Positions 1 through 64,000 are shown, counted from the stretch's first letter. The stretch: 64,000 nt of DNA from Alphaproteobacteria bacterium (GCA_039980135.1 JBDXCV010000003.1:620001-684000); one strand, 5' to 3'. Notes: a model not told the origin generated them from the sequence alone. Numbers and translations: made by a program.

Positions 1-48
1 CCGGCTGACCAGGAAGCTCGGCACGAACGCCGCCGCGAAGAACCCCAT
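1..48 (-). CDS. Partial membrane protein at left edge
   Basis: A minus-strand frame runs off the left edge. From the ATG at 48 it reads a hydrophobic stretch (MGFFAAAFVPSFLVSR) that resembles a transmembrane helix of an MFS-type carrier, but only 16 residues are visible. The frame stays open further upstream to a possible GTG near 115, so the start is unresolved. It would be divergent from the small gene at 178. Function cannot be assigned. Confidence 0.25.
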   Translation of the reverse strand, partial: MGFFAAAFVPSFLVSR

Positions 49-177
49 ATTGAAAACGAAACCCAAAGGGACCTCACAAGTCGATCCAAACGTGTCACTA
101 GCATACAATGCGCGCACGCGTGGCCGAACCGCATTTCGGCGTTATCTGTGATTTTTCGCTCCCGAGGGAACCGATTT

Positions 178-309
178 ATGGATGAGCAGACAAAAAGCGA
201 AGAGCGGCCCGCTTCGGGCCGGCTGATGCTTGCGGCGGTTCTGACCGTGGTCGGGCTCGGCGCGGCGGCGATGCTGGTTTTGGCCGCGGCGTCGGTCGTA
301 TTCCGCTAG
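178..309 (+). CDS. Small single-pass membrane protein, 43 aa
   Basis: This short frame starts at an ATG preceded by GAGGG about nine bases upstream. The N-terminal 15 residues are charged and hydrophilic (MDEQTKSEERPASGR). They are followed by one roughly 25-residue Ala/Val/Leu-rich helix that reaches almost to the C-terminus (ends VVFR). That is the layout of a tail-anchored or small single-pass inner-membrane protein. Its stop codon overlaps the end of the convergent EamA permease by four bases. I recognise no family. Support is the RBS, the clean topology and the absence of a competing gene on either strand. Confidence 0.5.
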   Translation: MDEQTKSEERPASGRLMLAAVLTVVGLGAAAMLVLAAASVVFR

Positions 310-1199
310 GCGGTCCTGCGGCGCCGTGCGCGGCTTTCGCGGTGCGCGATATAGGTGGCGCTGGCGACGATGATGCCGCCGCCGACCCAGGTCCAGATTT
401 CCGGCTGTTCGCCAAACAACGTCAGGCCCAGTAATGTCGCCCAGACCAGTTGCAGGAACTGGATTGGCTGGGTGACCGTGATGTCAGCCGAGCGAAACGC
501 CTGGGTCAGGGTTACATGGCCCGCTGTGGCGCAGACGGCCGTCGCGAACAACCAGCCCAGTTCGACCAGCGTGGGGGTCCGCCAGACAATCATCGCGGGC
601 GGCAGTAGGGTCAGGGTCACGAAGATCGACAGATAGGCGACGATGGCCGGGCTTGATTCCGTGCGGGTCAGGCGCTTGGCGATCAGGAACGAGCAGGCAA
701 ACAGGGGCGCGGCCACCAGCTGCGCGACCGACCCGATGCTGATTTCCTGGAAACCCGGCTGCAGCACGACAATCGCACCGCCGAAACCGATCAACACAGC
801 GCCGACCCGGTACAGGTGGAGTTTCTCGCCGAGAAACAGTGCCGCGCCGAGCGTGGTGAAGATCGGGGCGGTGAACCCGAGCGCGGTGACCTCGGCGATG
901 GGTATCTTCGCCATCGCGAAGAACCAGAGCATTACGCCGATCCCATGGATGAGGCCGCGCACCGCATACAGTCCCATGGTGTTTCGGTCGCGGATGAAAT
1001 ACCCGACCTTGAAGAACACCGGCGCCAGCAGCAGCAAGCCGAACACGTAGCGGATGAATGCGGCCTGAACCGCGCTCATGTCCGTGCCCAGATGGCGCAC
1101 GATCCCGGTGACCGCCACGAACAGGACGCCGGTCGTCGCCATCCAGAAGATGCCGCGGAGGTTTCCGTTGATACGCGAACCCGCGTCGCTGACCGACAT
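306..1199 (-). CDS. EamA/DMT-family permease
   Basis: A 297-residue polytopic inner-membrane protein with about ten hydrophobic segments arranged as two EamA repeats, the usual architecture and length of drug/metabolite transporter (DMT) superfamily exporters. The N-terminal repeat contains a typical RY..G-type segment (AAFIRYVFGLLLL) and an internal GE preceding a basic loop (FLGEKLHLYR). The second repeat ends in a short basic tail (RESRARRRRTA), consistent with a cytoplasmic C-terminus. Substrate cannot be read from sequence; members export amino acids, purines or drugs. It stands alone, separated by 9 bases from the next minus-strand gene upstream, and is one of five EamA paralogues in this window. 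Confidence 0.88.
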   Translation of the reverse strand: MSVSDAGSRINGNLRGIFWMATTGVLFVAVTGIVRHLGTDMSAVQAAFIRYVFGLLLLAPVFFKVGYFIRDRNTMGLYAVRGLIHGIGVMLWFFAMAKIPIAEVTALGFTAPIFTTLGAALFLGEKLHLYRVGAVLIGFGGAIVVLQPGFQEISIGSVAQLVAAPLFACSFLIAKRLTRTESSPAIVAYLSIFVTLTLLPPAMIVWRTPTLVELGWLFATAVCATAGHVTLTQAFRSADITVTQPIQFLQLVWATLLGLTLFGEQPEIWTWVGGGIIVASATYIAHRESRARRRRTA

Positions 1200-1208
1200 C
1201 GCGTTGGG

Positions 1209-1574
1209 TCAGGATGGCCGCGACGCGTGGCCGATGGTCACGAAGGCCTGCAATATCAACAACAGCGACAGGACGAAGACCGGGCCGTCGGGTGCGTTGG
1301 TGCGGCCGCCGACGAACGCGTTTGCGGCCAGTCCCACGACCCCGATGACCAGCGCGACCAGTGCTGCACGTTTCAGGAGGCGGGCCTGGTCATGGGTCGG
1401 CCGGATGAGTTGTCGCCAGGTGACTACCGAGGTGCCGATCACCAGTACGGCGACCGTGGCACGGGCCGAGCGCCAGATGGTGAGGCCGTCATCGCCGGTC
1501 ACGGACAGATAGATCGTGTACAGGGCGCCGAGCCCGGTCAGGCTCGCGATCAGGAGGAGTGCAGCGCGGTTCAT
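1209..1574 (-). CDS. Hypothetical four-helix membrane protein
   Basis: A 121-residue protein starting MNRAALLLIASL. The frame stays open further upstream, but that part overlaps the preceding gene, so the ATG at 1574 is chosen. Hydrophobic segments lie at about residues 4-22, 38-52, 70-88 and 96-115, with basic connecting loops (WRSAR, TWRQLIRPTHDQARLLKR). It follows the PAS-like gene by 28 bases on the same strand and is probably the last gene of the parA-RHH-PAS transcription unit. No family is recognised. Confidence 0.6.
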   Translation of the reverse strand: MNRAALLLIASLTGLGALYTIYLSVTGDDGLTIWRSARATVAVLVIGTSVVTWRQLIRPTHDQARLLKRAALVALVIGVVGLAANAFVGGRTNAPDGPVFVLSLLLILQAFVTIGHASRPS

Positions 1575-1602
1575 ACCCGCGTCATAGCACGGGCGAATGC
1601 GC

Positions 1603-2418
1603 TTATCGTCCGAAAAGCCGTTTGATCCCGGTGCGGTCGCGCGGCGGCAGGCTGTGTTCTGCGTCGATCTCGCCTTCAACCACCCGGTCGTCGACGCGAT
1701 ACAAATGACAAAGCACATGGTCGACGCCCGTCTCGGCACCGAAGGGAAGCGCGATCACGCCGCAATTGATCGGGCCGGCGCCCGTGGGTACCGCGTCGGT
1801 TTCGTGGACCGGCCCACCGGTGATCACCACTTCGCGTCCCAGGCCGACGATCCAGTCGACGGTCATGGCATCGATGGGGATCGCGGATGTGGGGCCGCCG
1901 GCGGTCGGCGCGAACATATGTGCGACCTCCAGCCCGGGGCGGCGGCCGCCCTCGGTCACCCGTAAAAGAAGACTGTTGGGCCATTGTCCGGCGATCGTGA
2001 CCGGGTCGACATCGGACATGTTCGGGCGCAGGCGGTCGGCTGCCAGATGTTCCCAGAGATCGATCATGGCCGACGGCGCCACATGGGCATGCCGGCGTGC
2101 GGCGGCCCCCGTCGTTTCGAGAGTTTGAGTTTGCGCAGAGGGAAAGGCCCGGCGTGGCGCGGACGGGGTAGTGTCGGCGCATAGTTCGATGACGGTGGAG
2201 GTGTCGGCCTTGTCGGGAATCGTCGTCGGGTCGGTTTGCGCTATCTCGGCACACGCGGTCTCGGCATGTGCGCTCTTGGCATGTGCGGTCTCGACGTGGA
2301 CGGCTGGCATGGTGCGGCGGGCGGCATGCCGGATAGACACCCGGGTCAGCGACGCGGCGGGTGCCCGGGGGTCGGTTTTCGCGCCATCGGCGCGCGCTGT
2401 CTGATCATGCTCGGTCAT
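1603..2418 (-). CDS. PAS-like (PF07310-type) domain protein with low-complexity N-terminus
   Basis: A 271-residue protein. The ATG at 2418 follows a strong GGGGAG six to seven bases upstream. Residues 1-120 are low-complexity, Ala/Thr/Asp-rich, with a short five-residue tandem repeat. From about residue 120 the protein resembles the alphaproteobacterial PAS family PF07310: a helix IDLWEHLAADRL, the hallmark N-MSDVDP turn, a strand NSLLLRV, and a late strand CGVIALPFG before VLCHLYRV. The family is linked to regulation but has no well-defined ligand. It lies 56 bases downstream of the ribbon-helix-helix gene on the same strand, suggesting co-transcription with the ParA system. Domain assignment is by pattern and moderately secure. 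Confidence 0.6.
   Translation of the reverse strand: MTEHDQTARADGAKTDPRAPAASLTRVSIRHAARRTMPAVHVETAHAKSAHAETACAEIAQTDPTTIPDKADTSTVIELCADTTPSAPRRAFPSAQTQTLETTGAAARRHAHVAPSAMIDLWEHLAADRLRPNMSDVDPVTIAGQWPNSLLLRVTEGGRRPGLEVAHMFAPTAGGPTSAIPIDAMTVDWIVGLGREVVITGGPVHETDAVPTGAGPINCGVIALPFGAETGVDHVLCHLYRVDDRVVEGEIDAEHSLPPRDRTGIKRLFGR
2239..2298 (-). repeat. Four 15-bp tandem repeats inside the PAS-like gene
   Basis: Four consecutive 15-base units encode the pentapeptides HVETA, HAKSA, HAETA and CAEIA on the minus strand. The units differ by a few substitutions and sit in the disordered N-terminal region of the PAS-like protein, so copy-number change would be in-frame. Confidence 0.7.
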
Positions 2419-2474
2419 TATCTGCTCCCCATCGCCAGCAGTTGCGCTCTCATGTCCGGACGTCTGCGCGGGTT

Positions 2475-2927
2475 TCAAAGAAGCGGCCGCCGGGTCGCGG
2501 AATCGGCGTATACCGGCGGCGCACCGGCACACGCATGGTGTGTGCCGTTCGGCTGCCCGGCGCTTTGGGGCGGCGCTTGGGCGGGCGTATGACCCGTTCG
2601 GGCGAGCAGGGCGTCGAGTGCTTCTGTGAGCAATCGCTGCCGGCTGACGTTCCGCGCCTCGGCCGCACGGCAGAATGCGCTGTGGCGGGTCGTGTCTATC
2701 CGGAACGTGAATTTCCGCTTCTCGGTTGCGGCCGGCCCGGTCAGACGGGCGGCGCGTGGCGGCTGTAACCGGCTCCGCGCGATGTTCGCCGCCGATTGCG
2801 GCACTGTCATGTGCAGGTTGATCGCAGGAAGCAGGATCGTCCGGCGCGCGTGAAATCGTGCCGCGTCGCCGGGATGAGTCGCGGCGGGGACCGCAGCACC
2901 TTTCCGCACCAGGAGTGGGTCGCTCAT
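2475..2927 (-). CDS. Ribbon-helix-helix protein partnered with ParA
   Basis: A 150-residue protein. Its ATG at 2927 overlaps the parA stop in an ATGA, so it is translationally coupled to the ATPase. Residues about 70-115 form a CopG/ParG-like ribbon-helix-helix: a basic strand KRKFTFRID followed by helices AFCRAAEARN and RQRLLTEALDALLA. The rest is Pro/Arg-rich and probably unstructured, including an N-terminal tail typical of proteins that stimulate ParA ATPases. The likely role is DNA or cargo adaptor for the adjacent ParA, equivalent to ParG-type centromere-binding proteins. No centromere-like iterons were identified near it, so chromosomal cargo positioning is also possible. Confidence 0.7.
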   Translation of the reverse strand: MSDPLLVRKGAAVPAATHPGDAARFHARRTILLPAINLHMTVPQSAANIARSRLQPPRAARLTGPAATEKRKFTFRIDTTRHSAFCRAAEARNVSRQRLLTEALDALLARTGHTPAQAPPQSAGQPNGTHHACAGAPPVYADSATRRPLL

Positions 2928-3631
2928 GACGCGCCGTTCCAGCGCGTTTCGCCGTTTGCGCGGCCAGGCGCCAGGCGGGTGAATCCGTCGGAGATTATTG
3001 TCGGGCGGCTGCGTTGGGTCAGGCGGCCGTCGAGATAGCCCCAAAGGTCCGAAATCTCTTCCGCGGACTTTCCCGCACGGGGCAGCTCCATCACGGTCCG
3101 CCCGTCGATCATGCTGGCCGCGAAATCGGTTCGTTGATGGATCGTGACCGGGGCGACCGTGCCATGCTGAGACAGAACCACCGCCGCCTCGCCAGTGATG
3201 CGCGCGCGTGGGTTGGCGGCATTGATGACGAAGACGAGCGGCTTGGCGGCGGATTCCACCATGGCGATGGTCGTGCCGGCGGCGCGCAGGTCATGGGGGC
3301 TGGGACGGGTCGGGATAACGATGAGATCGGACAGCGCGATGACCTGCTCGATCATGTCGGTGATGGCCGGCGGCGTGTCGACGATCACCTGATTGAAACC
3401 CAGGTCGCGCGCCCGCGCCAGATCCGTGTTCAGCGTTGCGACCGAGGCGCGCAGGAACGCCGGTGTCGAGGCCTGCCGCTCGTTCCACCAGTCGGTCAGG
3501 CTGCCCTGCGGATCGGTGTCGATCACCGCGACGGGGCCCGCACCGGCGGCCTGGGCCGCGACGGCGAGATGTCCGGCGAGCGTGGTCTTGCCGGAACCGC
3601 CTTTTTGAGAGGTCAGTGCGAGAATATTCAT
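2924..3631 (-). CDS. ParA-family partition/positioning ATPase
   Basis: A 235-residue deviant-Walker ATPase. Walker A is at residues 9-17 (QKGGSGKTT, with the signature first lysine), switch I is IDTDPQGSL near 38-46, and the switch II/Walker B region is QVIVDTPPA near 80-90. Such ATPases bind DNA nonspecifically as ATP dimers and move plasmids, chromosomes or protein clusters. Length fits small type Ib-like or orphan ParA proteins without an N-terminal DNA-binding domain. The downstream overlapping gene encodes a ribbon-helix-helix protein, and a PAS-like gene follows. No replication gene is nearby, so a chromosomal positioning role is as likely as a plasmid remnant. Confidence 0.9.
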   Translation of the reverse strand: MNILALTSQKGGSGKTTLAGHLAVAAQAAGAGPVAVIDTDPQGSLTDWWNERQASTPAFLRASVATLNTDLARARDLGFNQVIVDTPPAITDMIEQVIALSDLIVIPTRPSPHDLRAAGTTIAMVESAAKPLVFVINAANPRARITGEAAVVLSQHGTVAPVTIHQRTDFAASMIDGRTVMELPRAGKSAEEISDLWGYLDGRLTQRSRPTIISDGFTRLAPGRANGETRWNGAS

Positions 3632-3962
3632 GGAGACCTCCGGGTCGATCTACGGGGCCCAAACTCGGGGCATGTTCGAAGCGGAGGCTAGATTCCGGAG
3701 GGCCCGATCGCCAAGCGGCATTGGATAAACATGATCCTGTCTTTGATCGAAAAACGCTGATTGTTCCGTTGTTTCATCGATGCAAAGTCAATCGATTTTT
3801 GGCGTGATCCGCGTTCCTTATCGAACATGTTGCCGCCCACGGTTTCGCCCCGGCCGGGAGTGGCTCCGGCCTCGCACCGTCGCTATTGTGGGCACACGGA
3901 AGAATACGGGCGGCGCGATGAGTGCCGCTTCGCCGGAACGGAACAGCAAGGGAGGATCAGTG
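3632..3962. other. Divergent intergenic region, parA / cupin
   Basis: About 330 bases separate the divergent parA and cupin genes. The middle part (about 3725-3805) is clearly AT-richer than its surroundings and contains several ATCGAT-type elements, so it probably holds both promoters. No convincing gene, tRNA or iteron array is seen. Confidence 0.4.
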
Positions 3963-4364
3963 ATGGCAAATGCCGAAACCAAGACGGAGGGCGCCTACAA
4001 GGCCGGCAATGGCGCGTATGTGTTCGACGTCGACAAGTTGCAGGGGCTCGATGCCGGGCCGGGATACGCCGAGACCTTCGGACCTGTGGTCGAGGGAGAG
4101 CTGACCCAGGTCGGGGTCATGACCCTGCCCGCCGGTCAGACCTCCGCGCCGCACATGCACCCGAACGAACAGTGGATCTACCTGCTGCAGGGGCATTTGC
4201 ATGCCACGGTCGACGGTCAGGAGTCCGATGTCGGCCCCGGTCAGCTGATCTATATTCCGGCGAACACCGTGCACTCGGTCACGATCTCGCCGGACGAGGA
4301 CTGCCACTTCTTCACATGCAAGGACCTGCGTAGCGGGATCGCCGGAACGCCTGTCGGCAGTTGA
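3963..4364 (+). CDS. Single-domain cupin protein
   Basis: A 133-residue protein. The ATG at 3963 is preceded by GGGAGG seven bases upstream, which rules out the longer open frame. Cupin motif 1 is visible as the metal-binding pair in PHMHPNEQWIYLLQG with the downstream Glu/Gln, and motif 2 as IYIPANTVHSV, forming one conserved beta-barrel. Metal ligands would be the two histidines of HMH, the following glutamate and the motif-2 histidine. The reaction cannot be deduced: such proteins include dioxygenases, isomerases and sensors. It converges with the DUF1330 gene. Confidence 0.85.
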   Translation: MANAETKTEGAYKAGNGAYVFDVDKLQGLDAGPGYAETFGPVVEGELTQVGVMTLPAGQTSAPHMHPNEQWIYLLQGHLHATVDGQESDVGPGQLIYIPANTVHSVTISPDEDCHFFTCKDLRSGIAGTPVGS

Positions 4365-4365
4365 T

Positions 4366-4380
4366 GGCGCGGGGCGCGCC
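4366..4380. terminator. GC-rich hairpin between convergent genes
   Basis: A perfect 6-bp stem GGCGCG/CGCGCC with a GGG loop lies exactly between the convergent stops of the cupin and DUF1330 genes. There is no T-run, so it is only a possible bidirectional attenuating hairpin. Confidence 0.25.
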
Positions 4381-4671
4381 CTAGAGCGCGTCGAACATCA
4401 GCACCGGACCGGTCGAACCGTCATTGCGCGACGCCAGCCAGGGTTTGTACTCAGGATCCGCGTACAGGGCCTCGACTGAGGCCTGGTCGGGGAACTCGAG
4501 GAGGACAACGACGTTTGGGGCGTCGCCGTCGCCCTCCATTTTCCGGACATCGGGAGTCTGGGCGAGGTAGCGTCCGCCATGCTTGGCGACCAACGCATGG
4601 ACGGGTGGTCCATAGGCCTCGATCCAGGACGGGTCGGTGATGGTCAACGCGGCTGTGACGTAGGTGGTCAT
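4381..4671 (-). CDS. DUF1330 family protein
   Basis: A 96-residue ferredoxin-like alpha/beta barrel protein of the DUF1330 family, related to dimeric antibiotic-biosynthesis-monooxygenase folds. Typical features are the N-terminal strand YVTAALTITDP, the conserved HGGRYLAQ turn, and VVLLEFPDQASVEALYADPEY followed by a helix. The ATG at 4671 has AGGGGA upstream. Enzymatic function is unknown for most members. It precedes, divergently, a catabolic gene cluster for a possible aromatic or carnitine-like substrate. Confidence 0.85.
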   Translation of the reverse strand: MTTYVTAALTITDPSWIEAYGPPVHALVAKHGGRYLAQTPDVRKMEGDGDAPNVVVLLEFPDQASVEALYADPEYKPWLASRNDGSTGPVLMFDAL

Positions 4672-4801
4672 GCTGTTTCCCCTGCTGTATGGCGCTCGAC
4701 GGCGCGGCATTGCATCATTGTAGCAGGCGGCGCAAAACTGCCCCACCGCGGGCGCGCTGTCGGCGTCGACAAATATCAAGCCGTAAATGCCGGAGAGAGA
4801 C

Positions 4802-5740
4802 ATGGAACGATCAAATATTTCCACCGTCGGGATTGTCGGCGCCGGTACCATCGGTTCTTCATGGGCGGCGTATTTTCTGGCGCAGGGGCTGAAAGTCCGA
4901 TGCTGGGACCCGCTCGACGGCTATGCCGAGAATGTGACGTCGTTTGTGGTGCGGGCCTGGCCGCTGATGACCGAGTTGGGCCTCGCCGACGGCGCGTCGC
5001 TGGACAACCTTTCCTGCCATGACCGGATCACCGAGGCGCTGGACGGGGTGCAATTCGTCCAGGAAAGCGGCCCGGAAGACTCGGAGATCAAGGCGCGCTT
5101 GATGGCCGAAATCGACCGGGACATTCCTGAAGACGTCGTGATTTCGTCGAGTTCCACGGCCTTGCCTGTGTCGGAGTATCAGCATCTGGCGGCCCATCCC
5201 GGCCGCATCGTGCTCGGGCATCCGTTCAACCCGCCCCATCTGATGCCTGTGGTCGAGGTCGGCGGCGGCAAGCAGACCGAGACCTGGGCCGTCGACCGGG
5301 CGATGGAATTCTATGACGCGGTCGGCAAGACGCCGATCCGGCTGCGTGCGGAAATTCCGGGTCATCTGGTCAACCGGCTGCAGGCTGCGCTCTATCGCGA
5401 GGCGGTCTATCTGGTGGCGGAGGGCTATGCCTCGGTCGAGGATATCGACAAGGCGATCACCGGCGGTCCCGGCCTGCGCTGGGCCTTTATGGGGCCACAC
5501 ATGACCTATCATCTCGGCGGCGGAGACGGGGGCATCCGGCGCTATCTCGAGAATCTCGGGCCGAGCCAGGAACGCCGCTGGGCCGCACTGGGCGACCCCA
5601 AACTCACCGATGATGTGAAACAGAAGATCATCGACGGGGTCGATGCGGAGGCCCATGGCCGCTCGATCGGCGAATTGGCCGCGGACCGGGACGCAACCCT
5701 GTTGAAGCTGCTCAAGGCGCTCGGCAAAACTGAAGACTAG
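4802..5740 (+). CDS. L-carnitine dehydrogenase-like 3-hydroxyacyl dehydrogenase
   Basis: A 312-residue NAD-dependent dehydrogenase of the 3-hydroxyacyl-CoA dehydrogenase superfamily. The Rossmann motif is near the N-terminus (VGIVGAGTIGSSWAAYF), followed by QESGPED, ISSSSTALP, and the catalytic His region LGHPFNPPHLMPVVEV. The C-terminal helical domain (GLRWAFMGPHMTYHLGGG) closely matches L-carnitine dehydrogenases and L-gulonate 3-dehydrogenases rather than fatty-acid enzymes. The ATG at 4802 follows GGAGAG; the ATG 15 bases earlier lacks an RBS. It starts a plus-strand cluster with an OYE, an IclR regulator and a thioesterase fusion, consistent with catabolism of a hydroxyacid. Exact substrate is undetermined. 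Confidence 0.8.
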   Translation: MERSNISTVGIVGAGTIGSSWAAYFLAQGLKVRCWDPLDGYAENVTSFVVRAWPLMTELGLADGASLDNLSCHDRITEALDGVQFVQESGPEDSEIKARLMAEIDRDIPEDVVISSSSTALPVSEYQHLAAHPGRIVLGHPFNPPHLMPVVEVGGGKQTETWAVDRAMEFYDAVGKTPIRLRAEIPGHLVNRLQAALYREAVYLVAEGYASVEDIDKAITGGPGLRWAFMGPHMTYHLGGGDGGIRRYLENLGPSQERRWAALGDPKLTDDVKQKIIDGVDAEAHGRSIGELAADRDATLLKLLKALGKTED

Positions 5741-5776
5741 GGCCTCTGCCACGGTTGGTTTTCCAAGGAGTATTCC

Positions 5777-6937
5777 ATGTCCACGACCGAGCCATCATCC
5801 GCGTCGTTGTTTTCGCCGTTCGATATTCGTGGCGCCCGGTTTCGCAACCGGATCGTGATTTCGCCAATGTGCACCTATTCGGCGCAGGACGGCATGGCGA
5901 GCGACTGGCATCTCGTGCATCTGGGCAAGTTCGCGCTCGGCGGCGCGGCGGCCGTATTTACGGAAGCTGCCGCCGTGGAACCGCGCGGCCGGATCACCCA
6001 TGGCGATCTGGGCATCTGGTCGACCGACCACGCCGCTGCCCTGAAACCGGTAACGTCGTTCCTGCGCCGGAACGGCGCGCTGCCCGCAATCCAGATCGCC
6101 CACGCCGGACGCAAGGCGAGCATGCAGCGCCCCTGGCACGGCAACGGGCCGCTCAATGATGGCGATCGGGCGCGGGGCGAGGATAATTGGGATATCGTCG
6201 CGGCCAGCGCCGAACCCGTCAAGGACGGCTGGCTGACGCCGACGGAACTGTCGCTTCCCGAGATCGAGGATATACAGGCGAGCTTCGCGACCGCCGCCGG
6301 ACATGCAGTGGCCGCCGGGTTCGAGGTACTGGAGATCCATTCCGCGCATGGTTACCTCGCCCATTCATTCCTCTCGCCATTGTCGAACCATAGAAACGAT
6401 GCCTATGGCGGTGACCTGGCGGGGCGCATGCGGTTCACGCTGGAAACCGCCGAGAGGGTTCGTGCGGTCTGGCCCGACGACAAGCCCCTGTTTGTTCGTA
6501 TTTCTGCGGTCGATGCGGATGGCAGTGGGGAAGGCTGGCAGCTCGATGATTCCGTCGCTCTGGCGGGTGAACTGAAGGCGCGCGGGGTCGACGTGGTGGA
6601 TTGCTCCTCGGGAGGCATCGCCGGGCTGGCGACAGCTGCGCTCGGGCCGCGGGGGCAGGGATTTCGCGGGCCCTATGGGTCGCGGATACGCGACGAGGCG
6701 GGTGTATCGACGATGGTTGTCGGGCTCGTGCTCGACGCGGCAGTCGCCAAGGATCTTGTGGCCTCCGGGGCGGCAGACCTCGTTGCCGTCGGCCGCGAAG
6801 TCCTCTACAACCCCAATTGGCCCCATCATGTGGCGCATGAACTGGGTGCGGATCCGGACTATGCGGCCTGGCCCGAGCAATATGGCTGGTGGTTGGTGCG
6901 CCGCGAACCCCTGCTGCAGGCCGCGCGTGATGATTGA
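5777..6937 (+). CDS. Old Yellow Enzyme family oxidoreductase (YqjM-like)
   Basis: A 386-residue FMN-dependent NAD(P)H:flavin oxidoreductase. The thermophilic-like/YqjM subgroup is indicated by the N-terminal ISPMCTYSAQDG, where the cysteine tunes FMN potential, and by a conserved Q-x-x-HAGRKAS segment. The substrate-binding pair is in EIHSAHGYL, and SPLSNHRNDAYGG is the family signature. Such TIM-barrel enzymes reduce activated alkenes (enones, maleimides, nitro-compounds). AAGGAG lies upstream of the ATG at 5777. It sits 36 bases after the carnitine-dehydrogenase-like gene and just before the IclR gene, so all probably form one unit. Confidence 0.9.
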   Translation: MSTTEPSSASLFSPFDIRGARFRNRIVISPMCTYSAQDGMASDWHLVHLGKFALGGAAAVFTEAAAVEPRGRITHGDLGIWSTDHAAALKPVTSFLRRNGALPAIQIAHAGRKASMQRPWHGNGPLNDGDRARGEDNWDIVAASAEPVKDGWLTPTELSLPEIEDIQASFATAAGHAVAAGFEVLEIHSAHGYLAHSFLSPLSNHRNDAYGGDLAGRMRFTLETAERVRAVWPDDKPLFVRISAVDADGSGEGWQLDDSVALAGELKARGVDVVDCSSGGIAGLATAALGPRGQGFRGPYGSRIRDEAGVSTMVVGLVLDAAVAKDLVASGAADLVAVGREVLYNPNWPHHVAHELGADPDYAAWPEQYGWWLVRREPLLQAARDD

Positions 6938-6951
6938 CCGCGTCAGCTGAT

Positions 6952-7740
6952 ATGACGGAAGCCCGCTACCAGAACCAGTCGGCGGAACGCAGTTTTGCGA
7001 TCCTCGAATGTGTGGATGCGGCCGAGAACCCGGTCCCTCTGGCCGTCATCGCGCGCGAGACCGGCCTCAATCGGGCGACTGTATTTCGGATGCTCGCGGT
7101 GCTGACCCGAATGGGCTGGATCTACAAGAATGAAACCGACGCCACCTATGCGCTCGGGCATAAGGCGTTTGCGCTGGGACGCCGGCGAAATCATCTCGAA
7201 ACCATCGTTCATCATGCACGGCCGTTTATTCGCCGCCTCGCCCGGGACCTGGAGGAGACGGTGCAACTCGCGGCGCTCGAGGGCCCGCAGATCGTCTATT
7301 GCGACAAGGTCGTGCCGCCGGATGGACATTCGGTATCGACCGCCGTTGGCATGCGTCTCGATGCCCACGCAACCGGTGCGGGGAAAGCCATGCTCACCTG
7401 GCTGGCTCCGGACGAGGTGCGCGATCTCTATCGCCAGCATCCGCCAGTCGGCCACACGCCGCGCACGATCACGATTGTCGATGCGTTGGTGCGCGAACTG
7501 GAGGTGATCCGGCTGCAGGGATATGCCGTGGATGAAGGCGAGATGATCCCGGGGCTCGCCTGTGTCGCGGCACCGGTCCTGAACACACTGGGGCGCGCGG
7601 TCGCAGCGCTCTCTGTTTCGGCCCCCGCTTCCGGATTCGATCCGGCGCGTGTCGCCCGGTTGGCCGGTCGGCTGACCGCGACAGCGACGGAACTATCCGA
7701 TTATATTGCCGATCACGATTCACGAACCGACAGCCGCTGA
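6952..7740 (+). CDS. IclR-family transcriptional regulator
   Basis: A 262-residue regulator with an N-terminal winged helix-turn-helix (about residues 10-70; LAVIARETGLNRATVFRMLAVL as recognition unit, with TYALGHKAFALG closing the wing). The C-terminal effector domain is IclR-like (SVSTAVGMRLDAHATGAGKA; later YAVDEGEMIPGLACVAAP). IclR proteins bind small organic acids or aromatics and control adjacent catabolic genes. The ATG at 6952 is preferred to an upstream in-frame TTG at 6934 that overlaps the OYE stop; neither has a strong RBS. It is likely the regulator of the 4802-8844 cluster. Confidence 0.88.
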   Translation: MTEARYQNQSAERSFAILECVDAAENPVPLAVIARETGLNRATVFRMLAVLTRMGWIYKNETDATYALGHKAFALGRRRNHLETIVHHARPFIRRLARDLEETVQLAALEGPQIVYCDKVVPPDGHSVSTAVGMRLDAHATGAGKAMLTWLAPDEVRDLYRQHPPVGHTPRTITIVDALVRELEVIRLQGYAVDEGEMIPGLACVAAPVLNTLGRAVAALSVSAPASGFDPARVARLAGRLTATATELSDYIADHDSRTDSR

Positions 7741-7785
7741 GCGCGCGTAGCGCGCCACAAAGAGTATTTTTCTCAAGGGGACAGC

Positions 7786-8844
7786 ATGTCAGCACCAATC
7801 AAGTTCTACTTCGATTTCGTATCCGCCTATTCCTATGTCGCGATGAACCGGATCGATGCGCTCGGCGCGCGCTGGGGGCGCGAGGTCGAATGGAATTGTG
7901 TGCCACTGCCGCAGATCCTCAACCATCACGAGGCAACGTCGCCACGTGATCAGCCGGCAAAGTTCGCCCACAACATGAAGGATTTCCCGCGCCTGTGCGA
8001 GATGAACGGCCTGCCGGTCAGCTTTCCGCCGGAGGTGCCGCCCTATGGCGCGACATTGCATCGCCTGGTGTTCTGGCGTCTGCAGCGCAAGGACCCGACC
8101 CTGGCGAGAGCCTTCGCGCGGGCCGTCGATCACCGCTATTTCGGCACCGGCAAGGAGGTTCGTACCGCCCAGCAACTCACCAGCGCCTGCAAGGCGCGCG
8201 GCGTGGCGGTGAGCGCGAAGGAAATTCGGGCGGCGGCCGAGGATAAGCGCGCGCAGAAGGATCTCGACAACGCCTATCGCCGCGCGTTGAAGGACGGCAT
8301 GTTCGGCGCGCCGTTCATGGTGCTGGACGGCGAGAGTTTCTGGGGCGCCGACCGGCTGGATCATCTGGAGTATCGCCTCGAGCAGGCGATCAGGGTGCCG
8401 CGTGGGTTCGAGACGTTCCAATTCTCCAGCCCGTTCACCACGAACAACGGCCCGCTTTTCGTGAAGCTCGGCAAGGCCAGGGCCGTGTTCGGGTTTCGTG
8501 CCGACCACCGCCATCTCAACCCGCGCGACGTCGTACATGGCGGCTGGATGACCAGCTTCGTCGATGTGGCGATGGCGCAATCTGCCATGTACGAGATGGG
8601 CGTGGTCGGGCTGACGCCGACGATCCATCTGGAGGCCGATTTCCTGGCGCCGATCTATCCCGGCCAGTGGGTCACTTGCGATGCGCGGCTGGTGAAGACG
8701 ACCCGCACCATGAATTTCGTCGAGGGCACGGTCATCGCCGATGGCGAGCCTGTCCTGCGTTGCTCGGCGATCTATCGCAAGCCGCGCGACGTCAAACCGC
8801 GTATCGGCACGATCATGTCGACGACCGATCCGGTATATGGCTGA
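7786..8844 (+). CDS. Fusion: 2-hydroxychromene-2-carboxylate isomerase + hotdog thioesterase
   Basis: A 352-residue two-domain protein. Residues about 1-200 are a DsbA-like/kappa-GST domain of the HCCA isomerase type (KFYFDFVSAYSYVAMNRID at the start, GAFGAPFMV-type FGAPFMVLDG ahead of FWGADRLDHLE). Residues about 225-345 are a PaaI/4HBT-like hotdog (RADHRHLNPRDVVHGGWMTSF, LEADFLAPIYPGQWV). AAGGGG precedes the ATG at 7786. HCCA isomerases act in naphthalene-type ring degradation, and hotdogs hydrolyse acyl-CoA. The combination is unusual and suggests sequential or channelled action. It ends the plus-strand cluster under the IclR gene. Confidence 0.82.
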   Translation: MSAPIKFYFDFVSAYSYVAMNRIDALGARWGREVEWNCVPLPQILNHHEATSPRDQPAKFAHNMKDFPRLCEMNGLPVSFPPEVPPYGATLHRLVFWRLQRKDPTLARAFARAVDHRYFGTGKEVRTAQQLTSACKARGVAVSAKEIRAAAEDKRAQKDLDNAYRRALKDGMFGAPFMVLDGESFWGADRLDHLEYRLEQAIRVPRGFETFQFSSPFTTNNGPLFVKLGKARAVFGFRADHRHLNPRDVVHGGWMTSFVDVAMAQSAMYEMGVVGLTPTIHLEADFLAPIYPGQWVTCDARLVKTTRTMNFVEGTVIADGEPVLRCSAIYRKPRDVKPRIGTIMSTTDPVYG

Positions 8845-8855
8845 CCGGCGGGGCG

Positions 8856-10073
8856 CTAAAGACCAGCCCTGTTGCCGATAAACGCCTGCCAGATGTCGTC
8901 GAACTTCTGGTGGGTATCGGCGAAGGCTTCGACGAGTAAGGGGTCGAAATGCCCTTTGGAATCGATGCGTTCGTCACCCAGAAGTATGATGTCGCGCGCC
9001 CGCCCATGATCCAAAGCCGGCTTGTAAGGGCGTTCCGAGCGCAGCGCGTCGTAAATGTCGGCCATCTGGACGATCCGCGCGGCGAGCGGAATTTCGTCCT
9101 CCCGCTTGCCGGCGGGGTAGCCGCTGCCATCCCATTTTTCATGATGGTTGAGCGCGATGTCGGCGGCCATGCCCAGCCGCGGTGATCGGCTGAGGATGCG
9201 CTGGCCGTAGATCGTGTGGTTGTCCATTTCGCGCCGTTCCGCGCCGGTCAACGCGCCGGTCTTGCGCAGGACCGCGGGGGCGACGCCCATCTTTCCGACA
9301 TCGTGAAGCTGCGCCGAGTAGCGAAGTTCCCGGCAATAGTCGGCCTCCCTGCCGAGGGTGCGGGCGAGAAAATGGCTGTACTCGTTCACCCGGAACACAT
9401 GGTTGCCGGTCCCCTCGTCATATATTTCTGCGGCGCGCGCAAGCAGTGAGACGGCCATTCTGAACGACTCGTCTCCATCGTCGTCGAGCCGCGCCAGTTC
9501 CTCTGCCTGGTCGCGCAGTCGCTCATTTCGTTCCTGCTTGTCGATGTCGATGCTGCCGATCCGTTCCAGGATGTCGGCGCGCTCCAGCGCCGCCCCGACC
9601 AGCCGGTTGAAGCGCGCGAGCAGGCCGAGATGTTCGTCGGCGAATCGCCGCCCGGCGCGCGCCTCGTTGGCCAGGACGACAACGCCGACGATCTCTCCCG
9701 CATGGTTCGACAGGGCAAAGGCAATCAGCGCGCCGGCGTCGGTGCCGTGGCAGGCATCGATCATGGGGTCGAACGGCACGTCGGCGGCCTCGGTCGTCGC
9801 ATCGGACAATTTCAGGGTTTCGCCGGTTCGTGCCACCTGGGTCACGATCGACCGATGTGTCAGAGGGATCGCCTCACCGCAGGGTGCGGGGTCGGGCTGG
9901 GCGGCCGCGCATTCCAGTAATTGTGTGTCGTTCTCCTGGCGCAGGAGATATAGCGCACCCGCATCCGCGCCCATCAGTTCGCGGGCCTGGCGCAAGGCTT
10001 TGCCCGCCAGTTCGCGCGCGGACTGGCCGGGGTGATGGTCGAGCAATTCTCTGAATGATAGACGGTCGGTCAT
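8856..10073 (-). CDS. GAF-HD-GYP domain phosphodiesterase
   Basis: A 405-residue cytoplasmic signalling protein. A GAF domain spans about residues 18-165. A short charged coiled-coil (IDKQERNERLRDQAEELARL) leads into an HD-GYP domain at about 200-395. Catalytic elements are complete: HD at 257-258 (QLHDVGKMGV), the HHE-x2-DG-x-GYP element at 310-320, and a later ADIYDAL. HD-GYP enzymes degrade cyclic di-GMP to GMP (or cGAMP); the GAF domain would sense a small ligand. The gene is monocistronic, convergent with the plus-strand fusion gene, and stands apart from the cyclases further right. Confidence 0.92.
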   Translation of the reverse strand: MTDRLSFRELLDHHPGQSARELAGKALRQARELMGADAGALYLLRQENDTQLLECAAAQPDPAPCGEAIPLTHRSIVTQVARTGETLKLSDATTEAADVPFDPMIDACHGTDAGALIAFALSNHAGEIVGVVVLANEARAGRRFADEHLGLLARFNRLVGAALERADILERIGSIDIDKQERNERLRDQAEELARLDDDGDESFRMAVSLLARAAEIYDEGTGNHVFRVNEYSHFLARTLGREADYCRELRYSAQLHDVGKMGVAPAVLRKTGALTGAERREMDNHTIYGQRILSRSPRLGMAADIALNHHEKWDGSGYPAGKREDEIPLAARIVQMADIYDALRSERPYKPALDHGRARDIILLGDERIDSKGHFDPLLVEAFADTHQKFDDIWQAFIGNRAGL

Positions 10074-10163
10074 CGCGCGCTGTATGTCTGCCTGGAAACT
10101 CGGGGTCTCCCCGGGTCACAGTTTAAGCCGCGCGGGGTGAACACAATGTTACCCCGATGAGGG

Positions 10164-10928
10164 TCAGACAATCTCGATCCCGGCGCGCCGGGTGAGGTCG
10201 TTGAACTGCACCTGGTTATGGACACCCGCCAGATCCGCCGGGGCCTCGCGGGCGAGCCACGCCAGAATCTTGGCAGGGCGCTCGGGTGGCTGGCCATCGT
10301 CGGGTGTCATCGCGGCCGCGCGAAACACCGGATTGGCATAGATGTCATCGACCATGTCGGTCTGGGTGAAGCCGGGGGACAGGGCGAAGATTTTCACCTT
10401 GCTGTCTTCCAGGTCGTAATGCAGGCACTGGGTCATCGACAGCAATGCGGCCTTGGACGCGCAATAGGCGGCGTAGAACCGGTCCGGAATGAAGGCCCGG
10501 GCGCTGGTGATGTTGATGATGACGCCGTCGTCGCGCTCGGTCATGGAGGGCAGCGCGGCCGAGATCATGTTGTACGGGCCCATCACATTGATCTTGAGCA
10601 CGTCGAGAAAGGCGTCCGGCGGCACGTCCGCGACCGATCCCATCAGACCGGTGCCGGCGTTGTTGATCAGCACGTCGATGCGGCCATGTTCGGCCAGTAC
10701 GCCTTCGACGAAGGCTTTGTCGGCGTCGAAGTCCGCGACCTCGAACCCGTGGGTCTCCGCGCTGGCGCCGAGCGCCTCGACGGCAGCCCTGGTTTCGTTA
10801 CAGGCCTCTACGCTGCGCGCGCACAGGACCAGATGGGGTCCGTCCGTCGCGAGTTCCCGCGCCGTGGCGGCGCCGATGCCCCGGCTGGCGCCGGTGAGAA
10901 CGATCACCTTGTCTTTCAGGCTGGCCAT
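10164..10928 (-). CDS. Short-chain dehydrogenase/reductase
   Basis: A 254-residue classical SDR. The cofactor motif TGASRGIGAAT lies near residue 12, NNAG at the end of the fourth strand (VLINNAGTG), and the catalytic Ser-Tyr-Lys set is in NITSARAF and YAAYCASKAAL. The ATG at 10928 has GGAAGGGG upstream, so the longer frame is not used. No arginine-rich NADP signature is clear. Substrate is unknown. It lies just downstream of a strong intrinsic terminator belonging to the Bax-inhibitor-like gene and so has its own promoter. Confidence 0.9.
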   Translation of the reverse strand: MASLKDKVIVLTGASRGIGAATARELATDGPHLVLCARSVEACNETRAAVEALGASAETHGFEVADFDADKAFVEGVLAEHGRIDVLINNAGTGLMGSVADVPPDAFLDVLKINVMGPYNMISAALPSMTERDDGVIINITSARAFIPDRFYAAYCASKAALLSMTQCLHYDLEDSKVKIFALSPGFTQTDMVDDIYANPVFRAAAMTPDDGQPPERPAKILAWLAREAPADLAGVHNQVQFNDLTRRAGIEIV

Positions 10929-10980
10929 GATTTTCCCCTTCCGGTTGATAAATGAATTCTGACCCGCCTCGGTGCAAAAG

Positions 10981-11009
10981 AAAACGCCCGGGCGGAACCC
11001 GGGCGTTTT
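10981..11009 (-). terminator. Rho-independent terminator
   Basis: A 12-bp perfect stem (AAAACGCCCGGG / CCCGGGCGTTTT) with a five-base loop is followed on the minus strand by TTTTC-TTTT. It lies 22 bases after the stop of the Bax-inhibitor-like gene. Confidence 0.9.
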
Positions 11010-11031
11010 GTTATCGTTATGTTCTGCCGTT

Positions 11032-11778
11032 CTAGTCGCGCTGGCCGAACAGGTGCAGCAGCATGATGAACAGGTTGATGAAATCGAGATACAGCCGCAA
11101 CGCGCCCATGATCGCCTTCTTGCCGGCAACCTCGGAGCCGTCGAGCTCGTCATACATCTCCTTGATCTTCTGGGTGTCGTAGGCGGTCAGGCCGACGAAC
11201 ACGATCACGCCGATCACCGAGATCACGAACTGCATCATGGTCGAGGCGATGAATATGTTCACGATACTCGCAATAATGATGCCGATCAGGCCCATGAACA
11301 GGAATGTGCCCAGGCCCGTCAGGTCACGCTTTGTCGTGTAGCCGTACAGGCTCATCGCGGCGAAGGTCGCGGCGGTGATGAAGAAGACCCGCGCGATGCT
11401 GGCGCCGGTGAACTGCAGGAAGATGTGGCTGAGCGAAAGCCCCATCACGCCGGCGAACAGCCAGAAGAGGAGCTGTGCCGTGGAAGCCTTCATGCGTTGG
11501 ATGCCGAACGACAGCACCAACACGAAGGCCAGCGGCGACAGCATGGCAATCCATGCCAGCGGCGTTGAAGCGACCTGGCCCTGCGGCCCGACCGCGTAGA
11601 AAAGGTTGAGCACAGCCGGGGTATTCGCCACCAGATAGGCGATGATGCCCGTCAGCGCGAGGCCGGTCGTCATGTAGTTGTAGACCCGCAGCATGTAGGA
11701 CCGGAGGCCCTCATCGATCTGCGCTGTGTCTGCGGCGCGGCCCTGAACAACCGTCCCGCGCTCGAATTGATTAGCCAT
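11032..11778 (-). CDS. Bax inhibitor-1/YccA family membrane protein
   Basis: A 248-residue integral inner-membrane protein with seven predicted helices. The cytoplasmic N-terminus (residues 1-25) precedes the family's conserved LRSYMLRVYNYM segment. The C-terminus carries the BI-1 pH-sensing aspartate region, GLTAYDTQKIKEMYDEL, then a final helix. Bacterial homologues (YccA, YbhL, BsYetJ) behave as Ca2+/H+ leak channels or as inhibitors of FtsH proteolysis. GGGAGG precedes the ATG at 11778. It is monocistronic with a strong downstream terminator. Confidence 0.92.
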   Translation of the reverse strand: MANQFERGTVVQGRAADTAQIDEGLRSYMLRVYNYMTTGLALTGIIAYLVANTPAVLNLFYAVGPQGQVASTPLAWIAMLSPLAFVLVLSFGIQRMKASTAQLLFWLFAGVMGLSLSHIFLQFTGASIARVFFITAATFAAMSLYGYTTKRDLTGLGTFLFMGLIGIIIASIVNIFIASTMMQFVISVIGVIVFVGLTAYDTQKIKEMYDELDGSEVAGKKAIMGALRLYLDFINLFIMLLHLFGQRD

Positions 11779-11920
11779 GGTTTCGTGACCCTCCCAAGGG
11801 TTTCCTGTCATTCGAAAATGTTAGCTGCGAGGAATATGGGGCGTCCGCGGGCGCAATTCAACCGGTACCGGGTTGGATTTTACGTGATGACCTTTTCTCT
11901 AAACCATTGATTTAAAATGA

Positions 11921-12709
11921 TTACGTGGATGCATCGCCGCGTCGTTCCAGCAGCGCGTAGCCCATCAGGCCGAAAGCGATCGCCGTCGCCAGGACGGCCA
12001 GCGCCGTCACTGCCGGCGGTGGTGCCGTGGGCACGATCGCGGCGGCCAGCGCGACCCGCACAACCAGATCGGCCCCGGTCCGCCAGATATCGCGTTGCGG
12101 GGTATGGCGTCCGGCCTGCAGCGCCGCCTCGGCGAAACCGAGTCCACCGGCAGCAATGACCCAGACACCGGCCAGCCCGAGGCGCCAGACGAGGAGCGAC
12201 AGCGACAGCACCAGGAGTGCGCCGGCCATCGTGCCGAGCCTTTCGCTGAAGCCGCTCGTGGAATAGGTGATCCGGGCAAGCCAGCCGTCGACGGCCCCGA
12301 AACCCGCGGCCGCGACCCCCATCAGGGCGACCGACCAGAGCAGCGGGTCGGGCGGGTTTCCCGTCGGGACGATGGCGAGACCGCCCAGCAGGCAGGTCAT
12401 GCCGACCCGCGCCACCGTGAATCGGGTGCCCGTGGTGGCGGGTGTGCCGGATGGATTGGGCGTGACCGCCGCAAACACGATCAGCAGCGCGAGGAGGCCG
12501 ATGCCGGCGACGGGCGGCGCGGAGCCGAGTTCGAATGCCAATGCGAACAGGCCGGATATGGCGATGGTGACGAGGATCGTCAGCGGCAGATGGCCCATGC
12601 GCATCGTGTGCACCTTGGGCGGGTGCAAGGTGGGTTTCGGCCCCGATTGGAACGGCGCCTCGGGGGGGGCGCCGGATGGCGGGTTTGATTTGTTCGGTTC
12701 TCCGCTCAC
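11921..12709 (-). CDS. Degenerate CDP-alcohol phosphatidyltransferase-like membrane protein
   Basis: A 262-residue polytopic protein with six or more helices after a hydrophilic Pro-rich N-terminus of about 38 residues. The region FTVARVGMTCLLGG resembles the N-terminal segment of CDP-alcohol phosphotransferases, and residues 138-163 align with their signature D-x2-DG-x2-AR-x8-G-x3-D-x3-D. DG at 141-142, AR at 145-146 and the Leu/Ala spacers are kept. The first Asp is Gly138, the Gly is Ser155, and the two catalytic Asp are Gly159 and Gly163. It therefore probably lacks catalytic metal binding. This is a pattern match; the family call is an inference. The gene lies downstream of the ybbP-like permease on the same strand. 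Confidence 0.55.
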   Translation of the reverse strand: MSGEPNKSNPPSGAPPEAPFQSGPKPTLHPPKVHTMRMGHLPLTILVTIAISGLFALAFELGSAPPVAGIGLLALLIVFAAVTPNPSGTPATTGTRFTVARVGMTCLLGGLAIVPTGNPPDPLLWSVALMGVAAAGFGAVDGWLARITYSTSGFSERLGTMAGALLVLSLSLLVWRLGLAGVWVIAAGGLGFAEAALQAGRHTPQRDIWRTGADLVVRVALAAAIVPTAPPPAVTALAVLATAIAFGLMGYALLERRGDAST

Positions 12710-12741
12710 GCCTGATCCTGCTTCGTCGAGATGTTGCTACG

Positions 12742-12825
12742 CGCTTTGTAACCCTACCCGTTTCGCAACCCTATTCATTTCGTAACCGTATTCGTTCCGA
12801 GGCCTTATTCGTTCCGCAACCACGG
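12742..12825. repeat. Five imperfect 17-bp tandem repeats
   Basis: Consecutive 17-base units (12742, 12759, 12776, 12793 and a last partial one at 12810) fit the consensus CGTTTCGNAACCNTATT with one to five changes each. The array spans the last codons and stop of the permease gene and most of the gap to the next gene. Confidence 0.75.
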
Positions 12826-15384
12826 TGCCGCCGACTGACCCATCGCGCGCCAGGTGCCGACAAGACCGGCGCCGACGGTGATCAGGGTCCCGATCACGGC
12901 GGTGACGATGACGGCAGCCGGTTCCGGCGTCCAGGCAATCCCGAGCAGCCAGGTCACCACGGCCCAGCCGGTCACGCTGCCGACGATGGCGGCGATGATC
13001 GCGGTCACGAGGCCCAGCAGTCCGTATTCCAGGATATAGGCGGTGACGATATCGCGCCGCGTGGCACCGAGCACCTTGAGGACCACGCTGTCATAGATGC
13101 GCCGGCGGCGGCCCGCGGCGATGGCGCCGGCGAGAACCAGCACGCCCGAGACCAGGGTGATCACGGCCGTCAGACGGATCGCCGTGCCGACATTTCCGAC
13201 CAGAGTTGCCACGGTCTCGATCGCCGCGCGCACCCGGATGGAGGTGATATTCGCGAACGCGTCGGTGACTTCGCGCTCCAGCGGATCCTCGGCTGCGGCG
13301 TCGGCATGGACGATGGCGATATGCATGCGCGGCGCGGATTCGAGGATTCCCGGCGAGAACACCATGACGAAATTGATGGCCAGGCGCTGCCAGTCGATCT
13401 GCCGGGTGTTGGCGATGGTGGCGGTGAAAGCGCGGCCCAGCACATTGACGGTGATGGTGTCGCCGATGTCGAGTTCCAGTCCGTTCGCGACCCGCTCGTC
13501 GAGGCTGACCAGCATGTCGCCGCGATAGTCTGCCGGCCACCATCCGCCCTTGACGATAGAATTGTGTGCCGGCGCCGTCGCGGCCCAGGTGATCCCCCGA
13601 TCGCCGCGCAGCACCCAACGCGCGTCGGGCGCGATGTTGGCCTCGGCGGCGGGAACGCCGTTGATGCCGGTGATCCGGCCGCGCAGCATCGGTACCTGCT
13701 CGCTGCGTTCCACGCCCGCGACATCGGCCACCAGCGCCTCGAACGGGGTGACCTGCTGGGGCTGGATGTCGACGAAGAAAAACGCCGGCGCGTCTTGCGG
13801 AAGCTCCTCGGAGATCTGGCGAGACAGATTTCCCTCGATCGTGGCGACCGTCACCAGCATCGACAGGCCCAGGCCGAGCGACAGGACGACGGACGCCGTC
13901 GCCGCACCCGGCCGGTGCAGGCCCGCCAGCGCCAGGCGTACGGCAGGTCGGCGGACCCGCTTGACCCGTGCGGCGGTGGCGGCGATCCCGACGGCGGCCA
14001 GCCTGAAGGCGATCATGGCGCCGACCGAGCCGACAACGAACCATGTGGCGAAGCCCGCATCCGACGCGGTCGTGATGGCGAGCCCCGCGAGGGCTGCGGC
14101 CAGCGCCGCGGTGGCAAGGATATAAGCCGTACGTGGCCGCCCCCGGGTCGGCGAGACCAGCGCCCGAAACAGCCCCGCGGGCGGAATTTCGCCGGCCCGC
14201 GCGACCGACCAGACCGAAAAGACCAGCGCCGTCAGAAAGCCGAACAGCGCGGCGATGGCGAGCGGGACGGGGTACAGGCCCGTGGCCACCCGAATGGGGA
14301 CGACGCTCGAAAGCGCGTCGGCGGCCAGCAGCGGCAGCGCGGCCCCCAGCACGAGCCCGATGGCGATTCCGCCCAGTGCGAGGACCATCACCTGCAAGAG
14401 ATACACGCGGAAGATCAGGGTGCGGGGTGCGCCGATGCATTTCAGCGTTGCGATGGTCTCGGTCTTGCCGTCGAGCCAGGCCCGGACGGCGTTGGCGACG
14501 CCAACCCCGCCGATCAGCAGCGCTGTCAGCCCGACGAAGGACAGAAACAGCGTGACCCGGCCGATCAGGCGGCTGAGCCGGGGCGACGATTCGTTGAGGG
14601 TCCGGATGCGCCAGCCGGCATCCGGGAATTCGGCGTTGATGTCCGTGATGAACGCCGCCGGCGTCGTCTCGGCGGGCAGGCGAATCCGGTAGTTGTAATG
14701 GATGAGGCTGCCGGGCTGGACCAGCGCGGTCTCGTCCAGCGCGTCGCCGTCGATCAGCACCCGTGGACCCAGGGAGAAGAGCCCCGACCCGCCGACGCGG
14801 TCCGGCTCATGCAGGATTGTCGCGCGCACCTCGAAACTGGCGTCGCCGATCCGCACTTTGTCACCCCGCGAGATGCCCAGCTTTTCGATCAGTTCGGGCG
14901 CGACCGCGGCGCCCCACAGGCCGTCGCGCCGTCCGAGCATGTCCGCCAGGGGCAGTGCGGGCGCGGTCTCCAGGGTGCCATACAGGGGATAGGTCGCCTC
15001 GACCGTCTTCAGCTCGATCAGGGATTGCGCGCCGGAACGGCCGGCCGTTCGCGCGCCGGCGCGGGCCATGGCGCGCATCTCGGCGCTGCCGGCCAGGGCG
15101 CCGGCGGCGGCAAGTGAGTCGCGTTCGGCAGCCGTGGCGGGGCGGTGCACGATGTCGACGAGCACGTCGCCCCCGAGGATTTCCCGCGCGTCGGAACTGA
15201 TGCTTTCTTCCAGCATGGCGCGGGTCGAGCCGACCGCGGCGATCGCGGTCACGCCGAGAGCCAGACAGGCCAGAAAAATGCGAAAGCTGCGCAGGCTGCC
15301 GCGCAGCTCGCGGCGCGCCAGCTTTGCCGCCAATGGCCATCCGGCGTCGTTGGTTGCGACCCTGGTGATGGGGGTGTCGCTCAC
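12805..15384 (-). CDS. FtsX-family ABC transporter permease (YbbP-like)
   Basis: An 859-residue permease with two FtsX/MacB-core modules. One N-terminal helix at about residues 35-55 is followed by a large periplasmic domain. Then come three helices at about 270-400, a linker helix pair near 420-470, a second periplasmic domain and a terminal three-helix module (about 730-850). The ATG overlaps the stop of the ATPase gene in ATGA, fixing the pair as one operon. With the divergent tesA-like lipase it makes the conserved ybbA-ybbP-tesA neighbourhood, thought to extract lipophilic compounds or lipoprotein-like substrates from the inner membrane. The C-terminal codons lie within a 17-bp tandem repeat array. 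Confidence 0.92.
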   Translation of the reverse strand: MSDTPITRVATNDAGWPLAAKLARRELRGSLRSFRIFLACLALGVTAIAAVGSTRAMLEESISSDAREILGGDVLVDIVHRPATAAERDSLAAAGALAGSAEMRAMARAGARTAGRSGAQSLIELKTVEATYPLYGTLETAPALPLADMLGRRDGLWGAAVAPELIEKLGISRGDKVRIGDASFEVRATILHEPDRVGGSGLFSLGPRVLIDGDALDETALVQPGSLIHYNYRIRLPAETTPAAFITDINAEFPDAGWRIRTLNESSPRLSRLIGRVTLFLSFVGLTALLIGGVGVANAVRAWLDGKTETIATLKCIGAPRTLIFRVYLLQVMVLALGGIAIGLVLGAALPLLAADALSSVVPIRVATGLYPVPLAIAALFGFLTALVFSVWSVARAGEIPPAGLFRALVSPTRGRPRTAYILATAALAAALAGLAITTASDAGFATWFVVGSVGAMIAFRLAAVGIAATAARVKRVRRPAVRLALAGLHRPGAATASVVLSLGLGLSMLVTVATIEGNLSRQISEELPQDAPAFFFVDIQPQQVTPFEALVADVAGVERSEQVPMLRGRITGINGVPAAEANIAPDARWVLRGDRGITWAATAPAHNSIVKGGWWPADYRGDMLVSLDERVANGLELDIGDTITVNVLGRAFTATIANTRQIDWQRLAINFVMVFSPGILESAPRMHIAIVHADAAAEDPLEREVTDAFANITSIRVRAAIETVATLVGNVGTAIRLTAVITLVSGVLVLAGAIAAGRRRRIYDSVVLKVLGATRRDIVTAYILEYGLLGLVTAIIAAIVGSVTGWAVVTWLLGIAWTPEPAAVIVTAVIGTLITVGAGLVGTWRAMGQSAAPWLRNE

Positions 15385-16118
15385 GCCGCGCCGTCTTCCG
15401 GGGCATCAAAGATCTGCCCGTCGCGCAGGTGGACAACCCGGCTGCATCGCGCCGCGATGGCCGGATCGTGGGTGATCAGCAGCAGGGTCGATCCGCGCCG
15501 GGCCGACAGGTCGAACAGGGTATCGATGATCGCCGCCCCGGTCTCGCCGTCGAGGTTGCCGGTGGGTTCGTCCGCCAGCAGCAGTTCCGGCCCGGGTGCG
15601 AAGGCGCGGGCAATGGCGACCCGCTGTTGTTCTCCGCCGGATAATTGCGAGGGGTAGTGATCGAGGCGGTGGCCGAGCCCCACGGTCTCGAGGCTCTCCC
15701 GTGCCACGGCGAAGGCGTCAGCGTTGCCCGCGAATTCGAGAGGCACCGCGACATTCTCCAATGCGCTCATGGTGGGGATCAGATGGAATGCCTGGAACAC
15801 GATGCCGACATTGGCGCGACGAAAACGTGCCAGCGCATCCTCGTCGAGTGCCGCCAGATCGTGACCGGCAACCGCGACGGTGCCGCCCGTCAGCCGCTCC
15901 AGTCCGGCGATCACCATCATCATGGTGGATTTGCCCGACCCCGACGGGCCGACCACGCCGACGGTCTCGCCCGGGGTGATCGACAAATCGATTCCGCGCA
16001 GGATGTTGACGTTGCCGCCCGCACCCGCCAAATGAAGTTCGGCACCGTCGAGCGCGATCATCGGTGCCGCGTCGCCGCCACGCTGTGTGGCCGGGCCCGT
16101 TTCGGGCTGATCTTTCAT
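15381..16118 (-). CDS. ABC transporter ATP-binding protein (YbbA/LolD-like)
   Basis: A 245-residue ATPase of the MacB/LolD/FtsE group. Walker A is GPSGSGKSTM near residue 57, the Q-loop is in GIVFQAFHLIPTM, the ABC signature is LSGGEQQRVAIARA, and Walker B is LLLADEPTGNLD with the H-loop in THDPAIA. It powers the overlapping FtsX-type permease. The ATG at 16118 is almost back-to-back with the divergent arylesterase gene, so both promoters lie within or beside the opposing 5' ends. Confidence 0.94.
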   Translation of the reverse strand: MKDQPETGPATQRGGDAAPMIALDGAELHLAGAGGNVNILRGIDLSITPGETVGVVGPSGSGKSTMMMVIAGLERLTGGTVAVAGHDLAALDEDALARFRRANVGIVFQAFHLIPTMSALENVAVPLEFAGNADAFAVARESLETVGLGHRLDHYPSQLSGGEQQRVAIARAFAPGPELLLADEPTGNLDGETGAAIIDTLFDLSARRGSTLLLITHDPAIAARCSRVVHLRDGQIFDAPEDGAA

Positions 16119-16137
16119 GCTGGTTTACCTTCAACCG

Positions 16138-16842
16138 ATGACTTGCTGTTCGACTTCTACATATGGCCGCGCGGTCCGCATCATCAATGCCGGAGCGATA
16201 CAGCGGCTGTGCGCAATCGCGGTGACGGTGGCGCTTCTTCTGATTCTATCGGCATTGCCCGCGGCAGCGGATGACAAGCCGGTGATCATCGCCTTCGGTG
16301 ACAGCCTGTCGGCGGGGTTCGGTCTCGATGAGGCCGATTCCTTCCCGGTTCGCCTCCAGGCCGCCCTGCTGGCGGACGGGCTCGACACAAGGGTCGTCAA
16401 TGCCGGGGTGTCGGGGGATACCACCGCCGGCGGTCGCGCGCGCCTCGACTGGTCGTTGCCCGACGATGTCGATCTGGTGATCCTCGAGCTGGGCGCGAAT
16501 GACGGGCTGCGGGGGATCGATCCCGCGAACACCGAGGAAAACCTCGATGCGATTCTGCAGGTATTGCGGGTGCGCGGTTTCACCGTGCTGTTCACCGGCA
16601 TGCTGGCGCCGCCGAACCTCGGCCGCGAATACGCCGCCGCGTTCGATGCGCTCTTCCCGCGCCTGGCGGCGAAGCACGACGTGATCTTCTACCCGTTCTT
16701 CCTCGAAGGTGTCGCGGCCGAGCGATCTCTGAATCAGCCCGACGGCATTCATCCGAATGGCGAAGGGGTGGATCGTATCGTGGCGCGCATTCTGCCCTTC
16801 GTCCGACGGGCGCTGGCAGATACGGCATCCGCAGCTCAATGA
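16138..16842 (+). CDS. tesA: SGNH arylesterase / thioesterase I (TesA-like)
   Basis: A secreted SGNH hydrolase. Block I FGDSLSAGFGL carries the nucleophilic Ser, block II has NAGVSGDTTAGG, block III ELGANDGLRG, and block V DGIHPNGEG carries the catalytic Asp-x-x-His. A signal peptide (basic start, then AVTVALLLILSALPAAA) sends it to the periplasm. The ATG at 16138 (234 residues) is chosen; an earlier ATG at 16117 overlaps the divergent ATPase start. Such enzymes hydrolyse acyl-CoA, lysophospholipids and aryl esters. It overlaps thpR by ATGA. Confidence 0.9.
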   Translation: MTCCSTSTYGRAVRIINAGAIQRLCAIAVTVALLLILSALPAAADDKPVIIAFGDSLSAGFGLDEADSFPVRLQAALLADGLDTRVVNAGVSGDTTAGGRARLDWSLPDDVDLVILELGANDGLRGIDPANTEENLDAILQVLRVRGFTVLFTGMLAPPNLGREYAAAFDALFPRLAAKHDVIFYPFFLEGVAAERSLNQPDGIHPNGEGVDRIVARILPFVRRALADTASAAQ

Positions 16843-17381
16843 TCCGGCTGTTCGTCGGCATTGGTCTTCCCGATAGCCTCGGCGAACGGCTGACCGGCCT
16901 GCGCGGCCAGATTCCGGGCGCGCGTTGGGTGCCGGTCGAGAATCTACACATCACCCTGCGTTTCGTGGGCGAAGTCGACGAGGACAGGGCCGTCGATCTC
17001 AACACGATTCTGGCCCGCCTGGATGAACCGGTACTCGATGTCGCGCTGGGCGGGGTCGGGCATTTTGAATCACGCGGTTTGGTGCGCTCCCTCTGGGCGG
17101 GGGTCGATCGCACGCCCGCACTCCATCATCTGCAGGCGCGGGTCGAGACCGCCTGCCAGCGCGTCGGCCTGACACCGGAAAGCCGCAAATTCCATCCGCA
17201 TGTGACCCTGGCCCGCTGCCGCGACACGCGGACCGCGCGGATCGCCGGGTATCTGGCCGACCATGGCGGCTTTCGTGCGCCCGCATTTCCCGTCCGTTCA
17301 TTCGCGTTATATTCGTCGACCCTCGGGCGGGGCGGCGCGGTTTACACGCGTGAAGTCGACTACCCGCTGGGCCGCCCGTGA
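16839..17381 (+). CDS. thpR: RNA 2',3'-cyclic phosphodiesterase (LigT/ThpR)
   Basis: A 180-residue 2H phosphoesterase. The two catalytic H-x-T-x motifs are NLHITLRFVG near residue 37 and FHPHVTLARC near 125. They act as general acid/base to open 2',3'-cyclic phosphates to 2'-phosphates, and some members ligate tRNA halves. Length and spacing match the ThpR family. It starts inside the stop of the tesA-like gene (ATGA) and precedes the sirtuin gene by 13 bases, indicating a four-gene plus-strand operon. Confidence 0.92.
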   Translation: MIRLFVGIGLPDSLGERLTGLRGQIPGARWVPVENLHITLRFVGEVDEDRAVDLNTILARLDEPVLDVALGGVGHFESRGLVRSLWAGVDRTPALHHLQARVETACQRVGLTPESRKFHPHVTLARCRDTRTARIAGYLADHGGFRAPAFPVRSFALYSSTLGRGGAVYTREVDYPLGRP

Positions 17382-17394
17382 ACAGGAAACGCCC

Positions 17395-18132
17395 ATGAGC
17401 CTTCGCGACAATATTTCTCCCACCGACCCGATCGTCATCCTGACCGGCGCGGGCATTTCCAAGGAATCCGGGTTGCAGACCTTCCGTGACCCGGACGGGA
17501 TCTGGGCGACGCACAAGATCGAGGATGTCGCCACGCCCCAGGCTTTCGCGCGCGACCCCGACGCCGTGCTCGGTTTCTATAACCTCCGCCGTGCCTCGAT
17601 GAGTGACACGGATATCCGGCCCAACGCGGCCCATAAGGCACTGGGTGCGCTCGAGGGCGCATGGCCGGGCGGCGTGCTGCTGGTGACGCAGAATATCGAC
17701 GATCTGCACGCGCGTGGCGGCAGCCGGAACCTCATCCACATGCATGGCGAGCTGGCGAAGACCCGCTGCAACGATTGCGGCCATCTGGTAGCCGGGATCG
17801 GCGACATCGAGACCGACATGACATGTGCCGAATGCGGCGCGGCCGGGACCTTGCGCCCCCATGTGGTCTGGTTCGGCGAGATGCCGTTGGAGATGGACCG
17901 GATTGGTGCGGCGCTCGGGCGCTGTGGCCTTTTTATCTCGATTGGCACATCGGGCAATGTCTATCCGGCCGCGGGTTTCGTGCAGGAGGCGCGCAATCAC
18001 GGCGCCTACACGGTCGAGCTCAACCTCGAGGAGTCTCTCGGTGCGAGCCAGTTTCGCGAAGGGCGTTACGGCCCCGCGACGGAGGTCGTGCCCGCCTTCG
18101 TCGAAGAGTTGGCGGCTCTTGCCCGGGGCTGA
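17395..18132 (+). CDS. cobB: NAD-dependent protein deacylase, SIRT5/CobB type
   Basis: A 245-residue class III sirtuin. The NAD loop is GAGISKESGLQTFRDPDG from residue 18, QNIDDLH is at 99-105, the catalytic His is 117 (HMHGEL), and the structural zinc cysteines are 125, 128, 144 and 147. Tyr62 and Arg65 in FYNLRR match the Y-x-x-R pair that recognises negatively charged succinyl/malonyl lysine, so desuccinylase activity is expected alongside deacetylation. The ATG at 17395 is 13 bases after thpR. The 3' end overlaps the next gene. Confidence 0.93.
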   Translation: MSLRDNISPTDPIVILTGAGISKESGLQTFRDPDGIWATHKIEDVATPQAFARDPDAVLGFYNLRRASMSDTDIRPNAAHKALGALEGAWPGGVLLVTQNIDDLHARGGSRNLIHMHGELAKTRCNDCGHLVAGIGDIETDMTCAECGAAGTLRPHVVWFGEMPLEMDRIGAALGRCGLFISIGTSGNVYPAAGFVQEARNHGAYTVELNLEESLGASQFREGRYGPATEVVPAFVEELAALARG

Positions 18133-18706
18133 CACATCCCTCGATGCGATCCTGGCGGCGGCCCGAGCCTGCACGGTCTGCGAAGGGCTGCCGCTCGGGC
18201 CGCTGCCGCTGGTTCGGGCCGGCGCGTCCGCCCGCCTGTTGATCATCAGCCAGGCGCCCGGCACGAAGGCGCATGCGAGCGGGCTGTCCTTCGATGATCC
18301 GTCCGGCGACCGGCTGCGGGAATGGCTGGGGATGGACCGCGATGTTTTTTATGACGAGGGCCATGTGGCGATCATGCCGATGGGGTTTTGCTATCCGGGG
18401 CGTCTGCCACGCGGCGGGGATGCGCCGCCGCGTCCGGAATGCGCGCCGCTCTGGCATGACTCCATTCTGTCCGCGATGCCGGATGTGCGGCTGACGCTCT
18501 ATGTCGGCAGCTACGCCATTCGCGCGTACCTGCCGGGCTATCGCACGATGACCGATGCGGTGGTCGATTGGCGCAGCCATGGAGACACCAGCCTTCCGTT
18601 GCCCCATCCGAGCTGGCGCACAGTGTCCTGGGAAAAGAAGAACCCGTGGTTCACCCATGAGCTTTTGCCGGAACTGAAGAGACGCGTCGGAGACCTCGGG
18701 CTTTAG
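18119..18706 (+). CDS. Uracil-DNA glycosylase family protein
   Basis: A 195-residue protein from a TTG at 18119 that overlaps the sirtuin end by 14 bases. No ATG or GTG start is available in frame that fits. It begins with a CxxC-containing helix (ARACTVCEGLPLG) as in Fe-S-type family members. It has the motif-1 equivalent LLIISQAPGTKAH and the C-terminal PHPSWR loop, the hallmark HPS of DNA intercalation in the superfamily. Only the first two cysteines of a possible iron-sulfur set are evident, so cluster binding is uncertain. The role is excision of uracil or a related base. It converges with the zincin gene by 4 bases. Confidence 0.8.
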   Translation: MPGADTSLDAILAAARACTVCEGLPLGPLPLVRAGASARLLIISQAPGTKAHASGLSFDDPSGDRLREWLGMDRDVFYDEGHVAIMPMGFCYPGRLPRGGDAPPRPECAPLWHDSILSAMPDVRLTLYVGSYAIRAYLPGYRTMTDAVVDWRSHGDTSLPLPHPSWRTVSWEKKNPWFTHELLPELKRRVGDLGL

Positions 18707-19110
18707 CCCGGGCTGGCCTCGATCTGTTCCATGTCGTCGTCGGAAAAGCCGAAATGGTGGCCGATCTCGTGGATCAGCACATGGCGGACGAGGTGGTAGA
18801 GGTTTTCGTCGGTCTCACACCAGTAATCCAGCAGCGGGCGGCGATAGAGATAGATGCGGTCGATGTCGCCGGGTATATCCGAGAGTGACTTTTGATCGAG
18901 GCTGACCCCGACATAGAGCCCCAGAATGTCAAACGGGCTCTCGAGCTCCATCGCCTCCATCGTCTCGTCGTCGGGGAAATCCGTGACATGGATGGCCACA
19001 TCCGCGACATGGCGCGACAGCGCGCGCGGGATCGTCGCAAAGGCCTCACCGGCGATTGCTTCGAGTTCCACGAGGGACGGGGACGATTCGTATCTTCCGG
19101 TCGCAGCCAT
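18703..19110 (-). CDS. Metallopeptidase family protein (PF06262-type zincin)
   Basis: A 135-residue small zincin-fold protein. The zinc motif HEIGHHFGFSDDDME lies near the C-terminus, following the long helix HLVRHVLI. An upstream glycine-rich loop (PFDILGLYVGV) and YLYRRPLLDYW are conserved in the family of minimal metalloproteases lacking a signal peptide. The ATG at 19110 is chosen. Substrate is unknown. It is divergent from the pterin dehydratase gene. Confidence 0.85.
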   Translation of the reverse strand: MAATGRYESSPSLVELEAIAGEAFATIPRALSRHVADVAIHVTDFPDDETMEAMELESPFDILGLYVGVSLDQKSLSDIPGDIDRIYLYRRPLLDYWCETDENLYHLVRHVLIHEIGHHFGFSDDDMEQIEASPG

Positions 19111-19196
19111 GAAGCCATCATATAGGGCCCCTTGATCCCGGCGCCAAGCGCGGTCAGGTTTGGGCTCTGAATTTATTGGTTTCACGGGAGGCGCAA

Positions 19197-19484
19197 ATGG
19201 CCGAAAAACTCGAACTTGCGGACCGCGACACGGCGCTGGCATCCCTCGATGGCTGGGATCTGGTCGAGGGCCGGGACGCGATCACCAAGACTTTCCAGTT
19301 CGCCGACTTCAACGCGGCGTTCGGGTTCATGAGCCGCGCCGCACTCAAGGCCGAGGCGATGAACCATCACCCCGAATGGTTCAATGTCTGGAACCGGGTC
19401 GAGGTGACCCTGTCCACCCATGACGCGGGCGGGCTCACAGCTCTCGACATGGAACTCGCCGCGTTCATGGATGGCGCGGCCTGA
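19197..19484 (+). CDS. phhB: 4a-hydroxytetrahydrobiopterin dehydratase
   Basis: A 95-residue pterin-4a-carbinolamine dehydratase. The family signature is complete: [22 protein letters not shown], with the paired histidines and the late Asp of TALD. It recycles the pterin cofactor after phenylalanine hydroxylation and may act as a moonlighting regulator. GGGAGG lies upstream of the ATG at 19197. No phenylalanine hydroxylase gene is present in the window. The gene is followed by a convergent SDR. Confidence 0.93.
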
Positions 19485-19511
19485 CTTATTGAGCGACTAC
19501 GGCTTGAGCGC

Positions 19512-20273
19512 CTAACGCGCGGCCATGCGCAGCGCGCCGTCGAGGCGTAGCACCGTGCCGTTGATCAGCACGTTCTCGCACATATGCATGACCAGGCTGG
19601 CATATTCGTCGGCGCGGCCCAGCCGCTTCGGGAATTCCGGCTGTTCGGCCAGGCTGGCGCGGGCCTCGTCGGGCAGGCCCGCCATCATCGGCGTATCGAT
19701 CAGGCCCGGCGCGATGGTGTTGACCCGGATGCCGCGGGACGCGAACTCCCGCGCCGCCACGAGGGTCAGGGATACGATGCCGCCCTTGGATGAGGCGTAG
19801 GCGGCCTGGCCGATCTGGCCTTCCGAGGCCGCGACCGAGGCGGTGCTGACGATCAGGCCGCGCTCACCGTCCTCGAAGGCGTCGGCCTCACCCAGGTCGG
19901 CGGCGAACAGGCGCATCATGTTGAACGAGCCGACCAGATTGACCTGGATGACGGTATTGAAGGCGTCAAGCGGCAGGGGGCCGTTTCGTCCGACGATCCG
20001 TCCCGGCGTGCCGATACCGGCGCAGTTGACCAGCAGGCGCCCAACCCCGTTGGCATCGCGCGCGGCGGCGATGGCCGCCTCACCGCTTTCGGCGCTGGTG
20101 ACGTCGCATTCGACGGCGGCGCCGTTGATTTCGTCGGCGACAGCATTGGCGCCGTCCATGTTGACGTCGAGGAGGGACACCTTCATGCCCGCCCTGGCGC
20201 AATGACGCGCAACCTCGGCGCCGATGCCCGAGCCGCCGCCCGTGATGACCGCTGCCAGTCCGTTCACGTCCAT
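19512..20273 (-). CDS. HSD10-like 3-hydroxyacyl-CoA dehydrogenase (SDR)
   Basis: A 253-residue SDR. Motifs are TGGGSGIGAEV, CDVT, NCAGIG and the catalytic STASVAA/YASSKGG set. The segment VNLVGSFNMMRLFA and APGLIDTPMMAGLP are typical of type II 3-hydroxyacyl-CoA dehydrogenases (HSD17B10-like), which oxidise branched 3-hydroxyacyl-CoA in isoleucine or fatty-acid breakdown. AGGGGGAA precedes the ATG at 20273. It is monocistronic between convergent and same-strand neighbours. Confidence 0.88.
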   Translation of the reverse strand: MDVNGLAAVITGGGSGIGAEVARHCARAGMKVSLLDVNMDGANAVADEINGAAVECDVTSAESGEAAIAAARDANGVGRLLVNCAGIGTPGRIVGRNGPLPLDAFNTVIQVNLVGSFNMMRLFAADLGEADAFEDGERGLIVSTASVAASEGQIGQAAYASSKGGIVSLTLVAAREFASRGIRVNTIAPGLIDTPMMAGLPDEARASLAEQPEFPKRLGRADEYASLVMHMCENVLINGTVLRLDGALRMAAR

Positions 20274-20361
20274 CCGAATTCCCCCTGAAGAATGATTGTT
20301 TCTTGGCACCGGTTCTACAGTGCCGGTCGGCCGGCATCAATTGGTCCCGCGTCGGCGCGGC

Positions 20362-21369
20362 TCAGGCGCCGCGCGGCCGCAGACGTGCCGGGTCGAGCCC
20401 GAGAATCCAGCCCTCGATGTCCCGCTGCACCGGATCGGCTGGGTCGCCGGGCGGGCGATGGCCGAACACGACGTTGAGCATGCCGAGCAGCCCGACCGTC
20501 GCGTCGAACCGGTCCTCGCCGTCACCTCCCGGCCCGAACCCGTCGCGGATGTCGGTGGCCAGCGCGGACGATAGTTCGACGTCATTGTCCGCGGCCCAGG
20601 TGAGCATTGCGTCTGCGTCGTCGCGGCGGTCCGCCTGATTGCGCTTGGACTTGTTGGGGGCGCCTATTCTCAGACGCAGGTGGGCATAGACCTCGCCGGG
20701 GTAGGTCTCGGCCACGACGATCCCGGGGCGGTCGAGCAGGGTCGCGAGATTGCCGTCGAACGGCCAGATATGAAAATTGTTGCGCGCGCGCCGGGCGGGC
20801 GCGATCAGGTCGCGCCAACCGCTGATCGCCGCCTTGCCGACCTGCTGTCCGCCCAGGGTCCAGAATAACGGGCTCGCCGCGAAGCGTTGATCGGTGGGGT
20901 GATCGCAGACCCGGCGCAGATCGTCGATCCCCGCCACGCCGAGGCCGTCGGTGAGATGCTTGTGGCGGGTGCCGCCGGGCTTGTCGGGGTAGAATGGCCG
21001 GCGGATCGAAATCTCGTCCGGCTTCCCGGCGGGGCTGTAGAAATCGGCCCAGCGCCCGCGGCCGAACCGCGCCAGCGCGGGAATGAAATGGTCAAGGCCC
21101 GCCGCCGTACCATAGCTTTCCGGCAGGCCCAGCGGGAAATCGAAACCGGCGAACACCGTCTCGCCTGCGCCGGCACCCGCGGCCAACCGGTCGAAGAAAT
21201 CGCCGATCCGGCTGACGGGTTCGGGCGCCAGGGCCACATATCCGCCCGTCGCCGTGCGGGTGGCGCGGGCGACCCAGCGCTTGCGGGCGTCCACGGACCA
21301 GTCGGCATGGGCGAGAATCGCCGGCGAGGCGAGCCCGGCGACGCGCCGGATCGCGTGTGAACCCGTCAC
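20362..21369 (-). CDS. DUF429-like RNase H-fold protein
   Basis: A 335-residue protein from GTG 21369. The Asp/Glu pattern resembles DUF429 RNase-H-like proteins: the first-strand aspartate in AHADWSVD, the second in GFDFPLGLPES, a Glu in AETYPGEVYAHL, and a late Asp in DRFDATVGLLG. Lysine-rich PNKSKRNQADRRDDAD precedes the terminal helix. Biochemical activity is not known. It follows the LLM-oxidoreductase gene by only a few bases on the same strand, so the two are co-transcribed. The start is uncertain because earlier in-frame codons overlap the LLM gene. Confidence 0.55.
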   Translation of the reverse strand: MTGSHAIRRVAGLASPAILAHADWSVDARKRWVARATRTATGGYVALAPEPVSRIGDFFDRLAAGAGAGETVFAGFDFPLGLPESYGTAAGLDHFIPALARFGRGRWADFYSPAGKPDEISIRRPFYPDKPGGTRHKHLTDGLGVAGIDDLRRVCDHPTDQRFAASPLFWTLGGQQVGKAAISGWRDLIAPARRARNNFHIWPFDGNLATLLDRPGIVVAETYPGEVYAHLRLRIGAPNKSKRNQADRRDDADAMLTWAADNDVELSSALATDIRDGFGPGGDGEDRFDATVGLLGMLNVVFGHRPPGDPADPVQRDIEGWILGLDPARLRPRGA

Positions 21370-21373
21370 GGGA

Positions 21374-22474
21374 CTATTTCGCCGCCGCACGTGCCGCGCT
21401 TGTCGCGCGCGCATACCGTCCGGCACCGGCGAGGGGTCCGAGGCTTTTCTCGACCAGCGGGATAACCTCGTCCCCGAAGCGTCGGATCGAGCGCATGACC
21501 GACTCATGGTCGGTGTCGCCGATGGTCATGTAGAGGGCGATGTGGTCCGATCCGACCTTCTCGATTTCCTCGACCAGCCGCGCGGCGACGGTCTCGGGAT
21601 CGCCGATCGGGTTCCATCCGAGGATGTCCTCCGGCGACATCTCGTCGTCGAAGGCCTGTTCCGGCAGCCACGGCGCCTCGAGCGCGGTCTGTCCCTGGCG
21701 CAGATAGGCCGACAGCCGCACCTGCGATCGCGCATTCTCGGCGAAGGCCAGTGCGGCGGATTTGTCGTCGGTGACGAAGCAGTAACGCAGCGTGCCGAAG
21801 CGGATCGTCTCGGGGTCGCGCCCCGCCGCCCGCCAGGTCTCGTCGGCCCCCGCGCGTATTTCGGCCAGGGTATCGGCGTCGCGGCCGAACCCGGTGGCGA
21901 TCAGCGGGTGGTCGCCGTTCAGCGCGCGCCGCTGCGACCCCGGGCTGTTGCCGGCGATCCAGATTTCCGGTCGCGGCGTCTGCACCGGGTCGACCGTGAA
22001 CCATGTCTGTGGCAGGTCGATATATTTGCCGTGGAACTCGAAGGATTCCCGGCCCAACCCCTGGGACAGGAAATCGATCCACTCGTCGGTGATGGCGCTG
22101 GATTCGGCGAGGTCGATGCCGAACCGGCGCAACTCGTAGGCCTGATAGCCGCTGCCGAGGCCGAGGACCAGCCGGCCGCCGGCGAGATTGTCGGCGAATG
22201 CGATGTCGCCGAGCAGCCGGGCGGGCTGATACAGCGCGGGAAGGACCACCGCCGTGCCGAGCTTGATGCGTGTGGTTTGCGGTGCGAGATGGCTGACCAT
22301 CATCAGGGGCGAGGGGGCCATCGAGTAGTTGGTGAAGTGATGTTCGGTGAACCAAGAAATGCCGAACCCGGCCGCCTCGGCGGCCTGGATCTGTGCCACG
22401 GTCTCGGCGATGACCTGCGGCACCGCCTGGCTGCGGTGGCGCCGGTTCATCAGATTGAAGATCCCGAAATCCAT
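21374..22474 (-). CDS. LLM-class flavin-dependent monooxygenase
   Basis: A 366-residue luciferase-like TIM barrel. It begins MDFGIFNLMN and shows the typical FTEHHF..Y and LGLGSGYQAYELRRFG signatures, with PEIWIAGNSP near the phosphate-binding part. It uses F420 or reduced FMN; the bacterial context favours FMN. Substrate is unknown. The ATG at 22474 lies downstream of an unrelated EamA permease gene on the same strand. Confidence 0.9.
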   Translation of the reverse strand: MDFGIFNLMNRRHRSQAVPQVIAETVAQIQAAEAAGFGISWFTEHHFTNYSMAPSPLMMVSHLAPQTTRIKLGTAVVLPALYQPARLLGDIAFADNLAGGRLVLGLGSGYQAYELRRFGIDLAESSAITDEWIDFLSQGLGRESFEFHGKYIDLPQTWFTVDPVQTPRPEIWIAGNSPGSQRRALNGDHPLIATGFGRDADTLAEIRAGADETWRAAGRDPETIRFGTLRYCFVTDDKSAALAFAENARSQVRLSAYLRQGQTALEAPWLPEQAFDDEMSPEDILGWNPIGDPETVAARLVEEIEKVGSDHIALYMTIGDTDHESVMRSIRRFGDEVIPLVEKSLGPLAGAGRYARATSAARAAAK

Positions 22475-22533
22475 GCTGTCCCCCCGGATGCGAACGAGCC
22501 GTATTAACCCGTCGCGGGCGGGATGGAGTCAAG

Positions 22534-23424
22534 TCATCCGGGGTTTGGTTTGCGCGTTCCCAGTCGGGCCGATGCGAGCGTGGCCCCGACGATCACGAGG
22601 GCACCGATGATGGTGAAAAGGTCGGGCACCTCACCGAAGGCGAGGTAGGCGATCAGGGCCATCAGCGGCAGGCGAATATAGTCGAACGGTGCGACCAGCG
22701 AGGCCTCGGCCAGATCGAAGGCCCAGGCGACCAGGAATATGGCGGCCGTGCCCAGACCGCCCATCGCGGCCGCGCGCCAGGTCGTCTCCCAGCTCGTCCA
22801 TTGCCAGGCGGGCAAAGCGATGAGGGTCAGCAGGAGCGCCGACCAGGCGGTCTGATAGAAGGTCGTGGTGGTCTTCTCTTCCGTGCTGCCCAGCCGTTTC
22901 ATGAGGATGAACCAGATGGCGTAGGCGACCGCGAAACCCAGCGGCAGGATGGAAGCCGGCGAGACCGGGGCGACGCCGGGGCGCAGGATGATCAGCACGC
23001 CGGCGAACCCCACCGCGATGGTAAGCCAGCGCGCGGCGTTCACCCGTTCCTTGAGGATCACAATCGCCAGGACGGCCGCGAACAGCGGTGCGGTGAAACT
23101 GAGTGATGTGGCGAAGGCCAGCGGCAGCAACGAAAGCGCGGCGAACAGACACAGGGTCGAGGTGACGGTCATCACGCCGGCGAGAAAGTGCAGCCCGTGG
23201 CGGCGCGTGTGCAAAATGCGGCCGCGGCTGCGGATCAGCCAGGGCAGCATCAGCGGCAGAGCCCACAGAAACCGCAGCGCGGAGGTCTCCAGTGCGCCGA
23301 CCTCGTCGGCCACGGACCGGACCAGCCCGTGATTGCCGGCCAGGCAGGCGGCGCCGATGACCATGGCCAGGATGGCAACCAGAGTCCGCGGCAGGCCGAA
23401 GATATGCGTTCGCTGGTCGGTCAA
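22534..23424 (-). CDS. EamA/DMT-family permease
   Basis: A 296-residue, roughly ten-helix carrier with two EamA repeats. LRFLWALPLMLPWL is the conserved RY-like element of the first repeat, and KERVNAARWLTIAVGFAGVLII starts the GE-like linker to helix 5. The ATG overlaps the upstream permease stop (ATGA), so the pair forms an operon and may act as a heteromer or reflect tandem duplication. Substrate is unknown. Confidence 0.9.
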   Translation of the reverse strand: MTDQRTHIFGLPRTLVAILAMVIGAACLAGNHGLVRSVADEVGALETSALRFLWALPLMLPWLIRSRGRILHTRRHGLHFLAGVMTVTSTLCLFAALSLLPLAFATSLSFTAPLFAAVLAIVILKERVNAARWLTIAVGFAGVLIILRPGVAPVSPASILPLGFAVAYAIWFILMKRLGSTEEKTTTTFYQTAWSALLLTLIALPAWQWTSWETTWRAAAMGGLGTAAIFLVAWAFDLAEASLVAPFDYIRLPLMALIAYLAFGEVPDLFTIIGALVIVGATLASARLGTRKPNPG

Positions 23425-24323
23425 GTGCCGGTGGTCGTGGTGACGCGCTTGGCGGCGAGCGCTTCACGCCGGGCGATATAGACCGCCGAGCAACCGATGA
23501 TCGTCGCACCCACGATCGTCCAGACATCAAGGATTTCCGCAAACCACACGAAGCCGATCAGGACCGCCATCGGCAGGCGGATGAACTCCAGCGGGACGAT
23601 CGCGGAGGCCTCGGCGAGACTCATGGCCTTGGTCAGCATCAGGTGCGCTACGGTCGTGGTCACCCCGACCGCGAATGTGACAGCCCACATCACCGGGCTT
23701 GGCCAGACCCAGACGATAATCGCCGGGATGAGGGTAAAGAATGTGATCGCCAGATTGAATGTCAGGACGATGGCGCGGGTGCTGTCTTCCTGGGACATGA
23801 TGCGGATCAGCAGAACATTTACCGCGATCGACATGGCGCTGCCGAGCGCCAGCAGCGCGCCGAGTTGCACGGTCTCGACCCCGGGCCGCACCACGATCAA
23901 CACGCCGATGAATCCGATGATGGTCGCGGTCCAGCGTCGGACGCGGACCATCTCGCCCAGGAAGATCGCCGCCAGGATCGTGGCGAACAGGGGCGCGGTG
24001 AAGTTCAGCGCCACCGCTTCGCCCAGGGGCATGATGGCGATGGCGGTAAACCAGGCGAGCGTGTTCACGGCGGACAGGGCGCCGCGAATAAGGTGCAGCC
24101 TGGGGCGTTTGAGGCGCAGGTCGGAGAAGTCCCAGCCGCGAAGGATCAGCGGCAGCATGAAGACCAGACCGAAGCTCGAACGCAGGAAACCGATCTGGAA
24201 CGGGTGCAACTCGCTGCTGGCATATCGCACCAGCCCGTGGCCCATGGAGAACAGCACCATCGCCCCGACCATCAAGGATATCGCCACGACGGTGGGGGAC
24301 AGGGCGGAGAAGCGGTTGGGCAT
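23421..24323 (-). CDS. EamA/DMT-family permease
   Basis: A 300-residue DMT permease, first gene of the tandem pair. Conserved elements are GFLRSSFGLVFMLPLIL in helix 2 and FLGEMVRVRRWTATIIGF at the GE-basic junction. Ten helices and a cytoplasmic tail (ARREALAAKR) fit the family. It is related to but clearly diverged from the partner downstream, which argues for an old duplication. Its promoter lies in the roughly 210-base gap opposite the CoA-transferase genes. Confidence 0.9.
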   Translation of the reverse strand: MPNRFSALSPTVVAISLMVGAMVLFSMGHGLVRYASSELHPFQIGFLRSSFGLVFMLPLILRGWDFSDLRLKRPRLHLIRGALSAVNTLAWFTAIAIMPLGEAVALNFTAPLFATILAAIFLGEMVRVRRWTATIIGFIGVLIVVRPGVETVQLGALLALGSAMSIAVNVLLIRIMSQEDSTRAIVLTFNLAITFFTLIPAIIVWVWPSPVMWAVTFAVGVTTTVAHLMLTKAMSLAEASAIVPLEFIRLPMAVLIGFVWFAEILDVWTIVGATIIGCSAVYIARREALAAKRVTTTTGT

Positions 24324-24531
24324 GGCCAGCGAGCATAGAACAGGTGCCGGCCGTCTCGATAGTCGCCCGCCGCATCTCAGGGCTGCGTGCCCGTATTGCG
24401 TACCTGTCCACCTGAAAACCGCTTCCCGGGCTATGAAGGGGCCGCCCGGTTGGGCATAATCGGGTCAGATCGGGTTCGTTGACATTGGGCGCAAGACCCA
24501 GAAAACAGAACAGGCAATTCGGGGCGAAGAG

Positions 24532-25233
24532 ATGAGCAACAAAGTTTATTCGGACGCAAAGTCGGCACTCGACGGGCTGCTCCACGACGGCATGACGATC
24601 CTCGCGGGTGGTTTCGGCCTGTGCGGCATACCCGAGCATATGATCCTGGCGATCCGGGATTCGGGCGTGAAGGACCTGACCATCGCGTCGAACAACGCCG
24701 GGGTGGATGATTTCGGTCTCGGGTTGCTGCTGCAGACGCGCCAGGTGAAGAAAATGATCTCGTCCTATGTGGGGGAGAACAAGACCTTCGAGGCGCAGTT
24801 TCTGGCGGGCGAGCTGGAGCTCGAGTTCAATCCGCAAGGTACGCTCGCCGAGCGCTGCCGCGCCGGAGGTGCCGGAATCCCGGCCTTCTACACCAAGACG
24901 GGTGTCGGCACGCTGATCGCCGAAGGCAAGGAAACCAAGGAATTCGACGGTGTGACCTATCTGATGGAACGCGGTTTGACCGGCGATCTGGCGATCATCA
25001 AGGCGTGGAAGGGCGACACCACGGGCAACGTCGTGTTCCGCAAGACGGCGCGCAACTTCAATGCTCCCATGGCGACGGCGGGCAAGACTTGCGTCATTGA
25101 AGTCGAGGAACTGGTCGAGCCCGGTCAGCTCGATCCCGATGGCATTCACCTGCCCAGTATTTACACCGACCGGATTTTCCAGGGACAGGATTTCGAGAAA
25201 CGCATCGAGTTCCGGACCACCAGCGACGGCTGA
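24532..25233 (+). CDS. scoA: 3-oxoacid CoA-transferase subunit A
   Basis: A 233-residue alpha subunit of succinyl-CoA:3-ketoacid CoA-transferase (SCOT). Typical segments are the glycine loop AGGFGLCGIPEHMI near the N-terminus, SNNAG, and GTLAERCRAGGAGIPAFYT. The heterotetramer moves CoA from succinyl-CoA to acetoacetate, enabling use of ketone bodies or of PHB-derived acetoacetate. It lies 35 bases before the beta-subunit gene and shares its terminator. Confidence 0.95.
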   Translation: MSNKVYSDAKSALDGLLHDGMTILAGGFGLCGIPEHMILAIRDSGVKDLTIASNNAGVDDFGLGLLLQTRQVKKMISSYVGENKTFEAQFLAGELELEFNPQGTLAERCRAGGAGIPAFYTKTGVGTLIAEGKETKEFDGVTYLMERGLTGDLAIIKAWKGDTTGNVVFRKTARNFNAPMATAGKTCVIEVEELVEPGQLDPDGIHLPSIYTDRIFQGQDFEKRIEFRTTSDG

Positions 25234-25268
25234 CCGGGACACGAAGAACAGATTGAAGGAGACGGAAT

Positions 25269-25901
25269 ATGGCTTGGACACGCGATGAAATGTGCGCCCG
25301 CGCGGCGCGGGAACTCGAAGACGGCTTCTATGTGAATCTCGGCATCGGCATGCCGACCAAGGTGGCCAACTTCATTCCCGACGACATGGATGTGAACTTC
25401 CAGTCGGAGAACGGCATGCTCGGCATGGGCCCGTTCCCGACGGACAACGAGGTGGATGCGGACCTGATCAACGCCGGCAAGCAGACCATCACCGAGACAC
25501 CGAAGTCGGTGTATTTCGACAGTTCGCAATCCTTCGCGATGATCCGCGGCGGGCATATCAACATGTCGATCCTCGGCGCGCTGCAGGTGGCCGAGAATGG
25601 CGACCTCGCGAACTGGATGATCCCGGGCAAGATGGTCAAGGGCATGGGCGGCGCGATGGACCTTGTCGCCGGCGTCAAGCGCGTGGTGATCCTGATGGAC
25701 CATAACGCCAAGGACGGCTCGGCAAAGCTGCTCAAGGAATGCAATCTGCCGCTCACCGGTGCCGCGGTGGTGGACGACATCATTACCGAACTGGGTGTGT
25801 TCCGGATCGGCGACGGTGGCGTGCACATCCATGAACTGGCGCCGGATGTCACGGTCGACGAAGTGCGGGACCGGTCCGAAGCCACCATCGTCACCCAGTA
25901 G
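25269..25901 (+). CDS. scoB: 3-oxoacid CoA-transferase subunit B
   Basis: A 210-residue beta subunit of SCOT. The catalytic glutamate lies in FQSENGMLGMGPF and forms the glutamyl-CoA thioester. The N-terminal YVNLGIGMPTKVANF and later DMNMS-like HINMSILGALQV are conserved. GAAGGAGA precedes the ATG at 25269. With scoA it ends at the intrinsic terminator downstream. Confidence 0.95.
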   Translation: MAWTRDEMCARAARELEDGFYVNLGIGMPTKVANFIPDDMDVNFQSENGMLGMGPFPTDNEVDADLINAGKQTITETPKSVYFDSSQSFAMIRGGHINMSILGALQVAENGDLANWMIPGKMVKGMGGAMDLVAGVKRVVILMDHNAKDGSAKLLKECNLPLTGAAVVDDIITELGVFRIGDGGVHIHELAPDVTVDEVRDRSEATIVTQ

Positions 25902-25944
25902 TCACCGCCACTGCCGGCCTGGCCCGGGCGTGTGAGTGTCAATG

Positions 25945-25983
25945 AGGCCCCATGTTGCATGATCTGCCATATGGGGCCTTTTT
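25945..25983 (+). terminator. Rho-independent terminator of scoAB
   Basis: A 9-bp perfect stem AGGCCCCAT / ATGGGGCCT with a 17-base loop and a TTTTT tail lies 43 bases after scoB. Confidence 0.9.
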
Positions 25984-26001
25984 GCTGAAAGGATCTCGCG
26001 C

Positions 26002-26916
26002 GTGAATCGTGACGCGGCCCTCGGCGTCGGTGCGGGCATGGGCGTGATGTTGCTGTTCGCGGGGATGCTGGTGGTGTCGCGGTTTGGCGCAACCTCGAGC
26101 CTTACCGTCTACGACATGGCCGGCCTGCGCTTCGGCATCGCGGGCGTCTGCACCCTGCCGGTCATCCTGCGCATGCGCTGGCCGCGTCTCGAAATCTGGA
26201 AGATGCTGGTGATCGCGGGCACATCCGGCGCACCGTTCGTGCTGTTTTTGTTCGGCGGCTTGTCGTTTGCGCCGGTGGCCCATGGCGGGGTCGTGACGAA
26301 CGGCGCCATGCCGGTCCTTGCCGCGTTGATTGCCTGGGCCGTGTTCGGCGATCGTCTCGGCGGGTGGCGCGTGATCGGGATCGCCATGATCGTCGGCGGC
26401 GTGCTTGCGACCGGCTGGGACGCGCTGGCCAACGGGATACCCGGACAGTGGCGCGGACATCTGCTGTTTCTCGGTGCCGCGGCCTGTAATGCCGCCTTCC
26501 TGACGACCGTTCGCGGCTGGGGCATCACCGCGTTGCAGTCCCTGATCATCGTCAACGGCATAAACCTCCTGTTCTATGTGCCGCTCTGGCTGTTCTTTCT
26601 TCCCAGCAATTTTGCCGTCACACCGTGGCCTGAAATCGCCCTGCAGGGCGTCTACCAGGGCATCATCGCGGCCTTCTTCGCGTCGATAATGATTGCCCAT
26701 GCCGCGCGCATGCTCGGCGGCATGCGCCAGGCGGCGATGATGTCCGGGGCGCCCGCGGTGGCCGTTCTCATCGCGATCCCGGCGCTGGGCGAAATTCCGT
26801 CCGCCATCAGCATCATTGGCGTGGTCGTTGTCACGGCGGGTATTCTGGTGGCGCTGGGTCCCGGTCTGTTGTCGGGTGTCGCGTCGCCACGCAGAGGAGG
26901 GAGCGCCGGAAAATGA
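26002..26916 (+). CDS. EamA/DMT-family permease
   Basis: A 304-residue ten-helix permease from GTG 26002, with AAAGGA about eight bases upstream. Conserved parts are MAGLRFGIAGVCTLPVIL in the first repeat and VVTNGAMPVLAALIAW at the start of helix 4. The ATGA at its end overlaps the next permease, its closest neighbour by sequence pattern (both have V.TNGAMP and ALQ.VYQGI). It may have arisen by tandem duplication. Confidence 0.88.
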   Translation: MNRDAALGVGAGMGVMLLFAGMLVVSRFGATSSLTVYDMAGLRFGIAGVCTLPVILRMRWPRLEIWKMLVIAGTSGAPFVLFLFGGLSFAPVAHGGVVTNGAMPVLAALIAWAVFGDRLGGWRVIGIAMIVGGVLATGWDALANGIPGQWRGHLLFLGAAACNAAFLTTVRGWGITALQSLIIVNGINLLFYVPLWLFFLPSNFAVTPWPEIALQGVYQGIIAAFFASIMIAHAARMLGGMRQAAMMSGAPAVAVLIAIPALGEIPSAISIIGVVVVTAGILVALGPGLLSGVASPRRGGSAGK

Positions 26917-27812
26917 ACGGGGGATCGCCAAGCTATGCTGTCGGGCTGAGCTGCGGGCTCGTCGTGCCGTTCATCTGGGGCGGCTGGATCGTGGCGTCGC
27001 GGTTCGGTGTGCTCAACGCGCTGACTCCGTATGACGTGGCCGCGATCCGGGTCGGTTTCGCCGCCATCATCGTGTTGCCGCTGTTGCTGGCGCGCGGGCT
27101 CGCCGGCCTGTCCTTGTGGAAGGGCGCGGTCATCTCCTTCGGCGTGGGCGCGCCGTTCGCGCTGACATCGTTCGGCGGCATGTCTCTGGCGCCGGTCATT
27201 CATGCCGGGGTGCTCACGAACGGCGCGATGCCGATTTTCGCCGCGCTCATCGGATACTACTGGTTGCGCGAACTGCCAGCGCGGTCGCAGATCGGCGGGT
27301 TGTTCCTGATCGTCGTCGGCGGTGCGATGATCGGCGGCGACAGTTTCAGTCTCGACGCGCCGCCAACGCAATGGTTTGGAGATCTATTGCTGATCGGTGC
27401 GGCGGGGTGTTTCGCGCTCTACATGACGGCGCTGCGCCGCTGGAACGTCACAATCCTGCAGGCGATCATCGCGGTGCCGACGATCAGTTCGGCGATCTAC
27501 ATTCCCGTCTGGCTCTTTTTCCTGCCCTCGGGACTTTTGCAGTTCGACAATTTCCCACCCTGGCAGGAGGTCGCGCTCCAGACCGTCTATCAGGGGATCG
27601 TCGCCAGTTTCATCGTCGTCATTTTGGTCACGCGGGCGACACGGTCGATCTCGGCGACGACGATGGCGGTCCTGCTTGCGGGTGCGCCGGCGTTGGCGGT
27701 GTTGTTCGGGATCGTCTTGCTCGACGAGGTGCCGAGCGCGCTGGCCTGGGCCGGCCTTGCGGTGACGACATCGGGCATGGTTCTGGCGGTCGGCCGGCGC
27801 GCGAACTCATAA
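26913..27812 (+). CDS. EamA/DMT-family permease
   Basis: A 299-residue permease. It shares LTNGAMPIFAALI, AGCFALYMTALRRW and ALQTVYQGIVASF with the upstream gene, supporting a local duplication. Ten helices and a short basic C-terminus (GRRANS) fit. It is the fifth EamA gene of the window and the second of this pair. The truncated-globin gene begins 88 bases downstream. Confidence 0.88.
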   Translation: MNGGSPSYAVGLSCGLVVPFIWGGWIVASRFGVLNALTPYDVAAIRVGFAAIIVLPLLLARGLAGLSLWKGAVISFGVGAPFALTSFGGMSLAPVIHAGVLTNGAMPIFAALIGYYWLRELPARSQIGGLFLIVVGGAMIGGDSFSLDAPPTQWFGDLLLIGAAGCFALYMTALRRWNVTILQAIIAVPTISSAIYIPVWLFFLPSGLLQFDNFPPWQEVALQTVYQGIVASFIVVILVTRATRSISATTMAVLLAGAPALAVLFGIVLLDEVPSALAWAGLAVTTSGMVLAVGRRANS

Positions 27813-27899
27813 CGCTACGCGCGAAATGTCGGGCCCGCGCAGGGATATCGGAATTGCGGAAATCTGCAGGTTTTGGCAGATTGGTGGGCGGGGGCTTCG

Positions 27900-28268
27900 A
27901 TGAGCAGATCTTTGTTCGACAAGTACGGCGGTTTTGCGAGCGTCAGCAAAGTCGTGTCTGCGTTTTATGACAAGGCCGTCGAATCCGACATTATCGGACC
28001 CTACTTCGACGATATCGATATGCGGGCACAGGTCGACCATCAGACGAAGTTCATTTCGTCCCTGATGGGCGGGCCGGCGAGCTATTCCGACGAGGCACTT
28101 CAAAAGGTGCACGCACATCTTGCTATTGATCGGACATCGTTCGAGGAAATGGCCAACCTTCTGCGCGAAACGCTCGAGGAGTACGAGATCGAGGGCGCGG
28201 ACGTCGATCGGATAATGCACGAAATCGGGTCACGCGCCGATATCATCATTACACGGCAAGACTCTTGA
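27900..28268 (+). CDS. Group 1 truncated hemoglobin
   Basis: A 122-residue 2-on-2 globin. B-helix Phe22-Tyr23 (AFYDKAVESD) provides the ligand-binding Tyr(B10), GPYFDDID follows, and the proximal histidine is His71 in KVHAHLAID. This spacing matches trHb-I. A Gly-Gly motif lies in LMGGPASY. It would bind O2, NO or CO. GGGCGGGGG just upstream supports the ATG at 27900 over a TTG 27 bases earlier. It is followed by the adenylate cyclase gene within 23 bases, strongly suggesting a heme-based signal input. Confidence 0.9.
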   Translation: MSRSLFDKYGGFASVSKVVSAFYDKAVESDIIGPYFDDIDMRAQVDHQTKFISSLMGGPASYSDEALQKVHAHLAIDRTSFEEMANLLRETLEEYEIEGADVDRIMHEIGSRADIIITRQDS

Positions 28269-28291
28269 CCGATGCAGCGGAGCACATCTCC

Positions 28292-29347
28292 ATGGACATG
28301 GAGCAGTTCCGCTCCATGCTGCTCGATTCCGTCGGTGTCGGATTGGCGGTTGTCGAGCAGGAAACATTTGGTGTGCTTCTGCACAACGCGATGTTCGGCG
28401 AATGGTTTCCGGACATCGTCTCAGGTGAAGTGAGTTTCACGGACCTGCTGCCGAAGTTCGATGCCGAACTCGTCAAGCAACGAATTGCCCAGGGCGAATC
28501 CTGGAAATGCGAGGCCGAGGTCAAGCCGAAGCGCCGGGCGATTTCGCTCGCCGTCGAGTTTGTACCCGCGGATGGTGCCGGGCATGGCGAAATCATGGTT
28601 CAGTGCCAGAACATCTCGAAGATCAAGGAACTCGAATATATGATCGAGTCCTACTCGAAGATGATCGAGCGCCAGAACCGCGATCTGAAAAAGGAAAAGG
28701 AACGGGTTGAGAAGCTGTTGCTCAACATCATGCCGCAGCAGGTCTATGAGGAGTGGAAGGAGTTCGGTGTCACCACGCCGCAGCGTTTCGACAGCGCCTC
28801 GGTCCTGATGCTCGATTTTGTCGGCTTCACCCAGATGGCGATTTCTCAGGATCCGACCAAGCTGATTTCCGAACTCAACGACATCTTCACGGCGTTCGAC
28901 CGGATCGTCGAGCAGTTCGGCTGCGAGCGGCTGAAAACCATCGGCGACGCCTATGTCGCCGTGTCGGGATTGCCCGAAGCGAATCCGGATCACGCGCGCA
29001 ATATTGCCCGTGTGGCGCTGCGTTTCGTGCGTTACCTCAAGCGGCGCAATGAAAACAGCGAGGTTGAGTGGAACTGCCGCGTCGGCATCAACACCGGACC
29101 CGTGATCGGCTCGGTCGTGGGGGTGCAGAAATATGTCTATGACATCTTCGGTCCCGGCGTGAATCTCGCTGCCCGTATCGAGGCGGTGTGCGAGCCGATG
29201 GAGATTCTCGTCGGTGAAGGAACCTATACCCAAATCCAGAACGAGTTCCGGCTGAGCGATGTCGGCGAACACGAGATCAGGGGTTTCGGGTCGCAGCAGC
29301 TGTACCGCCTCGACGGCGATTTCACCCCGGCAAACGATTCCATTTAG
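28292..29347 (+). CDS. PAS - coiled coil - class III adenylate cyclase
   Basis: A 351-residue soluble cyclase. A PAS-like domain spans about residues 8-108. A charged helix, residues 112-145, forms a signalling coiled coil. The catalytic domain spans about 165-340. Catalytic metals are Asp175 and Asp219. The purine-selecting pair is Lys215 and Asp284, the ATP-specific combination, rather than the Glu/Cys of guanylate cyclases. Asn291 and Arg295 complete the transition-state set. The product is predicted to be cAMP. The ATG at 28292 has GGAG nine bases upstream; a TTG at 28265 would overlap the globin stop. Co-transcription with the truncated globin implies oxygen or NO control. Confidence 0.92.
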   Translation: MDMEQFRSMLLDSVGVGLAVVEQETFGVLLHNAMFGEWFPDIVSGEVSFTDLLPKFDAELVKQRIAQGESWKCEAEVKPKRRAISLAVEFVPADGAGHGEIMVQCQNISKIKELEYMIESYSKMIERQNRDLKKEKERVEKLLLNIMPQQVYEEWKEFGVTTPQRFDSASVLMLDFVGFTQMAISQDPTKLISELNDIFTAFDRIVEQFGCERLKTIGDAYVAVSGLPEANPDHARNIARVALRFVRYLKRRNENSEVEWNCRVGINTGPVIGSVVGVQKYVYDIFGPGVNLAARIEAVCEPMEILVGEGTYTQIQNEFRLSDVGEHEIRGFGSQQLYRLDGDFTPANDSI

Positions 29348-29368
29348 CGCGCATTGGTTTGCGTTTGT

Positions 29369-30634
29369 TCAAGCCGGCAACCTGAGCACCATCCGGTTGA
29401 TCGCGTTCATCACACGGTAGAGCTCGTCGAACTGGCGCTTGAAGGCGTCATAGTCCAGATCCCCGCGTTTCTCCCGGATCCTCGCGTGAATTTCGGCCAG
29501 TGAATGCTTGCCGTCGCACAGGGCCGCGATCGGCCGGGACAATGCCGGGACCACCATGTCGGTCTTCAGGCCCTCGGTTGTTACGGTGATCTTGCCGCCC
29601 GGCGGCAGTGTCTTGCCCGCTTCCTCGGCGCTCTGGTTGAGCAGGTGGGGGATGGTGCGGGGGTCGTCGGTGGTGGGCAGGGGCACGGGATTGCTGTCGC
29701 GCACGGCGTAGAAGATGTGCTTCTTGAGATTTCCGGTGAACAGCTCCGCGAAGCTTGCCCGCGCGATCGGGTCGAGGCCGCGCAGGCGTTTGAGGATGCG
29801 CGGTTCGCGGACCAGCCAGTCGGGGTCATAGCGGAACGGCTCGATGAAAGTCGTCAGGCGCAGGCCCGCCTGGGTCACGAACGCCGCGACCTCGGGCACC
29901 CGGTAGGCCCGGTCGCGTGAATGCAGGAACAGATCATAGACCCCCGGGTCGCCGCCGCCGACATGATCGCGAATCAGGCCGTTGCGGGTGAGCCATGACG
30001 TGCTGGGCAGGTTGCCGGCCAGGCGCTTGGCCATGTCGACCCGCTGATCGTCGGGCATCTCGCCACCCGGCGCGATCGCGCGCAGCATGTCTTGCATATG
30101 ATAGACGCCCGTCCGGCCATACTCGCCATAGACCATGACCCCGATCCCGCCGTCGGGCGCGAGTTGCCCCGCCAGGGCCGAGAGACCCGCATCGGGGTCG
30201 TCGAGATGGTGCAGCACGCCGCAGCAATCGATGTAGTCCCACGGCCCGGGTGCGACCTCGGCGATGTCGAGCAGGGAACCCGTCACGAACCGGATATTCT
30301 CCAGGCCGCGCACCGCGGCGCGCGCCTTTGCGACGGCCTGGCTGGGGCCGCTCAGGTCGAGATGCACGACCTCGCCCGGCACGCCCGCATCACGCATATG
30401 CTGTGCGAGCATGATCACGGCGTCGCCGGTCCCGCCGCCGGCGACCAGCGCCCGCAGCGGCTGCGACAGGTCCCGCATCCCGCCGAACACATAGTGGTTG
30501 AGTTCGAACAGATTGCTCGGTGAGCCGGCGATCAGGCGTGTCTTCTCGTCCTCGGGATTGCGCTTGGGGTAGGGGTAGGATTCGTACTGGGACTGGACGA
30601 GCCGGTCGCGCGCGTTCTTGTCGGGGTCGGTCAT
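29369..30634 (-). CDS. SAM-dependent methyltransferase with C-terminal helical domain
   Basis: A 421-residue protein. A class I methyltransferase core occupies about residues 50-230: motif I LVAGGGTGDAVIMLA, motif II near VVHLDLSG, and the post-motif WDYIDCCGVLHHLDDPD. The N-terminal YESYPYPKRNPEDE and the C-terminal tail (DLDYDAFKRQFDELYRVMNAIN) belong to a distinctive architecture with a winged-helix or PqqD-like end. Substrate is unknown. The gene is followed, on the same strand upstream, by the quinone-reductase gene 45 bases away. Confidence 0.8.
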   Translation of the reverse strand: MTDPDKNARDRLVQSQYESYPYPKRNPEDEKTRLIAGSPSNLFELNHYVFGGMRDLSQPLRALVAGGGTGDAVIMLAQHMRDAGVPGEVVHLDLSGPSQAVAKARAAVRGLENIRFVTGSLLDIAEVAPGPWDYIDCCGVLHHLDDPDAGLSALAGQLAPDGGIGVMVYGEYGRTGVYHMQDMLRAIAPGGEMPDDQRVDMAKRLAGNLPSTSWLTRNGLIRDHVGGGDPGVYDLFLHSRDRAYRVPEVAAFVTQAGLRLTTFIEPFRYDPDWLVREPRILKRLRGLDPIARASFAELFTGNLKKHIFYAVRDSNPVPLPTTDDPRTIPHLLNQSAEEAGKTLPPGGKITVTTEGLKTDMVVPALSRPIAALCDGKHSLAEIHARIREKRGDLDYDAFKRQFDELYRVMNAINRMVLRLPA

Positions 30635-30679
30635 GGATTCTGTATCCGGTCAGTCGGGTCGTTCCGGCAGGCTTGTGCG

Positions 30680-31660
30680 TCAGCCATCGATGTCGATGAC
30701 CAGCCGTCCCGTGGCCTGCCGGCCCTCGAGCATCGCCAGCGCCTTGGCAACGTCGGCCAGGGGCAGCACCTGGGACACGTGGGGGTTCAGCTTCCCGGCG
30801 GCCCACCATTTGGTGAGATCCTCGAATCCGGCACGGAAAGTGCCGGGCTCGCGCGTCCGGTAGGCGCCCCAATAGACGCCGACGATCGAGATGTTCTTGA
30901 CCAGCAGATAGTTGGACGGAAACTGGGGGACATCGCCGCTGGCGAAGCCGATCACCAGCAACCGGCCAGACCAGGCCAGAGATCGCATCGCGGTTTGCGC
31001 CAGTTCCCCGCCGACCGGGTCGTACACGACGTCGACGCCGTTTCCGTCGGTCAGCTTGCGCAGTGCGCCGCGTAAATCCTCTTCGGTGTAGTTGATCAGA
31101 TGGTCGGCCCCGCGCGCGCGGGCCAGCTCCAGTTTCTCCGCCGTGGACGCCGCAGCGATCACCGTGGCCCCCAGCGCCTTGGCGCATTCGACCGCCGTCA
31201 GCCCGACACCGCCGCCGGCGCCGAGCACCAGCACGGTCTCGCCCGCTTTCAGTTTTGCCCGGTGGACCAGGGCGAGATGGGATGTGCCGTAGGCGACGGG
31301 GAAGGCCGCCGCAGTCGTGTCGTCCATGCCGTCGGGCGTGTGGAACACCGTGGTTGCCTCGCACACCGCTTGTTCGGCATAGGCGCCGGCGGAGACGACG
31401 GCCATAACCCGGTCGCCGGGCTTGAAACCGGTCACGCCGTCGCCGACCTCCATGATTTCGCCCGCGCCCTCGAGGCCCGGTGCGAAAGGCAGTTCCGGCT
31501 TTTCCTGATACTGGCCGCGCACCAGAACACAATCCGCAAAATTCACGCCGGCGGCGCGCATCCGGATACGGACCTGACCCGGGCCGAGTACCGGTTCAGG
31601 CAGTTCGCCGAGTTCGAGCGTATCCGGGTCGCCCCATTCCTTGCAGACGATTGCGCGCAT
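30680..31660 (-). CDS. Quinone oxidoreductase-like MDR enzyme
   Basis: A 326-residue zinc-less medium-chain reductase. Motifs include NFADCVLVRGQYQEKPELPF, LGAGGGVGLTAVECAKALGA for NADPH and the short basic STAEKLELARARGADH. Typical zeta-crystallin-like enzymes reduce quinones or alkenals. The ATG at 31660 has AGGAGA ten bases upstream; the longer frame overlaps the divergent tRNA/rRNA methylase promoter. It shares a 70-base divergent region with the SpoU-family gene. Confidence 0.9.
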   Translation of the reverse strand: MRAIVCKEWGDPDTLELGELPEPVLGPGQVRIRMRAAGVNFADCVLVRGQYQEKPELPFAPGLEGAGEIMEVGDGVTGFKPGDRVMAVVSAGAYAEQAVCEATTVFHTPDGMDDTTAAAFPVAYGTSHLALVHRAKLKAGETVLVLGAGGGVGLTAVECAKALGATVIAAASTAEKLELARARGADHLINYTEEDLRGALRKLTDGNGVDVVYDPVGGELAQTAMRSLAWSGRLLVIGFASGDVPQFPSNYLLVKNISIVGVYWGAYRTREPGTFRAGFEDLTKWWAAGKLNPHVSQVLPLADVAKALAMLEGRQATGRLVIDIDG

Positions 31661-31730
31661 GAAATCCAGTCTCCTGTCCGGGTTTGTTGCCAACTTGCCT
31701 CGGCCCCGGAGGCCATGCAAGTAAGGTCCG

Positions 31731-32279
31731 ATGAGCGATACGAAAATGCGTGGATATTTCGGCGTCGGCGTCGAGGGTATCTCCAAGCCGATGAATGTGG
31801 GCGCGATCATGCGCACCGCCCACGCGTTCGACGCCAGCTTCGTCTTCACGATCGGCGCGGTCTACGCCAAGCGCGAGGGCGGGCGGTCGGATACGTCGGA
31901 TGCGCCCGAGCATCTGCCGCTCCATGAATACGACTCGCTCGATGAATTTCGGTTGCCGCGCGGTTGCGACCTGGTCGGCATCGAACTCATCGAGGATTCC
32001 GCCGACCTGCCGAGTTTCCGTCACCCGCGCCAGGCGGCCTATGTGCTGGGGCCGGAGCGGGGTTCCCTGTCGCCCGCACTCGTTGAACGTTGCGACCATG
32101 TGGTGAAAATTCCCACCCGGTTCTGTGTCAATGTCGGCGTGGCGGCCGCGATCGTGATGTATGACCGGACCCTGACCCTCGGCCGTTTTCCGCCGCGCCC
32201 GATGACGCCGGGCGGCCCGGTCGAGGCGCTGCCCGAGCATGTCCATGGCGGGCCCGTGCTGCGGCGTCCGAAGAATTGA
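31731..32279 (+). CDS. SpoU/TrmH-family RNA methyltransferase
   Basis: A 182-residue SPOUT methyltransferase. Family motifs are NVGAIMRTAHAFDA (motif 1), YVLGPERGSLSP (motif 2) and IPTRFCVNVGVAAAIVMYD (motif 3), which fold into the alpha/beta knot binding S-adenosylmethionine. It probably 2'-O-methylates tRNA or rRNA; the exact site is not derivable. No N-terminal substrate domain is present. It is divergent from the quinone-reductase gene. Confidence 0.88.
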   Translation: MSDTKMRGYFGVGVEGISKPMNVGAIMRTAHAFDASFVFTIGAVYAKREGGRSDTSDAPEHLPLHEYDSLDEFRLPRGCDLVGIELIEDSADLPSFRHPRQAAYVLGPERGSLSPALVERCDHVVKIPTRFCVNVGVAAAIVMYDRTLTLGRFPPRPMTPGGPVEALPEHVHGGPVLRRPKN

Positions 32280-32357
32280 TAAAAGGCCGAACAATAACAA
32301 GACGTTGATCAGGCCAAGGCTTGGCAAGACTCGGCGCCGCTTGTTAAGGGCCGGGTC

Positions 32358-32894
32358 ATGAATGCGATCTCCAGAATTATCCTCCCGGCGGCGTCCTTCG
32401 CGCTGGTCTGTGTGCTGGCCCTGACGCTGCTGGCGCCGGCCACGGCCCATGCACAGGACGCCAAGCGCATCGGTCAGCATGGTGACTGGGATGCCTATAC
32501 GCGCGGCACCGGCAACAGCCAGTTCTGCTACATGGTCTCGAAGCCGAAGACCGCGAGCCTGCAATCGCGGCGTGGCGAGATTTTCTTCCTCGTCTGGCAC
32601 AGGCCCGGCCAGAAGGAGTTCGATGTGGTGCAGGTCGACATCGGCTACCCGTTCAAGGAAGCGTCTGAGGTCGAGGTGCGCATCGGCGGAGAATCATGGT
32701 CGCTGTTCACCAAGGACGAAAGCGCGTGGACCTATAAACAGGCCGACGATCAGGCGCTCGTGGCGGCGCTGCGCAAGGGTGCACGGATGACGGTCAAGGG
32801 TACGTCCAGCCGCAACAACCCGACCACCGACAGTTACTCCCTCAAGGGGACGAGCGCCGCCTACGCCGCCATCAACAAGGCCTGCGGGCGCTAA
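32358..32894 (+). CDS. Invasion-associated locus B (IalB) family protein
   Basis: A 178-residue secreted protein. A signal peptide of about 31 residues ends LAPATAHA before QDAKRIGQHGDWDAYT. The W-DA and C-YM segments, plus the terminal cysteine in NKACGR, are typical of the alphaproteobacterial IalB family (PF06776). Named for Bartonella erythrocyte entry, it is widespread in free-living species and probably has an envelope or stress role. It ends exactly where the convergent HicA-like gene ends. Confidence 0.85.
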   Translation: MNAISRIILPAASFALVCVLALTLLAPATAHAQDAKRIGQHGDWDAYTRGTGNSQFCYMVSKPKTASLQSRRGEIFFLVWHRPGQKEFDVVQVDIGYPFKEASEVEVRIGGESWSLFTKDESAWTYKQADDQALVAALRKGARMTVKGTSSRNNPTTDSYSLKGTSAAYAAINKACGR

Positions 32895-33161
32895 TCAGAG
32901 CGGGTAGTCGCGCGCGGGATCCACGCCGGCATCCTCAATGAATTTTGAAACCCGCCGGACTTCATCCGGGTGCAGCGTGTGCTGTGGGTGATGGAACTCG
33001 GCGAAATGCTCATTCAGCCGAAACCCGACCCGCCCGCCATGGCGTTGTTCGATGGTGCCCCCCAGTTCCTCGATGACGGATTCGACGGCCCGTGGCGCGA
33101 TGTTGGCGCTGACGGGGTGGGCAAAGAGGGAATGCAGGACTTTCCGGTGTTTGTGATTCAT
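32895..33161 (-). CDS. HicA-like double-stranded RNA-binding-fold protein (solitary)
   Basis: An 88-residue protein with the HicA/YcfA fold pattern: helix HRKVLHSLFAHPVS, a VIEELGG turn, strands around RVGFRLN, a His in FHHPQHTLHP, then a C-terminal helix RRVSKFIEDAGV. GGAGGG precedes the ATG at 33161. HicA toxins cleave mRNA via a histidine, but the usual G-S-H motif is only loosely kept (His in HHP-H) and no hicB antitoxin gene is next to it. It may be a domesticated relative. Function is unverified. Confidence 0.6.
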   Translation of the reverse strand: MNHKHRKVLHSLFAHPVSANIAPRAVESVIEELGGTIEQRHGGRVGFRLNEHFAEFHHPQHTLHPDEVRRVSKFIEDAGVDPARDYPL

Positions 33162-33290
33162 GATCGCCCTCCGCATCTGTGTATCGATTCCCGGAAGTAT
33201 GCGTCCCCGGGCCGTTGGCGCATTGATCTGGCTCACAATCGGGGCAGCGCGCGGTTGCGTTCACCCGCCGTCGGGCCTATTTGAACCGTC

Positions 33291-34433
33291 ATGCCGATCA
33301 CACCCGAAAATTTTGCGGCCCCGGAGTCCGCACCGGCCCCGTCCGAAGCTGGCCCGATCAACCTGATCGGGATGAGCCGGGCCGAATTGACGGCGACCCT
33401 TGAAGGCCTCGACGAACCGCGTTTTCGGGCCGACCAACTGTTCAAGTGGATCTACGGGCGCGGTGCGACCGAGTTCGACCAGATGACAAATCTGTCGAAA
33501 ACCCTGCGCGCCAAGCTGGCCGATGATTATGTCGTCGCCCGGCCGCTGATTTCGCAGGATCTTTCCTCCACTGACGGGACCCATAAATGGCTCCTGCGTC
33601 TCGACGACGGCAACGAGGTGGAGTGCGTCCATATTCCCGAATCCGACCGGGGCACCTTGTGCGTGTCGAGCCAGGTCGGCTGCACCCTGAACTGCCGCTT
33701 CTGCCACACCGGCACCCAGCGGCTCGTGCGCAATCTCGGGCCCGCCGAAATCGTTGGGCAGATCATGCTCGCCCGTGACCATCTCGGCGAATGGCCGACC
33801 GCCGAACGGCCGACCATCTATGAACGCGAACTCTCCAACATCGTCATGATGGGGATGGGCGAGCCGCTGTATAACTTCGACAATGTGGCGGCCGCGCTCA
33901 AGATCGTCATGGATGATGCCGGGATCGCGATTTCGCGCCGCCGGATCACCCTGTCGACCGCGGGCGTAGTACCCCTGATCGAACGCTGCGGCGCCGAGCT
34001 CGGGGTCAATCTCGCCGTGTCCCTGCACGCGGTGCGTGACGAGCTGCGTGACGAGATTGTCCCGATCAACCGCAAATACCCGATCGCCGAGCTACTGGCC
34101 GCGTGCCACGAATATCCCGGCGTGCGCAATTCGCGGCGCATCACCTTCGAGTATGTGATGCTCCGCGACGTCAATGACAGCGATGCCGATGCCCGTGAGC
34201 TGGTGCGCCTGATCGCGGGAATTCCGTCCAAGGTCAATCTCATCCCGTTCAACCCCTGGCCGGGCGCACCCTATGACCGCTCGACGGATGCGCGGATCGA
34301 GGCGTTCGCTGATATCGTCCGCGCCGCAGGCTACCCCTCGCCGGTGCGCACCCCGCGCGGCGAGGACATCATGGCGGCCTGCGGGCAGCTGAAGTCCGAG
34401 AGCGAGCGTCCGCGCCGCTCCGCTGCGGGGTAG
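33291..34433 (+). CDS. rlmN: 23S rRNA / tRNA adenine-C2 methyltransferase RlmN
   Basis: A 380-residue radical-SAM methylsynthase. The [4Fe-4S] cysteines are 131, 135 and 138 ([12 protein letters not shown]). The upstream CVSSQVG and the C-terminal methyl-accepting cysteine in IMAACGQLK are conserved, as are GMGEPLYN and the SLHAV loop. The enzyme methylates A2503 of 23S rRNA and A37 of some tRNAs through a methyl-cysteine intermediate. It stands alone on the plus strand. Confidence 0.96.
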
Positions 34434-34581
34434 AGTCCGTAACTTTTTGATATAGCTAGAATTTTTCCCCTCTCAGAATCGTGTTCTTGCCGTTTTGGGC
34501 CGACGACACTAGGTTCATCGCAAGGGAAGAGGACGACGCACCCAGGATCCAAGCGCGCAACCATCGCCGGATCAAAGGGAC

Positions 34582-34839
34582 ATGATCGATGATTTTCTAA
34601 TGGGACTGGCCCTCACCATTCTTGGTGGGACCCTTGCCGTTATGGGCTTGCCGACCATACGCCGCTGGCGTTTGCCTTCCCTGACCCCTCATCATACCAG
34701 CCGCGCGGGCCGGGTCTTCCGGATACTGATGTCGACACTCGCGATTGGCGCGGGATTGCCCCTGGCGTTGGCCGGACTGGCCATTGTCGCGGCGGCGCTG
34801 GCCGGCATGCGGATTATCTGGCCGGCCTGGCCGATCTGA
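34582..34839 (+). CDS. Small two-helix membrane protein
   Basis: An 85-residue protein with hydrophobic helices at about residues 3-24 and 47-80, separated by a basic loop (RRWRLPSLTPHHTSRAGR). AAAGGGAC precedes the ATG at 34582. A possible promoter, TTGCCG then 17 bases then TAGGTT, lies at 34487-34515. No family is recognised. It lies before argG. Confidence 0.55.
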   Translation: MIDDFLMGLALTILGGTLAVMGLPTIRRWRLPSLTPHHTSRAGRVFRILMSTLAIGAGLPLALAGLAIVAAALAGMRIIWPAWPI

Positions 34840-34944
34840 GCATCGCGGAACCGTACGGGTTTCGCCGCTGCCGCACCCTTGCTCCCGGGGCGCGCGCGAC
34901 TATACTCCGCCGCGATTTACCCAAACGCGAAACGGATCAGAGCC

Positions 34945-36156
<1,212 letters not shown>

Positions 36157-36180
36157 CTGGCGGGACGGGCCGAACCGCCG

Positions 36181-36882
36181 TTACCCCAGCCCCGGCCAGG
36201 CGGCCACGCCGAGCGCGAACGGGTGGAGCGCGACCAGGCCCAGATAGATCGCGACCGTAAGAAGAAGCCGCCACCAGCCGATCCCGGCCCAGTCGAAGCT
36301 GGTGCGTTTCGACAGGATGGCGCCGAAGGGAACCAGGCTGGTGGTCAGCAGGATCGGACCCCAATCCGCGCCGTACAGATACTCGCGCCGCTTGTCGATC
36401 CGCCACATCCCGACCACGGACAGGATCAGCATGCCCGCGAACAGGGTGACCGCGCGGGTGTCGCCATTGACGACAAGATGTGCGCCGGACCACAGGGACA
36501 TGCCGTTGAGAAAGGGGTGCCGGGTGATGCGAATGATGCCGCGGGTCAGGTCGCGCCCCGGGTCGTCCGGCGCGGTGCCGGCGATTGTCGGTGATGGCGT
36601 CGTCACGCCGCAGATGATTAGGAACAGCGCCAGTGGCATGGCGATCGCGGGCAGCCAGAGCAGGGCGTCCGGAGTCTTCCAGAGCGGATCGATCGGCGCG
36701 CGGATATAGGCGAGGATCATCCACGCAAATACCACCACCATCAGGATCGAGTAATAGGCGAGAAAACGCGTCTCGCCCATCCGGTTGATGAGCGCCAGGC
36801 GAATCGGCGCGCTGGACAGCATGAAATGGCCGCCGACGAACAGCGCGGTGGCCGCGAAAAGCGCATCCAGACTGCCGATCAT
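36181..36882 (-). CDS. NnrU family protein
   Basis: A 233-residue polytopic inner-membrane protein (about six helices) of the NnrU family. Conserved parts are LFVGGHFMLSS near the N-terminus, GLIRITRHPF-like IRITRHPFLNG, and LWSGAHLVVNGD. It was named for nitrite/nitric-oxide reductase clusters but is widespread and related to isoprenylcysteine-methyltransferase-like folds. GGAGA precedes the ATG at 36882. No denitrification genes are nearby. Confidence 0.88.
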   Translation of the reverse strand: MIGSLDALFAATALFVGGHFMLSSAPIRLALINRMGETRFLAYYSILMVVVFAWMILAYIRAPIDPLWKTPDALLWLPAIAMPLALFLIICGVTTPSPTIAGTAPDDPGRDLTRGIIRITRHPFLNGMSLWSGAHLVVNGDTRAVTLFAGMLILSVVGMWRIDKRREYLYGADWGPILLTTSLVPFGAILSKRTSFDWAGIGWWRLLLTVAIYLGLVALHPFALGVAAWPGLG

Positions 36883-36973
36883 GATGTCTCCCGATTTACG
36901 AGCTGTGGTGCCGTGATTATCCGGCGGGAAACTGGGAGTCGTCCAGTCATACCCCGGCATGCTAGTCAGGGGC

Positions 36974-37330
36974 ATGACCGATACGAATGACACAAATCAA
37001 TCCGACGAAACGTCTGACGCGGACACGCCGACGGATCCGTCAACCAACACGGCACCCACGCCCGACCCGGTCGCGGCGATGATGCTCGAACAACTCGCGG
37101 CGGCGAAGCCGGGGGGATCGCTCTCGCCCGAGGAAATGGCACGCGCCGTCGCCGACGTGCGTCGCAAACCGAATGATCCGCCCGATCTCTGGCGGCGCTA
37201 CATGTCGGCGGTCAAGCAGCAGGGCATTCATCTGGCCCGTGCCGGGTCGATCCAGGTGTTGCGCAAGGGCAAACTGGTCGAAGATCCGGCCCGCGTTAAA
37301 GGCGTCATCCGCTACCGATTGCCGGCATAG
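36974..37330 (+). CDS. DUF3253-type protein
   Basis: A 118-residue cytoplasmic protein. The first 45 residues are acidic and Thr/Asp-rich. The second half carries a conserved block (PPDLWRRYMSAVKQQGIHLA, then QVLRKGKLVEDP and KGVIRYRL) typical of the small DUF3253 proteins. No catalytic function is known. The start at 36974 is uncertain; an in-frame ATG lies 15 bases upstream. It converges with the lipoprotein gene. Confidence 0.7.
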   Translation: MTDTNDTNQSDETSDADTPTDPSTNTAPTPDPVAAMMLEQLAAAKPGGSLSPEEMARAVADVRRKPNDPPDLWRRYMSAVKQQGIHLARAGSIQVLRKGKLVEDPARVKGVIRYRLPA

Positions 37331-37345
37331 CCGGGCCGTTGGCGT

Positions 37346-37744
37346 CTATCGCGCCGCGAACAGTTCTTCCATCGTCGGTGCGGTCGTGACACCGGTGAAA
37401 TAGGCGGTCTGCGCCGGCACATCGTCCGCGCCGGTCGCCGCCACATAGCGGCTGACAAAGGCGCGATAGACCCCGTATTTGAGATAGAGTTCCCGGGCCG
37501 TGACGGTGGCGCCGGCATACTCGGATTTCAGCGCGCCGACGCCGCACTCGCCCGGGTGCACCTCGAAACGTTCGATCGTCGCCGTCGGCGCCGCGCCGGT
37601 TGGATCGGCGATTACCGTGTAGCCGTGGGGCGTCGAATTCTGGGAGCGGCGGAATTCGCCCAGACCGCCATGGCCCGCGCCCGGGCTGCAGGCGCTCAGG
37701 ACCAACGCGCCGGCAATCGCAACCGACGCGGAGAGGCGGGTCAT
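37346..37744 (-). CDS. Small putative lipoprotein downstream of folD
   Basis: A 132-residue protein with a clear lipoprotein signal: hydrophobic core AIAGALVLSAC, lipobox LSAC with Cys19. The mature part has a single further cysteine in HPGECGVG. No family is recognised. It lies 5 bases after folD on the same strand, so it is probably cotranscribed. Confidence 0.7.
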   Translation of the reverse strand: MTRLSASVAIAGALVLSACSPGAGHGGLGEFRRSQNSTPHGYTVIADPTGAAPTATIERFEVHPGECGVGALKSEYAGATVTARELYLKYGVYRAFVSRYVAATGADDVPAQTAYFTGVTTAPTMEELFAAR

Positions 37745-37749
37745 ACCCT

Positions 37750-38682
37750 CTACCAGGCCGGCGGCTCGATGCCGTTCTGACGGCAGGCCGCCGTCACCGT
37801 GTTGGCCAACAGGCAGGCGATGGTCATCGGGCCGACCCCGCCGGGTACGGGCGTGATCGCGCCGGCGACCGCGACGGCCGCGTCGAAATCCACATCGCCG
37901 ACGAGGCGCGTCTTGTCCGGGTCGTCGTCGGTGGGCGCGGCGATCCGGTTGATGCCCACATCGATGACGGCCGCGCCTGGCTTGATCCAGTCGCCCTGCA
38001 CCATCTGCGGGCGGCCGACCGCGGCGACGAGAATATCGGCCCGGCGGCACACGTCGGCGAGGTCCTTCGTGCGCGAGTGGGCGACCGTCACCGTGCAGCT
38101 CGCTTGCGTAAGGAGGGCGGCCATCGGCTTGCCGACGATGTTCGAGCGGCCGAGTACCACGGCGTCGAGCCCGGACAGGTCGCCCAGCCGGTCTTCGAGC
38201 ATCATCCGGCAGCCGAGCGGGGTGCACGGCACCATCGCGGCATCGGGGCCGGCCATCTGGCCGGTCGCGAGGCGCCCGGTGTTGATCACGTGGAACCCGT
38301 CCACGTCCTTGTTTGGCGCGATCGCGTCGATGACGGCATTCGGGTCGATCTGATCCGGCACCGGCAGTTGCACCAGGATTCCATGCACCGTGTCGTCATT
38401 GTTGAGTTGTGCGACGAGCGCCAGCAGTTCGGCCTGGCTGGTAGACGCATCGAGGCGGTGGTCCGTCGTGGTGATGCCGGCCTCGGCCGCGGCCTTGCCC
38501 TTGTTGCGGACATAGACCTGGCTTGCCGGGTCGTCGCCGACCAGCACCACGGCGAGGCCCGGAGTCAGACCGTGGGCGTTCCTGATCCGGGCGACATTCT
38601 CGCCGATGCGGCCGCGCAGGGCCTCGGCGAAGGCCTTGCCGTCTATGATCTTGTCCGCGTACGTCACCTTGGGGTCGGTCAT
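37750..38682 (-). CDS. folD: Methylenetetrahydrofolate dehydrogenase / cyclohydrolase
   Basis: A 310-residue bifunctional FolD. The active-site [13 protein letters not shown] holds the catalytic Tyr and Lys, [13 protein letters not shown] is the family signature, and [11 protein letters not shown] binds NADP. It interconverts 5,10-methylene-THF, methenyl-THF and 10-formyl-THF. The sequence is slightly longer than E. coli FolD because of an N-terminal extension. Confidence 0.95.
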
Positions 38683-38698
38683 TTTCTTGCTCGCTCGT

Positions 38699-39010
38699 TC
38701 ACGCGCTGTGATTCACCAACGCCTCTAACATGGAGATGAGAGTCGGGCCATCGCCGGCAATGTGGATCCGCTTGTCGCGTCCGGCAGCTCCCGAGGTCAC
38801 CGACAGGGAGGATTTCGGCACACGCAGCGCGTTCGCCAGCAGCGCACACACGGCCGCGTTGGCCTTGCCGTCGGCGGGCGGTGCGGTAACCGAGACCTTG
38901 AGGGCCGCGCCGTCGCCGGTGTCGAGGATGCCGTTGCGCCGCGCGCGCGGGGTGACGCGCAGCTGCAGGCGGATGCCCGCCTCAAGGACATCCCACGGGC
39001 GATCTAGCAA
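38699..39010 (-). CDS. DUF167/YggU family protein
   Basis: A 103-residue protein of the YggU family. The hallmark [17 protein letters not shown] is present, followed by GRDKRIHI. The only start that fits the frame is TTG at 39010, 14 bases after the yggT stop, supporting translational linkage. Function is unknown. It commonly sits beside yggT as here. Confidence 0.9.
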
Positions 39011-39023
39011 GGGTGGGCGGGGC

Positions 39024-39305
39024 TCAACCCAGCAACAGCCCCGGGATGAACTGCTGCAGGAAGCCGAGGATCAGGATGACGATCAGCGGCGACAGGTCGA
39101 TGCCGCCGACGGCGGGGATGACCTGCCGGATCGGGCGCATCGCCGGGTCGGTGATCCGGTAGAGGAAGTCACCGATCTGGTAGACCATGCGGTTGGACGT
39201 GTTGATCACGTTGAACTGGACGAGCCAGGTCAGGACCACCGAGATGATCACGGCCCACATATAAAGGCCGATGATCGTGCTGATGAGGTTGGCGATAGCG
39301 AGCAT
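39024..39305 (-). CDS. YggT family membrane protein
   Basis: A 93-residue two-helix inner-membrane protein. Conserved segments are ISVVLTWLVQFNVIN, DFLYRITDPAMRPIRQVIP and GGIDLSPLIVIL. YggT proteins are linked to osmotic or potassium tolerance and to photosystem or division assembly in relatives. It is the first gene of the yggT-DUF167 pair. Confidence 0.93.
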   Translation of the reverse strand: MLAIANLISTIIGLYMWAVIISVVLTWLVQFNVINTSNRMVYQIGDFLYRITDPAMRPIRQVIPAVGGIDLSPLIVILILGFLQQFIPGLLLG

Positions 39306-39524
39306 GTTCTTCGATCCGCAGGTGCGAAAATGGGCGTCGGAAACGCCATGTACTGGCGGGTTCGAGACTAGCCAGCGCCTTTATCCGTGTCCAGTCACAC
39401 GCAGGTCATATGGCGATCCGCGCATGACTTGACACGGATGGCGGCCCGCACCCATATTCCCGCCGCGCCGCGATGCCCCCGACCGACTTCCGGGGGTCGC
39501 GCGCAGGCCGTTTTCGGCATCGGT

Positions 39525-39600
39525 GGGGCCGTAGCTCAGTTGGGAGAGCGCTACGTTCGCAACGTAGAGGTCAGGGGTTCGATTCCCCTCGGCTCCACCA
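39525..39600 (+). tRNA. tRNA-Ala (CGC)
   Basis: A 76-base cloverleaf. The acceptor stem GGGGCCG pairs with CGGCTCC (one G-T), the D-loop is AGCTCAGTTGGGAGAGC, the anticodon arm is CTACG-TTCGCAA-CGTAG with anticodon CGC for codon GCG, and the T-arm is AGGGGTTCGATTCCCCT. CCA is encoded. Its 3' end is duplicated at 49894, marking it as an island integration site. Confidence 0.97.
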
Positions 39601-39605
39601 TTTTC
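39578..39605 (+). repeat. attL-like 28-bp direct repeat (tRNA 3' end)
   Basis: The last 23 bases of tRNA-Ala plus TTTTC are repeated exactly at 49894-49921. This is the expected left junction of an element integrated into the tRNA gene. Confidence 0.85.
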
Positions 39606-39733
39606 TCTGACGTATCCAATGGAATTGACGATCCAAAGACGCTCATCTGCGCATGGGATACCTACTGTTTCAATTTCGCGCATAGGTATCGCGGCGCCAG
39701 CGTCAAGAATCTTGGCTTAAAACCTAAAACGGG

Positions 39734-40243
39734 TCACGCTAAACGACCCATAGCCAGAAGCGCGCCATAAATGAATAGACCATAGGACCCAGTTGTTCCG
39801 AGAACCATTCCAATTGCGCAAACGGGTTGGAAACGCTTCAAGGGCCTTTGGGTGCCATTCCCTCTTAAAACATCGAATGCGTGCTGATAAACCTGCGTGG
39901 TCAAGGTTTGGAAAAAGTAAGCGAAGCCAGCCGCGACGCATCCGCTAATTAGCCCAAACACAAACCAAGCTGTAACAGGTAATACACCGGGAATCTCTGA
40001 TTGTTGGTTGGTCCAAAGTTGCCCAACAAACGCAAGTAGGGCGACGATAGCACCGCCGTTAATGAGGATGGCGGAACGAATGGAAACCAGACCGATGTCT
40101 ACAGCAGCTTGATTACTAGTGTTGATTCGATTGGTCAGAACCTGCCAAACCGGGTCGTTGGGTGGTGGTTCTTTCAAAGAGTCCAACGCGTCTTCATCGG
40201 GGTTGTTAGTAGCGTGGTTCTGATGTTGGTCTGGATGTGTCAT
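39734..40243 (-). CDS. Hypothetical membrane protein at island left end
   Basis: A 169-residue protein. The N-terminal 40 residues are Asn/His/Pro-rich and hydrophilic. Hydrophobic segments lie at about 58-78, 88-112 and 145-163. No family is recognised. Codon use is AT-richer than chromosomal neighbours. It is the gene nearest the tRNA junction, a position often held by the integrase in intact islands, but nothing in it resembles one. Confidence 0.5.
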   Translation of the reverse strand: MTHPDQHQNHATNNPDEDALDSLKEPPPNDPVWQVLTNRINTSNQAAVDIGLVSIRSAILINGGAIVALLAFVGQLWTNQQSEIPGVLPVTAWFVFGLISGCVAAGFAYFFQTLTTQVYQHAFDVLRGNGTQRPLKRFQPVCAIGMVLGTTGSYGLFIYGALLAMGRLA

Positions 40244-40763
40244 CTCTGGCCTTGAATTCAGAGCGGCTGTGCAAATTCGCGCTCAGCCAGGATAAATGAA
40301 AGAGTATCATCCATGCTGGGTATATTTCGGTCGTTATCGGGTCATAACGAGGAAATTTGACCAGAGACGAGTTCGCTCGCGCCTCGAAGCACCACCAAAT
40401 TTCTTAGTGTCTCTGCAGAACGTCAAAGCTATCGACCGAACCTCCGGGCTTCCGGGGGTTTTGTCGTTCAGGGTTTAGGAAGTGTTGGACGTTTCGTCGA
40501 ATGCTGGCGGAATATGGCCATTCGTCTCTGTTCTCGATTTCGCGATCCAATACTTTTTCGCGATTGGCCTGCTGTTCAGGCGGTGCTTAAGCCGAAGTGG
40601 CGACGCTACTGATGGCAGTCCGTTAGCAGATCGCACCGGCGCTCAAGATGGGCAGCTAAGAGGATTGTTGCCTGACGTACTCCGAAGACGAACCCGACCA
40701 ATCTCGAGTGCAGGGTGAACGTGCTGTGTTCAGTCACCTTGCGACATGAAACCGAATATCGAT
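40244..40763. other. Gene-free stretch in island
   Basis: About 520 bases with two short plus-strand open frames (60 and 78 codons). Neither has an RBS, recognisable motif or typical codon bias. It is probably decayed sequence left of the catabolic operon. Confidence 0.4.
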
Positions 40764-41563
40764 CTAGTATCCCCGCTCTTCCTTTAGCTCCGCTGCGGTC
40801 TTGAAGTACTCGGGGAATTTTTCCGATAGCCGGGAGGTGAAGTAGAACGCCGCTTCGTAGGACGGTCGGGCCTTAATGTCCTCCCACCAGTCACTCATAA
40901 GCTCCAGGTCTTGCCAAATGGTGTCGTAACCAAGGTCGTCCATCCGGTCGATCGACGGCGTCACCTGGGCATCGATGAGCGTGTACTGGCCCCCGAGTAT
41001 CCAGGGGCCGCCCAGTTCGTCGAGCGACCTTTCAACTCGTTCACAGGTCTGGCGGATCTGATCGCAAGCGCTGTCGATCTCCTCCTTTCCGAAACCCTGC
41101 TGGGTCATCCGCCTGTAGAACTGCTTGCGGAGCGGAAGCCGGTCAGCGTGGGCATCGAATTCCGCGTCGCTCTGCTTGGCATAGCGCATCGGCGCGAGCA
41201 GGTTCGCAAAGCTGGGCACGCGGACAGCCGACGTCGGCACCTCATCGATATAGCGATCCAGGCGCGTGCCCGCGCGCGAAGGACGGGATCCTTGGGCATC
41301 AAGGAGGGCTCCGGGTAGACGTCGTCCAGATACTCCATAATCGCTGATGACTCGTAGATTGCCTGGCCGCCATCAACCAGGGTCGGGATAACCCCGTTGG
41401 GGTTGAGCTTCATATATTCCGGTTCCAATTGTTCGTTCTTCCCGAGATTCACCTCATGCTCAACCCAGTCCTTGCTCCGTTCGGGGAACCCCTTTTCTGC
41501 CAGAGTCAGTCGGACCTTCTGACTGCATGTCGAGCCAGCCGTGTGATAAAGCTCAATGGTCAT
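40764..41563 (-). pseudogene. Glutathione S-transferase, frameshifted
   Basis: A GST split between two frames. The N-terminal thioredoxin domain (MTIELYHTAGSTCSQKVRL; NPNGVIPTLVDGG; YESSAIMEYLDD) runs from 41563 to about 41257. The C-terminal helical domain (VPTSAVRVPSFANLLAP; LGGQYTLIDAQVTP) continues in another frame to 40764. The whole span of 800 bases is one base off a multiple of three, consistent with a single one-base indel near TGGATCGCTATATCG (about 41255). The start overlaps the nitrile-hydratase activator stop (ATGA). It may be a genuine pseudogene or a sequencing error. Confidence 0.8.
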
Positions 41564-42003
41564 CGTATTTGATCTCCTGAACCATGGTCGTGTTTCGCAT
41601 GCTCTGCTGTACTGCGATCGTGGCCGAGAACAATGGGTTCGCCATGCGCTGTTGCACGTGCCGCGAGGTCCCAGGCATCTCGGCGGCAGGCGAGTTCGTC
41701 TGAACCAATCACGCCCTTCTCGGCGACAATCAGTTCCAGGGCACGAAGCCAGTGGCTGTAGTAGGTGTCGCCCAGATCGGCGTCACCGAGGTGCTGAGCG
41801 TGTTTGATCTGGGCACCAAGTCGGTCCGCCCATTCCGGCCATGTAAACAGACCGCGCGCGTGAAGACTCACGACCATGGCGAACGCCTGGGCCTGCCAAG
41901 GTTCAGCAAAGATCGGGCCGTCCTCATCACGTGGCAGACCGGGCAATACGTCTGACCCCGGGTCATCTGCTTTTCTTGTTTCGGTCGTGTTGTTCGCGCT
42001 CAT
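41560..42003 (-). CDS. Nitrile hydratase activator / accessory protein
   Basis: A 147-residue protein of the beta-subunit-like accessory family (P14K/NhlE-type). Typical segments are FAEPWQAQAFAMVVSLHARGLFTW and YYSHWLRALELIVAEKG. In cobalt nitrile hydratases it escorts the alpha subunit and delivers Co by subunit exchange. The ATG overlaps the beta-subunit stop and its own stop overlaps the GST start, so all are translationally coupled. Confidence 0.88.
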   Translation of the reverse strand: MSANNTTETRKADDPGSDVLPGLPRDEDGPIFAEPWQAQAFAMVVSLHARGLFTWPEWADRLGAQIKHAQHLGDADLGDTYYSHWLRALELIVAEKGVIGSDELACRRDAWDLAARATAHGEPIVLGHDRSTAEHAKHDHGSGDQIR

Positions 42004-42665
42004 CCGGCGGACTCCAGATGGTCGTCCCACAAATCGACCATGATCGTGTCGTGCGCCGCCGCGCCGTCGCCCCATAATTCGCGTGTCGTAAACCGGACAG
42101 CATAGACGTGCTGTGGCTTTTTGTTTCCGTCGATGGCGTTGGTGTCGGGAAAGGCAAACACGCCATGATCCCGCACGATGGTGCCGGTGCATCCACGCAC
42201 GTAACGTGGTGCCCGCGTGTGCGTGACGCGATGCCGGTTTATGACTCTGACGGCGTCACCTTCGTTGAACTTTGCTGTGACAGCTTCATCCACCCGGGCT
42301 GAAGCACCGCGCGCTACTCCCGGTGCGACCATTTCGGGCTTGAGTGGTGGCTCTTCGGTCCGTGGAATGGACTCACCTGCCGTCGCGGCATCGAGTTCGG
42401 CTTGGGTGACGAGTTCTTTTTCCAGGAGCAAGGTCACCAGGCCATGGAGCCAGGTCTCGTAGTAGCTGCGGTTGAGATAGTCTCTGGCGGGTACGTTCTC
42501 GCGGGCGGATCGAACCATGTCGATGTTCCAGCGCCGCCAAGCACCACAGGCGAACGCCATGGCCAGAACCCGGCTTTCCCATTCGGCGTGGAACACGGGT
42601 TCGTATTCCTCGCGAAGGATAGCCCCCATGCCATGCATGCCCCCCATATCATGCGCGCCGTTCAT
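42000..42665 (-). CDS. nthB: Nitrile hydratase beta subunit
   Basis: A 221-residue beta subunit. It begins [14 protein letters not shown], the standard N-terminus, and has [15 protein letters not shown] and [13 protein letters not shown] in the helical half. The C-terminal barrel holds [26 protein letters not shown] and [13 protein letters not shown]. It forms the active heterodimer with alpha. ATGA overlaps occur at both ends. Confidence 0.96.
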
Positions 42666-43291
42666 CTCGGAGCGTCCCCGGGTGTCGCGGAGACCAGACC
42701 GACACCTATCATCGAATCACGAGTGACGATGGCGGTGAGTTCCTCCTCGCTCCACCCCTCGGTTCCGTCGGGCCGCATCGGCAGGACGAGATAACGCAGC
42801 TCGGCTGTACTGTCCCAAACCCGGATCTCGGTTTCGTCCGGCAGAGTGACTCCGAATTCCTCGAGAACGGCCCGTGGTTCGACGACAACGCGGCTGCGAT
42901 AGGGAGCCGATTTGTACCAAAGCGGCGGCAGACCCAGCACCGGCCACGGGTAGCAAGAGCACAATGTACAGACGACCATATTGTGGACTTCGGGCGTGTT
43001 CTCCAGCGCAACCATGTCCTCACCCTGATAGCCTCCGAACCCTAGCTCGGCGATTGCTGCCGAAGCATCATCCCGCAACCTTTGTAGGTAGTCTGGATCG
43101 GACCAGGCACGGGCAACCACGCGCGCTCCGTTGCGCGGCCCAATTTGATTCTCGTACAGGTCGACAATCTCATCCAGCGTTGCCCGGTCCACCAGACCTT
43201 TCTCGGTCAGCAGGGACTCAAGGGCGCGTACTCTGAGTTCTGTTTCACTCAGTTCGGAGCCTTCATCGGCATGTCCATGGTCAGACGACAT
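42662..43291 (-). CDS. nthA: Nitrile hydratase alpha subunit, cobalt type
   Basis: A 209-residue catalytic subunit. The metal-binding claw is VCTLCSCY at residues 107-114 (Cys108, Cys111, Ser112, Cys113). The Thr in C-T-LCSC is characteristic of the Co(III) form rather than the Ser of the Fe form. Cys111 and Cys113 are normally oxidised to sulfinate and sulfenate. It converts nitriles to amides. The ATG at 43291 with GGAGG upstream is chosen over a GTG nine bases earlier. It lies 18 bases after the amidase. Confidence 0.96.
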
Positions 43292-43309
43292 AACGGGCAC
43301 TTCCTCCAG

Positions 43310-44725
43310 TCAATTCAGCAGGGGCGGCTTTCCGATCCGCGATTTCACAGTTCCCAGTTTCCGTTCCGCGGCCAGAGCGACGGCCAGAAGCTTTTCCTCG
43401 CTGCCGCCGGGCCCCATGAGTTGCAAACCGACAGGCATATTCTCGGAGTCCAGCCCGACCGGCAACGTGATCGCGCACCAGCCAAAGAAATTCGCGGGCG
43501 CGGTGTTGCGGGCCCAGGTGATCTCCGGCGGGTCGCCAACGGCATAGTGAGGTACGCCATCGACGAGCGCGGGCGGAGTTCGCGGAACGGTGGGACAGGC
43601 AATCACATCAACATTTCCAAAACACGTCGTGGCCGCCGATGCCAGTGTGTGCACCCGCGACTTGCTGGCCTGATCTTCGGTTATGGTCAATCGCTCCATA
43701 TATTTGCGCCGCTTCGCAAGGCGTGGCTCCAACTGCTCGATCCATTCCGGGAGCTCGCCTTCCAGGAAGGAATATAATTCGGGCATGGGTATTCGCCCTC
43801 GGGAGAAGTCGTGTTGAATCTCACGGCTCTCGGGCGAGATGGTATCTGTCAGCCGGGCACCTGACGTTTCCAGTTCGGTCAACGCCTGGTGGACCGTTTC
43901 TGCAATACCCGGGGAGCATTCATCCCAGAAACAGCTATCGGCCATACCAATGGTGAAATCACCCAATCGCGCGCCCGCGAGGTCATTCAGCAGTGCTTGA
44001 GAGTCAGCGGAGTGGGTTGGGTCGATGGCGCCAAAAACGAACGCAGCATCCTCGACCGAAAGGGCAATTGGCCCCGGCGTATCGTCCTGTGGATCAAGCG
44101 GTACAATGCCTTCGGTCGACCAACGCCCAGCGGTTGTCTTTAGGCCAACAGCGCCTGTCATTGCCCCGGGTATACGAACCGAGCCCCGCGTGTCGGTCCC
44201 AAATGCGGCCATGCACGACCCTTCCCACAGGCTCACCACCGCTCCGCTCGAAGACCCGCCCGTGCCGCGAGGTGTCTCAGCATCCCAGGGGTTTCGAGGT
44301 GCGCCCCAATGTGGATTGTCACCGATGACGCTCGCTGCAAATTCCACCGTATGGGTCTTGCCGACGAACACGGCAAGTTGCTTCTTCGCTTCCTTGACGA
44401 TTGGACCTTCGGTCTCCCACTTGATAGGCAACTGTTTTGAGGACCCGGCATAGGTCGGCAAGCCGGCAACGCCATAATGGTCCTTGAAAGATATCGGCAG
44501 GCCCTGAAGCGGTCCGAGGTCGAGTTTTGCCGCGAATGCCGCGTCGGCGCCCGTCGCCATCTGTGCCGCCAAACCGGCGGCCCAAACAACATAGGCGTTC
44601 AGCTTATTTCCGCGAGCATCATGACGTTCGCGCATGGTCGCCCACAGCGTAGAGGCCGAAAGCTCGCCAGCACGCAGTCGTTTCGCCGTTTTGCCGAGTG
44701 TCGCTGTTTCGTTGTCGTGGCCCAT
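43310..44725 (-). CDS. Amidase-signature hydrolase
   Basis: A 471-residue amidase. The catalytic Lys is 81 (PISFKDHYGV), the cis-Ser lies in GTGGSSSGAVVS near 159, and the nucleophile Ser182 is in GTDTRGSVRIPG. The normal second Gly before Ser is Arg here, worth noting. It hydrolyses the amide made by nitrile hydratase to the acid and ammonia. The gene precedes nthA in the same operon. ATG 44725 is used; a TTG lies immediately before it. Confidence 0.93.
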   Translation of the reverse strand: MGHDNETATLGKTAKRLRAGELSASTLWATMRERHDARGNKLNAYVVWAAGLAAQMATGADAAFAAKLDLGPLQGLPISFKDHYGVAGLPTYAGSSKQLPIKWETEGPIVKEAKKQLAVFVGKTHTVEFAASVIGDNPHWGAPRNPWDAETPRGTGGSSSGAVVSLWEGSCMAAFGTDTRGSVRIPGAMTGAVGLKTTAGRWSTEGIVPLDPQDDTPGPIALSVEDAAFVFGAIDPTHSADSQALLNDLAGARLGDFTIGMADSCFWDECSPGIAETVHQALTELETSGARLTDTISPESREIQHDFSRGRIPMPELYSFLEGELPEWIEQLEPRLAKRRKYMERLTITEDQASKSRVHTLASAATTCFGNVDVIACPTVPRTPPALVDGVPHYAVGDPPEITWARNTAPANFFGWCAITLPVGLDSENMPVGLQLMGPGGSEEKLLAVALAAERKLGTVKSRIGKPPLLN

Positions 44726-44757
44726 CAATACAGGATCCGATGCCCAGCGGAAAACGA

Positions 44758-45762
44758 CTAGGCGTTGGGGAGAACCAACACCTTACCGTCGCGGTGCGCC
44801 ATGGCGTGGGTTACCGCCTCCTTGATGTCCTCGAGTGGGTAGGTTGCTTCGATGTTCGCAAACATTCGGCCTTCCAAAATGTAGTCGCGCAGTTCGTTGT
44901 AAACGGCGGAACGTGACTCGGGCGTTGATCCACGTCCCTGCAGCCACTTGCTGGTCCAGATGCCCTGGTGGCGGATATTTCGAAAGATTATATCACCGGC
45001 CGAGAGAACGCATGGATCCCCAGACAGCAAGCCATAGGTGGCAATCACACCGTTTTCGCCTAGACAATGCGCAAGCCGTTGGGTGGCCTCTCCAGCAACC
45101 GCATCGATGCCAAGTTTGATGGTAGCTCCGCCCGTCGCCTTTTTCACCCGCTCTCCGAGGTCGGGGCCGTCGACGATACAGATATCTCCGTTGGAGGTCG
45201 CGATCTGCTGTTCGAGTCCTTCTCGGCGCACAACATTGACCGTGTGGTAGCCATAGATCCGGGCAAGCTGCATCAGGTAGTTGCCCACGCCCGAATTTGC
45301 AGCGTTCTGAATGACCCAATCACCCTCCTCCAGCTCGACAACCGTCTTGAGCAGTTGCCAGGCCGCCGGCGGGTTCGCCATCAGCATGGAAACCTGTATC
45401 GGGTCGCAATCAGAAGGAAACTTGACCGAGATTTTGTCCGCCGAAACAACGATCTGCTGACGCCAACAACCTCCGGAATAGAGCGGGATCATCACCCTTT
45501 CTCCGACACATACGTTGCTCACATCCTTGCCAACCTCGACAATCGTACCGGCACCTTCGCCCCCCGGTACCGCGGGCAATTCGGGCTGAATCCCGTATCC
45601 ACCCTGGATCGTCAGAATATGGGGTGGATTGATAGCTGCCGCTTCGATGTCGATCAGGACATCGCCTGGACCTAGGGGATCTGTCTCCATTTCGACGACT
45701 TCGAGTACATCAGCCGGTTCTCCGGTCCTCGAAAATTGAACAGCTTTCTTGCCCGCGCCCAT
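44758..45762 (-). CDS. MDR reductase, enoyl-thioester-reductase-like
   Basis: A 334-residue medium-chain reductase without zinc ligands. AAAINPPHILTIQGGYG and PELPAVPGGEGAG strongly resemble trans-2-enoyl-CoA/ACP reductases (MECR/Etr1). NSGVGNYLMQLARIYG binds NADPH and RREGLE follows. It may reduce an alpha,beta-unsaturated product of the pathway. It lies between TRAP and amidase genes. Confidence 0.85.
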   Translation of the reverse strand: MGAGKKAVQFSRTGEPADVLEVVEMETDPLGPGDVLIDIEAAAINPPHILTIQGGYGIQPELPAVPGGEGAGTIVEVGKDVSNVCVGERVMIPLYSGGCWRQQIVVSADKISVKFPSDCDPIQVSMLMANPPAAWQLLKTVVELEEGDWVIQNAANSGVGNYLMQLARIYGYHTVNVVRREGLEQQIATSNGDICIVDGPDLGERVKKATGGATIKLGIDAVAGEATQRLAHCLGENGVIATYGLLSGDPCVLSAGDIIFRNIRHQGIWTSKWLQGRGSTPESRSAVYNELRDYILEGRMFANIEATYPLEDIKEAVTHAMAHRDGKVLVLPNA

Positions 45763-45841
45763 GTTGCGTTCTCCAGTTTTCAGTCGTTAGCTCGTCTGCA
45801 ACGGTTGTCTGATTCCGTGCACCCATCACCCGCCTGCGTGT

Positions 45842-47185
45842 CTATCGCCCCAGCTCTACAAAGAAGAGGCTGATATCGGGAAAGACCATCACGAGGATCA
45901 GCACGATCAACATCGTGACGGCGTAGGGTGCCGCGCCAATGAATATATCGGCGAGGGTGAAGTCCTCGTTTTGGAGCGTTGATTTTATGACGTAGACCGC
46001 CAGACCAAGAGGAGGGGTCAGCAACCCAATCTCGACGGCAATAATCGTTACGATTCCGAACCACACCAGATTGACGTCGAACGGTGCCAGGATGGTCAAA
46101 AACAGAGGCACCATGATCAGAATGATCGATCCTGAGTCGATGATCGTGCCAAGAATCAGGATGATGACAACATAGATCAGCAGCAGCATCACGAGACTGG
46201 CATTCATTTCGCTGACCCAGTTTCCGAGCAGTGTCGGGAGGCCCGAGACGCCGAGCATGCTGCTGTACATGTGGGCGGCGACCAGCAGGAACAGGAGCGT
46301 TGCTGTGATGTCGCCGGTTTCAATGAGAATGTCCCGCATACGGCGCAGCGTCAGCACACGACGCCAAAGAGCAAATAGCAGCGCGACAAAGGCGCCCGCT
46401 GCGCCGGCTTCCGTTGGCGTGTAGAGACCGGCATAGATGCCGCCCAGCACCACAAGAACAAGAACGACGATCGGAAACAGCTTGGCAAAAACCTCACGGG
46501 CAGAGAGCTGTTCCTGGTCGATCGTGGAATCTTCGCTCAACTTTACGATGGCGGCAGGATTGAGAACCTTTGTCGGCAACACATAGGCCATGAACAGAAT
46601 CAGGCCACAGTAAGCGAGGGTTAGCAAAAGCCCGGGACCGATGCCCGCGAGAAACATATCCCCGACGGACTGTTCTGCGATGAGTGCGTAGATGATCAGC
46701 AACACCGAAGGGGGGATCAGCATGCCAAGCACCGATGAACCGGCGACCGTGCCGACAGCGAACCGCTTATTGTAGCCGAAGCGGAGCATCTCCGGGACGG
46801 CGATACGGGAGAAGACGGTCGCGGAGGCGATCGAGACTCCGGTGATTGCGGCAAAAATGGCGTTTGCGACAACGGTCGCCATGCCAAGCCCGCCGCGAAT
46901 TCGGCGTACGAAGAAGTGAGCGACCTGATAGGTGTCTTTCCCCATCCCGGCGGCACTTGTAAGCAAGCCCATCAGCACGAATAGAGGAATGACCCCGAAC
47001 AGGAATTCATTGACGGTCTTGAAGGCTGAAATCCAGAGCAGGCTTGCCGCAACATTGGCGTTGCCCTTGAGGACCCAGACACCAATGAATGAAACCAGTG
47101 CCAGCACGATCGGCACATGCATGCCCATGTAGATCAGGAACAGCATCACCGCGACGGAAACCAGTCCGATCTCCAAACCGCTCAT
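45842..47185 (-). CDS. dctM: TRAP transporter large permease
   Basis: A 447-residue, 12-13-helix permease of the DctM/SiaM family. Features are VFLPIFLIYMGMH-like VMLFLIYMGMHVPI at the N-terminus, GMLIPPSVLLIIYALIAEQSVGDMF, and TPTEAGAAGAF. It couples Na+ (or H+) influx to uptake of ligand delivered by the periplasmic protein. The start overlaps dctQ by ATGA. Confidence 0.95.
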   Translation of the reverse strand: MSGLEIGLVSVAVMLFLIYMGMHVPIVLALVSFIGVWVLKGNANVAASLLWISAFKTVNEFLFGVIPLFVLMGLLTSAAGMGKDTYQVAHFFVRRIRGGLGMATVVANAIFAAITGVSIASATVFSRIAVPEMLRFGYNKRFAVGTVAGSSVLGMLIPPSVLLIIYALIAEQSVGDMFLAGIGPGLLLTLAYCGLILFMAYVLPTKVLNPAAIVKLSEDSTIDQEQLSAREVFAKLFPIVVLVLVVLGGIYAGLYTPTEAGAAGAFVALLFALWRRVLTLRRMRDILIETGDITATLLFLLVAAHMYSSMLGVSGLPTLLGNWVSEMNASLVMLLLIYVVIILILGTIIDSGSIILIMVPLFLTILAPFDVNLVWFGIVTIIAVEIGLLTPPLGLAVYVIKSTLQNEDFTLADIFIGAAPYAVTMLIVLILVMVFPDISLFFVELGR

Positions 47186-47769
47186 GACGGGTCACCCCGC
47201 TCGGCCGCTTCGGCCTCGATATCGACTGATTCTTCGGTTTCGAGAGGCGGCTTGCCCAGCATCGCGCGCAGGTGATCGATCCCCATGATCAGGAACTGGA
47301 TGACCATCGCCGTGCAGCCGATGACGACCATTAAGCGCTGCGGCCATTCTGGAATTGTGAAGACATCCGTGTTGCCGACAAAGTACCCGCGCTCTAACGC
47401 CTGCAACCATTTTGGCCATCCCTGCTGGACGATCACGCCCATCAAGAAGACGCCGGCGAGACTGAACGCCACCCCCATGGCGTTGCCAAATTTGGGATGT
47501 TTTTCCAGGATTCTTGCAAACAGCGCGTCTGAACGAGTGATGCGTCCGGCCTTGAGGGCGTGCGTGACCTGCATGAACAAAATAACGACGATCGAGATCT
47601 GGACGATTTCGATAACACCACTCAGCGGTGCCCCGAATACGAACCGCAGGGTGATGTCGAGTGTGATCAAAACCATGATCACGAAGATCCAGACCGAGGC
47701 CAGCACACTCATGGATCGCACAAACCATGCAAAGAGCTTGTACAGGGTGATCAGCACGTCGCTAAACAC
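47182..47769 (-). CDS. dctQ: TRAP transporter small permease
   Basis: A 195-residue, four-helix DctQ protein. TLDITLRFVFGAPLSGVIEI is a typical DctQ core. The start is a GTG at 47769 with a weak upstream RBS. It precedes and overlaps dctM and stabilises its complex. Confidence 0.9.
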   Translation of the reverse strand: MFSDVLITLYKLFAWFVRSMSVLASVWIFVIMVLITLDITLRFVFGAPLSGVIEIVQISIVVILFMQVTHALKAGRITRSDALFARILEKHPKFGNAMGVAFSLAGVFLMGVIVQQGWPKWLQALERGYFVGNTDVFTIPEWPQRLMVVIGCTAMVIQFLIMGIDHLRAMLGKPPLETEESVDIEAEAAERGDPS

Positions 47770-47837
47770 GGCTATTTCTCAGATGGAACATGGAACACCG
47801 CCCTTCTCGATCGCTGACCCAAGCCAGCCTCTGATGA

Positions 47838-48920
47838 TTAGTCCCGATCCCAGTGTCGCAGAATGGGCTGGTTTGCTTCGCGCATGGTGTCCATGTAAGC
47901 CGTGAGAACCTTGGTTCCCGGCTGCCCCTTGCCATCGAGCACACCCGCCCATTTCTTGGCAAAGTTGGGCATCATCGTCGCCCACTTGGTGCGATCTTCG
48001 TCGCTCATGACAGATGTCTTCGCGCTGAACTGTTCCTTGCAGCGCGCAAGCCCTTTGGCGGCGCCTTGGGTCACCCGTTGAACGTTGGCTGCGTGCCAGG
48101 TCTCTGCTGCAGAGACGAAGGCCGTCTGAACCTCTGCTGGCAAACCATCAAAGAAGTCCAGGTTGATGTTGATGCCGCCGGTCTGAACCGCACCGAGCTG
48201 AGGATCGATCATGTACGGAGCAGGTTCACAGAGTTTGAACGCACCCATTGCCTGTTTCCAGGCGAGCATGTTGTCGAAGATGCCGGTCGAGAGGCTGTTA
48301 TAGGCTCCACCGATATTGGTCTGCACGCCAGCCGCACCGATCGCCAGCACCCAAGGCAAGTTTGGCCCAGCTGCGCCGACCTTGCGGCCTTTGACATCTT
48401 CCAATGTCGTGATGGGTTTCGCCGAAATGAGGACGTAGTTCTCGACCGTCCCTGTCGGATGCAGGTTCATCTGATTGAATCTTTCCCAGCCTTTCTGGAA
48501 CTCGGGAAACTGATCCTGCAACCCCTTCACCGTACGGGCGACCAAATCCAGATTTTGGGTTGTAAACGGCGTTTTGAATGAAATTTCATAGAGCGGCACT
48601 TTGTCCGCATGGAAGGCTGAGACGACGATCCCGACATCGCCCAAGCCGGATTCCAATGCCTCAAGCTCGCCTCGCACTTTGACGACCTGACCGCTGTGCG
48701 CCAGATTCCAATTGATCTTGTAGTTTCCCGTTTTTGCCAAAGCCTCGTCGATGGTCGGTGCGAACGTCTCTACCGCGGCGCCAACGACCGTCGTTACCGG
48801 CGGCAACCCCGAGATAAAGGTGACATCGATCGACTGTTGAGCATATGCGCCGCCACTCTGAAGAGCCATCGTTGCTGCGACGGCGGTGGTGACAAGCATC
48901 GTTTTGAACTTGGCAGACAT
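47838..48920 (-). CDS. dctP: TRAP transporter substrate-binding protein
   Basis: A 360-residue periplasmic protein. The signal peptide ends ALQSGGAYA before QQSIDVTF. DctP-type segments are DVKGRKVGAAGPNL and NSLSTGIFDNMLAWKQAMGAFK (read in parts). GGAAGG precedes the ATG at 48920. The ligand may be a carboxylic acid, amide or nitrile related to the pathway; this is inference from operon position as first gene, opposite the TetR gene. Confidence 0.9.
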   Translation of the reverse strand: MSAKFKTMLVTTAVAATMALQSGGAYAQQSIDVTFISGLPPVTTVVGAAVETFAPTIDEALAKTGNYKINWNLAHSGQVVKVRGELEALESGLGDVGIVVSAFHADKVPLYEISFKTPFTTQNLDLVARTVKGLQDQFPEFQKGWERFNQMNLHPTGTVENYVLISAKPITTLEDVKGRKVGAAGPNLPWVLAIGAAGVQTNIGGAYNSLSTGIFDNMLAWKQAMGAFKLCEPAPYMIDPQLGAVQTGGININLDFFDGLPAEVQTAFVSAAETWHAANVQRVTQGAAKGLARCKEQFSAKTSVMSDEDRTKWATMMPNFAKKWAGVLDGKGQPGTKVLTAYMDTMREANQPILRHWDRD

Positions 48921-49003
48921 TTTTGGCCTTCCCTTCATCGTCCCTCGAACTGAGCGCGCTTTTCCTGCGCTAAGATTGGCATGTGATCCCAGGTTGAATT
49001 TTT

Positions 49004-49015
49004 TAGTGATTGATA
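49004..49015. promoter_or_regulatory. Half-conserved TetR operator and -10-like element
   Basis: TAGTGATTGATA matches nine of twelve positions of the perfect palindrome at 49051, and the overlapping TATAAT at 49014-49019 is a good -10 for the plus-strand regulator gene. Together with the second site this places repressor near both divergent promoters. Confidence 0.5.
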
Positions 49016-49050
49016 TAATAAAAGGCCCAACCCCAACGTCAATCATTTTG

Positions 49051-49062
49051 TAGTGATCACTA
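49051..49062. promoter_or_regulatory. Palindromic operator over TetR start codon
   Basis: TAGTGATCACTA is a perfect 12-bp palindrome whose last base is the A of the TetR ATG. Position and symmetry suggest autoregulation and control of the TRAP/nitrile operon. Confidence 0.6.
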
Positions 49063-49685
49063 TGAATAATTCTGCTGCTAACGGCAAACGCCGCGGACGG
49101 CCTCGCTCATTTGATCGCGAGGCGGGGCTCGACAGCGCCATCCAGGTTTTTTGGGCTAAGGGCTACGAAGCCACATCAATTGATGACCTAACGCAACGAA
49201 TGGGAATCAAGCCCCCGAGCCTGTATGCAGCGTTTGGGAACAAGCATGATCTGTTCATGCAGAGTCTGGACAGATATGCCGAGACAATCGGCCATACGCC
49301 GACTAATGCGTTTCTGGACGAGACGGATCTTCGCCGAGCAATAAAGGCCTTGTTCGATAAGACAATCCAATGTGCAACGATGCCACGGAAGCCCAGAGGT
49401 TGCTTGCTGGTCAGCGTGGCGACACAAATGGCGGAGACTGATCCTGAGGTCCAGGCGTGGATGTCGCGCGCTTATGCAGCCCGTGTGTCTCTTGTTGCCG
49501 AACGTGTCGCTGCAGAACAAAAGACCGGCCGGATTTCGAAAACGCCCGACGCGGCCAGTTTTGCCAAAATGGTCGTGTCCATCACGCACGGACTTGTTGC
49601 CCGGGCACGAGTTGGATCAAGCCGCAAAGAGATATCTGATCTGGCTGAAAACTATGTGGACCTACTGGTCCCGCCATCAGTTTGA
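49062..49685 (+). CDS. TetR-family regulator of the island
   Basis: A 207-residue repressor. The HTH domain (KRRGRPRSFDREAGLDSAI; ATSIDDLTQRMGIKPPSLYAAF read in parts) recognises an operator. The C-terminal ligand domain has GCLLVSVATQMAE typical of the AcrR/YxaF branch. It is divergent from dctP, so it likely senses a nitrile or acid. The ATG at 49062 is used; a GTG at 49053 lies in the palindrome. Confidence 0.9.
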   Translation: MNNSAANGKRRGRPRSFDREAGLDSAIQVFWAKGYEATSIDDLTQRMGIKPPSLYAAFGNKHDLFMQSLDRYAETIGHTPTNAFLDETDLRRAIKALFDKTIQCATMPRKPRGCLLVSVATQMAETDPEVQAWMSRAYAARVSLVAERVAAEQKTGRISKTPDAASFAKMVVSITHGLVARARVGSSRKEISDLAENYVDLLVPPSV

Positions 49686-49893
49686 TCCGAGCCTTTACCG
49701 GCCTAGAAACGACGCTTTATTCGAAACTGGATTGGAAAGTCGAACAAGGGGTCGTTTGCTCGCGACCTCTGTCTTCTATTGGCTCTCTATGCCCAGTGAG
49801 GGCGTTTTCTGGACAGTCTCAAGGACGCAAACGTCCGTAAGCCATTTAGTAATACAAAGGAAAACAAAGCGATTGTTGGATCGAAGTTCGCAA

Positions 49894-49921
49894 TTCGATT
49901 CCCCTCGGCTCCACCATTTTC
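49894..49921 (+). repeat. attR-like 28-bp direct repeat
   Basis: An exact copy of 39578-39605. Just before it, GTTCGCAA matches the tRNA anticodon-loop sequence but the 15 bases that normally follow (CGTAGAGGTCAGGGG) are missing. Confidence 0.85.
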
Positions 49922-49926
49922 ACTGG

Positions 49927-49951
49927 AAAATCGGCCAATAAACGATTGGCC
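49927..49951 (-). terminator. Rho-independent terminator of the envelope operon
   Basis: Read on the minus strand, GGCCAAT-CGTTT-ATTGGCC gives a 7-bp stem, followed by GATTTTCC. It lies 34 bases beyond the outer-membrane barrel stop and just outside the island repeat. Confidence 0.65.
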
Positions 49952-49984
49952 CCGATCTGAATTAGCGAAACACGCGCGCGCATA

Positions 49985-51328
49985 TCAGAAGCTGCGAATG
50001 AAGCCCAGCTCGATATAGTCGTTCTTCCGCCAGCGTCCGAACTGGGTGTCGTCGGGCCCATTGTAGAAGCCCCCCGAAAGCCGGAACTCGGTGTTGTCGT
50101 CCGGTTCGAAGCTGATCTGGCTGCCGAGGCTCGAATCACCATCGCGGAAATTATGGGTCCCGCCGATCCGGAAGCTCCATTCGTCGTCACGCTGGAAAGT
50201 GATGCGCATGAGAACGCTCTGGCGGTGGGGGCGTGAGCGGGCCGAGTTGGTGACGAAGTTCGTCGCCGTCTGGGACGACATCGACAGGTCCTGGGAGAAT
50301 TCGAGGACCGGGCGGATCTCCTCCAGGCCCAGCTCTGAAGCGAATTCGGTTTCGCGCACGGTGCCGCCGACAGAATATTTTATGAATTTCTGATCTTCAT
50401 CGTCATAGGTGTGCTGGTAGATGGCGTCGGAATAGAACTGCCATTCACCGAAAGTGACCGAGGCACCCGCCGCCGGCGAAAACGCCTTGGGCTGGCTCTT
50501 GATGAAAACATTGGGGGCGGTGGTGCTTTCGAGCACCGGGTATACCGACGGCCCGACATGCGCGAGCGCGTAAAAATCGAACCCGTCGCGTACGCCCTCA
50601 TACTTCGTCATGTAGGACCAGTTCGAAACGCTGCTGTCGCGGAACCGCTCGTTGATCCTTACGGGCGGCCCGCCCACCACGGTCGGCGTGCTTACGGAAA
50701 AGAAGGTCCCGTCGCCCGAAAGGCCCTTCCAGCGCGAATCGCCATCCGATGACTGCGCACGCTCCTCGAAGGGCATGACGTAGAAGGACAGGGTGTCGTT
50801 TTCGATGAAGTAGTCGAAACGCCCCTGCCAGACCCCGAACTCCTGGGCGTGAAGCGGGTTCGCCCCCGCGACAAAACCGAACCTGTCCGTCGGGGCGTAG
50901 AGATTGGCGAATCCCACCTCGATCGGCGCCTTGCCGACAACAACGGTGTAGTCGAACTTTTCCAGGCTCAGGAAGGCGCGGTTGACGTCGATCCATCGCG
51001 CTTCCGACCGCTCGTTGCCCGGCGGCGTCAGGAAGCGGCGCGTTTCGCTGCGGCCCGTATTCGCGACGGCCTGCGCGTTGAAATTGAAAAATAGCTCATC
51101 GGTAATTCCGGTGAACGTGTCCATCTCAAGGCGTGAATAGAACTGGAAATGCTTGTCGTCGATCTTGTCCGACTGGTTCTGAACATTCTTCAGAAAACCG
51201 GTCACGAATGCTTCGCCCCGATAGGTCGAGTTTCCGAAGAACTCTTTCGCCGACGTTACAAGATCGACGGCCGCGGCCGGTTGCGTCGCCGCGACAAGCA
51301 GAAAGGTTGCGATGGCCAGTTTACGCAT
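49985..51328 (-). CDS. Outer-membrane beta-barrel protein of RND operon
   Basis: A 447-residue protein with an N-terminal signal peptide (KLAIATFLLVAATQPAAA) and strongly alternating amphipathic strands to the end. It terminates in an aromatic IELGFIRSF, typical of BAM-targeted barrels. Acidic YDDEDQ and R-rich loops suggest surface loops. No specific family is sure; it may resemble DUF1302-like barrels seen beside RND lipid exporters. TGATG links it to the RND gene stop. It would supply the outer-membrane part of the export path. Confidence 0.75.
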   Translation of the reverse strand: MRKLAIATFLLVAATQPAAAVDLVTSAKEFFGNSTYRGEAFVTGFLKNVQNQSDKIDDKHFQFYSRLEMDTFTGITDELFFNFNAQAVANTGRSETRRFLTPPGNERSEARWIDVNRAFLSLEKFDYTVVVGKAPIEVGFANLYAPTDRFGFVAGANPLHAQEFGVWQGRFDYFIENDTLSFYVMPFEERAQSSDGDSRWKGLSGDGTFFSVSTPTVVGGPPVRINERFRDSSVSNWSYMTKYEGVRDGFDFYALAHVGPSVYPVLESTTAPNVFIKSQPKAFSPAAGASVTFGEWQFYSDAIYQHTYDDEDQKFIKYSVGGTVRETEFASELGLEEIRPVLEFSQDLSMSSQTATNFVTNSARSRPHRQSVLMRITFQRDDEWSFRIGGTHNFRDGDSSLGSQISFEPDDNTEFRLSGGFYNGPDDTQFGRWRKNDYIELGFIRSF

Positions 51329-54066
51329 CAATTCGATTCCCCAACCTGTGCGCGCGTCTCGATGGCGATTAGCCGGCTCGCGAGGACGCGGCTGATATTG
51401 TGGTTCAGGCGCGATGCAATACGCGGATAGAAGCGCAAGGCGCGGCTGACCTGTTCGGCATCCAGGGCCAGGAGCTTACCGGCACTCTTCGCGCGAATGG
51501 TCGCCGTGCGATCGGCATCGCCCAGATATCCGATCTCTCCGAAGGCCTCACCGGCCGTCATCACGCCCAGGGTTGCCGTCGCGCCCCCGCGGTCCTGGAG
51601 TGCCTCGAACTCGCCCTCGAGAACAACATACATATTACTGTCCCTCTGACCCTCGCGGATAACCTCGGTTCCGGCATCCACGTCGCAGACCTCCGACAAC
51701 AGGACGGCCTTCTTGATCTGCCCCTGCGACATATCGCGGAATATCGGGCTGTTGCGGACCACGTCCTGTGCCAGGTGAAGTTTCAGAACATCCCAGATGC
51801 CGACGAGCCGCAGCCGGCGCAGGATGATCGGGGTGAGCAGGAGGTCTGCGAGCATCGCGTAGATCATCGTGAGCGCGGCCAGCGCACCGAACTGGGCGAC
51901 GATGGCGAAGTTCGAGAACATCATGATCCCGAAACCGAGGGCGAGCGACACGGAAGTTGAAATAACCGGCACCGCCTCCGACCACAGCGTCTCGCGCACG
52001 GCAAGTTGGTGGTCGGGATTGTTGCGACACTCGTCATTGTAGCGCGTGAACAGATGTGTCGTGTCGTCGATCGCGATGCCGATCGCTATCGCTGCCACCG
52101 TTGCCGTGCCCGGATTGAGCGGGATATCGAGCATGCCCATGAGGCCGAAGTTCATGATCACGGGAAAGGCATTCGGTACGAGCGATACGAGCCCGGCCAG
52201 CGGCGATGTGAACAGGACCGCAATGATCACGAAAATAACCACGAGCAGCACCGCCAACGAGGATACCTGTCCGCCGAACAGGGATTCGGCAGCCCGGTTG
52301 ATCATCAGATTCTCTCCGGAGAACTGATAGGTAATGTCTTCGTCCAGCGTGCGCGCGAGGTAGGCCTCGACCCGCGCAAGCTGCGCGTTCAGTTCCGATG
52401 ATTCCGACAAATTGTGCCGGACGACGATGTTGGTGCGGCGGTTGTCGGCGCTGATGTAGCGCTCGAGATCGTCGCGCTGGAACATCAGCATGTATTGTTC
52501 GACCAGCGGTCGCTGGTCGGGCACCGTGTGAAATGCGGGATCGGCGCCGTTCATTTCCCGGTTCACGAGTGCCAGATGGTCCGGAAGCGAGATGACCTTG
52601 TCGTACACCCTCTGTTCGCGCAGGAAGGCAACCGTTTCCTCGGCTTGCTTGAGGAACTCGGGCTCCAGGAAGGCGTCCTCGCGCTCCGACTTCAGGGTCA
52701 GGTAGAAAACCTGCATCCCCGACAATTTCTCATGGAGCTGGTTGGCGTCCTCCACGATCGGATGTGCGCCGCGAAAATAGGATAGCGGGTCGTTGCTGAC
52801 CTTGATCGTGGTCGCAAAAAAGGCAAACACGACGACGACCGAAGCGGTCACGATCATCACGACCTTGCCGTGATTTTCGACCAGATTGATAAACATCAGC
52901 ACGAGGGCCCCGATGATACCCTTCGGGCGCTCGCCTTCCGGCGCGAGCTTGCTCTGCTTTGGCCCGATGACGGTCAGCAGCAGCGGCACGATTAACACCG
53001 TACAGACGAGATTGGCGATCATCGCGAAAGCGGTGGCGAAGGCGAAGTCCCGGATCAGCGGGATGTCGTTGAGGGCGTTGGATCCGAAACCGATCGCCGT
53101 CGTGAATGACGTGATGAAGATCGGCAGACCAACATGCTTGGCCATATACCGAATGGCGCGCCGCCGGTCCTTCTCGTCGTCAAGGCCCTGCAGATAGGCC
53201 GATAGCAGATGGGTGTCCTCTGTCGAGCCGATGACGATGACGAGAGAGGGCACGATCGCCGTCAGGAGCGTCAGCGGCAGGCCGAAATGTCCCATGAAGC
53301 CGAATGTCCAGGCGACACTCAGCAGGGACGTGGCGATCGGAATGACCGCCGCGCTCGACGTCCGCAGGAAAAAGATGATCGAGGTGATGAGAATGAGTGT
53401 GGAGATCGGCGACAGGACCTGCATGTCGGCGAACATGCCGCGTTCGATCTCGACGTTGAGGCGGGGCGGCCCGACCTGAAAAACAGCGCCCAGTTCCTCG
53501 CGCAGGGGTGCGATCGCTTCCTCGACAGCGTCATGGAATTCGAGGTTGAACTTGGGGTCACGGCGATCGCGCTGGATCGTGACATTGATGGCGGTCGTGG
53601 TGCCGTCTTTCGAGATAAAGTTGTCGCGGACCAGCGGGCTGTAGAGCGCATTTTCGCGGGCCTTGTCGATCTCCTCCTGCTCGAAGGGGGTCTCGTACAT
53701 GATCTGACCCATGTCGAGGAATCCGGCCTTGTCGCGAATGTTCAGTACGCTGAAGAGGCTTTCGACGTTTTCGACCGCATCGAGCGATTCCAGCGCGACG
53801 ACCGTGTCCTCGATCGCGAGAAGCTTATCCTCCGTCCACAGATCCGTGTCCCGGATATAGATGATCGTCGTGTTGTCGGAGCCGAATTCCGCGACCGTCT
53901 CGCGATAACCCGGCCAGCCCGGGTCGTTCTCGCTGATGAGGCTGTCGTAACTGGTGTCGATCTGCAGATTCGGCAGGCCGGAGACAAGCCCCAGGGTAAT
54001 CAGGATGAGCAGAACGAGCGAAACCAGCCGGTTGCGTGCCCCCAGCGTCATGATCCATTCGACCAT
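51328..54066 (-). CDS. RND/MMPL-family exporter with C-terminal cyclic-nucleotide-binding domain
   Basis: A 912-residue protein. The first about 768 residues form an RND superfamily permease of the hopanoid/MMPL type: a helix at 14-34, a periplasmic domain, a helix bundle with VIVIGSTEDTHLLSAY, a second periplasmic loop and a second bundle with IGIAIDDTTHLFTRY. These carry the acidic residues used in proton coupling. Residues about 769-912 are a cyclic-nucleotide-binding domain with Gly843-Glu844 in FGEIGYLGD and Arg853 in RTATIRA, the canonical phosphate-binding cassette. The fusion predicts gating by cAMP or cGMP. It is in one operon with MPE, LolA-like and barrel genes. GGGGGCACG precedes the ATG. 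Confidence 0.9.
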   Translation of the reverse strand: MVEWIMTLGARNRLVSLVLLILITLGLVSGLPNLQIDTSYDSLISENDPGWPGYRETVAEFGSDNTTIIYIRDTDLWTEDKLLAIEDTVVALESLDAVENVESLFSVLNIRDKAGFLDMGQIMYETPFEQEEIDKARENALYSPLVRDNFISKDGTTTAINVTIQRDRRDPKFNLEFHDAVEEAIAPLREELGAVFQVGPPRLNVEIERGMFADMQVLSPISTLILITSIIFFLRTSSAAVIPIATSLLSVAWTFGFMGHFGLPLTLLTAIVPSLVIVIGSTEDTHLLSAYLQGLDDEKDRRRAIRYMAKHVGLPIFITSFTTAIGFGSNALNDIPLIRDFAFATAFAMIANLVCTVLIVPLLLTVIGPKQSKLAPEGERPKGIIGALVLMFINLVENHGKVVMIVTASVVVVFAFFATTIKVSNDPLSYFRGAHPIVEDANQLHEKLSGMQVFYLTLKSEREDAFLEPEFLKQAEETVAFLREQRVYDKVISLPDHLALVNREMNGADPAFHTVPDQRPLVEQYMLMFQRDDLERYISADNRRTNIVVRHNLSESSELNAQLARVEAYLARTLDEDITYQFSGENLMINRAAESLFGGQVSSLAVLLVVIFVIIAVLFTSPLAGLVSLVPNAFPVIMNFGLMGMLDIPLNPGTATVAAIAIGIAIDDTTHLFTRYNDECRNNPDHQLAVRETLWSEAVPVISTSVSLALGFGIMMFSNFAIVAQFGALAALTMIYAMLADLLLTPIILRRLRLVGIWDVLKLHLAQDVVRNSPIFRDMSQGQIKKAVLLSEVCDVDAGTEVIREGQRDSNMYVVLEGEFEALQDRGGATATLGVMTAGEAFGEIGYLGDADRTATIRAKSAGKLLALDAEQVSRALRFYPRIASRLNHNISRVLASRLIAIETRAQVGESN

Positions 54067-54126
54067 CGTGCCCCCAAATAATCGTCGTCAGTTGTGCCGA
54101 AGCGATCCAGATATCCCGAAGGCGAA

Positions 54127-54939
54127 CTAGCGCAGGTGGCGGTTCGAGGTGATAAAGCGCGTGTGGAACAGCTGTTCGGGAACGTCGCCTTCCTCGAAGG
54201 TGCGCTCGATCACTTCAATTCGGGTCTTGTGCTTGAGTTTTTCATTGTCCATCAGCGAGATGCGTGCCCGATACATATCGCCGTCGATCTGTTCGATCTG
54301 CTCGGCGGCCTGCTTTTTGATAAAGCGTCCCCGCCGATCGAAATAATCGGTGCGGGCGATAAAAAAGATGTCCTTGAGAACGAAGAAGCGGCGGGACTTG
54401 TAGCCGGTTTCCGCCTTCACCGTGGCATCCTGCGGGAAGGCATCGACGACGAAATACTCGGTGCCGTCAATCGTCTCGTCCGGCAGGCGTTCATAGCTGA
54501 ACTTGTCGCGCGATTCCGAGATGAGGTCCTCGAAGGTGTAGTCGGTTCCCATGAAGTAATTCTTGCGGCCGCCCTCTGCGATGCGTTTTGCCCTGTTGCC
54601 TTGCGCGGGCAAATAGAGCCACTGGTCGTCATCCTGGTTGTCCTGCTGCCATGTGAGCAATGCCGTACCGCGAATGCCGGATGGTGCGTGGAAGGCCATC
54701 AGATAGCGCGTCTCGTCGTCGCTAATTTCACGCGCATAACGCTGAACATCGCGCTTTTCTTCATTCCCGCTCCGGTCGATGAGCGTCATCTTCTGGACTT
54801 CGAATTCAAAGGGTCTGTCGTGGCGCTCCGAGACCTCATCCATGATCTGCCGGCCCGTGAGATTGTCTTGCGCGCCCGCCGGTGAAACCCAGACTGCGAC
54901 CGCGGCCGCCGCCACAAGCATTGTGAATCGCCCCATCAT
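54127..54939 (-). CDS. LolA-like outer-membrane lipoprotein-sorting protein
   Basis: A 270-residue periplasmic carrier. The signal peptide is MGRFTMLVAAAAVAVWVSPA to GAQ. The mature chain fits the outer-membrane lipoprotein-sorting (LolA/LolB-like, PF17131) fold used beside RND exporters: LTWQQDNQDDDQWLYLPA, FMGTDYTFEDL, then ETGYKSRRFFVLK. ATG 54939 is chosen because GGGGAAG lies just upstream; an ATG at 54951 is an alternative. It may carry a lipid from the RND pump to the barrel. Confidence 0.8.
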   Translation of the reverse strand: MMGRFTMLVAAAAVAVWVSPAGAQDNLTGRQIMDEVSERHDRPFEFEVQKMTLIDRSGNEEKRDVQRYAREISDDETRYLMAFHAPSGIRGTALLTWQQDNQDDDQWLYLPAQGNRAKRIAEGGRKNYFMGTDYTFEDLISESRDKFSYERLPDETIDGTEYFVVDAFPQDATVKAETGYKSRRFFVLKDIFFIARTDYFDRRGRFIKKQAAEQIEQIDGDMYRARISLMDNEKLKHKTRIEVIERTFEEGDVPEQLFHTRFITSNRHLR

Positions 54940-54961
54940 CTGCTTCCCCATATTCAACTGT

Positions 54962-55723
54962 TCAATGTCCAAAGACCGACACCGGCTCGCCGTTGCGCCA
55001 TTCCTGCAGGCTGACCTCGCCATTCTCGATGACGACGAATGTCGGGTTGAACAACCAAGTGCCCGTATTCACATATAAACGCCCTTCGCCCAAGTTTACC
55101 ACACCTGCATGGTGGGTGTGACCGAAGCAAACAACGTCGAAACCGCGCCGTAGAATCTCGTCCGCAGCAGCGCTGAAGGCCTTGTCTTCGCCCTCGATTC
55201 CCTCGCCGTCCTCGGGCCTGCGAAAGCGCGACTTCAGCTTCTCGAAACGAATCCACTGGTAGTAGAGGCGCGGCCATGCGTGCAGGAAGTAACCGGCCAG
55301 ATGGGTTACAAACTCATAGGCCGCCGGGTGGTTCGAGAAAAACGGGTCGTACAGATGCCCATGTTCGACGCGGATACGCTTGTCGCTTGAGCGCACATTG
55401 AGGAACGGGACGACCTGGAATCCGCCCCATGCCTCGATGAAATGCTCAAAAACGATGTCGTGATTTCCAACCACGTAATACAGGTGGTTGCCGGCATTGA
55501 ATATGCTGCTCAGGCGCGACATGAGCTCCGGTGCCTCGCGCGCCAGTTTCGTGAACGAGGTCTGCGCGATTTCCAGCCAGTCGCCGTTGATGCACAGCGC
55601 GTAGTCGGTCGTGGAGACCCACTCCAGAAACTCCCCGATTTCGCGCTTGGTCGTGCAGAACGGATTGCCGAGATGCACGTCCGACATCAGGATGATCTTG
55701 TCCTCGCGTACGTTCGTCTTCAC
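54962..55723 (-). CDS. Metallophosphoesterase, LpxH-like
   Basis: A 253-residue calcineurin-like phosphoesterase. Motifs are SDVHLGN (D-x-H), NGDWLE (GD), VVGNHDIVFE (GNH-D/E) and FGHTHHAG (GH-x-H), which bind two metals. Helical segments resemble UDP-2,3-diacylglucosamine hydrolase (LpxH/LpxI group) or YfcE-like enzymes. It could alternatively be a cAMP phosphodiesterase acting on the local cyclases' product. The first four bases overlap the cNMP-binding gene. This ambiguity matters for the proposed system. Confidence 0.85.
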   Translation of the reverse strand: MKTNVREDKIILMSDVHLGNPFCTTKREIGEFLEWVSTTDYALCINGDWLEIAQTSFTKLAREAPELMSRLSSIFNAGNHLYYVVGNHDIVFEHFIEAWGGFQVVPFLNVRSSDKRIRVEHGHLYDPFFSNHPAAYEFVTHLAGYFLHAWPRLYYQWIRFEKLKSRFRRPEDGEGIEGEDKAFSAAADEILRRGFDVVCFGHTHHAGVVNLGEGRLYVNTGTWLFNPTFVVIENGEVSLQEWRNGEPVSVFGH

Positions 55724-56214
55724 GACGCGTCGTCTCCGCTGCCGGGTTCGTTCTCGTCTTCGGGCTGATGCTGGTATTCCGGTCCGGTGATTGATTTGTG
55801 CATCTGCTCCGTGCCCATGCTCGCCTGACGCTCGACCTCGTCGGCATAGCGACCGCTGAGCGAGCGGATGCGCCCGCTCATCTTCTGGAGCATCTCGAAC
55901 GCGAAGGTCGGATCACGGCGGATCTTGAGCAAAAACCCGCCCGAATGAATGACGTACACCCTGACTTCGCCCTTCGCACGTACGGTCGCGCTTCGGGGCT
56001 CGGATTCCAACAGCGACATTTCACCGAAAAAGTCGCCCTTTTCCATCGTGTTGAGAATGATTTCATGATCGCCGGCGCGCTTCGTGGCGACAGCCTGACC
56101 GGACTGGATGATGTACATTTCGCGGGTCAGGTCGCCTTCACGGACGATCACTTCACCGTCCTGAAAGACCTTTTCAAGTTCCTGTTCGAAACGCTGATCT
56201 TTCTTGAAAAACAT
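55720..56214 (-). CDS. Stand-alone cyclic-nucleotide-binding domain protein
   Basis: A 164-residue soluble protein. A cNMP-binding beta-roll covers about residues 10-110 with Gly64-Glu65 in FFGEMSLLE and Arg74 in PRSATVRA, canonical for cAMP-type ligands. The C-terminal 40 residues are polar and disordered (PEDENEPGSGDD). No HTH is present, so it is not a Crp-type regulator; it probably acts on a partner. It is the first gene of the RND operon, 94 bases after the CHASE2 cyclase stop. Confidence 0.88.
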   Translation of the reverse strand: MFFKKDQRFEQELEKVFQDGEVIVREGDLTREMYIIQSGQAVATKRAGDHEIILNTMEKGDFFGEMSLLESEPRSATVRAKGEVRVYVIHSGGFLLKIRRDPTFAFEMLQKMSGRIRSLSGRYADEVERQASMGTEQMHKSITGPEYQHQPEDENEPGSGDDAS

Positions 56215-56308
56215 ACCCTCGGGCCCCCGTCCGTCCCTTCTATATCGCAGCGATAGCGCGGACGCGAATCGCGACAGTCAATTACGCGGTCAATCGGGTG
56301 GCCGCGAA

Positions 56309-58300
56309 TCACTTCGTTGTCAGATTGTTGATCGGCTCCCAGTCCGCCTCCGGCGGATCCGCGGCGAGCGCGCGCACCCGCGCGCACCATACCGAAGCCA
56401 CCCGGTCGTCCGCCGCGATGCTTTCGAACAGTTCGGCGGAATCGTCGAATCGTCCTGCCCTGTATTGGGCTAGGGCTTCGGCGAAAGTCGCGAGACCGGC
56501 CCTCTGCTCCTCACTCACATTTTCCTCGAAGCCCAGCGGTTCGAATATTCGCACCGGCGTGTCCCGCCCCTTGACCCGAACCACATCGAGCTCGCGAAAC
56601 AGGATCCCCTCTCCACATTGACCCTTCGTCACCTCGTTCACGATGATCGTCGAGCCGTACATCTTGTTCACGCCCTCAAGGCGCGAGGCGAGATTGATGT
56701 CATCGCCGACAATCGAGTAGCTCAGCCGGCGCCTGGAACCGATGTTGCCGACCAGAAGCGGTCCGGTACTGACCCCGTATCGATTGCGAAGACCCAGGCC
56801 ACCGGGGAGCGAAATCTCGTCGTTCAACGCCTCGACGCGCTCTTTGCAGGCGAGCACCGATTCGATCGCGTTGCGTGCGTGGTGGGGGTCGTCAAGCGGC
56901 GCGCCGAATGCCGCGACCACCGCGTCACCGACGAATTGCGCAACGAAACCGTTATATTCCTCGATGGTATCGGCCATCACGGTGTAGACGGTGTTGAGGA
57001 AATCAACCAGTTCGGACGGGGACAGAAGTTCGGAATAGGTCGAATAATTCTCGAGATCCGAGAGCCAAACCGTCATCTCCCGTTCCTCGCCGCCTTGCTC
57101 GGGTATCCGGCCCTCCTCGACGAGGCGTTCGACCACGGCCGGTGCCAGGTAATGCTCGAATGCATTGCGGATGTGGCGCTGCTGGCGCCGGTAGAAGCCG
57201 CCGACAACCGCGCTGCCGACCCCGTAGGCCGCAGCAATCCCGAGCGACGGCATCACGACCGGGAAGATGAGCGCGTAGGAGAAAAAGACCCAGAATGCGC
57301 CCACCCACCAGGCTATAATGAATAAGCCGACGGCACCGAGGCGCAGGAATTGCGGCCAGACCGCGAACGCCAGCGCGATGCCCAGCGCGACCATGAACAG
57401 GACACTGACCGTTTCTTCGATGAGCGACGGCACATGGCGCTCGCTGCCTTCCAAGAACTGGGCCAGCGCGTGGGCATGGATGACCACGCCCGGGATGTTC
57501 GAAAGATCCGGGTCGAATACGGCGGCGTAGGGCGTTCGGTGCCGGTCGGAATCCGGCAGATCGGCCCCGATCAGGACGATCTTGTCGGCGAACCAGGCAT
57601 CGGGCAGCAAGGTTGCAGAGTGGATGGGGAAGCGCGCGAAGGTGGCTTTGTTCGTGTCGGCAGGCGCACCACGCCACACCAGAGGGCGGCCGTCATCGGG
57701 CGCCGCATGGCCGAGCGCCCCTGCGATGGCGAGACTGAAACCCGGGACGCGCGCGTCACCGGTCCCGGCGCCCGCGGATACGGCGCGTACAACCCCCGAA
57801 AGGGTGTCGGAAATCAGGACGATGTGGCCGCGATTCTCGGGCGGGACAAATGCCGTCTGGAATGCGTACTGGCTTTCGGTCAGCCCGTCTTCGATCGTCG
57901 ACCAGCCGACGATTATCGGGACCGAAAAATTACGCAGAGTCTGCGCCAGCAGCAGATCCTTTTGTTGTTCCGTGCCGCGATCGAACAGCATGTCGATTCC
58001 CACGGCACGAACCTTGGCGGCTTCGAGCTTCCGCAAGACCGTCGTCAACACCGCGCGGTCATAGGGCGAACGATATGGGAGTTGCGCCAAACTCTCCTCG
58101 GTGATCGTCAAGATCAGTATATCCGGGTGTTGTGCCGCGTTCGGCGTCAACATGGCCACGCGCAAATCGGTCACTTGTCGTTCAAGCAGGACGAGGAAGG
58201 GCAGCACGCGTGGAAGCGCGATGATCACTGCGGACAGCGCCAACGTGATCGCTACGGTCGAAAAAATACGCCGCGTGAGATGTCGCTGATGGAACCGCAA
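56309..58300 (-). CDS. CHASE2-type membrane adenylate cyclase
   Basis: A 663-residue protein. An N-terminal anchor helix (12-35) is followed by a periplasmic CHASE2 domain (about 40-290; IDMLFDRGTEQQ, GADLPDSDRHRTPYA). Three helices (about 295-372) and a class III cyclase (about 405-590) follow. Metal-binding Asp415 and Asp459, Asn536 and Arg540 are present. The usual adenine-selecting Lys is Gln455 and the following Thr/Asp position is Ser529, so purine choice or activity is uncertain. A C-terminal tail with possible helical repeats ends INNLTTK. It probably produces the signal read by the downstream cNMP-binding proteins. Confidence 0.9.
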   Translation of the reverse strand: MRFHQRHLTRRIFSTVAITLALSAVIIALPRVLPFLVLLERQVTDLRVAMLTPNAAQHPDILILTITEESLAQLPYRSPYDRAVLTTVLRKLEAAKVRAVGIDMLFDRGTEQQKDLLLAQTLRNFSVPIIVGWSTIEDGLTESQYAFQTAFVPPENRGHIVLISDTLSGVVRAVSAGAGTGDARVPGFSLAIAGALGHAAPDDGRPLVWRGAPADTNKATFARFPIHSATLLPDAWFADKIVLIGADLPDSDRHRTPYAAVFDPDLSNIPGVVIHAHALAQFLEGSERHVPSLIEETVSVLFMVALGIALAFAVWPQFLRLGAVGLFIIAWWVGAFWVFFSYALIFPVVMPSLGIAAAYGVGSAVVGGFYRRQQRHIRNAFEHYLAPAVVERLVEEGRIPEQGGEEREMTVWLSDLENYSTYSELLSPSELVDFLNTVYTVMADTIEEYNGFVAQFVGDAVVAAFGAPLDDPHHARNAIESVLACKERVEALNDEISLPGGLGLRNRYGVSTGPLLVGNIGSRRRLSYSIVGDDINLASRLEGVNKMYGSTIIVNEVTKGQCGEGILFRELDVVRVKGRDTPVRIFEPLGFEENVSEEQRAGLATFAEALAQYRAGRFDDSAELFESIAADDRVASVWCARVRALAADPPEADWEPINNLTTK

Positions 58301-58487
58301 ACTCCGCTCCGAAATGCCCCCGAATTATGCACCAAACATAACCGACCGAGGGCCACACAACATCCTTTTCGCGCAAAGAAGCAAGCGGCCGGCCATTTCA
58401 ACTCGGGGCCGAGACCATTCTTGGCCTTCAATAAGGCATATGCTAAAGAGCACTCGCTACATTTGGTTAATATTTGGGGAACAGGCT

Positions 58488-59642
58488 GTGGCTCGTCATA
58501 ATCTCGTGGATTCTCGACATGGATCGCTGTCGGCGATGGCTGAAAAGCTGTTCCGCACCAACCGGTTCGATTTCGGGCCGCTGCTCGCGGCAGCCGTGTT
58601 GGTGGCGTTTTCCGTTACCGATGCTCAGGCGACAAACAACAGCGATACAACCGAGTTCAACCCGGGTTCGCAGGCCGTCGATTCACAGTTGAGTAGATCG
58701 AACACAACCAACTTTGTCGCGGTTATCGGAAACCAGATCAGCCGGTTCGGCGGCAATCTTGCGAGTTTCATTCTGACCGTCGAACTGCCCGGCGAACGCG
58801 AGGGTCTGGCTGCCGGTTACGAGCCCGAGCGCGTGGGTGTCTGGACGAACATCTCGGCCACCAATATTCGTGACACCGTCACCGCGACACGATACTCCGG
58901 CGAACTTCGCAACTATGTGGTGGGTGCGGATTATCGGTATTCCGACGAGCTGCTGGCCGGCATCGCGCTCGGCAAGGATCACGGCGAAATTGACACGCCC
59001 TTCAACAGCGGCAAGGTCAACACGGATTCGAAGACGTTATCCGGCTATGCCTCGTATTCCTTCGACGAGACGTTCAGCGTCGATTCTATCCTCGGCTATG
59101 CGCATGGCAGTTTCGATCAGGTCCGCAACGCCGGCGGCATCATCAATGCGAGCGACACGTCGTTCAACCGCTGGTTCGCCCAGGTAAACGGCAATGGCGT
59201 ATTCCCTATCCCCGAAGTCGACAATCTGCTGCTCGCCGGCCAGGCAGGAGCGCTCTATGCCTTCGAGCGCGTCGATGACTTTACCGAGACGGGCGTGGGT
59301 GGCAATCAGGTTCTGAGCAGAAGCAATCCGCTGACCCAGCTTCAGTTTTCCGGGCGGGCCGGCTATAGCTTTTTCGATCTTGCTGACGGTTGGGTCGTCC
59401 ATCCTTACGGCCAGCTGCGATATATTCGCGATCTTCAGGCCAACCGCGTCGATGTCGGGCCGGGTCAAGTGGACCACTCGAATGACGACAGCGAGGCGCA
59501 GCTCTCGCTCGGTGTCGATTTCTTCGGCGGTCCGAACCTGAGCGGGAACCTCGAATTCACGCACAGCATGCTGCGTGAAAATTTCCGCAGCAACGCCTTT
59601 TCCGTGAACCTCCGCTGGCAATTCGGACCAAGCGCTGAATAA
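58488..59642 (+). CDS. Autotransporter-type beta-barrel protein
   Basis: A protein of 384 residues from the GTG at 58488, which has GGGGA seven bases upstream. A signal-like stretch FDFGPLLAAAVLVAFSV is followed by amphipathic strands of an autotransporter/porin-like C-terminal barrel (YVVGADYRYSDELLAGIALG; SLGVDFFGGPNLSGNLEFT). It ends VNLRWQFGPSAE, so the terminal F is followed by four residues, atypical. ATGs at 58440 and 58536 are alternatives. It is divergent from the cyclase across about 190 bases. Confidence 0.75.
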   Translation: MARHNLVDSRHGSLSAMAEKLFRTNRFDFGPLLAAAVLVAFSVTDAQATNNSDTTEFNPGSQAVDSQLSRSNTTNFVAVIGNQISRFGGNLASFILTVELPGEREGLAAGYEPERVGVWTNISATNIRDTVTATRYSGELRNYVVGADYRYSDELLAGIALGKDHGEIDTPFNSGKVNTDSKTLSGYASYSFDETFSVDSILGYAHGSFDQVRNAGGIINASDTSFNRWFAQVNGNGVFPIPEVDNLLLAGQAGALYAFERVDDFTETGVGGNQVLSRSNPLTQLQFSGRAGYSFFDLADGWVVHPYGQLRYIRDLQANRVDVGPGQVDHSNDDSEAQLSLGVDFFGGPNLSGNLEFTHSMLRENFRSNAFSVNLRWQFGPSAE

Positions 59643-60483
59643 ACCCCAGCGCCCTTTCGCACGCGGTCGGCTCCTCGTCATAGCAACGGCGCTGATCGCT
59701 GCGGGATGTACATCCCTCAGCCCCTCGCGCGACCTCGAATCTGTGGCCCTTGAGGCAGGGTTCGAGCCGGTCTCAATCGCGACGACACGCTTCGATCTGT
59801 TTTCATGGGTGCGAACACAAGAGAAGACCGGTCCGCTCATCGTGTATGTCGAGGGTGACGGACCCGCCTGGCCGAGCCGATACCGGCCGCCGCGCGACCC
59901 GACACCCAGGCGGTCCCTGGTCCTGCGTCTGGCCTCCGCCGACCCCGCACGGCAGGTCGCCTATCTCGCGCGTCCGTGCCAGTTCACCGGCGGCCGCGAT
60001 GCGCGCAACTGTTCGCTCGCACACTGGACCGAACGCCGATACGCCCCCGAAATCATCGATGCGATGGATGCCGCTCTCGATACCTTGCTGGACATGACCG
60101 GCAGTTCCACGGTTGAGCTGGTCGGCCATTCGGGGGGCGGCACGATCGCCGCCCTTCTTGCCGCGCGCCGCGACGATGTGGTCCGGCTGGTCACGGTCGC
60201 CGGCCTGCTCGATATCGGGCATTGGGTCGCACATCACGAGCTGACGCCACTGACAGGATCGCTCGACCCGGCCGATTTCGCGTCACAGCTGCGCCATGTG
60301 CCCCAGCTTCACCTTGTCGGGAGCGACGACGACATCGTGCCCGCATCCGTTGCGCGCGCGTTCACGGCCGCGCTGGGGCAAAACACGCGGGCAAACGTGG
60401 TCAGCGTGGCCGGGTGGGGCCACAATTGCTGCTGGGCGGAAGGCTGGGGCACACGTATCGCGCAAGCGCGTTCGGACAAGTGA
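59635..60483 (+). CDS. Lipoprotein alpha/beta hydrolase, likely CTG start
   Basis: Reading from CTG 59635 gives MNKPQRPFARGRLLVIATAL then IAAGCTS, a textbook lipoprotein signal with Cys at about residue 25. No ATG, GTG or TTG lies between the upstream stop (59605) and a GTG at 59743, which would remove the signal. The mature domain is an alpha/beta hydrolase: nucleophile elbow VGHSGGGTIAAL, an Asp in GSDDDIVP and a His in GWGHNCCW. An esterase or lipase role at the outer membrane is inferred. It overlaps the barrel gene stop. Confidence 0.75.
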   Translation: MNKPQRPFARGRLLVIATALIAAGCTSLSPSRDLESVALEAGFEPVSIATTRFDLFSWVRTQEKTGPLIVYVEGDGPAWPSRYRPPRDPTPRRSLVLRLASADPARQVAYLARPCQFTGGRDARNCSLAHWTERRYAPEIIDAMDAALDTLLDMTGSSTVELVGHSGGGTIAALLAARRDDVVRLVTVAGLLDIGHWVAHHELTPLTGSLDPADFASQLRHVPQLHLVGSDDDIVPASVARAFTAALGQNTRANVVSVAGWGHNCCWAEGWGTRIAQARSDK

Positions 60484-60549
60484 CAGACAGTCCGTGTTTG
60501 CTTGTTTGCCCATTCGGTTTATCGTGAGGGCAACCTACGGGAAATCAAG

Positions 60550-61266
60550 ATGGCTATACTTCGCAACCTCAAGATATGTCTCGCCGCATTGCCGCTGGTC
60601 ATGGGAACCGTCGCCCAGGCTGCAGATATGGTCGTCGTCGAAGCGTCGGGTGTCTCGTTGGCACCGGGCCAGGTTGTGGATGGCGACAAGGAAATCGAAC
60701 TGCCGGCGGGCGCCAAGATCACGCTGATCGGCCAAGACGGCACGCCCATCCAGCTCGCGGGGCCGTATTCGGGTGCGCCGGGAGCAGGTTCGAGCGCGGG
60801 CGGCAAAAACGATGTGGTCGGCGCACTCGCGCAACTGCTTGGTGGCGGCAATGACGGGCAGACCCGCATTGGCGCCACGCGCAGCGTGACCAACACGACA
60901 TTTGCGCTTCCGAATCCCGGCTCCGTTCCGGTCGGCCGTTCGGGTGATTATTGCGTGATTGTCGGTGGCCCGACGTCCCTGTGGCGTGTCGATGCCAGCG
61001 AAGGGATCGTCGTATCCATGACCGCCTCGGACGGGTCGTGGGAGGGGAAAGTGCCGTGGCCTGCCGGGCAAAGCCATATTCCGCTGCCGCCGAACTTCCC
61101 GCAGACGCAGGCGCAGGCCTTCAAGCTGGTGGTCGGCACGCAATCGTCCGACATTGTGCTGCACCGGATGCCGAACGGTCTCAACAAACCCGGGCTGCAA
61201 GCGGCGTGGATGGTTGGGGCCGGATGCGACCTTCAGGCAAAGGCGCTGCTCGCATCACTGCAGTAG
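60550..61266 (+). CDS. Secreted FecR-like domain protein
   Basis: A 238-residue secreted protein. The signal peptide (LKICLAALPLVMGTVAQA) precedes a FecR-like beta module (VEASGVSLAPGQVVDGD, AGAKITLIGQDGTPIQL). A Gly-rich linker (GAGSSAGGKNDVVGALAQLL) leads to a distinct C-terminal domain with a Cys at each end. FecR-like proteins occur next to CHASE2 cyclases and caspases in alphaproteobacteria. ATG 60550 follows GGGAAAT. It converges with the caspase gene by 19 bases. Confidence 0.65.
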   Translation: MAILRNLKICLAALPLVMGTVAQAADMVVVEASGVSLAPGQVVDGDKEIELPAGAKITLIGQDGTPIQLAGPYSGAPGAGSSAGGKNDVVGALAQLLGGGNDGQTRIGATRSVTNTTFALPNPGSVPVGRSGDYCVIVGGPTSLWRVDASEGIVVSMTASDGSWEGKVPWPAGQSHIPLPPNFPQTQAQAFKLVVGTQSSDIVLHRMPNGLNKPGLQAAWMVGAGCDLQAKALLASLQ

Positions 61267-61285
61267 CCGTCTGGTGCGGCGAAGG

Positions 61286-63658
61286 TTAACCGTCGGACGT
61301 CCTGGCGAGCGCGAAGTCGGCCCCCTCCTGCAGCGATACCGGGGTTTGACGCACCGTGTCATGTTCCATCGCGATTACCGCCACCCGCTCGCGGATATAG
61401 TCAATCAACTCGTCGACGGTGACGACACCGTCGCGCGCTCCCGCATCGGCGGCCCCCTGCAGCCCATCGAGGGCGGCGGACGTGAACACACCGTGGCCCA
61501 GCGCCGATAGTTCGGTCGCCAGCTGTTCATTGTCGGACGAGGCGATGATGTGAACCCCCGCATTATGTGCCAGCAGGCGCAATGCCTTGATCTCGTCGAA
61601 CCCCCGGAAACTATCGAGCAATGCCCCTGATTTGCAGGTGTCGATCATGACGAAGATTTTTCGCGCGCCGATCTGGATCGCGCCGTCGCGCAGGTGATCG
61701 GAGTTGATCCCGCCGGCGGCCAGAACGTCAGGGTCGGCGGCGTCCGCGACCTCATGTGGGACAAAGTACCAGTCGCGTCCGATCGCCTCACCGTGTCCGG
61801 CGAAAAAAATCATGATCACGTCTTCGGGTTTCGTCGCGCGGACCACATCGAGCAACGCGAGGATTCCGTCCCGGGTCGCCGCCGCATCGTAGATTTCATG
61901 AACCTTCACCTGTTCGAACGGCAGGTGACGCACACGTTTGAAGAAGTTCGCGATGCCACGCCCGTCAGGCACCCCGTAATTCAGGTTGAGCGATGGATTC
62001 ACATATTCATTGATGCCAACGACGATCAGGTGCAACTCACCCTGTCCGCCTTCGCCCGACTGGCTCACGGTGAAACTCGCGGGCTTGCTTTCCACGTTGG
62101 CCTCATTGGCTGCGATCGCCTGAAACTGATTCTGACCGACCACCAGGGGGACGATCAGCCGCAGCCGGTGCTCGTCGGCCTCTGTCTCGTCCGCGACCAA
62201 CTGCACGCCGGCTGTCTTCCCGCCGATAATCCGGTTGTTGTGATACAGCCGCAGCTCGGACACGCCGCCGCTGTTGTCGTTCTTCGCCACCACCTCCAGG
62301 TCGATCGCGGGCCGGCCATCTAGCGTGGTGGTGCCCTTCGACGCGATGGTGACCCGCGGCGGCACCGGAAAGCCCTCCGATATCGCCGCGCGCGCGCGGA
62401 CGGTTGCCGCGCCCTCGTCGATCAGTTGGGAAAGCACGCCGGGTTCGAAGTCTTCCGAAATTTTCTGATCCAGCTCGAACCCGCCTTCGGATGTTTGCCA
62501 TTGGACCGCGTTGATGCCGCCCTCGGAGCCGTCATACGCGCCCGACGCGTCCGCGACGACCCAGCCGGATTTTGTCGAGATCACCTGGGCCAGTTGGTCG
62601 CCGGTCGGCAAATCCCAGACCCGCGATGTGCCATCCACGCTGGCGGTGTGCAAAAACTGGTTCGTCGGCTCGAACGCCAGGTGGCGCACCGGCCCCCCAT
62701 GACCGCGAAAGACACGGGATTCTTCGCCACTTCGCATGTCGTACAAACGTACGATCGCATCCTCGCCGCCAACACCCACGAATCCCCGCCGGTCGTTGAC
62801 CGCCACCGACAGAGGTTTCGAATCGCTTTGAAAGGACAGGGTCTCGGTCCCGGCTTCACGGTCCCAGACGACGATTTCCCCGCCCGAACCGACGCCCGCG
62901 ACAACCTTTCCGTTTGTCCCGACGGCGACGGACACAATCGGTCTGTCGTGGCCGGTGAGCGTTTTCAACGCCGTGCCGGCCTCGAAGTCCCACACGCGGA
63001 CCGTGCGATCGTCCCCGCCGGTGATCAGGAAACGACCGTCCTGGGTCATTTTCATCGACGTTATCGCCCCGGCATGCCCCGATAGTTCCGCGGTCCGTGA
63101 CGCGCCCGCGATGTTCCAGACCCTCACCATGCCGTCCTCGCCCACGGTGACGAGCGTCCGCTCCGCAGGCTCGATCGCGACGCCGGTGACGGCCCCTTCA
63201 TGTGCCGCAAACTCCGCGATGCGCCGGCCGTTTGAAAGCTGCCAGACACGCGCGAAACCGTCCTCGCCGGCGGTGGCCAGGAACTGGCCGCCGGCACCGA
63301 TTGCCAGGTCGAGAATTTCGCCCTCATGGGCGTCGATCGTGGCGGCTTCGCGTCCGAATTCGAGATCCCATATCCGGACGGAGCCATCGCCGAGCCCGGT
63401 CACCAGGAATCGCGGTGAACTCAGCGCCAGCGCATGGACTTCGATGGCCTCGCCCGGCTTGATCACAAGCCGTGCGTTGCGGGCGAGGCGGATGTTGGTC
63501 TGAATGCCGCGCGTCAGTCTGTCGGTCTGCACCCGAAGCGTCGGGATTTGAATTCTTTGCGCGGAGGCTGTCTGGGTTTGCGCGACAGGAACGATGGTCA
63601 ATGCGACGAGGACCGCGACGACCCTCAAACCCATCAAGCTATGCCAGTTCAGTTGCAT
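61286..63658 (-). CDS. Secreted WD40 propeller - caspase (C14) protein
   Basis: A 790-residue protein. GGAGGA lies eight bases before ATG 63658, so this start is preferred to an ATG 18 bases upstream. The signal peptide ends ASA before QRIQIP. Seven WD40 blades follow (GSVRIWDL, GFARVWQL, GMVRVWNI, RTVRVWDF, GEIVVWDR, AIVRLYDM, GTSRVWDL), then a linker and an Ig-like domain. A caspase-like p20 domain follows with His in FFAGHGEAIG and Cys in MIDTCKSGALL. Substrates are unknown. It lies downstream of the second cyclase. Periplasmic location is predicted, unusual for metacaspases. Confidence 0.9.
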   Translation of the reverse strand: MQLNWHSLMGLRVVAVLVALTIVPVAQTQTASAQRIQIPTLRVQTDRLTRGIQTNIRLARNARLVIKPGEAIEVHALALSSPRFLVTGLGDGSVRIWDLEFGREAATIDAHEGEILDLAIGAGGQFLATAGEDGFARVWQLSNGRRIAEFAAHEGAVTGVAIEPAERTLVTVGEDGMVRVWNIAGASRTAELSGHAGAITSMKMTQDGRFLITGGDDRTVRVWDFEAGTALKTLTGHDRPIVSVAVGTNGKVVAGVGSGGEIVVWDREAGTETLSFQSDSKPLSVAVNDRRGFVGVGGEDAIVRLYDMRSGEESRVFRGHGGPVRHLAFEPTNQFLHTASVDGTSRVWDLPTGDQLAQVISTKSGWVVADASGAYDGSEGGINAVQWQTSEGGFELDQKISEDFEPGVLSQLIDEGAATVRARAAISEGFPVPPRVTIASKGTTTLDGRPAIDLEVVAKNDNSGGVSELRLYHNNRIIGGKTAGVQLVADETEADEHRLRLIVPLVVGQNQFQAIAANEANVESKPASFTVSQSGEGGQGELHLIVVGINEYVNPSLNLNYGVPDGRGIANFFKRVRHLPFEQVKVHEIYDAAATRDGILALLDVVRATKPEDVIMIFFAGHGEAIGRDWYFVPHEVADAADPDVLAAGGINSDHLRDGAIQIGARKIFVMIDTCKSGALLDSFRGFDEIKALRLLAHNAGVHIIASSDNEQLATELSALGHGVFTSAALDGLQGAADAGARDGVVTVDELIDYIRERVAVIAMEHDTVRQTPVSLQEGADFALARTSDG

Positions 63659-63916
63659 CGAGAAATTCCTCCACATGACACGATCTTTCGTGTTGGTCCG
63701 TTCGTTCCGGGAATGTGCACCGGCCCGGTAGCTTAGCGTACTCGCGGTCCAGGCCAATCGAAGTTTCGTGGACGAAGTGAACTCCCGGCCTTCAGAATCC
63801 CGGGAAAATTCCACACAACATCATGATATTACGTGATTTTTCCTGACTACCGCCGCCTGAAGGGAAAGCCCGGTCTCGATGCGCCAGGGACCGAGTCCGG
63901 CCCCGGCGCGGCCGGA

Positions 63917-64000
63917 CTATTTGGAGGTGAGGTTGTTTATGGCGTCCCAGTCGTCGGGCGGGGGGTCGTTTGCGAATTCCTGCGCGCGTTCCATCCAGCC
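63917..64000 (-). CDS. Partial second CHASE2 cyclase, C-terminus
   Basis: Only the last 27 codons are in the window. They read ERAQEFANDPPPDDWDAINN then LTSK, matching the tail of the cyclase at 56309 (ADPPEADWEPINNLTTK) in length and pattern. I infer a paralogous CHASE2 cyclase, cut by the window edge, upstream of the caspase gene on the same strand (about 260 bases apart). Confidence 0.7.
   Translation of the reverse strand, partial: GWMERAQEFANDPPPDDWDAINNLTSK

Follow-up and report, generated by a model that had tools for sequence, protein, structure and literature searches.

An RND transporter with a fused cyclic-nucleotide-binding domain, encoded beside envelope transport genes in several bacterial phyla, as a candidate for direct second-messenger control

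Can bacterial cells set the activity of an envelope lipid pump directly with a cyclic nucleotide? The question is raised by positions 49,985–58,300 of a 64,000-nucleotide stretch of Alphaproteobacteria bacterium DNA (GCA_039980135.1 JBDXCV010000003.1:620001-684000; hereafter the window), where the original prediction placed a possible cyclic-nucleotide-gated envelope export system of five consecutive minus-strand genes with a CHASE2 cyclase immediately upstream. The locus touches on two open questions, namely how the passage of lipids to the bacterial outer membrane is regulated and what function PqiABC has.

Gene content and layout of the locus

Open reading frame calls and Pfam searches agreed on all six minus-strand genes as predicted, the LpxH label of the phosphoesterase excepted. 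The run from 58300 down to 49985 encodes a CHASE2 cyclase, a lone cNMP-binding protein, a metallophosphoesterase, a LolA-like protein, an RND transporter with a cNMP-binding (CNB) domain and a barrel, with the following features (sources in brackets):

56309..58300, minus strand: CHASE2 plus class III nucleotide cyclase, 663 aa, TTG start (Pfam CHASE2, Guanylate_cyc)
55720..56214, minus strand: stand-alone cNMP-binding protein, 164 aa (Pfam cNMP_binding)
54962..55723, minus strand: calcineurin-like metallophosphoesterase (Pfam)
54127..55023, likely true start ~54951, minus strand: LolA-like periplasmic protein (PF17131)
51328..54066, minus strand: RND/MMPL transporter with fused C-terminal cNMP-binding domain, 912 aa (Pfam, model)
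51334..51726, minus strand: cNMP-binding domain of the RND fusion, residues ~781–911 (Pfam, model)
51490..51552, minus strand: phosphate-binding cassette GEAFGEIGYLGDADRTATIRA of the fused CNB domain (homologue column counts)
49985..51331, minus strand: predicted outer-membrane beta-barrel of OprD/Occ-AlgE size, ~18 strands (AlphaFold2, structure alignment)

The cyclase gene, whose CHASE2 and class III cyclase domains were both recovered by Pfam, indeed lies immediately upstream, 94 bp from the lone cNMP gene. Overlaps of 4 nt join the lone cNMP gene to the phosphoesterase gene and the RND gene to the barrel gene, while 60 bp separate the LolA-like and RND genes. No dividing promoter or terminator signal stood clearly above shuffled sequence within the six-gene run, and a single operon is plausible from this arrangement. 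On the other strand, the divergent neighbour of the cyclase gene (window 58314-59642, plus strand) encodes an autotransporter beta-domain protein.

The lone cNMP-binding protein (79.5 bits, 1.9e-22 in Pfam) has the pocket FFGEMSLLESEPRSATVRA and, in alignment, carries the phosphate-binding cassette signature as FGEMSLLESEPRSAT; its best PDB matches are PKG/PKA regulatory domains, with SthK also among the matches. Close orthologues linked to the fusion were recovered only in a Rhodospirillaceae metagenome-assembled genome (MAG; L028) and in Paramagnetospirillum (L039). The adjoining metallophosphoesterase (36 bits in Pfam) had been described as LpxH-like, an identity that we reject, as its scores fall far under the curated LpxH cut-offs (36.8 vs 134 bits for NF003743; 16.7 vs 190 bits for TIGR01854) and LpxH proteins, its nearest PDB sequences, match only distantly (E ~1e-4). 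Nor is it a common partner of the fusion: 48 of the 50 fusion genomes lack it, the two that carry it have it linked to the fusion, and it was found in no other of the 385 genomes sampled from the class. Across all the searches, the phosphoesterase with an adjoining lone CNB gene turned up in just three places, the window, L028 and L039. Judged by its sequence distribution, the phosphoesterase is a rare accessory of the RND-CNB set; for the pair, our preferred function is that of a phosphoesterase responsive to a nucleotide or of a phosphodiesterase acting in feedback, the cases being too few for a firm role.

The RND-CNB fusion, its distribution and its partners

The RND gene product scores 122.4 bits against MMPL PF03176 (cut-off 20.5), is also over the cut-offs of PF12349 and PF02460, and carries its fused cNMP_binding domain at residues 796-877 (57 bits, cut-off 27.5); it does not reach the cut-offs set for the subfamily models HAE3, ActII and HpnN. 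Its domains, RND fold and conserved transmembrane (TM) acidic residues place it in the RND superfamily, MMPL/HAE3 type. The AlphaFold2 model (pLDDT 87.3) shows an RND core followed by a folded C-terminal CNB domain, and the nearest solved folds in Foldseek are MmpL4/MmpL5, MmpL3, NPC1/NPC1L1 and HpnN, at 12–16% identity to the solved structures in the Foldseek list. These proteins transport lipids, sterols, siderophores or similar molecules. The fusion resembles MmpL3/4/5, HpnN, BstA and NPC1 in its 12-TM RND fold, two periplasmic domains, TM acids and likely lipid or hydrophobe substrate, and differs from them by the added C-terminal cNMP-binding domain; the C-terminus of MmpL-type RND proteins is cytosolic. 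Acidic pairs lie in the two TM repeats (E283/D284 in TM4, D667/D668 in TM10), and E283, D284 and D667 are invariant in 41 aligned RND-CNB sequences, as would be expected if transport is proton-coupled.

Conservation of the fused CNB domain extends to its predicted nucleotide pocket. In column counts over 81 homologues, 79 rows reach the pocket region (the other two being L106, cut by a contig end, and L043, a frame-split gene), and G843, E844, R853 and A855 are invariant in 78–79 of the 79, the sole exception being an X. The domain is kept in all complete homologues fetched, its profile matches SthK, and the cassette GE...R(S/T/A)A is present, a sequence signature of nucleotide competence. Position 854 is T in 68 rows, S in 5 and V in 5. 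A Thr following the pocket Arg occurs in cGMP-preferring eukaryotic CNB domains, and Thr854 therefore keeps cGMP open alongside cAMP as a possible ligand.

Fusions separate sharply from ordinary pumps in the class search, with identities of at least 38% and alignments to residue 899 or beyond, vs 24–27% identity and alignments ending at ~750 for ordinary RND pumps. The search of genome contigs recovered 80 RND-CNB loci, in Alpha-, Gamma- and Zetaproteobacteria, Magnetococcales, Desulfobacterota, Nitrospinota and Myxococcota, as well as in single planctomycete, verrucomicrobial and Omnitrophota MAGs, the last three depending on MAG binning. The fusion was present in 21 of 398 sampled genomes of the phylum, and the nearest fetched relative of the window was the Rhodospirillaceae MAG L028 (67% RND identity). 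Neighbourhoods were analysed for the loci from the genome-contig search, with counts based on six-frame HMM matches because gene picking was poor in high-GC loci (L039, L066, L098).

The expectation that the six genes would recur as a unit was not borne out in general. All six occur together again only in L039, where they are rearranged such that a phosphoesterase/lone-CNB pair is divergent from CHASE2 cyclase-LolA-RND-barrel, while the genus-mate L028 has five genes in window order and lacks the cyclase. The six-gene set is thus rare, and it is the RND-CNB plus LolA-like core that is widespread across phyla. In L028, a membrane protein with a C-terminal CNB domain (L028:6093-7463) stands in the cyclase's place upstream of the lone CNB gene.

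The LolA-like protein of the window (PF17131, 140.4 bits vs cut-off 30, 6.5e-41) begins with a signal-peptide-like stretch when read from the likely start at ~54951, and 67 of the 80 related loci hold a homologue, in almost every case as the gene immediately upstream of RND. The barrel protein has no Pfam or NCBIfam family; its AlphaFold2 model (pLDDT 85.8) aligns with VIA-align Z ~23 to OccK/OpdQ and 21 to AlgE, predicting a porin of OprD/Occ-AlgE size, a result that gives fold and not substrate. Barrel-family homologues are found 3' of the RND gene, in place of Pqi genes, in 19 loci, mostly of Alphaproteobacteria and methanotrophs.

The other main neighbours are PqiA, PqiB and PqiC, homologues of MCE intermembrane lipid transport proteins, which occur in ~40–45 loci (about half of those fetched), mostly directly upstream of the LolA-RND-CNB genes. 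The order PqiA-PqiB-PqiC-LolA-RND(CNB) is seen in ~40 loci, some cut by contig ends, and Pfam searches of representatives confirmed PqiA PF04403, MlaD PF02470 and the PqiC family PF03886. The window locus differs in having none of PqiA, multi-MCE PqiB or PqiC by ORF and Pfam searches, and a barrel downstream of the RND gene instead; three MlaD-domain matches lie elsewhere in its own genome, in separate frames. A tree of the fusions gathers most of the Pqi-type loci in a single well-supported clade, with the barrel type spread around it, and a third small clade has neither Pqi nor barrel (L048, L059, L066, L071, L073, L089, L098). The direction of transport by Pqi is debated, and we know of no RND-CNB partner of the E. 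coli Pqi system. The BstABC sterol proteins are a further known system close in kind to the RND-CNB set.

Two described systems combine similar components. The APE exporter ApeL-ApeM-ApeN (LolA-like, RND and LolB-like), a proposed lipid mover to the outer membrane, likewise encodes an RND pump with a dedicated LolA-like protein, but its gene list is without a CNB domain, cyclase or porin-like barrel, and it lies within a biosynthetic cluster (PMC8253772). The long-chain-alkane-induced set of Thalassolituus (TOL_3187/TOL_3188) shares the combination of MMPL, LolA-like and outer-membrane porin components, but has the LolA-like domain on the MMPL protein itself, with no CNB domain reported (PMC6304351).

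Class III cyclases near the fusion

The window cyclase matches CHASE2 (114 bits, 1.2e-32) and Guanylate_cyc PF00211 (64.5 bits, 1.3e-17) in Pfam, and its class III signature is complete, comprising SDLENYS, FVGDAV (metal Asp pair) and GDDINLASRLEG (Asn/Arg motif). Alignment with other linked cyclases places Gln at the substrate-selecting Lys position and Ser at the partner position, and the canonical adenylyl cyclase pair (Lys with Asp/Thr) is absent; base-selecting pairs in linked cyclases elsewhere are K/T, Q/T, Q/S and E/G or E/A. With Q/S in place of the usual K/T or K/D, no particular product is predicted for the window cyclase.

PF00211 was found in all 50 fusion genomes (mean of 7.6 per genome) and, in the phylum sample, in 21/21 fusion genomes vs 230/377 others, a comparison uncorrected for shared ancestry. 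This co-occurrence at the genome level is weakened by class III cyclases being common in these phyla. At the locus level, 13 of the 50 fusion genomes (window locus left out) have a class III cyclase no more than 5 kb from the RND gene, vs 0.9 expected from the cyclase density of each genome (~14-fold), and the class III domain was confirmed by Pfam at all 13 loci, which reduce to 11 when the close relatives L032/L035 and L045/L049 each count once. Among RND pumps without a CNB domain, a cyclase was within 5 kb at 1 of 16 loci, and 4 of 14 genomes were without any class III cyclase; the trend against this small control is as expected and is only suggestive of linkage specific to the fusion. A crude motif search for GGDEF and EAL found no enrichment near the RND gene (one motif match each) that would indicate generic clustering of signalling genes. 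Most fusion loci have no cyclase nearby, which implies that any such control must often act in trans.

The linked cyclases carry different sensors: CHASE2 (window, L039), PAS (L103), 2Fe-2S (L045, L049), AAA-TPR (L056, L059, L071), HAMP (L101) and TPR-S (L032, L035), with no recognised sensor in L029 and L036, a diversity that points to repeated recruitment. The cyclase adjoins the set on the same strand in six cases (window, L029, L036, L039, L071, L103), and in L071 the AAA-TPR cyclase is directly upstream of the RND gene. L048:12986-13327 holds a class III cyclase adjoining the RND-CNB gene, broken by an in-frame stop. In L032 (3920-14600) and L035, LolA-RND-CNB is flanked by a TPR-S/cyclase gene and a TIR-TPR gene, reminiscent of conflict systems.

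The genome of the window has 14 class III cyclase domains in total; besides that of the CHASE2 cyclase, two lie close to the locus, at window 28778-29314 (plus strand) and, just past the window end, at genome position C3:684166-684687. A WD40-repeat protein with a C-terminal caspase-like region (window 61286-63814, minus strand) adjoins one extra cyclase.

Proposed cyclic-nucleotide control and alternative readings

Direct control of an envelope RND pump by cyclic nucleotides, the central element of the original prediction, gained strong comparative support at the sequence level from pocket conservation, cyclase clustering and the adjoining PqiABC genes. In the mechanism that we prefer, a proton-driven RND protein of MmpL/NPC1/HpnN type would hand a lipid or similar hydrophobe to the LolA-like periplasmic carrier, which would pass it to the outer membrane via the barrel (window) or PqiABC (many relatives). 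Binding of cAMP or cGMP to the cytosolic C-terminal CNB domain would set pump activity, the adjoining CHASE2 cyclase may sense a periplasmic or membrane cue and make the nucleotide beside the pump, and the lone CNB protein with its coupled phosphoesterase could form a lineage-specific second output or feedback arm, such as a nucleotide-regulated phosphoesterase. As a whole, we consider a core of this kind, in which cAMP or cGMP made locally gates a proton-driven RND transporter of lipids, to be reasonably probable.

The fused domain could instead be a structural, trafficking or assembly module, or hold a vestigial site, with cyclase proximity being incidental and the pump not gated at all. That most fusion loci lack a linked cyclase fits such a reading, but the residues that are invariant across phyla are those of the pocket, beyond those of the fold, and cyclases with diverse sensor domains lie near the gene far more often than by chance; we regard the absence of gating as improbable. 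Still less expected, and in our view very improbable, is a Pycsar-like anti-phage locus in which a non-canonical cNMP from the cyclase would open, or release from control, a CNB effector in the membrane. While the cyclase and lone CNB protein match PADLOC Pycsar models, and TPR-S cyclase and TIR-TPR genes accompany the fusion in L032/L035, the PADLOC matches fall in domains that are generic to cyclases and CNB proteins. In addition, the cyclase carries CHASE2 as its sensor, the supposed effector is a whole transporter partnered by LolA and by Pqi or the barrel, and large clades have stably kept the fusion together with Pqi.

A different possibility keeps the nucleotide control and reverses the flow, such that a substrate-responsive set would carry lipids or hydrophobic nutrients toward the cell interior, as uptake or retrograde transport. 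The modelled barrel fold, that of an OprD/Occ substrate-specific channel, and the debate over Pqi direction are compatible with uptake. Further support comes from Thalassolituus, in which the MMPL/LolA-like protein and adjoining porin are strongly up on C28 alkane (PMC6304351). Set against this, no clear hydrocarbon-degradation operon was seen in the immediate neighbourhood of the set, and the MmpL, HpnN, APE and Bst systems, as characterised or proposed, work in the direction of the outer membrane. We therefore hold inward transport to be unlikely, yet a somewhat more serious candidate than an ungated pump. As links to hydrocarbon growth as well as to export exist for related RND/LolA-like/barrel sets, the label 'export' given originally to the locus is not retained.

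Returning to the gated lipid pump, the comparative data suggest that many unrelated bacteria use a second messenger as a direct switch for a pump of envelope lipids. The broader proposal is that RND-CNB proteins make up a class of lipid transporters gated by cyclic nucleotides, widespread across phyla and working with PqiABC or a dedicated barrel, in which cAMP or cGMP would act directly, independent of transcription, on outer-membrane lipid supply, and into which sensor-diverse cyclases are plugged locally; we judge the chances of this to be about even. SthK-type channels similarly join a membrane transport protein to a cytosolic CNB domain, with the difference that RND-CNB is a predicted secondary active pump and not a channel. 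MFS-CNBD fusions are mentioned in a review as recruited regulatory domains (PMC10710835), to be distinguished from the RND lipid-type pump described here, which is not an MFS carrier. The searched passages of a review of transporter modulation cover RND control by small proteins and contain no RND-CNB fusion, and no description of an RND/MMPL-CNB fusion, or of a link between RND and Pqi/LolA, was found in the open-access literature. An Acidithiobacillus RND pump near an adenylate cyclase was considered as a precedent and set aside, as it pairs a class IV (CYTH) cyclase with a tripartite efflux pump. As a kind, the transporter-CNB fusion is already on record among MFS pumps, with the RND version not found described in the open-access literature.

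A conserved pump with a nucleotide-sensor domain beside PqiABC offers a direct, testable handle on lipid transport via cAMP/cGMP. If the gating is real, the class III cyclases found in environmental bacteria would gain a defined target outside transcription, and RND pumps would join channels and the uncharacterised MFS fusions as objects of cyclic-nucleotide gating. A Methylococcaceae RND-CNB protein (L070:9512-12736) has an extra N-terminal FHA domain, which suggests that phosphorylation gives this pump a second input.
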